This document shows, one piece after another, positions 1 to 38,768 of a DNA stretch of 38,768 nt; position 1 is the first letter of the stretch, and each line of letters opens with the position of its first letter. The notes beneath the pieces are model-generated. The model saw only the letters and a list, made by a program, of their open reading frames with translations, ran no database searches and was not told where the DNA came from. The stretch lies in NCBI GenBank assembly GCA_011374975.1, contig DRNU01000222.1:1-38768 (forward strand). Reading direction: 5' to 3'. The DNA comes from Gammaproteobacteria bacterium (GTDB taxonomy: Bacteria; Pseudomonadota; Gammaproteobacteria; DSM-19610). The position numbers and the translations under genes were made by a program.

Positions 1-138
1 GGCCTTGCCAACGGCATGTTGCTGCGGCCACTGGGCAACGTGGTCTATTTCATGCCGCCCTATGTGATCACCGAAGCGGAGATCGCACACATGACACGCG
101 TCGCCTGGGAGGGTATTCAGCTGGCGGTCAGCGATTAA
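1..138 (+). CDS. bioA: BioA C-terminal fragment (adenosylmethionine-8-amino-7-oxononanoate aminotransferase), truncated by window start
   Basis: Frame 1 is open from the first base to a TAA at 136-138 and gives the last 45 residues of a protein. The stretch LRPLGNVVYFMPPYVIT is typical of the C-terminal domain of BioA, the PLP-dependent aminotransferase that makes 7,8-diaminopelargonate in biotin synthesis. Only the tail is visible, so the PLP lysine and start are outside the window. rsmE starts one base after the stop, so the two are probably co-transcribed. In P. aeruginosa bioA and rsmE are also neighbours (established knowledge). Another class III aminotransferase is possible but less likely given the neighbour. 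Confidence 0.8.
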   Translation, partial: GLANGMLLRPLGNVVYFMPPYVITEAEIAHMTRVAWEGIQLAVSD

Positions 139-139
139 C

Positions 140-880
140 ATGCGCGTTTCGCGTTTCTACACCGGGCAGACGCTGGCGGAAGACACCCGCATCAGCCTGG
201 ACGGGGAAACCGCACACTATATTGCCCGCGTACTGCGGCTCGGACCGGGCGATGCGCTGATCCTGTTCAACGGCGATGGCAACGAATACCACGCCCGGCT
301 CGAAAATGCCGACAAAAAACAGGTACAGGTAACGATCGGGCGCGCCACACAGCCGCAACGTGAATCACCATTGCACATCAGGCTGGGCCAGGGCATCTCG
401 CGCGGCGAGCGCATGGATTTTGTGCTGCAGAAATCTGTGGAACTGGGCGTCAGCGCCATTACACCGTTATGGACTGCCCGCTCGCAGGTACGACTGAGCG
501 GCAAGCGCCTGGATAAACGGCTGAACCACTGGCGTGGCATAGTGCGCTCTGCCAGTGAACAGTCAGGCAGGGTTTTGTTACCCGACCTGGACAACAGCGG
601 CACATTGCCTGACTGGTGCCATGAAGCTGAAGAGGCCTGCCGGCTGGTGCTGGATCCGCAGGCATCGCTCACGCTGGGCGAGTTGTCCCCGGCAGATAAG
701 GTGTGTGTTTTAATCGGCCCGGAAGGCGGGCTGGATGCGGAGGAAATCGCTATCGCCGAAGCAGCGGGGTTTCAGCGGGTGCGCCTGGGCCCCAGAGTGC
801 TGCGCACTGAAACTGCAGCGCTGGCCATACTGGCGGCCTTGCAAACCTTGTGGGGGGATCTGGCCGGTCAGGCCAGCTGA
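140..880 (+). CDS. rsmE: 16S rRNA (uracil1498-N3)-methyltransferase RsmE
   Basis: This 246-residue protein matches RsmE in length (E. coli 243) and layout. An N-terminal PUA-like domain (about residues 1-70, with AHYIARVLRLGPGD) is followed by a SPOUT methyltransferase domain. The C-terminal knot motifs LIGPEGGLDAEEI and RLGPRVLRTETAALA form the SAM-binding trefoil knot of the family. The enzyme methylates N3 of U1498 in 16S rRNA on assembled 30S subunits in the cytoplasm. The ATG lies one base after the bioA stop. The gene converges on chpC with only 11 bases between the stops, leaving no room for a separate terminator. In E. coli rsmE abuts gshB; here the Pil-Chp cluster lies between them, as in Pseudomonas. 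Confidence 0.95.
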   Translation: MRVSRFYTGQTLAEDTRISLDGETAHYIARVLRLGPGDALILFNGDGNEYHARLENADKKQVQVTIGRATQPQRESPLHIRLGQGISRGERMDFVLQKSVELGVSAITPLWTARSQVRLSGKRLDKRLNHWRGIVRSASEQSGRVLLPDLDNSGTLPDWCHEAEEACRLVLDPQASLTLGELSPADKVCVLIGPEGGLDAEEIAIAEAAGFQRVRLGPRVLRTETAALAILAALQTLWGDLAGQAS

Positions 881-891
881 GGCACGACCGG

Positions 892-1383
892 TTACTGGCC
901 CGGGTTATATTTACGTACCGATTTCCAGGCGCTCTCAACGACTTTCTGGATGATTTCCAGGTTGGGGACCAGCGCTTCCTCGTTACCGATACGCACACAG
1001 TCCGCCACCACATCCGGCAGATTCTTTTCGCCCAGTATGGAGTCGCCCAGCGCATCGTCATCTGCGTTGAACAGGCGCGGAATACCCGCGGTAACAATGG
1101 CAAAGAAAGGCATGTTGCTGCCGGCACACACAGAATTGAGCACCGAGATGCGGGAACCGCGGTCACCCTGTGGCGAGTTGTAGCCGCACAGGTTCTCGAC
1201 GGAAACCACCGGCAGTGCCTGTTCGCGCCAGCGCAGGCAACCCAGCAGCCAGTCGGGTCCTTCCTTGATCAGGTCCAGCGGCTGGTAGTTGATCACTTCG
1301 GCAACGGCGACGTTGGGCACCAGCAGGTTGATCTCTTCCAGGGGCACCCACAGGGTTCGTACAGATTCGACAACAGCATTCAT
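892..1383 (-). CDS. chpC: ChpC, CheW-like adaptor of the type IV pilus chemosensory system
   Basis: This is a 163-residue protein made of one CheW domain (LWVPLEEINLLVPNVAVAEV near the start, then PDWLLGCLRWREQALPVVSVE). CheW proteins couple a chemoreceptor to the CheA-type kinase. As the last gene of the cluster, directly after the CheB-like gene, it corresponds to ChpC of the P. aeruginosa Pil-Chp system, the second adaptor beside PilI. I chose the ATG at 1383 because GGAG sits about nine bases upstream. An in-frame GTG three codons earlier (1392) overlaps that ribosome binding site and is less likely. The gap to chpB is about 21 bases. The C-terminal tail after the CheW fold (NLEIIQKVVESAW) is poorly conserved and of unknown role. 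Confidence 0.85.
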   Translation of the reverse strand: MNAVVESVRTLWVPLEEINLLVPNVAVAEVINYQPLDLIKEGPDWLLGCLRWREQALPVVSVENLCGYNSPQGDRGSRISVLNSVCAGSNMPFFAIVTAGIPRLFNADDDALGDSILGEKNLPDVVADCVRIGNEEALVPNLEIIQKVVESAWKSVRKYNPGQ

Positions 1384-1404
1384 GGTTACCACTCCGTGTA
1401 TAAG

Positions 1405-2385
1405 CTAGTTAATGCGCGCAGACTCGGGCAGGCAGCGCGTCGCCAGCGCCTGCGCCAGTTGTTCGGGGGTGCCGGTCAGTTCGACCTTGCAGGCCTGACG
1501 AGCTGCATCCGGCAGGCTGGCAATGGCACAGCTTTCGGCATCCTGCGCCCAGACAAAACCACCGTGCTCGACGACCGCCTTGCAGCCCCGGGCCCCGTCC
1601 TGGCCAAGGCCGCTGAACATGATGGCGCCGCAACGGGTACCAAAGGTCTCCGCCACGTGCTGCAGCACGGCATTGATATCCGGCCGGTGGGCCGATTCCC
1701 AGCCACCTCCGGCACGGCGTGCCACCTGATCGATATTGATCCGGATAGCGTTCTCCGCCGGCACCATCCACACCTGACCTTCATCAAGGGTCTGTTCTTC
1801 GCCCAGCACAGCAACCGGCCAGTTACTGCAGCGGTCCAGCTGCTCGGCCAGCAGGTCCTGGTACGCTTCGGAAATATGCTGCGCCAGCAATAGCATCACA
1901 GGCATGTCATCGGGCAATGCCCGCAGGAACCGTGCTACGGCGCCCGGCCCGCCCATCGATGCGCCCAGCACCACCAGCCAGGGAGCCCCGGCTGCATCAT
2001 TGTTCTGACCCTGTATCACCCGCAACTCCGGCCGACCGCGTTGTGCACTGAGCCTGGCGACCGGCAAGGCCCGGTCGGCCAGCACCTGTAACTTGCCTAC
2101 CAGGCGACGCTGCCACATCGCACTGCTCCCGATTCCGCCCTGGTTCAACAGCACCGGCAGCGGCGACTTCTGCAACACATGCTGCACATGACAGCGGTCC
2201 TGTTGCTCGCTCATGCCCACCAGCAGCACATCCGCGCCGTTCCACGACTCGGGCAAAGGCAGCTCAAAGCCGTCATCGAGGACGACTTCCATGCCCTCGT
2301 TTTCCAGCAGCGCACGAAATTCCGTGCGCTCATGACTGTCTGCCAGCAACGCAACGCGTACCGCAGCCTGTGGTGCTTCATCCAT
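1405..2385 (-). CDS. chpB: ChpB, CheB-type methylesterase of the Pil-Chp system
   Basis: This 326-residue protein has a C-terminal CheB methylesterase domain (about residues 135-315). It removes methyl groups from glutamyl residues of the receptor, here presumably PilJ. The catalytic triad is visible: Ser143 in LGASMGGPG, His170 in LLAQHIS and Asp263 in MFSGLGQDGARG. The first 110 residues look like a receiver fold (VALLADSHERTEF, ADVLLVGM), but no phospho-acceptor Asp is evident at the expected strand end. The N-terminus may therefore be a degenerate receiver. The ATG lies inside the end of chpA (8-base overlap), so translation is probably coupled. The order chpA-chpB-chpC matches P. aeruginosa. 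Confidence 0.9.
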   Translation of the reverse strand: MDEAPQAAVRVALLADSHERTEFRALLENEGMEVVLDDGFELPLPESWNGADVLLVGMSEQQDRCHVQHVLQKSPLPVLLNQGGIGSSAMWQRRLVGKLQVLADRALPVARLSAQRGRPELRVIQGQNNDAAGAPWLVVLGASMGGPGAVARFLRALPDDMPVMLLLAQHISEAYQDLLAEQLDRCSNWPVAVLGEEQTLDEGQVWMVPAENAIRINIDQVARRAGGGWESAHRPDINAVLQHVAETFGTRCGAIMFSGLGQDGARGCKAVVEHGGFVWAQDAESCAIASLPDAARQACKVELTGTPEQLAQALATRCLPESARIN

Positions 2386-5300
2386 TAACGCTGGTTTCCT
2401 CGAGCAGGGCGTTGATATTCTCCAGAAGTTCCGTCTCCTGGAACGGTTTACCCAGGTAACGGTTCACGCCTATCTTCATCGCGCGCTGACGGTGTTTGTC
2501 ACCGGTACGCGATGTGATCATGATGATCGGGATATTGCGCAGGCGGGCCTCGTTGCGAACGTGTGTCGCCAGCTCGAAGCCATCCATGCGCGGCATCTCG
2601 ATATCCAGAAGCATGATGTCGGGGATATGTTCCTGTAGTTTGGCGACCGCGTCAACGCCGTCTTTGGCAGCAATGACGTTCATGTCATTGCGCTCCAGCA
2701 GGCGGGTGGTCACTTTACGCACCGTAATGGAATCGTCGACCACCATGACCGTGAGGCCACGGCCGGCTGCCGGCTGCTGCAGCATATCCTGCACCTGCTC
2801 CATGATCGGCGCTACACCGCCCCGCAACAGCGCGGCGATATCGAGAATCATGACCACACGGCCATCGCCAAGGATGGTGGCGCCGGACACACCGCGCACG
2901 GTACTGATTTGCGAGCCCACGGACTTGACGACAATTTCGCGACTGCCCATCAGGTTTTCGACCTGGAAGGCGACGTTGTGATCACTGACACGCGCCAGCA
3001 ACAGGGGTACCCGCGACGGGCCACTGTCCAGGTGCGGATGACCGCTGCCCAGCACACTGCCAAGATGGCGCACCTCATACTCGCGGCCGCCGTAGTCGAA
3101 GCGCACGTCCGGATCATCGTAATAGCTTTTCAGGTCTTCGCGCCGCATGCGCACAATACCCTCGATGCTGGACAACGGGATAGCATAGGTATCTTCGCCA
3201 ACCTCGATCAGCAGCGCCTGGTTGAGCGCCAGGGTAAACGGCAAACGTATGGTAAAGGTCGTGCCCTGGCCCGCTTTAGAATCGATATGCAGCGAACCGC
3301 CAAGCTGTTTGACCTCACTGTTGACCACGTCCATACCGACACCACGGCCGGATACCTGGGTGACCTTCTCGGCGGTACTAAAACCGGTCTCGAGAATAAA
3401 TTGCAGTACATCGTTGTCAGTAAGGTCGGCATCCGCCTGCATCAGGCCGCGTTCCACGGCCTTGCGGCGTATCGCCTCCAGCGAAATACCGGCACCGTCA
3501 TCGGCAATGCGCAACACCACATCGGACGACTCGCGCTCCAGCGTGATTTTGATGGTCCCGGTCTCGGGCTTACCGGCCTTGCGGCGCTGTTCCGGCGACT
3601 CAATACCGTGCGAAATGGCATTGCGCAGCATGTGCTCGATAGGCGCCACGATCCGGTCGACCACAGTACGGTCCATTTCACCTTCGGCACCGGACAGTTC
3701 CAGCTCCACTTTTTTGCCCAGTTCCTGGGCGGTCTGGCGGATGATACGACGCATGCGCGCTGAAAGCCCCAGGAACGGCACCATACGGGTGCGCATCAGG
3801 CCTTCCTGCAGTTCGGTGTTCACCCTCGACTGCTGCAGCAACAGGGTCTCGGATTCACGCGTGATATTTTCCAGCATGCCCTGGATACTGCCAAGGTCGC
3901 TGACGCTTTCCACCAGCGAACGCGACAGCTGCTGCATGTGTGAGTAACGATCCATTTCCAGCGGATCAAATTCGGCATCGACCCCTTCGCCTTCCCTTTC
4001 GTAGCGGAACAGCACCTGGGCCTCGGTCTCTATATCCATCTTGCGCAATTGCTCGCGCACGCGGGTAACCGTCTGTTCCATTTCAACCAGGTTGAAACGG
4101 TAGGCACCGATCTGCTGTTCCAGGCGCGAGCGGTAGATACTGACCTCACCGGCATAGTTAACCATGTTGTCCAGCAGGGCGGCTTTGACGCGCACCAGCT
4201 CCTGGCCGGCGCGGGAGTGGCCACGACGCTCTTCCAGTTCATTTTCCAGCTGCTCGGTAGCAGCCTTCTTGCCGCTTTTCGACGCTTTTGCCCCGGCTTT
4301 GCCCGCAGCGGGAACGGCAACCGGCTTGCCTTCGCTCAGCAACTCGAGATTCTTCAGGATTGTTTCAGCCTGCTGCAGGGGCTGGCGTTTGTGCACCAGG
4401 TCGGCCATGCCTGTCAGGCTGTCATGGGCCTGCTCCAGCACAGCGAACAGGGCCTCATCAGGGCTGATTTCAGCCTGGGAAACCCTGGCCATCAGCGCTT
4501 CGACAGCGTGTGCCAGATCACCGATTTCGGTAATATCCGCCATGCGCGCACCACCCTTCAGGGTATGCAGCTCACGTTGCAGCCCGGTCATCAGGTCAGC
4601 ATCGGCAGGCGCACGCTTCCAGGCCCGCAAGGTCTGCTGGCTGTTCTCCAGGATATCGCCTGCCTCTTCCAGAAATACTTCCAGCAGTTCCGGGTCTATC
4701 TCGGCATACGGGTCGTCCGCGGCAGCTACTTCTTCGGCTTCGGCCACCACGTCGTCTTCAGTTCCGCTCCCGGCAGTAACATCTTCCTCTGCCGGTTCTT
4801 CAGCCGGTGACTGTGTCCTGAGTTCTTCCAGTCTCCGGATCAGGGCTTCCGCACTTTCCGCAGGCTGGTGGTGGCGCACCTGGTCGAGCATGCCGACGAG
4901 GCCGTCCTGTGCATGCTGCACGCCATCCAGCGCATCCGGGCCGGCGCCGGCCAGGCCGTCCGCAATCGCGATAATCAGGGATTCGGCGGCATGGGCGAGA
5001 TCGCCAATCGGGGCAATATCCGCCATGCGCGCACCACCCTTGACGGTATGCAGGGCACGCTGCAACTCGGCCAGCGCCTCCCTGTCATCAGGGTCTTCTC
5101 GCCAGCGGTGCAGCGCTGCATCGCAGGTTTCCAGGTTGTCGGCGCTTTCCTCGAGGAAAATCTCCAGCAGTTCTTCGTCGCATTCTGCGTAGGGATCTTC
5201 GTCCGCTGCCGCTTCGGTTTCCAGCGGCTCGCTGTCGACAGGCATATCGTCAGCAACAGCACCGGCTTCCTCTTCCTGCTCATCCATTTCAGACAGTGTT

Positions 5301-8300
5301 TCATCACCGCAGGGCTCAGGCACCGATGCGTACAGCGCCTCGGCCTGTTGCAGTATGTGTGCATAACGTTCGGGTTCGGTAATGCTGTTCGGCAGGCCGG
5401 AAAGCATTTCATCGATGATGCCGGCACTTTCCAGCAACACGTCACAGCCTTCGTCAGACAGCGGTTGCCGGGCGCCCATCTGCGCCTTGATCCAGCGCTC
5501 CAGCTTGCCGGCCAGGTCGGCGATTTCATTCGCCTCCGCCATGTGCGCGCTGCCATGCAGGGTGTGCAGGGCGCGTGCCAGCGACTCATCAGCCATTGAA
5601 TTACCGGATGCAACCTGGTTCAGGAATTTACGGATATCTTCCAGGTGGCCGCGGGTTTCGCTGTTGAAAATCTCATACAGCATGGGATCCATGACACCGT
5701 TGTAGACCACATCTTCCACATCCTGTGCCGGCTCCTCCTCCGCAGCCCCGGATTCAGGTTCCGGCACTGCAGTTTCCGCCTCGACAGTATCAACCGGCGC
5801 GAAGATTTCTTCTGCAACAGTTTCTTCCGCAACCGCTTCATGCCCAGGCTCTGCCACTTCAGTTTCGGCTGCAACAGGTTCCTCGACATCCCCGGCCGTG
5901 GAAGCCTGCGCTTCCGGCATGGGTTCACCCTTGCAAAGCGCGTCCGCGCAGCGCATCAGGTAAGTAACGGGGCGCTGCACCGGCGTACCATCCTTGATCT
6001 GCTGCACCAGCCCGGGAAGGGTGTCTACAGCGGATTTCAGCAAATCGGTCAGCTCCGGGGTGACCGGCAAGGTGCCGTCGATAACCCGGTTGAGCAGGTT
6101 CTCACAGGACCAGGCAAATTCACCGATACGCAAGGCACCGACCAGACGGCCGCTGCCTTTCAGGGTATGCCATGAACGACGCATGCTGGCCAGCGCTTCC
6201 GCATCATCAGCATTGCCGATCCATGCCGGGAGTTGCTCATTGATACTGGCCATTTCCTCTTCGGCTTCTTCAATGAAGATTTCCAGGATCTCTTCGTCGA
6301 CATCTTCACCGATGACAGCCAGGCCATCGTCTTCTTCCTCGATGTACGTGTTATCAACAGTGGCCGGGGCCTCCACAGAAGCCTCTTCAGGGGATTCTTC
6401 CTCTGCGGCTTCCTCTGCAACTTCTTCCTGAACCGGTTCAGCCTGCAGCGGCTCGGCCCACGCATCCAGTTGTTCAGCTTCATCCAGCTGTTCTGTTTCA
6501 TGCCCTGCTGAGGGAAACTCGCTGTTTGCAGCCTCGGGCAACGCCGGATCACTGTCGCCAACGAGTTCATCCAGCACGGACAAATCAAGGCCGGGAATCT
6601 CGTCACTCTCGACGCTGTCCGTCTCTTCAGCCAGTGCAGCGGATTCCGGCTCACTGATATCTTCCGGTGCAGGCGCATCTTCACCCTGATCATCATGCTG
6701 CAGGGGATAGCCCAGCCGGTCGATACTTTCCTCTGCCACCACCATGGCGGAACTGCCATACATACGGCGTTCCTTGCGGCTTTCAAGGTAATATTCAAGA
6801 CCGCACACGGCATCCGCCAGCGAATCCAGCTCCTGCTGCGGCGGCTGTTTGCGGTTCCGGATCAATTCGTTTTCGATGTACTGCCCGATCGAGTCGACCA
6901 GGGCTGCCGGGCGCGTTTCACCCAGCAGCAACAGGCCGCCCTTGACCTGGGCGAACCACTGCGGCACCTCAGCCAGAGCATCGACATCATGGCTCGATTC
7001 GATATAGGCAACAATCGCCTCTTTGGCTCGCACCAGGTCAGTGATCGCTTCCTGGATGACGACATCCATGACCTGGCTGAATTCAGAAGCAGCCAGCTGT
7101 TCCTCGACCTTGCCGCCGTCACTTGCCACAGCGCGCCCGGAGCCCATACCATCGACCGATGATTCGACGAACAGCAAGGTGCTCGCCACATCCATCAGTG
7201 AAGTGTCAGTAGGCGTTTCACCGGCGTCGATGCAGGACTGCAATTCCTCCGCCCGGGTAATAACGGCTTCACGCACGGCACCCAGGCTCAACATGCCCAG
7301 CGTATCGCCCAGTGAACGCAATGATTCGGCAAGCGGCTGCAACTCGCTCAGATCCTGGCAGCCGTTGCGCAGTACGATATCCAGCGTATCCTTGAGCCGT
7401 CCCAGCTCCTCTTTCACCGCTATTGCAACAGTCGAGAACAGGTCGGCGTTCTGCCCGGCCATGCTTTCACGTGCCGCAGCCAGCTCTTCCTCACCCGGCA
7501 GCAGGTCATGCAGGCGGTAAGTGGACTGGATTTCATTGACACGCGCGCCGGCGCCATGTGCCTGGCCGACATAGAACAGCAGGTTCTTGAACAGCTCCTG
7601 CGGCAGGTCCTGCTCCAGGGCATTCTCGCCGTGGTCCACAACCTGTTTTATCTGGCGGTCCATCTGGCCTATAAGACGCTTGACCGCAATACCACTGTCC
7701 AGTCCACCGGCCCGTACCGCATCCACCAGCCCGCCGGCCACCCACCACAGGCGGGCAACTTCCTTGCTGGTGCTCAGGCCCTGCAGGCTTGCAAAGACTT
7801 CACCCATCGCTTCAAGTGCATCATCGGTATGCTTGCCCTTGAACCAGCCCAGCAGACCCAGCTGGAAACGGTGGCGCAGTTCACGCGCCCGTGCCCGGAT
7901 ATCACCGTCAACAGCCGCCCCCAATACCGAGCCGGGCAGTTCTGCATCCAGGTCCGGCGAAAACATGTGGTTCTCGGACAGCAGGTTTTCACCGCGTACG
8001 GCACGCAGGTCATTGAGCACAGGCAACAGGACCAGCGGAATATCCCGGTAGCCGGCAATCAGTCGATCCAGGTAGTCGGGCAACTGGAGGATTGAGCGCA
8101 TCAGGACATCACAGGCATCATCGTGACGGGTAACGGTCTGTGCTGCCATGGCTCTGGCAACCTGTTCCATTTCCTCCGCCAGCAACGATGCACCGTACAG
8201 CTCAACCATGCGCAGCGTACCGTACACCTGGTGCAGGTGTGCCGCGAGGAAGCCGAGTTGCGCCTCATCCTGTGTATTCTCCACATGGGCTTCCAGTGAC

Positions 8301-8377
8301 TGGCGCGCTTCCCTGAGCGTTGCATCCAGTTCATTCTTGACCCATGTCAGAGTACTGAAATCGATTTCCTGGTTCAT
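2378..8377 (-). CDS. chpA: ChpA/PilL, multi-Hpt hybrid CheA-type histidine kinase of the type IV pilus chemosensory system
   Basis: This giant cytoplasmic kinase (1999 residues) controls twitching through PilG and PilH. Four clear Hpt modules carry the phospho-His motif: SWHTLKGSGR (about 737), ALHTLHGSAH (about 938), ALHTVKGGAR (about 1110) and ELHTLKGGAR (about 1271). Glu/Ala-rich acidic linkers separate them. The first 600 residues hold further helical repeats with degenerate motifs (HLHQVYGTLRMVELYG, SLRSLGDTLGMLSLG, WFAQVKGGLLLLG). Then come the dimerisation and HATPase regions (HMLRNAISHG about 1585, DDGAGI about 1628, GRGVGMDVV about 1680), a CheW domain (about 1710-1860) and a C-terminal receiver (VVDDS, LLDIEMPRMDG). 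P. aeruginosa ChpA is longer (about 2470) with eight transfer domains. The ATG at 8377 follows AAGGA and lies one base after the pilK stop. Confidence 0.95.
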   Translation of the reverse strand: MNQEIDFSTLTWVKNELDATLREARQSLEAHVENTQDEAQLGFLAAHLHQVYGTLRMVELYGASLLAEEMEQVARAMAAQTVTRHDDACDVLMRSILQLPDYLDRLIAGYRDIPLVLLPVLNDLRAVRGENLLSENHMFSPDLDAELPGSVLGAAVDGDIRARARELRHRFQLGLLGWFKGKHTDDALEAMGEVFASLQGLSTSKEVARLWWVAGGLVDAVRAGGLDSGIAVKRLIGQMDRQIKQVVDHGENALEQDLPQELFKNLLFYVGQAHGAGARVNEIQSTYRLHDLLPGEEELAAARESMAGQNADLFSTVAIAVKEELGRLKDTLDIVLRNGCQDLSELQPLAESLRSLGDTLGMLSLGAVREAVITRAEELQSCIDAGETPTDTSLMDVASTLLFVESSVDGMGSGRAVASDGGKVEEQLAASEFSQVMDVVIQEAITDLVRAKEAIVAYIESSHDVDALAEVPQWFAQVKGGLLLLGETRPAALVDSIGQYIENELIRNRKQPPQQELDSLADAVCGLEYYLESRKERRMYGSSAMVVAEESIDRLGYPLQHDDQGEDAPAPEDISEPESAALAEETDSVESDEIPGLDLSVLDELVGDSDPALPEAANSEFPSAGHETEQLDEAEQLDAWAEPLQAEPVQEEVAEEAAEEESPEEASVEAPATVDNTYIEEEDDGLAVIGEDVDEEILEIFIEEAEEEMASINEQLPAWIGNADDAEALASMRRSWHTLKGSGRLVGALRIGEFAWSCENLLNRVIDGTLPVTPELTDLLKSAVDTLPGLVQQIKDGTPVQRPVTYLMRCADALCKGEPMPEAQASTAGDVEEPVAAETEVAEPGHEAVAEETVAEEIFAPVDTVEAETAVPEPESGAAEEEPAQDVEDVVYNGVMDPMLYEIFNSETRGHLEDIRKFLNQVASGNSMADESLARALHTLHGSAHMAEANEIADLAGKLERWIKAQMGARQPLSDEGCDVLLESAGIIDEMLSGLPNSITEPERYAHILQQAEALYASVPEPCGDETLSEMDEQEEEAGAVADDMPVDSEPLETEAAADEDPYAECDEELLEIFLEESADNLETCDAALHRWREDPDDREALAELQRALHTVKGGARMADIAPIGDLAHAAESLIIAIADGLAGAGPDALDGVQHAQDGLVGMLDQVRHHQPAESAEALIRRLEELRTQSPAEEPAEEDVTAGSGTEDDVVAEAEEVAAADDPYAEIDPELLEVFLEEAGDILENSQQTLRAWKRAPADADLMTGLQRELHTLKGGARMADITEIGDLAHAVEALMARVSQAEISPDEALFAVLEQAHDSLTGMADLVHKRQPLQQAETILKNLELLSEGKPVAVPAAGKAGAKASKSGKKAATEQLENELEERRGHSRAGQELVRVKAALLDNMVNYAGEVSIYRSRLEQQIGAYRFNLVEMEQTVTRVREQLRKMDIETEAQVLFRYEREGEGVDAEFDPLEMDRYSHMQQLSRSLVESVSDLGSIQGMLENITRESETLLLQQSRVNTELQEGLMRTRMVPFLGLSARMRRIIRQTAQELGKKVELELSGAEGEMDRTVVDRIVAPIEHMLRNAISHGIESPEQRRKAGKPETGTIKITLERESSDVVLRIADDGAGISLEAIRRKAVERGLMQADADLTDNDVLQFILETGFSTAEKVTQVSGRGVGMDVVNSEVKQLGGSLHIDSKAGQGTTFTIRLPFTLALNQALLIEVGEDTYAIPLSSIEGIVRMRREDLKSYYDDPDVRFDYGGREYEVRHLGSVLGSGHPHLDSGPSRVPLLLARVSDHNVAFQVENLMGSREIVVKSVGSQISTVRGVSGATILGDGRVVMILDIAALLRGGVAPIMEQVQDMLQQPAAGRGLTVMVVDDSITVRKVTTRLLERNDMNVIAAKDGVDAVAKLQEHIPDIMLLDIEMPRMDGFELATHVRNEARLRNIPIIMITSRTGDKHRQRAMKIGVNRYLGKPFQETELLENINALLEETSVNG

Positions 8378-8378
8378 G

Positions 8379-9224
8379 TTATATCCTTTCATCCCGCACC
8401 GGGTGCGCTTCTCGTGTGCACCGGTACGCAAGCGTATCCCGGTAGCACACTTTCTCCATATTCGGATGCTGCCAGTTCAGAATTTCACCTGGTCCCAGAA
8501 CCAGTACCCCCCCGGGACACAGAAACTCTGCCAGCTGATTTACGATCTGCAAACGCCGTTCGCGGTCGTAATAGATCAGAAGGTTCTGACAATAGATTAA
8601 ATCAAGCCCGGCAAAGGGCGCCTTCTCCAGGTCGCGCAGGTTGAGCTGTGAAAAACACACCCGCTTGCGCAAACCTTCTGTTACCCGGAAATGCTGTCCT
8701 TCCAGCGTACAGCAATAACGGTCGCGAAACGCCTCCGGTATATCTTTCAGACGACGCTCCAGGTATACCCCTTCGCGCGCCTGGTGCAGGGAAGGCAGAC
8801 TGATATCGGTTCCGGTTACGCCAAAATAGTACTGCCCGGCACGCGCAGCGCAATAGTCATCCGCCAGCATGGCAAGACTGTACGCCTCTTCGCCCGTTGC
8901 ACAACCGACACTCCAGGCACGAAAACTCTGACCCCGCCCGAACGCGGCGGGCAGCAGATCTTCCGCAACCAGTCGCATGGACGATTCATGCCGGAAGAAG
9001 CAGGTTTCGTGAACCGTAAGCAGGTCCACCAGCAACGACCACTCCTGTGCCTGCAGACAATCACCGGACAGGTAATTGTAGTACTCACGGTAGTCGTGGC
9101 AGCCGATCTCACGCATGCGCGAGCGAATCCCGCTTATCAGGAATGATTTCCGCTCAGGCGGAATGAACAAGCCGACGCGGTTTTCCAGCAGGCGAATCCA
9201 GTCGCCAAACTGCCGGTCGTCCAT
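8379..9224 (-). CDS. pilK: PilK, CheR-type receptor methyltransferase
   Basis: This is a SAM-dependent methyltransferase of the CheR family that methylates glutamates of the pilus chemoreceptor PilJ. An N-terminal helical CheR domain (FGDWIRLLENRVGLFIPPERK) precedes the catalytic Rossmann domain with the SAM motif WSVGCATGEEAYSLAML. Downstream, FGVTGTDIS and GLDLIYCQNLLIYYD match family motifs. From the ATG at 9224 (GGGAG ten bases upstream) the product is 281 residues, close to P. aeruginosa PilK (291). An in-frame GTG at 9293 would add 23 residues of low-complexity sequence and is less likely. The stop is one base from the chpA start, so the genes are coupled. The gene lies between pilJ and chpA as in Pseudomonas. 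Confidence 0.9.
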   Translation of the reverse strand: MDDRQFGDWIRLLENRVGLFIPPERKSFLISGIRSRMREIGCHDYREYYNYLSGDCLQAQEWSLLVDLLTVHETCFFRHESSMRLVAEDLLPAAFGRGQSFRAWSVGCATGEEAYSLAMLADDYCAARAGQYYFGVTGTDISLPSLHQAREGVYLERRLKDIPEAFRDRYCCTLEGQHFRVTEGLRKRVCFSQLNLRDLEKAPFAGLDLIYCQNLLIYYDRERRLQIVNQLAEFLCPGGVLVLGPGEILNWQHPNMEKVCYRDTLAYRCTREAHPVRDERI

Positions 9225-9308
9225 GAACGCCGAACTCCCGGCACGGGGCCGGGGTTCAGCGCAGGCTCCTGCCTGTCCACGAGCTTCAACCACTGGCTTG
9301 TGCCTGCC

Positions 9309-11327
9309 TTACTCTGGCAGTTTGAAGCCGGCCACGGTTTTACCCATTTCGTCAGCCAGACTGGCGAGGTTACCGATGGAAGCCGAGGTTTCATTGGTAC
9401 CGGCAGAGGTCTGCGTGGTGATCTCCTGGATAACGTGCATGGTTTCGGAGATATTGGACGCGGCCTTGGACTGCTGGCGGGCGGAAGCAGAGATGTTCTG
9501 GATCAGGTTGGAAAGGTCGTCCGACACTTTCTGGATCTGGTCCAGGGCTTCGCCGGATTCCTCCGCCAGGCGCGCACCGTTCACAACACCGGCGGTACTC
9601 TGTTCCATGGAAATAACCGCTTCGTTGGTATCGGTCTGGATGGTCTTCACCAGTGTCTCGATCTGCTTGGTGGCGTTACTTGACCGTTCAGCAAGGCGCT
9701 GGACTTCGTCGGCAACCACCGCGAAGCCGCGGCCTGCCTCACCGGCCATGGCTGCCTGGATGGCAGCGTTCAGGGCCAGGATGTTGGTCTGTTCGGCAAT
9801 GTCGTTGATCAGTTCCACGATATCACCGATTTCCTGCGAGCTTTCACCCAGGCGCTTGATGCGTTTCGATGTTTCCTGGATGGTCTCGCGGATACGGTCC
9901 ATGCCCTCGATGTTACGCAATACCGTCTCACCGCCCTTCTTGGCGAATTCCACCGATTTGAGCGCCTTGTCAGCCGTCTCTTCGGAGTTCCTCGACACTT
10001 CGTCGATGGATACCGCCATCTCGTTGATAGCCGTCGTCGTCGAGGTGATTTCCTCTGCCTGGTGGATACTGGCCTCGGTCAGGTGCTGGGCCGTCTCCTG
10101 CGTCTGCCTGGCGGCCGAGGACACCTGGCCGGAGGTCTCGTTGATGGTGGTTACCATGTCGCGCAGGGCGTCAATAGTGTAGTTGACCGAGTCGGCGATG
10201 GCACCGGTGAAGTCCTCGGTAACCGTTGCATAGGTGGTCAGGTCACCGTCAGCGAGGTTACCCATCTCGTCCAGCAGACGAAGAATGGCTTCCTGGTTAT
10301 TGCGGTTCTCGGTCTCCGCGATCTTGCGGCGGTTCTCCTGGTCGCGGTACACCTGCATACCCAGCAGGAACAGGAACAGCAGACCAATGGCACCGAAGAC
10401 ATAGGCCATTGCCGGCTGTATGGCCCGTGCATCGGCAGCCAGCGCATAGCCGTTCTGCAGACGCACGGCCGAATCAAATATGTCATCTGACTGGATTGCA
10501 ATGCTTCGCGAAGCCTCCTGGACTTCCAGCAGATCGTCAGAAAGGTCCAGCAGTTCCTCAACATAGTCAGCCACGATGGTGAACAGCATGGATGTCTCGA
10601 ACAACTTGGCCTGGACATCTTCATTCTTGACCATGGCGATCACGTCGTTGCCGCGCACCATGCCGTCCAGCACTGAACCGTATTCCTCGACGTCTTCAGA
10701 GAAACGCTCGATCGCCAGCTCCACGTCGACACCGCTCAAGGCATGGTTGACGTTGTTGGCGATACGCTGGCTGAGCATCAGCTGGCGTGCTGCCAGGCTG
10801 ATCGCCTCGCGACTCGCCTTCCTGCTCATGAGGATATCGACAATCTCTTCGTCGTACGCCTGCAACCTGGGCATCAGCTCGTTGATCTTCTTGCTGGCCT
10901 CGGACATGATCGAAATGCCTTCCCTGCCGGCGAGCACGAAGTCGATACTCTTGCTGAACCCCGCCCAGTCCTGTTCCAGCGCGAACAGGTCACCTTCTAC
11001 GGCTTCCCTGCTCGGCGGCAGACCGGTCGCCGCGTTACCGTTGCGCTCATAAGCGAGCGTTTCGCCAAAGCGGTCCCGGTAATGCGTCAGCTGATCGAAC
11101 GCGGCTTCAACACCGGATGTCGCCTCAAGTGCCGATTTCGCGATCTGCTGCGACAGCACCTGCTGCTCACTGGTATAACCGATATATTCCTTGTCGTGGC
11201 CAGCTTCGATACCCACGTACCAGAACACACCAACCATGGCGCTCAGGGACAGCAGCGAGGCCACTATCAGATACATCGTCCTTTTGTTCGAACCCACTTT
11301 GGCGTGGGACTGTTTCTCGTTACTCAT
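9309..11327 (-). CDS. pilJ: PilJ, methyl-accepting chemoreceptor for type IV pili
   Basis: This 672-residue inner-membrane chemoreceptor has a first membrane segment at about residues 18-40. A helical periplasmic PilJ-type sensor region follows, with repeated [12 protein letters not shown] and [12 protein letters not shown]-like stretches. A second membrane segment ([18 protein letters not shown], about 310-330), a HAMP-like linker and a long coiled-coil signalling domain complete it. The highly conserved hairpin tip is present ([17 protein letters not shown] then [18 protein letters not shown]), which binds the CheW adaptors and kinase. In P. aeruginosa PilJ senses pilus-related mechanical or PilA input (established knowledge). 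The start at 11327 has CAGGAG eight bases upstream. A perfect 16-bp palindrome lies just 5' of it. Confidence 0.95.
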
Positions 11328-11342
11328 GCTTCGTCTCCTGAC

Positions 11343-11358
11343 AAGATCAGCTGATCTT
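11343..11358. promoter_or_regulatory. Perfect 16-bp palindrome upstream of pilJ
   Basis: The bases AAGATCAGCTGATCTT read the same on both strands. The site lies in the 74-base gap between pilI and pilJ, 15 bases upstream of the pilJ start and just before its ribosome binding site. It could be an operator for a dimeric regulator, or an RNA hairpin (six pairs, loop AGCU) affecting pilJ translation. No -10/-35 pair is convincing beside it. The function is inference; the symmetry is seen directly. Confidence 0.4.
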
Positions 11359-11401
11359 TTCCCCAGTAATTATCAAGCCGGTAAAATACAATCCATTCAT
11401 C

Positions 11402-11947
11402 TTAAATTGCGGCCTTCAAAAATTGCGGCGTTTCGGCGAGGTTATGCATGCTGAAAACACCCCAGTGCTCATTTCCAACCCTGAACCCGTGCGTCATGTA
11501 CTCGTGTATGCGCGCATCATCGCCCGGTAACTCATCACAGCGCTGCTCGTCACGGAAATGCCTCAGGCCCATGACGGCATCCACCACCAGGCCCGAATAG
11601 ACACCGTTGTGATTTACCACCAGTATGCGGCTGCGGCGATTCATTGCCGCCGGCCTGTCATACAGGTAACCCTGCAAATCCATGATCGGCATCAGGTTGC
11701 CGCGCACGTTGGCTATACCGCATACCCATATCTTGGTGCGCGGCACCTTGGAAAGACTCGGTGGCGTCAGTATCTCGGCAACTTCGCCCAGAGGGGCGAC
11801 CAGGTGCAGGTCGCCCAGCCGAAATCCGATACCCAGCCACTCATCATCGGACTGTTCCTGCTGCGGCAGTCCGTGCGCATGCTTCAGGCATTGCTGTTCC
11901 AGTTGCGCCAGCCACTCCAGCGGAGTCTGGCGGGAAGAACCCGACAT
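11402..11947 (-). CDS. pilI: PilI, CheW-like adaptor linking PilJ to ChpA
   Basis: This 181-residue protein has a single CheW domain (about residues 38-175). Recognisable parts are WLGIGFRLGDLHLVAPLGEV, VCGIANVRGNLMPIMDLQGYL and SRILVVNHNGVYSGLVVDAVMGLR. The RGNLMPIMDL strand is the hallmark of CheW proteins that bridge a receptor tip to the kinase. It sits between pilH and pilJ, as PilI does in P. aeruginosa, and is separated from pilH by 13 bases. A 37-residue N-terminal helix (PLEWLAQLEQQCLKHAHGLP) precedes the domain and is typical of PilI rather than of flagellar CheW. It acts in the cytoplasm in the polar receptor array. Confidence 0.92.
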   Translation of the reverse strand: MSGSSRQTPLEWLAQLEQQCLKHAHGLPQQEQSDDEWLGIGFRLGDLHLVAPLGEVAEILTPPSLSKVPRTKIWVCGIANVRGNLMPIMDLQGYLYDRPAAMNRRSRILVVNHNGVYSGLVVDAVMGLRHFRDEQRCDELPGDDARIHEYMTHGFRVGNEHWGVFSMHNLAETPQFLKAAI

Positions 11948-11960
11948 ATCCCTGTGCTCC

Positions 11961-12329
11961 TCAGGCGGCTTCCAGTACCGCGTTGATCTTTTCCATCAAG
12001 GTCTTCTCGACGACAGGCTTGGTCAGGAAGTCTTTTGCGCCCTGGCGCAACCCCCATACCCGGTCCGTCTCCTGGTCCTTGGTCGTCACAATGATGACCG
12101 GGATCTCGCCGGTTTCCGGATCCTTGGTCAACTGACGCGTTGCCTGGAAACCGTTCAGCCCCGGCATCACCACATCCATAAGAATCAGATCCGGTTTCAG
12201 CTGCCTGGCGAGTTCAATGCCTTCAGTGCCGTTTTCCGCCGTTTCCACCTCGAAGCCGTGTTTTTCCAGCATCCCTTTCAGGACGTGAGCTTCAGTCGGT
12301 GAGTCGTCTACGATAAGAATTTGTGCCAT
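11961..12329 (-). CDS. pilH: PilH, single-domain response regulator of twitching motility
   Basis: This 122-residue protein is a stand-alone receiver domain. The acidic pair is in ILIVDDSP, the phospho-acceptor is Asp52 in LILMDVVMPGLNG, the Thr switch is in IIVTTKD and the conserved Lys is in DFLTKPV. PilH is phosphorylated by ChpA and in Pseudomonas acts with or against PilG to balance pilus extension and retraction (established knowledge). The assignment as PilH rather than PilG rests on its position as second gene and on the DQETDRVWGLRQGAKDF stretch. Its upstream sequence GGTAAGAGC closely resembles that before pilG. Confidence 0.92.
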   Translation of the reverse strand: MAQILIVDDSPTEAHVLKGMLEKHGFEVETAENGTEGIELARQLKPDLILMDVVMPGLNGFQATRQLTKDPETGEIPVIIVTTKDQETDRVWGLRQGAKDFLTKPVVEKTLMEKINAVLEAA

Positions 12330-12363
12330 TGCTCTTACCCCTTGGTTAAATACTCTGCTTCAG

Positions 12364-12386
12364 GCGCCTGCCATCACTGGCAGCGC
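12364..12386. other. GNRA-type hairpin in the pilG-pilH spacer
   Basis: On the transcribed (minus) strand the spacer folds as a nine-base-pair stem with one bulged base closing the loop GTGA. GTGA fits the GNRA class of very stable RNA tetraloops. No T-run follows, so this is not a standard intrinsic terminator. It may stabilise or mark processing of the polycistronic pil mRNA between pilG and pilH. The pairing is seen directly; the role is inference. Confidence 0.35.
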
Positions 12387-12401
12387 ATCCAGGTGTGTTC
12401 T

Positions 12402-12863
12402 CTACGCCTGTACCTGTACGTGTTCCCGGATCGCACCCAGTAATTCGTCTTTAGTGAACGGTTTGGTCAGATACTGGTCTGACCCCACAATACGACCGCG
12501 TGCACGATCGAAAAGGCCGTCCTTGCTCGACAGCATGACAACCGGCGTTTGCCTGAACGCCTGGTTGTTCTTGATCAGCGCGCAGGTCTGGTAACCGTCG
12601 AGCCGCGGCATCATGATGTCGACAAAAATAATGTCCGGTTTTTCATCAGCGATCTTGGCCAGCGCTTCGAAACCGTCGGTAGCGGTAACCACTTCGCAAC
12701 CTTCCTTTTTCAGCAAGGTTTCCGCTGTGCGGCGTATTGTTTTGGAATCATCAATGACCATCACCTTCATACCTGCAACTCCTTCGCCGCCCGACGCACC
12801 CTCGGTGACTTCGGACTGTGTTTCCATTTCTTCTGTTTCTGCCGGATCTACAATGGTTTGCAT
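12402..12863 (-). CDS. pilG: PilG, response regulator driving pilus extension
   Basis: The receiver domain occupies residues 32-150 of a 153-residue product. It carries VMVIDDSKTIRRTAETLLKK, phospho-acceptor Asp82 in IIFVDIMMPRLDGYQTC, VVMLSSKDG and YLTKPFTKDEL, all highly characteristic of PilG. PilG is phosphorylated by ChpA and promotes pilus assembly and cAMP signalling in Pseudomonas. The 31-residue acidic leader is unusual. An internal ATG at 12770 has AAGGAG eight bases upstream and would give a 122-residue protein. I kept the ATG at 12863 because its GGTAAGAGCCAT context resembles the pilH start, but either or both could be used. It is the first gene of the cluster and is divergent from gshB. 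Confidence 0.9.
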   Translation of the reverse strand: MQTIVDPAETEEMETQSEVTEGASGGEGVAGMKVMVIDDSKTIRRTAETLLKKEGCEVVTATDGFEALAKIADEKPDIIFVDIMMPRLDGYQTCALIKNNQAFRQTPVVMLSSKDGLFDRARGRIVGSDQYLTKPFTKDELLGAIREHVQVQA

Positions 12864-12978
12864 ATGGCTCTTACCTGACCCACTTGAATTCCTGTTGTTA
12901 CGCCCGGCGGGCGGTTCACGACCTGTATCGCTCTCCGCAAAGATGTACCAAGCGCCCGATTTGCCAACAAATTTACGT

Positions 12979-12984
12979 TATACT
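12979..12984 (+). promoter_or_regulatory. Candidate -10 box for gshB
   Basis: TATACT matches five of six bases of the sigma-70 -10 consensus. It lies about 100 bases before the gshB start in the 217-base divergent gap with pilG. There is no good -35 at 16-18 bases; TTGCCA lies only 12 bases upstream. Apart from this box the gap shows no repeat or small gene I can support. Confidence 0.25.
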
Positions 12985-13080
12985 GGCGGCTACTGGCTTC
13001 TATCGTCCGCTGGCCAGTAAACTTTACATTCATGACTTCGTTCACAATTCGGGATATTCCCCCTTTACCGCCAGTCACTT

Positions 13081-14037
13081 ATGAGTAATAAACTGGGTAT
13101 TCTCATGGATCCGATCAGCAGTATCCGGGTCTACAAGGACAGCAGCTTCGCCATGCTGCTGGCGGCCCAGGCACGCGGCTGGCAACTGTTTTACATGGAG
13201 CAGGGCGACCTGTACCTGGGCGACGGGCGCGCTTTCGCGAGCATGCGCCCCCTGCAGGTGCACGACCGGGACAGCGACTGGTTCAGCCTCGGAGAGGCCG
13301 TCAACGCCCCGCTGGCCGAACTTGACGTGGTGCTGATGCGCAAAGACCCCCCGGTCGACATGGAATTTCTCTACACCACCCACCTGCTGGAGCGTGCCGA
13401 ACAGGAAGGCACACTGGTGGTGAATCGTGCTGCGTCACTGCGTAACTGCAACGAAAAGCTGTTTACCGCCTGGTTTCCGGAGTGCTGCGCACCCAGTGTG
13501 GTGAGCCGGGACATGGGCCGCCTGCGCGCTTTTTTCGAGCAACACGGGGATATTATTCTCAAACCGCTGGACGCCATGGGCGGCGCTTCCATTTTCCGGG
13601 TGCGCGAGGGTGACCCCAATATCAGCGTGATCCTGGAAACACTGACCGATATGGGCCAGCGCACCGCAATGGCGCAGAAATTCATCCCCGAAATCAGCCA
13701 GGGCGACAAACGCATCCTGATGATCGACGGCGAACCGGTGCCCTACGCGCTGGCACGCATCCCCGCCAAAGGCGAGACGCGCGGCAACCTGGCTGCCGGC
13801 GGGCGTGGCGAGGGTGTTGAACTGAGCGAGCGGGATCGCTGGATCTGCGCACAGACCGGCCCCGAACTGCGCAAACGCGGGCTGCTGTTCGTGGGCCTGG
13901 ATGTGATCGGCGATTACCTGACCGAAATCAACGTCACCAGCCCGACCTGTATCCGGGAACTGGATTCAATCTACGGGCTGGATATTGCCGGCCGGCTGAT
14001 GGACAGCATCGCAGCCCGGCTCTCGTCCGGCAACTGA
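13081..14037 (+). CDS. gshB: Glutathione synthetase GshB (prokaryotic ATP-grasp type)
   Basis: This 318-residue enzyme (E. coli 316) joins gamma-glutamylcysteine and glycine with ATP to make glutathione in the cytoplasm. The N-terminal domain starts KLGILMDPISSIRVYKDSSF, typical of GshB. MRKDPPVDMEFLYTTHLLE, the ATP-grasp strand ILKPLDAMGGASIFRV and the late Mg/ATP motif YLTEINVTSPTCIREL are present. The stop TGA shares its A with the apbE ATG, so the two are coupled. It heads a long plus-strand run, is divergent from pilG, and stands upstream of tonB-yqgE-ruvX as in Pseudomonas and (for yqgE-ruvX) E. coli. Confidence 0.97.
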   Translation: MSNKLGILMDPISSIRVYKDSSFAMLLAAQARGWQLFYMEQGDLYLGDGRAFASMRPLQVHDRDSDWFSLGEAVNAPLAELDVVLMRKDPPVDMEFLYTTHLLERAEQEGTLVVNRAASLRNCNEKLFTAWFPECCAPSVVSRDMGRLRAFFEQHGDIILKPLDAMGGASIFRVREGDPNISVILETLTDMGQRTAMAQKFIPEISQGDKRILMIDGEPVPYALARIPAKGETRGNLAAGGRGEGVELSERDRWICAQTGPELRKRGLLFVGLDVIGDYLTEINVTSPTCIRELDSIYGLDIAGRLMDSIAARLSSGN

Positions 14038-15083
14038 TGGCCCGCGCACTGATCCTGCTGCTGGGCCTGCTTGCCGTCAGCGGCTGCGGGCAACCCGAAC
14101 CGCAAACCTACCGCCAGCAACTGTTCGCCTTCGGCACCCTGATCGATATCACGCTGTATGACGTCGACGCCACGCAGGCACGCGAGGCGATACAGGCCAT
14201 CGACGCCATGTACCAGCGCCAGCACCGCGACTGGCACGCCTGGCAGAAAGGCCAGCTGACGGCACTGAACCAGGCCATCGCCGACGGGCAATCGATGGCT
14301 ATCGACCCCGCCCTGATCACGCTGCTGCGCATGGGCCAGCGCTTCGAACGCGATAGCGGCGGCCTGTTCAACCCGGCTATCGGCAAACTGTTGCAGCTGT
14401 GGGGCTTCCAGCGGGATGAGGTGCAGGGGCCGCCACCGCCGGCGCAGGCCATCGAAAAACTGCTGGCCGCGGCACCGTCCAGCCTGCAGCTGCATATCGA
14501 GGGCACTACGGTCAGCAGCGACAACCCGGCTGTGCAACTGGATTTTGGCGGCTTCGCCAAGGGTTACTCGGTTGGCATGGCCGTCGCTCTGCTGGAGCAG
14601 CGCGGCATCGAGAACCTGATCGTCAACGCCGGCGGCGACCTCTGTCTGCGCGGCAGGCACGGTGACCGGCCCTGGCGCATCGGTATCCGCAACCCCGGTG
14701 ATGACCCGGCCGGGCGTGGCGTGCTGGCCAGTATCGAGCTGGACAAACCGGTCTGCGTCTTCACCTCGGGCGACTACGAACGCTTTTACGTTCACGCGGG
14801 GAAACGTTACCACCACATCCTGGACCCGCGCAGCGGCTACCCGGCACGCGGCAGCACCTCGGTCACCGTGCTGGCCGCCGACCCGGCGCTGGCCGATGCC
14901 GCCGCCACCGCCCTGTTCGTCGCCGGCCCCGATGGGTGGCAGGCGGTCGCCGAACGCATGGGCATTCATGATGTGCTGCTGATGGATGAGCACGGCGTGG
15001 CCCACGTCACGCCCTGGCTGGCCGAGCGCCTGCACTTCGAACAACAGCCGACCGCTATCGAAATCGTTCAGTTAAACCGCTAA
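14037..15083 (+). CDS. apbE: ApbE-type FAD:protein FMN transferase, predicted lipoprotein
   Basis: This 348-residue protein starts with a lipoprotein signal (LILLLGLLAVSGC, lipid-acceptor Cys17), placing it on the periplasmic face of a membrane. The rest matches ApbE, which attaches FMN to a threonine of target proteins such as NqrB/NqrC or RnfG/RnfD. Motifs include FAFGTLIDITLYD, GGLFNPAIGKLLQLWGF, LDFGGFAKGYSVG, LIVNAGGDL and YHHILDPRSGYPA. Late DAAATALFVAG is part of the Mg/FAD site. The gene overlaps gshB by one base. No flavinylation target is visible in the window. ApbE is not part of this operon in Pseudomonas as I recall it, so it looks inserted. Confidence 0.93.
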   Translation: MARALILLLGLLAVSGCGQPEPQTYRQQLFAFGTLIDITLYDVDATQAREAIQAIDAMYQRQHRDWHAWQKGQLTALNQAIADGQSMAIDPALITLLRMGQRFERDSGGLFNPAIGKLLQLWGFQRDEVQGPPPPAQAIEKLLAAAPSSLQLHIEGTTVSSDNPAVQLDFGGFAKGYSVGMAVALLEQRGIENLIVNAGGDLCLRGRHGDRPWRIGIRNPGDDPAGRGVLASIELDKPVCVFTSGDYERFYVHAGKRYHHILDPRSGYPARGSTSVTVLAADPALADAAATALFVAGPDGWQAVAERMGIHDVLLMDEHGVAHVTPWLAERLHFEQQPTAIEIVQLNR

Positions 15084-15094
15084 AGCGGTATACT
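15067..15094 (+). promoter_or_regulatory. Possible promoter for the tonB-yqgE-ruvX-pyr run
   Basis: A TATACT -10 box (15089-15094) lies 16 bases after a weak TTCAGT -35 (15067-15072), about 40 bases before the tonB-like start. A short perfect inverted repeat (15076-15089, ACCGCT-AA-AGCGGT) overlaps the spacer and the apbE stop. This is one of the few gaps in the run, so an internal promoter is plausible but unproven. Confidence 0.25.
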
Positions 15095-15134
15095 TACTGC
15101 ATAGTTTGCTGAAATCTCTACGATCGCCAATACC

Positions 15135-15986
15135 GTGACAACATTGACACAACCCCCACCGCTGGAAGCACCGACTACCGACCGCCTGGCGCTGGCGCTG
15201 TTTATCGCCGTGGCGTTTCATGCGCTGATTATCCTCGGCGTCGGTTTCGATGCCTTTGACCGCACGCCGCCCGACCCGACCACGCCCACGCTGGATATCA
15301 CCGTGGTCAACCGCAGCGACACGCCACCGGAAGAATATGACTTCCTGGCCGAATCCAGCCAGGACGGTTCCGGCAACACCGAAGAAAAACTGCCGCCGCA
15401 ACAGCAGCTCATCGAACAGGCGCCACCGGTCACGCCGGCGGAAAGCAAACCGGTACCGACCCGGCTGCTGAGCAGTGACGACAGCCCGACAAAGACCACG
15501 CTGACCAGGGAACAGGAGCCAGAACAGGAATCCGAACAGACCAACGCCAGTGAGCTCATCAACCGAAGCATGGAAATGCTGACCCTCAACCAGCAGATCA
15601 ACCAGACCCTGCAGGCCTATTCCAAGGCTCCCAAGAGCAAATTTATTTCCTCGCGCACCCGTGAATTCAAGTACGCCAGCTACATGCGCGACTGGGTGGC
15701 CAAGGTCGAGCGGGTCGGTGAACTGAACTACCCGGACATGGCGCGCCGTCAGCGCCTGTCCGGCAAACTCATCGTACAGGTCGCCCTGTACCCGGACGGC
15801 AGCGTGCGTGAAATCACCATCCGCAAACCCTCCGGACACAAGCTGCTGGATGATGCCGCGGTACGCATCGTCAAGCTGGCCGCGCCATTCGCCCCCTTCC
15901 CCGAGGATATCCGCAACGAAACCGATGTGCTGTACATCACCCGCACCTGGGTTTTCACCAGTGGCAATCGTCTGAAAAGCCGTTGA
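15135..15986 (+). CDS. tonB3: TonB-family energy transducer (TonB3-like)
   Basis: This 283-residue protein has TonB architecture. A short cytoplasmic tail is followed by one membrane segment (about residues 18-38, LALALFIAVAFHALIILGVGF) with a His in the helix. A Pro/Glu/Gln-rich periplasmic spacer leads to a C-terminal TonB domain (MARRQRLSGKLIVQVALYPDG through ITRTWVFTSG). TonB proteins pass proton-motive energy from ExbB/ExbD to outer-membrane receptors; no exbB or exbD lies here. P. aeruginosa TonB3 sits at the same gshB-yqgE position and is needed for twitching motility (established knowledge), so a pilus-related role is plausible. The start is GTG at 15135 with no clear ribosome binding site. 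Confidence 0.85.
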   Translation: MTTLTQPPPLEAPTTDRLALALFIAVAFHALIILGVGFDAFDRTPPDPTTPTLDITVVNRSDTPPEEYDFLAESSQDGSGNTEEKLPPQQQLIEQAPPVTPAESKPVPTRLLSSDDSPTKTTLTREQEPEQESEQTNASELINRSMEMLTLNQQINQTLQAYSKAPKSKFISSRTREFKYASYMRDWVAKVERVGELNYPDMARRQRLSGKLIVQVALYPDGSVREITIRKPSGHKLLDDAAVRIVKLAAPFAPFPEDIRNETDVLYITRTWVFTSGNRLKSR

Positions 15987-16031
15987 TCCCGCCCTCTTGT
16001 TTACAGCCACAGGCTGCCTGATACTAGCGGC

Positions 16032-16595
16032 ATGCGTGAGACTCAATACCTGACCAACCACTTCCTGATTGCCATGCCGGGCCTGGAAGACCCCAACTTC
16101 TTCCATGCCGTCACCTATATCTGCGAACACAATGACGAGGGTGCGCTGGGCCTGGTCATCAACCGCCCGCTGGACATGCAGCTCGGCGAAATCCTGCAAC
16201 ACGTACAGGTGGAAGACATACAGCCCGAGGCCCGGCAGATCCCGGTCTACCTCGGCGGCCCGGTACAGCAGGACCGCGGCTTCGTACTGCACGACCCACT
16301 GGGGGACTGGGAAGCCACACTCAGGGTTACCGACCGCATCGGCATCACTTCATCACTGGACATACTCGCCGCCATCGCCAGAAACGAGGGCCCGGAGCGC
16401 ACCCTCATCGCGCTCGGCTACGCCGGCTGGGGCGCCGGTCAGCTGGAACAGGAAATGGCGGAAAACGCCTGGCTGAACGGCCCGGCCAATCCCGACATCC
16501 TGTTTGACACGCCCGACGAGGAGCGCTGGAAAACGGCCGCAGCCTCACTGGGCGTGGACCTGGACCTGCTGTCGGGAGAAACCGGCCACGCCTGA
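16032..16595 (+). CDS. yqgE: YqgE/AlgH family protein (UPF0301)
   Basis: This 187-residue cytoplasmic protein of the YqgE/AlgH family (E. coli 187) has no firmly established biochemical activity. Family signatures are NHFLIAMPGLEDPNFFHAVTYICEHN at the N-terminus (positions about 9-34), GALGLVINRPLD, VYLGGPVQQDRGFVLH and ALGYAGWGAGQLEQEM. In Pseudomonas the homologue was once called AlgH and linked to alginate regulation. The stop overlaps the ruvX start (TGATG). The pairing yqgE-ruvX is one of the most conserved gene pairs in gammaproteobacteria, which supports the call. Confidence 0.95.
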   Translation: MRETQYLTNHFLIAMPGLEDPNFFHAVTYICEHNDEGALGLVINRPLDMQLGEILQHVQVEDIQPEARQIPVYLGGPVQQDRGFVLHDPLGDWEATLRVTDRIGITSSLDILAAIARNEGPERTLIALGYAGWGAGQLEQEMAENAWLNGPANPDILFDTPDEERWKTAAASLGVDLDLLSGETGHA

Positions 16596-17020
16596 TGGCA
16601 ACAGCGCACAGCCAGACCCTGCTCGGCTTCGATTACGGGCGCAAGCGCATCGGTGTGGCAGTCGGGCAGCAGGTCACGCAATCCGCCAGCCCCCTGGCCA
16701 CGGTTCGGGCGCGCGACGGCAAACCGGACTGGCCCGCCATCACGCGCCTGCTGGAGGAATGGAAACCGGACGCATTGGTGGTCGGAATCCCGTATCATAT
16801 GGACGGCAGCGAACAGGACATGACCCGCGCCGCACAGCGTTTCTGCCGGCAGCTGGAGGGTCGCTACCATTTGCCGGTCTACCAGGCGGAGGAACGACTG
16901 AGTTCCTGGGTGGTAGAACATGACCCGGCGCAACACGCCCGGTCCGGACAGGCCATAGATCCCCTGTCCGCACAGGTCATTCTTCAGGACTGGTTGCAAC
17001 AAAAAGAACCGCGACAGTGA
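16595..17020 (+). CDS. ruvX: RuvX/YqgF, Holliday junction resolvase-like nuclease (pre-16S rRNA processing)
   Basis: This 141-residue protein (E. coli YqgF 138) has an RNase H-like fold. The N-terminal [14 protein letters not shown] carries the first catalytic Asp, [18 protein letters not shown] follows, and [10 protein letters not shown] carries the catalytic Glu. The C-terminal end has [13 protein letters not shown], where the third acidic residue sits. Family members resolve Holliday junctions in vitro and in E. coli are implicated in 16S rRNA 5' maturation. The gene overlaps yqgE by one base and pyrR by four bases, so this is translationally coupled DNA. Confidence 0.95.
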
Positions 17021-17517
17021 GCCAACAGCACGATATCAACGCGCTCATCGAACAGATGGCCGCCAAACTGCAGCACAAACTCGACATCGACGAGCATACC
17101 GCTATGGTCGGCATCCACACCGGCGGTGTCTGGATAGCCGAGGCGCTGCACCGCAGGCTGGGCATACAGGCCCCGCTCGGCACACTGGATATTTCCTTCT
17201 ACCGCGATGACTTCACCCGCATCGGCCTGAACCCGCAGGTCAAACCTTCGCAACTGCCTTTCACGCTCGATGACCGGCATATCATCCTGGTGGACGACGT
17301 ATTGCATACCGGGCGCACCATCCGCGCGGCCATGAACGAACTGTTCGACTACGGGCGCCCTGCCTCCATCGTGCTGGCAACGCTGGTGGAACGCAGCGGC
17401 CGCGAACTGCCCATCGAGGCCGGCGTGGTCGGCCTGACGATGGAACTGGGCCCCGGCGAGCACGTCAAGCTGTGCGGCCCCGACCCCCTGACACTGGAAA
17501 TCAACACCGCATCATGA
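17017..17517 (+). CDS. pyrR: PyrR, pyrimidine regulator / uracil phosphoribosyltransferase-like protein
   Basis: This 166-residue protein belongs to the type I phosphoribosyltransferase fold. The PRPP-binding loop is at residues 91-104 ([16 protein letters not shown] region), with [15 protein letters not shown] and [10 protein letters not shown] as family signatures. In Bacillus PyrR is an RNA-binding attenuation protein with weak uracil phosphoribosyltransferase activity. In Pseudomonas it affects pyr gene expression by a different route. Here no leader terminator can be seen, because the GTG start overlaps the ruvX stop by four bases. Immediate linkage to pyrB suggests control of pyrimidine flux or a salvage role. 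Confidence 0.92.
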
Positions 17518-18500
17518 AGGCCGGCAACCTGCAAATACGCCCCGACGGCCGCCTGCGCCACTTCCTCTCCACCGAGGGACTGACACGCGAATTGCTGACC
17601 GAAATTCTCGACAGCGCGGAATCATTTGCCGGGGTCACCGAGCAGTCGGTCAAGAAAGTCCCCCTGCTGCGCGGCAAAACCATCGTCAACCTGTTTTTCG
17701 AAGCCAGCACCCGCACCCGCACCACCTTCGAGCTGGCCGCCAAACGCCTGTCCGCCGACGTGCTCAACATCAACGTCAACGCTTCCGCCACCACCAAGGG
17801 CGAAACCCTGCTCGATACGCTGCGCAATCTGCAGGCCATGCACATCGACATGTTCGTGGTCCGCCACGCCGACAGCGGCACGGCGCACTTTATTGCGCGT
17901 CACGTGCAACCGCACGTCAGCGTCATCAATGCCGGCGACGGCCGCCATGCGCACCCCACCCAGGCGATGCTGGACATGTTTACCATCCGCCGGGAAAAGG
18001 GCGCCGACTTCGGCCGCCTGACGGTCGCCATTGTCGGCGACATGGCCCACTCGCGCGTGGCCCGCTCGCAGATCCATGCCCTCAACCTGCTCAACACCGG
18101 CGATGTGCGCATCGTCGCGCCGCGCACCCTGATCCCGGCACACGTCGAATCGCTCGGCGTGCGGGTCTTCCACGACCTGCGCGAAGGTCTGCGCGATGCT
18201 GACGTGGTTATCATGCTGCGCCTGCAACGCGAGCGCATGCTGGGGGCGCTGCTGCCCAGCGAACATGAGTACTACCGCCTGTACGGCCTGACCGAGGAAA
18301 AACTCTCCATCGCCAAACCGGATGTCACCGTCATGCACCCCGGCCCCATCAACCGCGGCGTGGAAATGGACTCGCAGGTCGCCGACGGCCCGCAGTCGGT
18401 GATCCTGCAACAGGTCACCTACGGTATCGCGGTACGCATGGCGGTCATGTCCATGGCCATGCAACAGAATACGACGCAGGAAGCCAATGCCCAGACCTGA
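17514..18500 (+). CDS. pyrB: Aspartate carbamoyltransferase catalytic subunit PyrB
   Basis: This 328-residue enzyme condenses carbamoyl phosphate and aspartate, the committed step of pyrimidine synthesis. The carbamoyl-phosphate signature is at residues 65-71 (STRTRTT in [19 protein letters not shown]). The later motifs [29 protein letters not shown] and [15 protein letters not shown] are all in place. I chose the ATG at 17514, which overlaps the pyrR stop as ATGA. A GTG at 17472 would read through the end of pyrR. The next gene encodes a dihydroorotase homologue that looks non-catalytic. This matches the class A ATCase of Pseudomonas, a dodecamer of PyrB with PyrC'. Confidence 0.97.
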
Positions 18501-19779
18501 TATCACTGTCCGGGGCGGCCGGCTGATCGACCCCTGCAATCACATCGATGCGGTGCTGGACCTGCACATCGCCGACGGCCGCGTGCTGGCGGTCGGCGAC
18601 GCACCGGACGGCTTCCAGGCCGATATCGAGCTGGACGCACGCGGGCTGAACGTCATCCCCGGCCTGATCGACATGCACGCCCGTCTGCGCGAACCCGGAC
18701 AGGAGTTCAAGGCCACCATCGACAGCGAGTGCCGGGCCGCGGCTGCAGGCGGGATCACCACCCTGTGCTGCACGCCGGACACCAACCCGGTCATCGATAC
18801 CCCGGCCGTGGTGGAACTGATCCATCATCGCGCCCAACAGACCGGGGCGGCGCGCGTGGTGGTGGTCGGCGCCCTGACACGCGGGCTGCAAGGTGAACAT
18901 CTGAGTGAAATGGCGGCCTTGCAACAGGCCGGCTGTGTCGGTGTCAGCAACGGGCTGCAGGCGCTGGTATCCACCCGCATCGAGCGGCGTGCTTTCGAAT
19001 ATGCCGCCACCTTCGACCTCACCGTATTCCTGCATGCGGCCGACGCTGCGCTGTCGGCCAACGGCTGCATGCACGAGGGCCACCTGTCCACACGCCTCGG
19101 CCTGCCCGGTATTCCGGAAGCCGCGGAAACAGTTGCCGTGGCGCGCGACCTGGCGCTGATCCAGCAGACCGGCGTGCGCGCCCATTTCTGCCGCCTGACC
19201 ACCCGGCGCGCGGTACGCATGGTGGCGCGCGCACGCTTCGACGATATACCGGTCAGCGCCGATGTTGCCATTCCCAACCTGTATCTCAGCGAGCTGGACA
19301 CCATCGATTTCGGTGCCGACTACCATTTCATCCCGCCACTACGTACCCAGGAAGACCGCGACGGGCTGCGTGAAGGACTGAGCAGCGGCACCCTGACAGC
19401 GCTCTGTTCCGATCATCAACCGCACGAAGCGGATGCCAAGCTGGCACCCTTCCCGGCTACCGAACCCGGCGCCTCGGGCCTGGACACACTGCTGTCGCTG
19501 ACCCTGAAACTGGCCCAGGAAAATTACCTGCTGCTGCCCGACGCCATCGCGCGCGTCACCTGCGGGCCGGCCCAGGTTCTCAACGTGCCCTACGGGGAAC
19601 TTGGCATCGGGCGTGCCGCCGACGTCTGTATTTTCGATCCCGCCGCCACCTGGCAGCTGGATACGGCCAGCATGCACAGCATGGGCAAGAACACGCCGTT
19701 CCTCGGCTGGGAGATGCCGGGCCGGGTACGCTACACGCTGCGCGACGGCCAGATCATTTTCAACCGCGACGACTTATGA
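18487..19779 (+). CDS. pyrC: Dihydroorotase-like PyrC', predicted non-catalytic ATCase partner
   Basis: This 430-residue amidohydrolase-fold protein resembles type I dihydroorotase but lacks several metal ligands. The usual HxH (DLHVHLREPG) reads [10 protein letters not shown], so His64 remains and the second His is Arg66. The SDDG aspartate position reads SNG. The His of the HVST motif is Arg (AHFCRLTT). The HCED-like His (FLHAAD) and the late Asp ([16 protein letters not shown]) remain. [14 protein letters not shown] strongly recalls P. aeruginosa PyrC', which is inactive and holds PyrB in its dodecamer. I therefore predict a structural role, with an active dihydroorotase encoded elsewhere. 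The ORF overlaps pyrB by 14 bases and pyrK by four. Confidence 0.9.
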
Positions 19780-20651
19780 ACGACAAACCCTGGCGAGCCA
19801 CCATCGGCCTGGAATCCGCGCAGGTCATTTCCCACCAGTCCTGTGCCGGTGACCAGTACATCCTGCGCGTACAGGCACCGGAATGTGCCGCCAGCGCCGT
19901 GCCCGGCCAGTTCGCACACCTGGGCTGCGACCCGCAACTGGCCATGCGCCGGCCGATCTCCATCATGCGTTGCGATGCGCAACAGGGCTGGGTGGATTTT
20001 CTGTATAAAGCCGTCGGCAAGGGCACCGGGTTGCTGGCACAGCGCACGCCCGGCGAGACCATCAGCCTGCTGGGCCCTATCGGCCAGCCCTTCAGGCCCG
20101 ACCCGGCGCGCCCGCGCAGCCTGCTGCTGGGTGGTGGCGTGGGCATGCCGCCGATGGTTTTTCTTGCCGAACAGCTGCAACACCAGGGCGGCTTCCAGCC
20201 ACTGGTGCTGCTGGGGTCGGAAGTGCCGTTTCCTTTCACGGAACGCCCGTCGCAGATTATGCTGCCCGGCATACCGGACGGTGTGATCGGCGCAATGCCG
20301 CTACTGGAAGACCTGGGCGTGCCTTCCCGCCTCGCCAGCCTGCAGGGCTACCCGGGTTGCTACGAGGGTTATATTACCGATCTGGCGCGCTGCCGGCTGG
20401 ATGCGCTGGGTGAACAGCAACGCGCAGAGGTGGAAATGTTCGCCTGCGGCCCGCATCCCATGCTGGAAGCCGTCGCCGCGCTGGCACGGGACTACGGACT
20501 GCCCTGCCAGGTATCACTGGAAGAATTCATGGCCTGTGCGGTAGGAGGCTGTGCCGGTTGCGTGGTCGAAGTACAGACGGCGCAGGGCCCGGCAATGAAA
20601 CGCGTGTGCGTCGACGGGCCGGTATTCGATGCTTACTCGGTATTTACGTAG
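19776..20651 (+). CDS. pyrK: PyrK-like FAD/[2Fe-2S] electron transfer subunit (dihydroorotate dehydrogenase B type)
   Basis: This 291-residue flavoprotein of the ferredoxin-reductase fold has an FAD-binding RRPISIM motif (about residues 58-64) and a nucleotide-binding LLLGGGVGMPPMVFLAEQL. MFACGPHPMLEAV follows, then a C-terminal [2Fe-2S] motif with cysteines in MACAVGGCAGC and a fourth in MKRVC. In class 1B enzymes PyrK passes electrons from the PyrDB catalytic subunit to NAD. No pyrD lies in the window, so its partner is unknown; it could serve a PyrD elsewhere or another oxidoreductase. It overlaps pyrC' by four bases and ends the operon before a hairpin-forming repeat. Confidence 0.82.
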   Translation: MNDKPWRATIGLESAQVISHQSCAGDQYILRVQAPECAASAVPGQFAHLGCDPQLAMRRPISIMRCDAQQGWVDFLYKAVGKGTGLLAQRTPGETISLLGPIGQPFRPDPARPRSLLLGGGVGMPPMVFLAEQLQHQGGFQPLVLLGSEVPFPFTERPSQIMLPGIPDGVIGAMPLLEDLGVPSRLASLQGYPGCYEGYITDLARCRLDALGEQQRAEVEMFACGPHPMLEAVAALARDYGLPCQVSLEEFMACAVGGCAGCVVEVQTAQGPAMKRVCVDGPVFDAYSVFT

Positions 20652-20703
20652 CGGCTAACCCGGTCGGGCCAGCATCAGTCTGGCTGGTTTTTATAAACAC
20701 TAT

Positions 20704-20770
20704 CTCTCGCCAAGACGCAAAGACCGCAAAGATTTTTCTTTCCTTTGCGATCTTTGCGCCCTGGCGAGAG
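20704..20770. repeat. Imperfect inverted repeat (28-bp arms) between pyrK and pilU
   Basis: Arms 20704-20731 and 20743-20770 match at 25 of 28 positions when one is reverse-complemented. The 11-base loop is T-rich. Each arm contains two tandem CGCAAAG-type modules and ends in CTCTCGCCA. It lies in the 168-base gap between the convergent genes pyrK and pilU, where it could fold on either transcript and limit read-through. No T-tract follows the stem. Similar CTTTGCG-module palindromes occur dispersed in other genomes as I recall, so this is probably a repeat-family copy. Confidence 0.75.
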
Positions 20771-20819
20771 CATAAACAGCACTGACAAAAAGACCACCCG
20801 AAAACCTGATCCCGCCGGC

Positions 20820-21932
20820 TCAGGACTCGACCAGGGTCACACCTTCCAGCGCATTCTCGGCATCCAGGTCGCTGTCTTTCAGCTTGATCATCAGGCGCAC
20901 TTCGTTGGCCGAATCGGCGTAGTGGATAGCGTCGTCCTGGGTAATCTCCCCGTCGCGGTACAGCTCGTACAGGGCCTGGTCGAAGGTCTTCATGCCCTGC
21001 TGGTTGGAGCGCTTCATCAGTTCCTTGAGCTTGTGCACCTCACCCTTGCGAATCAGGTCCGCCGCCAGCGGGGTATTGATCAGCACCTCGACCGCAACCT
21101 GGCGCCCCTTGCCATCCGGTGTGGGGATCAACTGCTGGGCCAGGATCGCTTTCAGGTTCAGAGAAAGGTCCATCAGCAACTGGTCACGGCGGTCTTCCGG
21201 GAAAAAGTTGATAATGCGGTCCATCGCCTGGTTGGAGTTATTGGCATGCAGGGTCGCCAGGCACAGGTGCCCGGTTTCCGCAAAGGCAATCGCGTGGTCC
21301 ATGGTCTCGCGGGTACGGATCTCGCCGATCAGGATAACGTCAGGGGCCTGGCGCAGGGTATTCTTGAGCGCCACACCGAAAGATTCGGTATCGATACCCA
21401 CCTCGCGCTGGGTCACGATACAACCGGCGTGCTGGTGGATATATTCGATCGGGTCCTCGATGGTGATGATGTGCCCGGTACTGTTGTTGTTGCGGTAACC
21501 GATCATCGAGGCCAGCGAGGTGGATTTACCGGTGCCGGTGGCGCCGACAAAAATAATCAGGCCGCGCTTGGTCATGGCCAGGTTCTTGATACTCGGCGGC
21601 AGGTTCAACTCCTCGATGGTAGGAATCCTGGTCTCTATGCGACGCAGCACCATTCCACAGTGATTGCGCTGGTAGAACGCGCTGACACGGAAACGACCGA
21701 CACCCGAGGCGCTGATGGCAAAGTTGCACTCGTGGTCGAGTTCGAACTCCTGGCGCTGCTGGGCGTTCATGACACTCAGCACCACTTCGCGCGCCTGCTC
21801 GGGTGTCAGCGTCGATTGCGACACCGGCTTGATGCGCCCGTTGACCTTCATACTGGGCGGCATGCCCGCGGTGATGAACAGGTCAGAGCCCTGCTTGTGA
21901 ACCAATAGCTTGAGTAAAGAATTAAAATCCAT
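20820..21932 (-). CDS. pilU: PilU, PilT-like type IV pilus retraction ATPase
   Basis: This 370-residue secretion-type hexameric ATPase assists PilT in pilus retraction at the inner-membrane base of the pilus. The N-terminal PAS-like half (SDLFITAGMPPSMKVNGRIKP) precedes Walker A GATGTGKST (Lys136). The Asp box (IITIEDPIEYIH), Walker B (DVILIGEIRTRETM) and His box (HLCLATLHANNS) follow. The motif AADLIRKGEVHKLKELM and the acidic C-terminal tail (KLKDSDLDAENALEG) are typical of PilU rather than PilT. It starts 24 bases downstream of pilT and is presumably co-transcribed with it. Confidence 0.95.
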   Translation of the reverse strand: MDFNSLLKLLVHKQGSDLFITAGMPPSMKVNGRIKPVSQSTLTPEQAREVVLSVMNAQQRQEFELDHECNFAISASGVGRFRVSAFYQRNHCGMVLRRIETRIPTIEELNLPPSIKNLAMTKRGLIIFVGATGTGKSTSLASMIGYRNNNSTGHIITIEDPIEYIHQHAGCIVTQREVGIDTESFGVALKNTLRQAPDVILIGEIRTRETMDHAIAFAETGHLCLATLHANNSNQAMDRIINFFPEDRRDQLLMDLSLNLKAILAQQLIPTPDGKGRQVAVEVLINTPLAADLIRKGEVHKLKELMKRSNQQGMKTFDQALYELYRDGEITQDDAIHYADSANEVRLMIKLKDSDLDAENALEGVTLVES

Positions 21933-21956
21933 CGTGTATCCCGGTTGCTCGATTAT

Positions 21957-22994
21957 CTAGCTGAACTGTTCTTTGTTCATGGCCTTGGAGCGGGCATCAA
22001 GCCGGCTGATCTGGCCACGCTGCATCAGTTCCTGGAGGTTCTGGTCGAGCGTCTGCATGCCGACTGCCTGGCCGGTCTGGATGGCGGAGTACATCTGCGC
22101 AACCTTGTCTTCACGAATCAGGTTACGGATAGCCGGTGTACCAATCATGATTTCGTGTGCGGCGATACGGCCACCGCCGGTTTTCTTCAGCAGTGTCTGG
22201 GCGATAACCGCGCGCAGCGATTCCGACAGCATGGAACGCACCATGGTTTTCTCAGCGGCCGGGAACACATCGATAATACGGTCGATCGTCTTGGCTGCCG
22301 AACTGGTATGCAGGGTGCCGAACACCAGGTGGCCGGTTTCGGCCGCGGTCAGCGCCAGGCGGATGGTCTCCAGGTCACGCAACTCACCGACCAGGATAAT
22401 ATCGGGATCTTCACGCAGTGCCGAGCGCAACGCTTCGTTGAAGCCATGCGTATCGCGATGCACCTCGCGCTGGTTGACCAGGCACTTTTTACTTTCATGC
22501 ACGAATTCGATGGGATCCTCGATGGTGAGGATATGCTCGAAGCGCTCGTTATTGACATGGTCAATCATGGCCGCCAGTGTGGTGGATTTGCCGGAACCGG
22601 TCGGCCCGGTCACCAGCACGATACCGCGCGGCTGGTCGGCGATGTCCTTGAAACTGGCCGGTGCACCCAGCTCTTCCAGCGTCAGGATGGTCGACGGGAT
22701 GGTACGAAACACCCCGCCCGCGCCGCGGTTGTGGTTAAAGGCGTTGACACGGAAGCGCGCCAGGTTGGGAATTTCGAAGGAGAAGTCGGTCTCCAGAAAC
22801 TCCTCGAAGTCCTTGCGCTGCTTGTCGTTCATGATGTCGTAGATCAGACTGTGCACGGTCTTGTGGTCCAGCGCCGGCACATTGATACGGCGAATATCGC
22901 CGTCCACACGAATCATGGGCGGCAAACCTGCGGAAATATGCAGGTCAGAGGCGTTGTTCTTGACGCTAAAGGCAAGTAATTCAGCAATATCCAT
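21957..22994 (-). CDS. pilT: PilT, type IV pilus retraction ATPase
   Basis: This 345-residue ATPase (P. aeruginosa 344) depolymerises the pilus to power twitching. Key parts are SDLHISAGLPPMIRVDGDI, Walker A at residues 130-138 (GPTGSGKST, Lys136), HILTIEDPIEFVH, Walker B DIILVGELRD, and the His box VFGTLHTSSA. The AIRNLIRE element needed for PilT retraction is present as AIRNLIREDK. The ATG at 22994 has GGGA eight bases upstream. The frame stays open far upstream across proC, but that part is antisense shadow. The gene is divergent from proC with 166 bases between. Confidence 0.97.
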   Translation of the reverse strand: MDIAELLAFSVKNNASDLHISAGLPPMIRVDGDIRRINVPALDHKTVHSLIYDIMNDKQRKDFEEFLETDFSFEIPNLARFRVNAFNHNRGAGGVFRTIPSTILTLEELGAPASFKDIADQPRGIVLVTGPTGSGKSTTLAAMIDHVNNERFEHILTIEDPIEFVHESKKCLVNQREVHRDTHGFNEALRSALREDPDIILVGELRDLETIRLALTAAETGHLVFGTLHTSSAAKTIDRIIDVFPAAEKTMVRSMLSESLRAVIAQTLLKKTGGGRIAAHEIMIGTPAIRNLIREDKVAQMYSAIQTGQAVGMQTLDQNLQELMQRGQISRLDARSKAMNKEQFS

Positions 22995-23160
22995 TGCGTG
23001 TTCCCTATTGATAGTTCTGGAATTCCATATCGTCAGCCGGCTGCATAACTTGACCTTTTTACGCGCCGGACCCGGCAAGTATAGACCTGTGCACGGTATA
23101 CGAGGCTGCCTGGCGTCCGGAGCTTGTATCAGGCATTTATGATCCTGTATTGTCTGCGCC

Positions 23161-23988
23161 ATGAAAAACAAGCAACTTGCCTTTATCGGCGCCGGCAATA
23201 TGGCGCGTAGTCTGATCGGCGGCCTGATCGCGGATGGCTGGGATCCTGCCGCCATTTCGGTCGCGGACCCTGACAAAGAGCAGCTGGCGACGCTGGCAGC
23301 CCTGTTCCAGGTACATACCGACCCCGACAACCACAAGGTCGCGGAAAACAGCGATGTGGTCATTCTGGCGGTCAAACCCCAGGTGATGCGTGTTGTGGCC
23401 AGGGACCTGGCCGCCAGCGTGCAACAACACCAGCCACTGGTCATTTCCATTGCCGCAGGCATTCGTGCCACCGACCTCGAGCGCTGGCTCGGCGGCAACT
23501 GCCCGCTGGTACGCTGCATGCCGAATACCCCGGCACTGGTGCAAAGCGGCATTACCGCGCTGTTTTGCAACCCGCATGTCAGCACTGAACAGAAGGATCT
23601 GGCCGAAACCGTCATGCGCGCTGTCGGGCTTGCGCTGTGGGTGGACGATGAAGACCTGATGGATGCCGTCACCGCCCTGTCCGGCAGCGGCCCCGCGTAC
23701 ATCTTCCTGATCATCGAAGCCATGCAGGAAGCCGGCGAGGAACTCGGCCTGGAAGAAAAAACCGCGCGCCTGCTGGCCCTGCAAACCGCATTCGGCGCAG
23801 CCAAAATGGCGCTGGAGAGCCGCGACGACGCTGCCACACTGCGCCAACGCGTAACCTCTCCCGGCGGCACCACCGAACGCGCCCTTGCCGTGCTCGAAAA
23901 CGGCGGCCTCAGAAACCTTTTTAATGACGCCCTGCGCGCCGCCCGGGACCGCTCCCGCGAGCTTGCACAGCAGCTCGGAGCCGAATAA
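23161..23988 (+). CDS. proC: Pyrroline-5-carboxylate reductase ProC
   Basis: This 275-residue enzyme makes the last step of proline synthesis, reducing pyrroline-5-carboxylate with NAD(P)H. The N-terminal Rossmann motif is FIGAGNMARSLIGGL, followed by VILAVKPQVM, VRCMPNTPALV and the substrate-site signature ALSGSGPAYIFLIIEAM. The C-terminal VTSPGGTTERAL is also diagnostic. No good ribosome binding site precedes the ATG. The stop overlaps the yggT start (TAATG). In Pseudomonas yggS lies between pilT and proC; here there are only 166 non-coding bases, where I see no convincing promoter or repeat. Confidence 0.97.
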   Translation: MKNKQLAFIGAGNMARSLIGGLIADGWDPAAISVADPDKEQLATLAALFQVHTDPDNHKVAENSDVVILAVKPQVMRVVARDLAASVQQHQPLVISIAAGIRATDLERWLGGNCPLVRCMPNTPALVQSGITALFCNPHVSTEQKDLAETVMRAVGLALWVDDEDLMDAVTALSGSGPAYIFLIIEAMQEAGEELGLEEKTARLLALQTAFGAAKMALESRDDAATLRQRVTSPGGTTERALAVLENGGLRNLFNDALRAARDRSRELAQQLGAE

Positions 23989-24557
23989 TGGGCAACAACT
24001 ACGTCACCAACCCCATAGAATTCCTGATCAACACCCTGTTCGGGCTGTATATCCTGCTGATCATGCTGCGTTTCCTGCTGGCCGTGGTACGTGCCGATTT
24101 CTACAACCCGGTCAGCCAGTTCCTGGTCAAGGCCACCAACCCGCCGCTGCTGCCGCTGCGCCGCATCATCCCCGGTTTTGGCAAAATCGACACCGCCTCG
24201 CTGGTGCTGATGCTGGCACTACAGATGCTCATGCTGCTGCTGATCGTGCTGCTGCGCGGTGTGCCGGTCTCCATCACCGGGCTGCTGATACTGTCCCTGG
24301 CCGAGCTGATCGGGTTGCTGCTGAATGTCTTCCTGTTCTCGATTTTCATCCAGATCATCATCAGCTGGGTGAACCCGGGCACCTACAACCCGGTTATTTC
24401 CCTGCTGTACAGCCTCACCGAGCCGGTACTGCGCCCGTGCCGGCGCCTGATTCCGCCCATCTCCGGCCTCGATCTCTCGCCGCTGGTGGCGCTGATCGGC
24501 ATCCAGCTGGCCAAAATGCTGTTGCTTCCCCCGCTGCACCAGCTGGCTACGCTCTGA
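23988..24557 (+). CDS. yggT: YggT family integral membrane protein
   Basis: This 189-residue protein consists of two YGGT domains, each with two hydrophobic helices. The first runs from about residues 10-90 (LFGLYILLIMLRFLLAVVRADFYNPVSQ). The second runs from about 105-185 (IFIQIIISWVNPGTYNPVISLLYSLTEPVLRP). The repeated pattern of RADFYNP / VNPGTYNP followed by a Pro-Leu-Arg-Pro segment is the family signature. It is an inner-membrane protein of uncertain role, linked in the literature to osmotic or potassium homeostasis and, in other lineages, to division. It overlaps proC by one base, the usual proC-yggT-yggU arrangement. Confidence 0.93.
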   Translation: MGNNYVTNPIEFLINTLFGLYILLIMLRFLLAVVRADFYNPVSQFLVKATNPPLLPLRRIIPGFGKIDTASLVLMLALQMLMLLLIVLLRGVPVSITGLLILSLAELIGLLLNVFLFSIFIQIIISWVNPGTYNPVISLLYSLTEPVLRPCRRLIPPISGLDLSPLVALIGIQLAKMLLLPPLHQLATL

Positions 24558-24567
24558 CCCGTAAACC

Positions 24568-24864
24568 GTGCCTGCACCCTGGTATCACTGGCAGGACGGC
24601 AAACTGATCCTCGACATCCGCGTGCAGCCCCGCGCCAGCCACGATGAAATCGCCGGCACGCTCGACGGACGCCTGAAAATCCGCCTCACCGCCCCGCCGG
24701 TCGATGGCAAGGCCAACCAGACCCTGTTGAAATTTCTTGCAAAACTTTGCGCCGTCAGCAAAAGCCAGGTCACCCTGCTGTCCGGACCAGGCAGCCGCAA
24801 CAAGCGCGTTGCCATCAGCGCGCCGAAAAAACTGCCCGCCGGTGTCGAACCGCCCGAAATGTGA
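24568..24864 (+). CDS. yggU: YggU family protein (DUF167)
   Basis: This 98-residue protein matches the DUF167/YggU family (E. coli about 96). The signature LDIRVQPRASHDEIAGTLDG is followed by KIRLTAPPVDGKANQTLLKFLAK and VTLLSGPGSRNKRVAI. The function of the family is unknown; the fold is a small alpha/beta domain. The start is GTG at 24568, ten bases after the yggT stop, and no better start exists in frame. It completes the conserved proC-yggT-yggU group and is followed by 172 bases containing a candidate FliA promoter. Confidence 0.93.
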   Translation: MPAPWYHWQDGKLILDIRVQPRASHDEIAGTLDGRLKIRLTAPPVDGKANQTLLKFLAKLCAVSKSQVTLLSGPGSRNKRVAISAPKKLPAGVEPPEM

Positions 24865-24933
24865 CCGGGTTCACAGCATGCAGCCCCGGCCGGGGTTCAC
24901 TCTGGGCTCTCGCTAACCATTTAAAAACAGGAC

Positions 24934-24960
24934 TAAAGACACCCTCCCGGTGGCCGCTAG
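24934..24960 (+). promoter_or_regulatory. Candidate FliA (sigma-28) promoter of the dynamin-like gene
   Basis: TAAAGACA (24934-24941), an exact 11-base spacer and GCCGCTAG (24953-24960) resemble the flagellar sigma-28 consensus TAAAGTTT-N11-GCCGATAA. Eleven of 16 positions match, including TAAAG and GCCG-TA. Transcription would begin near 24967, giving a leader of about 70 bases. A CCCCGGCCGGGG palindrome (24884-24895) sits upstream. The match is seen directly; use by FliA is inference. Confidence 0.5.
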
Positions 24961-25036
24961 GATTGACGGATGCGCACGGGGTGCGTCGCCGCCCGTTGCC
25001 GACGGGAAACCAACAATAAACTGCAGGGAAAATTGC

Positions 25037-27022
25037 ATGAAGCGGGACCAACTCGACCAGCGCCTGTATTCCTACGCGGCATGGCGTGAAAAACTGATCG
25101 ACACCATCCAGAACTTCCAGTCCTGGCTGGAAGACCATGAACTGGCGTCTCCGGAGCAGGAATTCAGGATTTTCGAGACCATCGAGGCATTGCGCAAGGA
25201 TCGACTGACAATTGCTTTCGTGGCGGAATTCTCGCGCGGCAAAACCGAACTCATCAACGCCCTGTTCTTCGCCCATTATGGCCAGCGCCTGCTGCCCTCC
25301 GAGGCCGGACGCACCACCATGTGCCCGACAGAGCTGTTCTACGACCGCGACTATCCCGAGGCCTATATCCGCCTGCTGCCCATCGAAACCCGGCTGCAGG
25401 AACAGAGTATCGCGGAATTCAAACACGAGCCCATCCACTGGAGCCAGATCCAGCTGCACGTCGACAACCCCGAACAGGTGTCGCAGGCGCTGCATGAAGT
25501 CATCAAGACCCGCCTGGTGCCACACCAGAAGGCACGTGAACTGGGCCTCTACGACGAAAGCACCGACCCCTATTTCCGTGCCCACGGCAAACCACCGGAA
25601 CAGGTGGAAATCCCGCACTGGCGCCATGCCATGATCAGCTTCCCGCACGAACTGCTGAAGCAGGGACTGGTGGTGCTCGATACACCAGGCCTGAACGCCA
25701 TGGGCAACGAACCCGAACTGACCCTGAACATGCTGCCCGCCGCACAGGCAGTCATGTTCCTGCTCGGTGCCGATACCGGCGTAACCCGCAGTGACCAGGA
25801 AATGTGGGACCACCACGTACGCACCGTGCGCAAACGCTCCGACAAAAACCTGGTCGTGGTCCTGAACAAAATCGATACCCTGTGGGATGAGCTCAAGGAC
25901 ACGGCAGCGATCGATACCAGCATTGAAGCGCAACGCCTCGCCAGCGCCGAACAATTGCACATCGATCCCGACCAGGTATTCCCGTTGTCGGCGCAGAAAG
26001 GGCTGCTTGGTAAAATACGCGACGATGCACAACTGCTGCGCAAGAGCCGCCTGCCGGAACTGGAAAAATTCCTGTCGGAAACCGTGCTGCCCGCCAGACA
26101 GGAAATCGTACGCAACAACCTGGTCAGCCAGATCGGCGGCCTGGTCGACGAGAACCTCGCTCGCCTGGAAGAACGCAAGAACGCAACCACCCGCCAGCTC
26201 ACAGAACTGCGCTCGCTGCGCGGCAAGAACGCCGACGTCATCATGCACCTGATGAGCAAGTCACGCGAGGAACAGGCCGCCTACCTGCGCAACGTCGAGA
26301 GCTTCCAGAACAGCCGCCGGCTGCTGCAAAGCCAGGCACGCAACATGCTCGAATCGCTGAGCATGGATGCCCTCGACAAGCTCATCAACAAGACCCGTGA
26401 CAGCATGACCCACAGCTGGACCACGGCCGGCATGAAACGCGGCATGGAAACCTTCTTCGACGGCACCCGCGACAGCATGGAACAGGTCAGCGGTCACGCC
26501 GAGCAGACCCGCATGCTGATTCGAGCGACTTACAAGAAATTCCACGAAGAGCACGGCCTGCCGCAAATCACACCGAAACAGTTTTCCATTGCACCCTTCT
26601 CGGCAGAGCTGGAACGCCTCTACCAGGAAGCCGATGCCTTCCGGCGCAGCCCGGTCACTACCATGACCGAGCAGTCCTACGTGATCAAGAAATTCTTCAT
26701 CTCACTGGTCAGCCATACCCGCAGCCTGTTCTTCAAGGCCAACCAGGACGCCAATAACTGGCTGAAGGAAGTCATGAACCCGCTGGTCCGGCAGATCAAG
26801 GAACACAAGGCCACCATGGAAAAACGCCTTGAGACACTGCGTCGCATCAGCGAATCGCGTGACACACTTGAGGCACGCATCAAGGAACTGGATGCCGGCC
26901 TGAACGTCACCAAACGGCAGCTGGACGCCCTGCAGCAGATACGCCATACCCTGCACACGCCTCTGCCCGGCACGGGAACTGTCGCCGCAGCGGAGCCGGA
27001 ACAGCAGGAAGCCCTGGTATAA
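25037..27022 (+). CDS. Dynamin-like large GTPase, function unknown
   Basis: This 661-residue protein has a dynamin-type GTPase domain. The P-loop is at residues 63-70 (AEFSRGKT, with Ala in place of the usual first Gly) and the switch I Thr is in GRTTMCPTELF. G3 is DTPGLNAM (215-222) and G4 is NKID (277-280). The C-terminal half (about 350-661) is helical and charged, ending in coiled coil (KRLETLRRISESRDTLEARI), as in dynamin stalks. I see no clear membrane helix, so any membrane contact is probably peripheral. Bacterial dynamins remodel or protect membranes; the role here is unknown. The ATG follows AGGGAAAATTGC. The gene stands alone behind a FliA-like promoter, where Pseudomonas has metX-metW. 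Confidence 0.85.
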   Translation: MKRDQLDQRLYSYAAWREKLIDTIQNFQSWLEDHELASPEQEFRIFETIEALRKDRLTIAFVAEFSRGKTELINALFFAHYGQRLLPSEAGRTTMCPTELFYDRDYPEAYIRLLPIETRLQEQSIAEFKHEPIHWSQIQLHVDNPEQVSQALHEVIKTRLVPHQKARELGLYDESTDPYFRAHGKPPEQVEIPHWRHAMISFPHELLKQGLVVLDTPGLNAMGNEPELTLNMLPAAQAVMFLLGADTGVTRSDQEMWDHHVRTVRKRSDKNLVVVLNKIDTLWDELKDTAAIDTSIEAQRLASAEQLHIDPDQVFPLSAQKGLLGKIRDDAQLLRKSRLPELEKFLSETVLPARQEIVRNNLVSQIGGLVDENLARLEERKNATTRQLTELRSLRGKNADVIMHLMSKSREEQAAYLRNVESFQNSRRLLQSQARNMLESLSMDALDKLINKTRDSMTHSWTTAGMKRGMETFFDGTRDSMEQVSGHAEQTRMLIRATYKKFHEEHGLPQITPKQFSIAPFSAELERLYQEADAFRRSPVTTMTEQSYVIKKFFISLVSHTRSLFFKANQDANNWLKEVMNPLVRQIKEHKATMEKRLETLRRISESRDTLEARIKELDAGLNVTKRQLDALQQIRHTLHTPLPGTGTVAAAEPEQQEALV

Positions 27023-27086
27023 CCAACCCTGCGGCAGGTCTCGGTTTTTTCAGCCGTGATGACGGCGGGACCGCGGCGGCCTTTAT

Positions 27087-27117
27087 TTGCCACACGCCCC
27101 CGACTTTGGTCTATAGT
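27087..27117 (+). promoter_or_regulatory. Candidate sigma-70 promoter of the DUF4426 gene
   Basis: TTGCCA (27087-27092) and TATAGT (27112-27117) are separated by 19 bases, slightly long. A 7-bp inverted repeat (GTTTCAG, 27116-27122, and CTGAAAC, 27129-27135) overlaps the end of the -10 and the start region. It could be an operator or a 5' mRNA hairpin. AAGGAG follows before the ATG at 27156. Confidence 0.35.
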
Positions 27118-27155
27118 TTCAGTGCAACCTGAAACACGAGAAGGAGAAGGCGTTT

Positions 27156-27617
27156 ATGTATAAGAAAAATACCCGCAACAAAAACCTGCTGCTGTTCCTG
27201 TTCAGCATCCTGATAGCCATGACCGGTACTGTGCAGGCGGAAAACTCGCAGGATTTCGGTGACTACGTGGTACATTTCAATGCCCTTAACACCACCCACC
27301 TGCCCGCTTCGGTAACCCGTGAATACAACATCAAGCGCAGCAAGAACCGTGGCATGATCAACATCGCGGTACTGCGCAAGACCCTGGGCACGACCGGCAC
27401 ACCACTGGTCGCGGACATTAGCGCATCGGCCACCAACCTGACCGGGCAAAAGCGTACCGTCAAGCTGCGCGAAGTCCGCGAGGGTACCGCCATCTACTAC
27501 ATCGGCGATTTTCCGATCACGCACGAGGAAACCCTGCGCTTCACCGTCAAGGTCAAACCCGAGGGAGAGACCGAGACCCAGGAAGTGAAGTTCAAACAGC
27601 AGTTCTTTACTGAATAA
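27156..27617 (+). CDS. Secreted DUF4426 family protein
   Basis: This 153-residue protein has a Sec signal peptide (LLLFLFSILIAMTGTVQA, cleavage probably after residue 28). A single compact domain follows: FGDYVVHFNALNTTHLPASV, IKRSKNRGMINIAVLRK and LRFTVKVKPEGE, which match DUF4426. The family is periplasmic with an immunoglobulin-like beta-rich look; the function is unknown. In P. aeruginosa the DUF4426 gene follows metX-metW, which are absent here. The ribosome binding site AAGGAG is strong. The stop overlaps the end of the convergent SafE-type gene by 11 bases. Confidence 0.85.
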   Translation: MYKKNTRNKNLLLFLFSILIAMTGTVQAENSQDFGDYVVHFNALNTTHLPASVTREYNIKRSKNRGMINIAVLRKTLGTTGTPLVADISASATNLTGQKRTVKLREVREGTAIYYIGDFPITHEETLRFTVKVKPEGETETQEVKFKQQFFTE

Positions 27618-28287
27618 GCCGGTACAGGGAGTACAGGCCGAACAGGATAACCAGCAGACCGGCAACGCGGCGGGTGCGCGGGTCGCGCACCCGCGCGGAC
27701 AGCCAGCCCGCCGCCACGCCCATCGCCAGCAGGTTCGGCAGGGTACCCAGCCCGAAACTGAGCAGCAGCATCGCACCGTGCAGCGGACCGCCGCTGGCAA
27801 TCGCCCACACCAGCACGCTGTACACCAGGCCGCACGGCAGCCAGCCCCACACCAGGCCGAGGTAAAAAGCCTGCAGCGGCGACTGCACCGGCAACAGGCG
27901 GCGCCCCAGCGGCTCCAGCCGTTTCCAGACCAGGCCACCGGCACGTTCCACCTGCACCAGTCCCTGCCACCAGCCACCCAGGTACAGGCCCAGCGCCAGC
28001 ATGAACAGTGCCGCCAGCAGTTGCAGGCCCTGCTGCAGCTGGTGCAGACCGCTCCAGTGCGCCGCCAGCCAGCCAATACCGCCCAGCAGTGCGCCGGCCA
28101 GCGTGTAACTGGTAATGCGGGCGATGTTATAGGCCAGCAGGTACTTCCAGCGCGCCGCAGCGCTGCGTTGCTGCTGTGGCACACCCATGGACAGCACGCC
28201 GACAATACCGCCGCACATACCGACACAGTGCACACCACCGAGCAGGCCGACCAGGAACGCCGATAACAGCGATACCTCAGTCAGCAC
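27607..28287 (-). CDS. SafE-type membrane protein (sulfite exporter TauE/SafE family, COG2836-like)
   Basis: This integral membrane protein of about 226 residues has six or so hydrophobic helices. Two cysteine motifs face each other in the two halves: GGVHCVGMCGG near the N-terminus and GWLPCGLVYSVL in the middle. This is the pattern of the DsbD/CcdA-like SafE family. Proposed roles include metal handling for cytochrome oxidase assembly or export of sulfur compounds, and none can be chosen here. I preferred the GTG at 28287, preceded by AGGACGAG, over a GTG at 28302 without a binding site. It overlaps the ampG-like gene by 11 bases and is probably in its operon. Confidence 0.82.
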   Translation of the reverse strand: MLTEVSLLSAFLVGLLGGVHCVGMCGGIVGVLSMGVPQQQRSAAARWKYLLAYNIARITSYTLAGALLGGIGWLAAHWSGLHQLQQGLQLLAALFMLALGLYLGGWWQGLVQVERAGGLVWKRLEPLGRRLLPVQSPLQAFYLGLVWGWLPCGLVYSVLVWAIASGGPLHGAMLLLSFGLGTLPNLLAMGVAAGWLSARVRDPRTRRVAGLLVILFGLYSLYRLIQ

Positions 28288-29512
28288 GTTTCTCGTCCTC
28301 ACCCAGCCAGTCGCGGAAGCGCGTCAGCAGCAGCAGCCCGGGAATCGCGATCAGTGCGCACAGGCTGAAGAAACCGAACCAGCCCAGCCACTCTGCAAAG
28401 TAACCGGTGGGTGCCGCGACAATAACGCGCGGGATGCCCATCAGGCTGCTCAGCAGCGCATACTGGGTCGCGGTGAACTTGCGGTTGGTGATACTCGCCA
28501 TGAACGCAACAAAAGCCGCCGTACCCATACCCGCGCTGAGATTTTCAAAGGCAATCACTCCGGCCAGCATGGGCAGGCTGTAACCGATACTGGCCAGCAG
28601 CGCAAAACCGGCCGTGGACAATGCCTGCAGGATGCCAAACCCCCACAATGCCCGGTAAATACCGACGCGCAGGATAAGAATGCCCCCCACGATACTGCCA
28701 ATGATGGTGGCCCAGAAACCGAACAGCTTCACCACCGCACCGATCTCGGTCATGCTGAAACCGATGTCGAGGTAAAACGGCGTACTCATGTGGCTGGCCA
28801 TGGTGTCACCCACCTTGTAGAGCAGGATGAACAGCAGGACCAGCAGCGCGTGCTGGCGTTTAAAGTAATCCACGAAGGGATGGATCACGGCATCGCGCAG
28901 CGTTGTCGGCACACCTTCAGCGGCGTTCGGTTCAGGTGCGAACACGGTCGTCAGGATACCTACCAGCATGCCCGCGGCCATGATCTGGTAAACCGCGCTG
29001 AACGGGATGAAGTCCGCCATGATCAGGCCGCCACCGGAAGCCAGCAACATGCCGACACGGTAACCGTTCACATACAGCGAGGCGCCCAGGCCCAGTTCGC
29101 GGTCCGCCAGCGCTTCACGCCGGTAAGCATCGATCACGATATCCTGGCTGGAGGAAAAAAATGTCACCAGCCAGGCAACGACAGCCAGCATCAGCGGGTT
29201 CTCTGCCGGGTGCATCCAGCCAAGCCCGGCAATAGAGCCCATCAGCAACACCTGGATCAGTAACAGCCAGCCACGCCGCCGCCCCAGCAGTGGCAGGCTG
29301 AAACGGTCCACCAGCGGCGCCCACAGGAACTTCAGCGTATACGGCAGACCCACCAGCGCAAACAGACCGATGGTGCCGAGGTCCACGCCCTCCTTCGTCA
29401 TCCACGCCTGCAGCACCGAACCCGTCAGCAACAGTGGCAGCCCGGATGAGAAGCCCATCAGCAGGGCGACCAGCATGCGTCCGGAGAGCACCGTGCCGAG
29501 CGTCGTGTTCAT
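28277..29512 (-). CDS. ampG: AmpG-type MFS permease (muropeptide transporter family)
   Basis: This 411-residue major facilitator has about 12 hydrophobic helices. Family motifs include FSSGLPLLLTGSVLQAWM, TLKFLWAPLVDRFSLPLLGRRRGW, SSQDIVIDAYRREAL and AYVFGAIG-unrelated AGMGTAAFVAFM near the C-terminus. AmpG imports anhydro-muropeptides released from the cell wall for recycling and beta-lactamase signalling. The length is nearer to Pseudomonas AmpP (about 414) than E. coli AmpG (491), so substrate range is uncertain. The ATG at 29512 overlaps the xthA stop (ATGA). The frame continues upstream through xthA but that part is shadow. Confidence 0.88.
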   Translation of the reverse strand: MNTTLGTVLSGRMLVALLMGFSSGLPLLLTGSVLQAWMTKEGVDLGTIGLFALVGLPYTLKFLWAPLVDRFSLPLLGRRRGWLLLIQVLLMGSIAGLGWMHPAENPLMLAVVAWLVTFFSSSQDIVIDAYRREALADRELGLGASLYVNGYRVGMLLASGGGLIMADFIPFSAVYQIMAAGMLVGILTTVFAPEPNAAEGVPTTLRDAVIHPFVDYFKRQHALLVLLFILLYKVGDTMASHMSTPFYLDIGFSMTEIGAVVKLFGFWATIIGSIVGGILILRVGIYRALWGFGILQALSTAGFALLASIGYSLPMLAGVIAFENLSAGMGTAAFVAFMASITNRKFTATQYALLSSLMGIPRVIVAAPTGYFAEWLGWFGFFSLCALIAIPGLLLLTRFRDWLGEDEKRAD

Positions 29513-30282
29513 AGCGTGTAGTCGTAATCCATGATCAGCGGGGCGTGGTCCGAGAAACGTTTCGCCTTGTAGATGCGTGCCGCCTGCACCCGCTTGCCGA
29601 ACCCGGGCGTGACCACCTGGTAGTCGATACGCCAGCCGACATTCTTTTCCCAGGCGCGGCCGCGGTTCGACCACCAGGTGTACTGGTCCGGGCGCGGGTC
29701 GACGGCACGGAAGGCATCGACAAAACCCGCCGCACCGAACAATTCGTCCATCCAGCTGCGCTCTTCCGGCAAAAAGCCGGAGTTTTTCTGGTTGCCGCGC
29801 CAGTTCTTCAGGTCGATCTGCCGGTGGGCGATATTCCAGTCCCCGCAAATCACATACTCACGGCGCTTGCGCCGCAACTTGCGCAGGTAGGGCATAAAAC
29901 GCGCCAGCATATCGAACTTCTTCTGCTGGCGTTCCTCGCTGGACGACCCCGAATGCATATACAGCGAAATTACACTGAGCGCACCGAACTGAACCTCCAG
30001 GTAACGCCCTTCACTGTCCACATCCGGCCAGCCCAGCCCGGCAATCACCCGGTCCGGCTTGCGCTTGCAGTAAATCGCCACCCCGCTGTAGCCCTTCTTC
30101 TCGGCATCGTGGAAATAGGCATGATAGCCGCGCGGCCGGAATACCTTGTCCTCGAGCTGGTGCACCTGCGCTTTCGTTTCCTGGATACAGACCACATCCG
30201 CGCGCTGACGCACCATCCAGCTGAAAAACCCCTTGCGCGCGGCGGCCCGGATGCCGTTTACATTGACGGTTATGATGCGCAT
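29509..30282 (-). CDS. xthA: Exonuclease III family protein, Crc-like but with intact catalytic residues
   Basis: This 257-residue EEP-fold protein closely recalls Pseudomonas Crc ([47 protein letters not shown]) and sits at the same place, divergent from pyrE. Unlike Crc it keeps the exonuclease III active site. Asn9 is in VNVNG, Glu in CIQETKA, Tyr in ISLYMHSG, Asp and Asn in GDWNIAH, Asp in WRIDYQV, and Asp-His in FSDHAPLI. It should therefore be an AP endonuclease/3' exonuclease of base-excision repair. A regulatory RNA-linked role like Crc cannot be excluded. It heads a minus-strand operon with ampG and the SafE-type gene. Confidence 0.92.
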
Positions 30283-30344
30283 GCGTTCTCCTGTCTCACA
30301 AGGCCGTGTATCATACCGGAGCTTTTTACCCGCAGTGGACTCTC

Positions 30345-30986
30345 ATGCAAGCCTATAAAAAAGAATTTCTGGAATTTGCCATCGACGCCGGCGTGCTGCG
30401 CTTTGGTGAATTCACCCTCAAATCCGGCCGTATCAGCCCCTACTTCTTCAATGCCGGCCTGTTCAACACCGGCCGCCACCTGGCAAGGCTGGGGCGTTTC
30501 TACGCCCAGGCCATCGTCGACGCCGGTACCGCCTTCGACGTCCTGTTCGGCCCCGCCTACAAGGGCATTCCCCTCGCCGCGGCTGCAGGCATCGCACTGG
30601 CCGACCACCACGACATCGACACCCCCTACTGCTTCAACCGCAAAGAAGCCAAAGACCACGGCGAAGGCGGCAACCTGGTCGGCGCCCCCCTGCAGGGCAA
30701 AATACTGATCATCGACGACGTCATCACCGCCGGCACCGCCATCCGCGAATCACTGACCCTCATCGATGCCGCCGGCGCAAAGGCTGCCGGCGTCGTCATC
30801 GCCCTGGACCGCCAGGAACGTGGCCAGGGCGAGCGCTCAGCCATCCAGGAAGTGGAACAGGACCTCGGCCTGACAGTCACCAGCATCGTCACACTGGCAG
30901 AGTTACAGGAATTCCTCGGCGAAAAACCCGAATTCCAGGACGCCCTGCAAGCCATCAGCGCCTACCGGGAACAATACGGGGTCTAG
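30345..30986 (+). CDS. pyrE: Orotate phosphoribosyltransferase PyrE
   Basis: This 213-residue enzyme (same as E. coli) converts orotate and PRPP to OMP in pyrimidine synthesis. [21 protein letters not shown] carries the orotate site (residues about 19-39). [12 protein letters not shown] follows, and the PRPP loop is [17 protein letters not shown] (about 120-136). I chose the ATG at 30345; an upstream ATG at 30306 adds 13 residues not seen in the family. It is divergent from xthA across 62 bases. Downstream lies a 29-bp perfect inverted repeat. The other pyr genes of the window are 10 kb away. Confidence 0.97.
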
Positions 30987-31022
30987 CACTATTACGAAGG
31001 GCCGCCGTAGAAAGAGCCCAAA

Positions 31023-31107
31023 TTTTTGCGCCGGGTCGGGGGCGCCTTTCCAGCGCCTTGCGCCCCGCGCCTGAAGCAGGAAAGGCGCCCCCGACCCGGC
31101 GCAAAAA
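31023..31107. repeat. Perfect 29-bp inverted repeat around a repeated 25-nt core (copy 1)
   Basis: Arms 31023-31051 and 31079-31107 are exact reverse complements. They enclose a 27-base loop whose central 25 bases (31053-31077) recur exactly at 38666-38690. The element fills most of the 150-base gap between convergent pyrE and the TauE-type gene. Polarity is opposite to an intrinsic terminator: the T-run is 5' of the stem and the A-run 3' of it. It is most simply a member of a dispersed palindromic repeat family, possibly a small non-autonomous mobile element. Confidence 0.85.
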
Positions 31108-31136
31108 GGCCCAATACAACCGCCAGAACGCCCCCC

Positions 31137-31892
31137 TCATCCGATAATCAGCTTGACCCCGATCACCAGCGTAATCACCTCAAACGCCCGCTTGATCCAC
31201 TTATTACCCTTCTTGATCGCAAGATGGGCACCAAAATACCCCCCCAGCAACGACCCCGCCAACAACACCGGTATCCAGCTCCAGCGAATCTCCGCCAGCA
31301 TCCCCAACGTCACCGCCCCCGCCCCATTCCAGAAAATACCGACCAGAATCAGCGTATACGCGACCGCACGCCGATAATCAAAACCAAACCAGCGCACCAG
31401 CCACAGCGTGACAAACAACCCCGTACCGGATGTCAGCGACCCGTTCAGCACCCCGATACCGAACAGCACCACCCCGCCTATCGCAAAACCACCCGGCCCC
31501 CGGTGCTGCACCGTGTTGTGCTGCCCCAGCCCCGGGTTGAGCCAGGAATACAGCCCCAGCCCCGCGGTAAGCACCCCGAGCGCCAGCTCGGCGTGCCGTC
31601 CCGGAATACCGAGAATCACATTTGCCCCCACCACCACGCCCGGCAAGCCGGTCGCAAGTATGTATAGCGAAAGGTTTTTCTCCAGCCCCCCTTCCCTCAA
31701 GTGACGCACCGTCGCGCCGATACCCAAGGCAACACTGGCAACTTTATGCGTCGCCAGCGCGACCACGAATGGCAACCCGAGGAAGATCAGCGCCGGCAAC
31801 TGGATGAGGCCGGCACCGCCACCGGAAAAAGCGGAAAACAGGTTGGCCAGCAGCGAAATAAGGAACAGGGCGAACTGGTCGAGAAGCCCCAT
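31137..31892 (-). CDS. TauE/SafE family permease (COG0730 type)
   Basis: This 251-residue integral membrane protein has about eight hydrophobic helices in two related halves. The first half begins LFSAFSGGGAGLIQLPALIFLG, with the Gly-rich GGG-x-LIQLP loop characteristic of the family. The second contains FGIGVLNGSLTSGTGLFVTLWLV. Members export sulfite, sulfonates or other small anions across the inner membrane; the substrate here cannot be told. It is not related in sequence to the SafE-type protein at 27607-28287 despite the shared name. The gene is divergent from the DUF4124 gene with only 33 bases between starts, so promoters must overlap. Confidence 0.85.
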   Translation of the reverse strand: MGLLDQFALFLISLLANLFSAFSGGGAGLIQLPALIFLGLPFVVALATHKVASVALGIGATVRHLREGGLEKNLSLYILATGLPGVVVGANVILGIPGRHAELALGVLTAGLGLYSWLNPGLGQHNTVQHRGPGGFAIGGVVLFGIGVLNGSLTSGTGLFVTLWLVRWFGFDYRRAVAYTLILVGIFWNGAGAVTLGMLAEIRWSWIPVLLAGSLLGGYFGAHLAIKKGNKWIKRAFEVITLVIGVKLIIG

Positions 31893-31925
31893 TAACCCTT
31901 CACCAAACGACAGAACTGAGTAACT

Positions 31926-32588
31926 ATGAACACGAATTCTCGCTTTTCACGCTGGTTGGCACTGGCGCTCTGCAGCGCCCTGTGGCTCCCGGCCGCACCA
32001 TCGCACGCAGGAAAACTCTACAAGTGGTTCGATGATACCGGACAGGTGCGTTATGGTGATCGCATTCCACCGCAATTTGCAAAGAAAAAAAGCCAGACCC
32101 TGAATGGCCAGGGGATTGTGGTCGAAACAAAATCCGCGGCGAAAACCCCGCAGCAGATCGCCGAAGAAGCTCGCCTCGCCGAACAAAAAGCCGAGCAGGA
32201 ACGCATCCAGCGTGAAATCGCACGCAAGGACCGCATCCTGCTGGACACCTTCACCAACGAAGACGAAATGGTCATGACCCGCGATGGCAAGATCGACGCT
32301 ATCGAAGCCGTTATCCGCGTAACCAATGGCCGCAACGAAAAAAACCGCGCACGCCTGGCCAGCCTGAAACTGCAGGCCGCCAACCTGGAACGTTCGGGTA
32401 AACCGGTGCCGAAAAAACTGCTGAAAGAGATCCTGGAGGTACGCGGCCAGATCAGGTTCAACACCGACTACGTGGCCAACCGCAAGGTCGAGCAGCAGCG
32501 CATCCGGGAGAAGTTCGAGGCGGATATCAAGCGTTTCCGCGAGCTGAAGATGATAGCCGACGCCGACAAGGCATCCGCATCGAAATAA
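31926..32588 (+). CDS. Secreted DUF4124-domain protein
   Basis: This 220-residue protein has a signal peptide (LALALCSALWLPAAPSHA, cleavage near residue 28) followed directly by the DUF4124 motif LYKWFDDTGQVRYGDRIPP. The rest (about residues 65-215) is charged and predicted helical or coiled coil (IAEEARLAEQKAEQERIQRE, VEQQRIREKFEADIKRF). It is expected in the periplasm. DUF4124 proteins are common in gammaproteobacteria and have no known function. The TAA stop ends at 32588 and the argB stop on the other strand starts at 32589, so the two genes converge with no spacer. Confidence 0.85.
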   Translation: MNTNSRFSRWLALALCSALWLPAAPSHAGKLYKWFDDTGQVRYGDRIPPQFAKKKSQTLNGQGIVVETKSAAKTPQQIAEEARLAEQKAEQERIQREIARKDRILLDTFTNEDEMVMTRDGKIDAIEAVIRVTNGRNEKNRARLASLKLQAANLERSGKPVPKKLLKEILEVRGQIRFNTDYVANRKVEQQRIREKFEADIKRFRELKMIADADKASASK

Positions 32589-36040
<3,452 letters not shown>

Positions 36041-36080
36041 TGCAATCCCTGAGTACTGTCTGTTGCTGTCTGTCTATCCG

Positions 36081-36536
36081 TCAGGCACGGCCGGTATGAC
36101 CGAATCCGCCCGCCCCACGCTCACTATCGGCAAATTCCTCGACAACTTCAAACCCGGCCCGCACCACCGGCACAAAAACCATCTGTGCAATACGCTCGCC
36201 GGGTTCAATACTGAAAGTGTCCTTGCCGCGGTTCCAGCAGGACACGAGCAGCTGGCCCTGGTAATCGGAGTCGATAAGGCCGACCAGGTTGCCAAGCACA
36301 ATACCGTGCTTGTGGCCCAGCCCGGAGCGTGGCAACAGGACTGCCGCCAGACCCGGGTCAGCGATGTGGATGGCTATACCGGTAGGCAACAACTCGGTAC
36401 AACCGGGCTCCAGTACCAGCGTCTGGTCCAGGCAGGCGCGCAAATCCATGCCTGCCGAGCCATCAGTCGCATAATCGGGAAACGGGTAGTCGCTGCCGAT
36501 ACGGGGGTCGAGGATCTTAAGCTGAATGCTTTGCAT
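36081..36536 (-). CDS. dut: Deoxyuridine 5'-triphosphate nucleotidohydrolase Dut
   Basis: This 151-residue trimeric dUTPase hydrolyses dUTP to dUMP, keeping uracil out of DNA and supplying thymidylate synthesis. The five family motifs are present: [49 protein letters not shown] and the C-terminal [12 protein letters not shown] chose the ATG at 36536 by length and alignment to KILDPRIG; an ATG at 36554 is also possible. The start lies 20 bases inside the end of coaBC, so the two are coupled. The coaBC-dut order is conserved in gammaproteobacteria. Confidence 0.96.
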
Positions 36537-37755
36537 ACGGTTGTGAAGTCTCATTGTCTGAAGATAGGCGCCGGGCGTACAGGTTCGCGACCTGTTCCAG
36601 CAACTGCACGGCGAGGCGCGCCTTGGTGGTGCGCGGCAACAGGCGCTCGCCACCTTCCCACACCAGCAGCAGTTCATTGTCATCGGTTTCGAACCCCTGG
36701 CCGTCCCCGACCCGGTTCGCGGCGATCATATCCGCGCCCTTGTGCATGCGCTTCCTGCGTGCATTTTGCTCCAGCTGCTCGGTCTCGGCAGCAAAGCCGA
36801 TGCACAGCGGCCGCGGCGCGAGTGCCGCCACCGTGGCCAGGATATCCGTTGTCGGTTCCAGTTGCAGTGACAACGCCTCCGCCTGCTTCTTGATCTTCTG
36901 CTGCGCCGGCGCGGCCGGCCGGTAATCCGCTACCGCCGCCGTAGCGATAAAAATATCGCAATCATTGATGCGCGCCAGCACCGCATCGAGCATAGCCTGC
37001 GCCGACTCCACCTGCTCGCAGGCCACGCCGGCCGGTACCTCCAGCGCCACCGGGCCACTGACCAGTTCCACCCGGGCACCGGCTGCGCGCGCCGCTGCGG
37101 CAATCGCATAGCCCATTTTCCCGGAACTGCGGTTGCCGAGAAAACGCACCGGGTCGACAGCTTCACGCGTGGGTCCGGCCGTTATTACCAGCTTCACACC
37201 GGCCAGCAGGCCGCTGGCAAACGATTCGGCCAGCGCCTCCACCAGGGCTTCGGGCTCGCGCATGCGACCGGGGCCGACATCGCCACAGGCCTGCTCACCC
37301 GCATCAGGGCCGCACAGCTGCACCCCGCGCCCGGCCAGCCGTTGCACATTCTCCTGCGTGGCAGGATGCCGCCACATGGCCTGGTTCATGGCCGGCGCCA
37401 GCAGCAGCGGGGCCTCAGTGGCCAGACACACGGCGGCCAGCAGGTCATCGGCGCGCCCCTGCGCCAGCCGGGCCAGCGTATCGGCACTGGCCGGGGCAAC
37501 CAGGATACGGTCCGCCCAGCGCGCCAGATCTATATGGTCCATACCGCTGCGGTCATCCGACCAGCCGCACCAGACCGGCTCGCCGCTCAACGCCTGGAAA
37601 GTGCGCGCACCCACAAACTCAGTGGCCGCCCGGGTCATCACCACCCGCACCACGGCGCCCGCAGCACATAACTGGCGCACCAGCTCGGCACTCTTGTAGG
37701 CGGCAATACCCCCCGACACGCCCAGCACAATCCGTTTTCCGGCCAAGACCTTCAT
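36517..37755 (-). CDS. coaBC: Bifunctional CoaBC (phosphopantothenoylcysteine synthetase/decarboxylase)
   Basis: This 412-residue two-domain protein carries out two steps of coenzyme A synthesis. The N-terminal flavin-dependent decarboxylase CoaC has [18 protein letters not shown], the active-site His in [18 protein letters not shown] and PAMNQAMW. The C-terminal synthetase CoaB has [40 protein letters not shown] and CIGFAAETE, and a late [13 protein letters not shown]. The ATG at 37755 gives the usual length. An open frame upstream runs antisense to radC and is rejected. It is the first gene of coaBC-dut-algC-argB and is divergent from radC. Confidence 0.96.
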
Positions 37756-37828
37756 AACCGGCAGTGTACCAGAACCACCGCCACCGGAAAGGGCTGACTT
37801 TACAACAGCCTGCCGGGATACCATGATA

Positions 37829-37870
37829 GGCGCAGGGTGGCATAACCGGCGGACGGATCCGCCCTGCGCC
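37829..37870. repeat. Imperfect palindrome in the coaBC-radC divergent gap
   Basis: Arms 37829-37840 and 37859-37870 (GGCGCAGGGTGG and CCGCCCTGCGCC) pair at 11 of 12 positions, with the odd pair a possible G-U. The 18-base loop itself contains GGCGGACGGATCCG. It lies 37 bases before radC in a 151-base divergent gap. As both genes read away from it, it is not a terminator. It may be a repeat-family copy or an operator. Confidence 0.45.
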
Positions 37871-37906
37871 ACACGGGACCCACACTGGATCACAAGGAGG
37901 TGAACC

Positions 37907-38581
37907 ATGTCGATCAGCCATTGGCCGGCGTCCGAACGACCACGCGAAAAACTCCTGGCACTCGGCCCCGCCGCACTCTCCGACGCCGAACTGCTGGCCA
38001 TCTTTCTGCGCACCGGCACCCCCGGCATGAGCGCCGTGGAACTGGCCCGCGGCCTGGTCAGCAAATACGGCAGCCTGCGCGGTCTGCTACAGGCCGACCG
38101 CAAACACTTTTGCGCCACCCGCGGGCTGGGCGACGCCAAATACACCCAACTGCAGGCGGTACTGGAACTGGCCCGCCGCCACCTTGGCGAAAACCTGACA
38201 CGCGGCGATGCCCTCAAAAACCCCGCCGATACCCGGCGCTACCTGAGCGCAAGACTGCGCGACTACCCCCACGAAGTCTTCGCCTGCCTGTTCCTCGATA
38301 CCCGCCACCGCCTGATCTGCTACGAAGAACTGTTCCAGGGCACCATCGACGGCGCCAGCGTCCACCCGCGAGAAGTCCTGCGCCGCGCCCTGCTGCACAA
38401 CGCCGCCGCCGTCATCCTGGCCCACAACCACCCCTCCGGCGTGGCCGAACCCAGCGACGCCGACCGGCGCATCACCCGGCGCCTGAAAGACGCACTGGCG
38501 CTGGTCGATATCCGGGTTCTGGACCATATCGTTATTGGTGATCACACAACCATATCCTTCGCAGACCGGGGGTTGATGTAG
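37907..38581 (+). CDS. radC: RadC/YsdA-type JAB1/MPN-domain protein
   Basis: This 224-residue protein (E. coli RadC 222) starts with a helix-hairpin-helix region ([27 protein letters not shown]). It continues into a JAMM metalloprotease-like domain, whose metal motif is [14 protein letters not shown] with a Glu in the preceding [16 protein letters not shown] region. RadC was once linked to recombination repair, but that is not supported and its role is unknown; some family members aid transformation or plasmid biology. The ribosome binding site AAGGAGGTGAACC is an almost ideal match to 16S rRNA, the strongest in the window. Confidence 0.95.
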
Positions 38582-38652
38582 GCATCACCGGGAATGCGAG
38601 GTCCTGGGCCTCCAGAATGTATAGTGACCCAATATTTTCGGATCGGGGCGGG

Positions 38653-38715
38653 GAGAGCCTTTCCTGCGCCTTGCGCCCCGCGCCTGAAGCCGATGAGATG
38701 GTCTCCTCCCCCTTC
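38653..38715. repeat. Second copy of the 25-nt core repeat with degraded arms (copy 2)
   Basis: Positions 38657-38690 match 31044-31077 at 33 of 34 bases, including the exact 25-base core 38666-38690. The flanks differ from copy 1. GGGGAGAGCC before the core can still pair, with two bulged bases, to GGTCTCCTCCCC after it. It lies downstream of radC in the 187-base end of the window, where I see no gene. Conserved core with different arms suggests a repeat family defined by its core. Confidence 0.7.
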
Positions 38716-38768
38716 TAATTCGGCGTCACGATGCGCCATGCTGGAGTTGTTACTAACCATCGAGTGAA

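Follow-up and report, generated by a model that had tools for sequence, protein, structure and literature searches.

Is the gene of a dynamin-like GTPase, situated among type IV pilus genes in a gammaproteobacterial genome, controlled by the flagellar sigma factor FliA (sigma-28)? The question is raised by two short boxes in the stretch of DNA analysed here (38,768 nucleotides, hereafter "the window"), which a first-pass annotation had read as a FliA-type promoter with an exact 11-base spacer, lying 76 bases before the dynamin-like gene. This arrangement was confirmed: the site occupies positions 24934-24960, between the end of yggU (24864) and the ATG of the dynamin gene at 25037, and 76 bases (24961-25036) separate its -10 box from this start codon (Table 1). 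The start itself is confirmed by all family orthologues with an intact 5' end, which align from residue 1. No sigma-70-like site was found within positions 24800-25060, and the sigma factor on which the proposal depends is indeed encoded in the genome (G000:C115, 269 bits vs a curated cut-off of 189.6).

Table 1. Positions of the predicted promoter elements and of the genes discussed in the text.
Feature	Position	Strand	Basis or remark
Putative -35 box, FliA-type promoter of the dynamin gene, TAAAGACA	24934..24941	+	TAAAG invariant in 16/16 aligned family sequences
Spacer, 11 bases	24942..24952	+	Between TAAAGACA and GCCGCTAG
Putative -10 box, FliA-type promoter of the dynamin gene, GCCGCTAG	24953..24960	+	GCCG[CT]TA in 16/16 family sequences
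Further conserved element, GCTAACCATTTAAAAACAGGAC (GCTAAC..TAAAAA stretch, genus level)	24912..24933	+	Mean pairwise identity about 0.6 over the 20 bases preceding the -35 box
Likely ribosome-binding site, CAGGGA	25024..25029	+	Sequence reading, 7 bases before the ATG
Dynamin-like GTPase, 661 aa	25037..27022	+	Pfam Dynamin_N (PF00350), 64.3 bits
proC, conserved upstream neighbour	23161..23988	+	Pfam; synteny
yggT, conserved upstream neighbour	23988..24557	+	Pfam; synteny
yggU (DUF167), conserved upstream neighbour	24568..24864	+	Pfam; synteny
Putative FliA-type promoter before pilT, TCAAGTTA-N11-GACGATAT (full site TCAAGTTAtgcagccggctGACGATAT)	23053-23026	-	16.8 bits
pilT, pilus retraction ATPase	21957..22994	-	Pfam T2SSE, 176 bits; ATG read at 22994
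pilU-like ATPase, downstream of pilT	20820..21932	-	Pfam T2SSE, 140.8 bits
Putative FliA-type promoter before the pilG (Chp) operon, TAAAGTTT-N11-GACGATAG (full site TAAAGTTTactggccagcgGACGATAG)	13026-12999	-	20.0 bits
pilG-like response regulator, first Chp operon gene	12402..12863	-	Pfam Response_reg, 100.8 bits
pilH, pilI, pilJ, Chp operon	9309..12329	-	Pfam Response_reg, CheW, PilJ, MCPsignal

Conservation of the site among family relatives

Judged on one sequence, the dynamin site is weak, not rare and hardly above chance. We scored it with an independent matrix, for which 25 E. coli FliA sites scoring high in ChIP-seq (PMC4183435) were used; the site reaches 12.8 bits, in the lowest part of the range spanned by these training sites, and a p value of 0.01 within its own 300-base upstream region. 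A search for the pattern TAAAG-N14-GCCGNTA returned 8 exact copies in the 3.3 Mb genome and, with at most one mismatch, 76 copies vs 177 of the reversed control pattern. Ranking the site from sequence alone was therefore abandoned as uninformative, the pattern being unenriched in the genome and the matrix score modest.

The comparison with relatives gave a far clearer picture. Within the family, whose members belong mostly to Thiogranum or Thiohalobacter according to named protein-search matches, TAAAG-N14-GCCG[CT]TA is kept in all 15 Thiogranum members with upstream sequence (the window included) and in one further genus, while two genomes of another further genus have the variant TCAAG-N15-GCCGCTA instead. 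Mean pairwise identity over the 16 family sequences amounts to 1.0 for TAAAG and 0.93 for GCCG[CT]TA, vs 0.39 for the 14 bases between these invariant cores and about 0.3-0.6 for the flanks. It is this conservation of the boxes, while the spacer between them drifts, that makes the dynamin site convincing. In the same alignment the 20 bases preceding the -35 box show a mean pairwise identity of about 0.6, above that of the spacer. The conserved stretch at 24912-24933 could possibly represent an UP element or an activator site; comparison of orthologue upstream regions did not recover it outside the family.

Related boxes precede the flagellar genes of these organisms. Most fliC promoters of the relatives read TAAAG(T/A)TT-N11-(A/G)(A/C)CGCTA, with the same TAAAG and a -10 core related to that of the dynamin site, and the cheV and flgK promoters read TCAAG-N14/15-GCCG(A/T)TA; the fliC promoter of E. 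coli is GACGATAA (PMC4183435). FliA itself was found in 18 of 20 family genomes; a search widened to the order added no genome to these 20. As to the two exceptions, G010 (82% complete) is also without a dynamin match, and G013 possesses flagellins and only weak fliA matches, which points to draft gaps in both cases. FliA-like sites were also seen in the genome of the window before a gene for a PilZ-like protein and a chemoreceptor-like gene (G000:C43:46955, L026, and G000:C152:27885, L029; products assigned by eye).

Distribution of the site in Gammaproteobacteria

A dynamin orthologue was identified in 63 of 232 sampled Gammaproteobacteria. Flagellin occurs in 49 of these 63 genomes vs 77 of the 169 that do not encode the GTPase (odds ratio 4.2, uncorrected for phylogeny). 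The order proC-yggT(-yggU)-dynamin is kept across families, in most of the closer members, and orthologues of other families at this same proC-yggT locus are likewise preceded by a FliA-type site.

For the class-wide test, the 300 bases upstream of each dynamin gene were scored with the E. coli matrix and p values were obtained from dinucleotide shuffles. Sites with p<0.05 were present at 43 of 69 loci in genomes with fliA vs none of 14 in genomes that lack it (Fisher 9e-6), the latter being a small sample of 10 genomes in 8 families and related genomes being non-independent; one genome with flagellin and no fliA match (G088) was left out of this comparison. Counted by family, and so corrected for member number, 16 of 32 families with fliA and none of the 8 without it had such a site. 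Scores of at least 10 bits were reached by 51% of the dynamin upstream regions vs 4% of 300-base windows from the same loci, and the antisense control of the upstream regions yielded 2 sites in 69.

The association has its limits: about 40% of the loci in fliA-containing genomes are without a significant site, more distant homologues (below about 45% identity) mostly lack a FliA-type site, and the site is missing from both G126 and G229, two members of one family of which only one has fliA. Some lone positives, e.g., G036, G103 and G246, may have arisen by chance within coding sequence. Genomes that lack fliA also retain the dynamin gene, so its biochemical role is not strictly flagellar. Some genomes carry two or three dynamin copies (G089, G112, G218, G072 and G192; loci L194, L204, L206, L207, L211 and L212), and the extra copies lie away from proC-yggT and have no significant FliA site.

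FliA-type sites before pilT and the pilG operon

The first-pass annotation had noted the neighbouring type IV pilus genes and reported no further site of the kind between genes. The latter was wrong: pilT and pilG, both on the minus strand, themselves carry conserved FliA-type sites, and both of these score higher than the dynamin site (Table 1). All 10 Thiogranum genomes that possess the pilG locus, that of the window among them, have identical boxes at this site, and their spacers vary. In the class-wide sample, a pilT site of at least 10 bits was present at 32 of 45 loci in genomes with fliA, a count that includes G088, and 16 of 24 families had one. The corresponding figures were 2.5% for background windows, 1 of 45 for the antisense control and none of 5 for loci in fliA-less genomes. 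The pilG site was found at 13 of 22 loci and is clear only in the family of the window, family f105 and a small number of others. A fliA-less genome (G050) matches the window in gene content and order, yet the dynamin, pilT and pilG sites are all missing from it. In the literature searched, FliA control of pilT or of the dynamin gene of the window was not reported, and a review of Legionella flagella mentions neither. The pilT and pilG sites behave like that of the dynamin gene. The idea of motility control stands and can be broadened: pilT, the Chp operon and the dynamin-like gene form a FliA-linked set.

The dynamin-like GTPase

The protein shows the GTPase motifs AEFSRGKT (with the first G replaced by A), DTPG and NKID, of which the residues GKT, DTPG and NKID are invariant across 19 homologues; the gene that follows it encodes a DUF4426 protein (Pfam). 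The predicted structural model is of moderate quality (pLDDT 76.6, pTM 0.48), and its top match is BDLP (2j69; E 7e-13, TM-score only 0.37). No clear membrane-spanning segment was recognized, the highest 19-residue hydropathy (1.25) falling inside the G domain, and a peripheral or regulated membrane contact at most can be proposed from the sequence. The earlier description of the GTPase as membrane-acting was inferred from its similarity to the dynamin family.

Probable FliA control and alternative explanations

Taken together, the conserved boxes, the sites in other families and their absence from genomes without fliA support the sigma-28 architecture assigned to the site at the outset, and we consider it highly probable that the dynamin gene is under FliA control through positions 24934-24960. 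A chance resemblance of two short boxes to a FliA promoter, in intergenic DNA rich in GC, is what the modest matrix score and the excess of the reversed control pattern in the genome would suggest; however, the boxes are specifically conserved in 16 sequences, other families show a site at the same gene, genomes lacking fliA do not, and the antisense control is nearly empty, so that coincidence has become extremely improbable and, as far as conservation goes, is refuted. Somewhat less remote, though still improbable, is that the boxes form a conserved element for another sigma factor or for a regulator overlapping the promoter, with FliA not the main regulator. The additional conserved stretch GCTAAC..TAAAAA just upstream of the boxes in the genus would fit such a binder, but the 11-base spacing, the -35 variants TAAAG and TCAAG and the -10 variants are all FliA-like, as before fliC, cheV and flgK in the family, and the site depends on the presence of fliA.

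As to the function of the product, we offer only a tentative and rather doubtful proposal: the protein may be a GTPase built like BDLP/IniA, either cytosolic or peripheral to the membrane, which supports the inner membrane or the motility machinery at the pole while cells swim and make contact with surfaces. Also compatible with FliA control, and to our minds unlikelier still, is a role like that of RdcA (YjdA, CrfC), a dynamin-like GTPase of the FlhDC/FliA regulon of E. coli whose expression is FliA-dependent (PMC6510439, PMC4183435) and which activates the diguanylate cyclase DgcE via the MASE1 domain of the latter (PMC6510439); a soluble GTPase of this sort would dock on and activate a diguanylate cyclase and thereby link motility to c-di-GMP. 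This precedent and the fact that no membrane-spanning segment stands out in the GTPase of the window are consistent with such a role, but the similarity to RdcA covers no more than a portion of the G domain (28% identity over 162 aa), the docking domain MASE1 was absent from the draft genome of the window (88.8% complete) and detected in just 3 of the 20 genomes of the family, and a search for RdcB, a single-sequence query run without a positive control, gave no match in the 20 family genomes. The GTPase was accordingly rejected as an RdcA orthologue, on the limited identity and the rarity of MASE1 in the family, and the exact DgcE/MASE1 mechanism seems unlikely in this lineage.

Under FliA control, RNA polymerase carrying this sigma factor would read TAAAGACA-N11-GCCGCTAG, and the transcript would be expected to start about 70 bases before the ATG. 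The dynamin gene would thus belong to the late genes of the flagellar regulon and stand apart from the preceding proC-yggT-yggU, and FliA would set the timing of GTPase production. The same factor may also drive pilT (with pilU) and, in the lineage of the window, the pilG/Chp operon, in which case flagellated cells would also produce the retraction motor, its chemosensory system and the GTPase.

Implications

These sequence comparisons suggest that flagellar regulation also turns on surface-pilus machinery and a dynamin-like GTPase. Flagella and retractile type IV pili are usually seen as separately controlled; the sites suggest that they share the flagellar sigma factor across a broad range of species, which bears on how swimmers ready themselves for surface contact. 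An uncharacterised dynamin-like family, found in more than a quarter of the Gammaproteobacteria sampled, gains a regulatory context and thus a testable role. It is conceivable, if somewhat speculative, that many flagellated Gammaproteobacteria possess a surface-contact branch of the FliA regulon, which comprises pilT(-pilU) and the dynamin-like GTPase and is joined in some lineages by the Pil-Chp operon, with the GTPase working in the handover from swimming to the surface. If so, a cell that has completed its flagellum would at the same time be made ready for pilus retraction and surface sensing.

Comparison with known systems

With the sigma-28 (FliA) class III/IV flagellar promoters the site shares TAAAG/TCAAG, the 11-base spacing, (G/A)(C/A)CGNTA and a fliA gene in the genome; it differs in its putative target, which lies 2 kb from pilT and is neither a flagellar nor a chemotaxis gene. 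Among bacterial dynamins, BDLP (2j69), IniA (6j72), SynDLP (7zw6) and the Campylobacter DLP pair (5owv) have the G motifs in common with the GTPase of the window and are the best structural matches of its predicted model. Identities to them are however only 12-16%, the gene of the window is a single one and not part of a DLP pair, and flagellar control of these four was not found in the literature searched. LeoA of enterotoxigenic E. coli, likewise a bacterial dynamin GTPase, is a lower-ranking fold match (4aur, E 8e-6) of weak similarity.

RdcA provides the one precedent for a dynamin-like GTPase tied to FliA. The site mapped for FliA in E. coli falls within yjdA itself and not upstream of it (PMC4183435), whereas that of the window lies upstream of the dynamin gene. 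The family described here would be a second FliA-linked dynamin-like GTPase, non-orthologous to RdcA, which suggests that dynamins have been recruited repeatedly to flagellar regulons.
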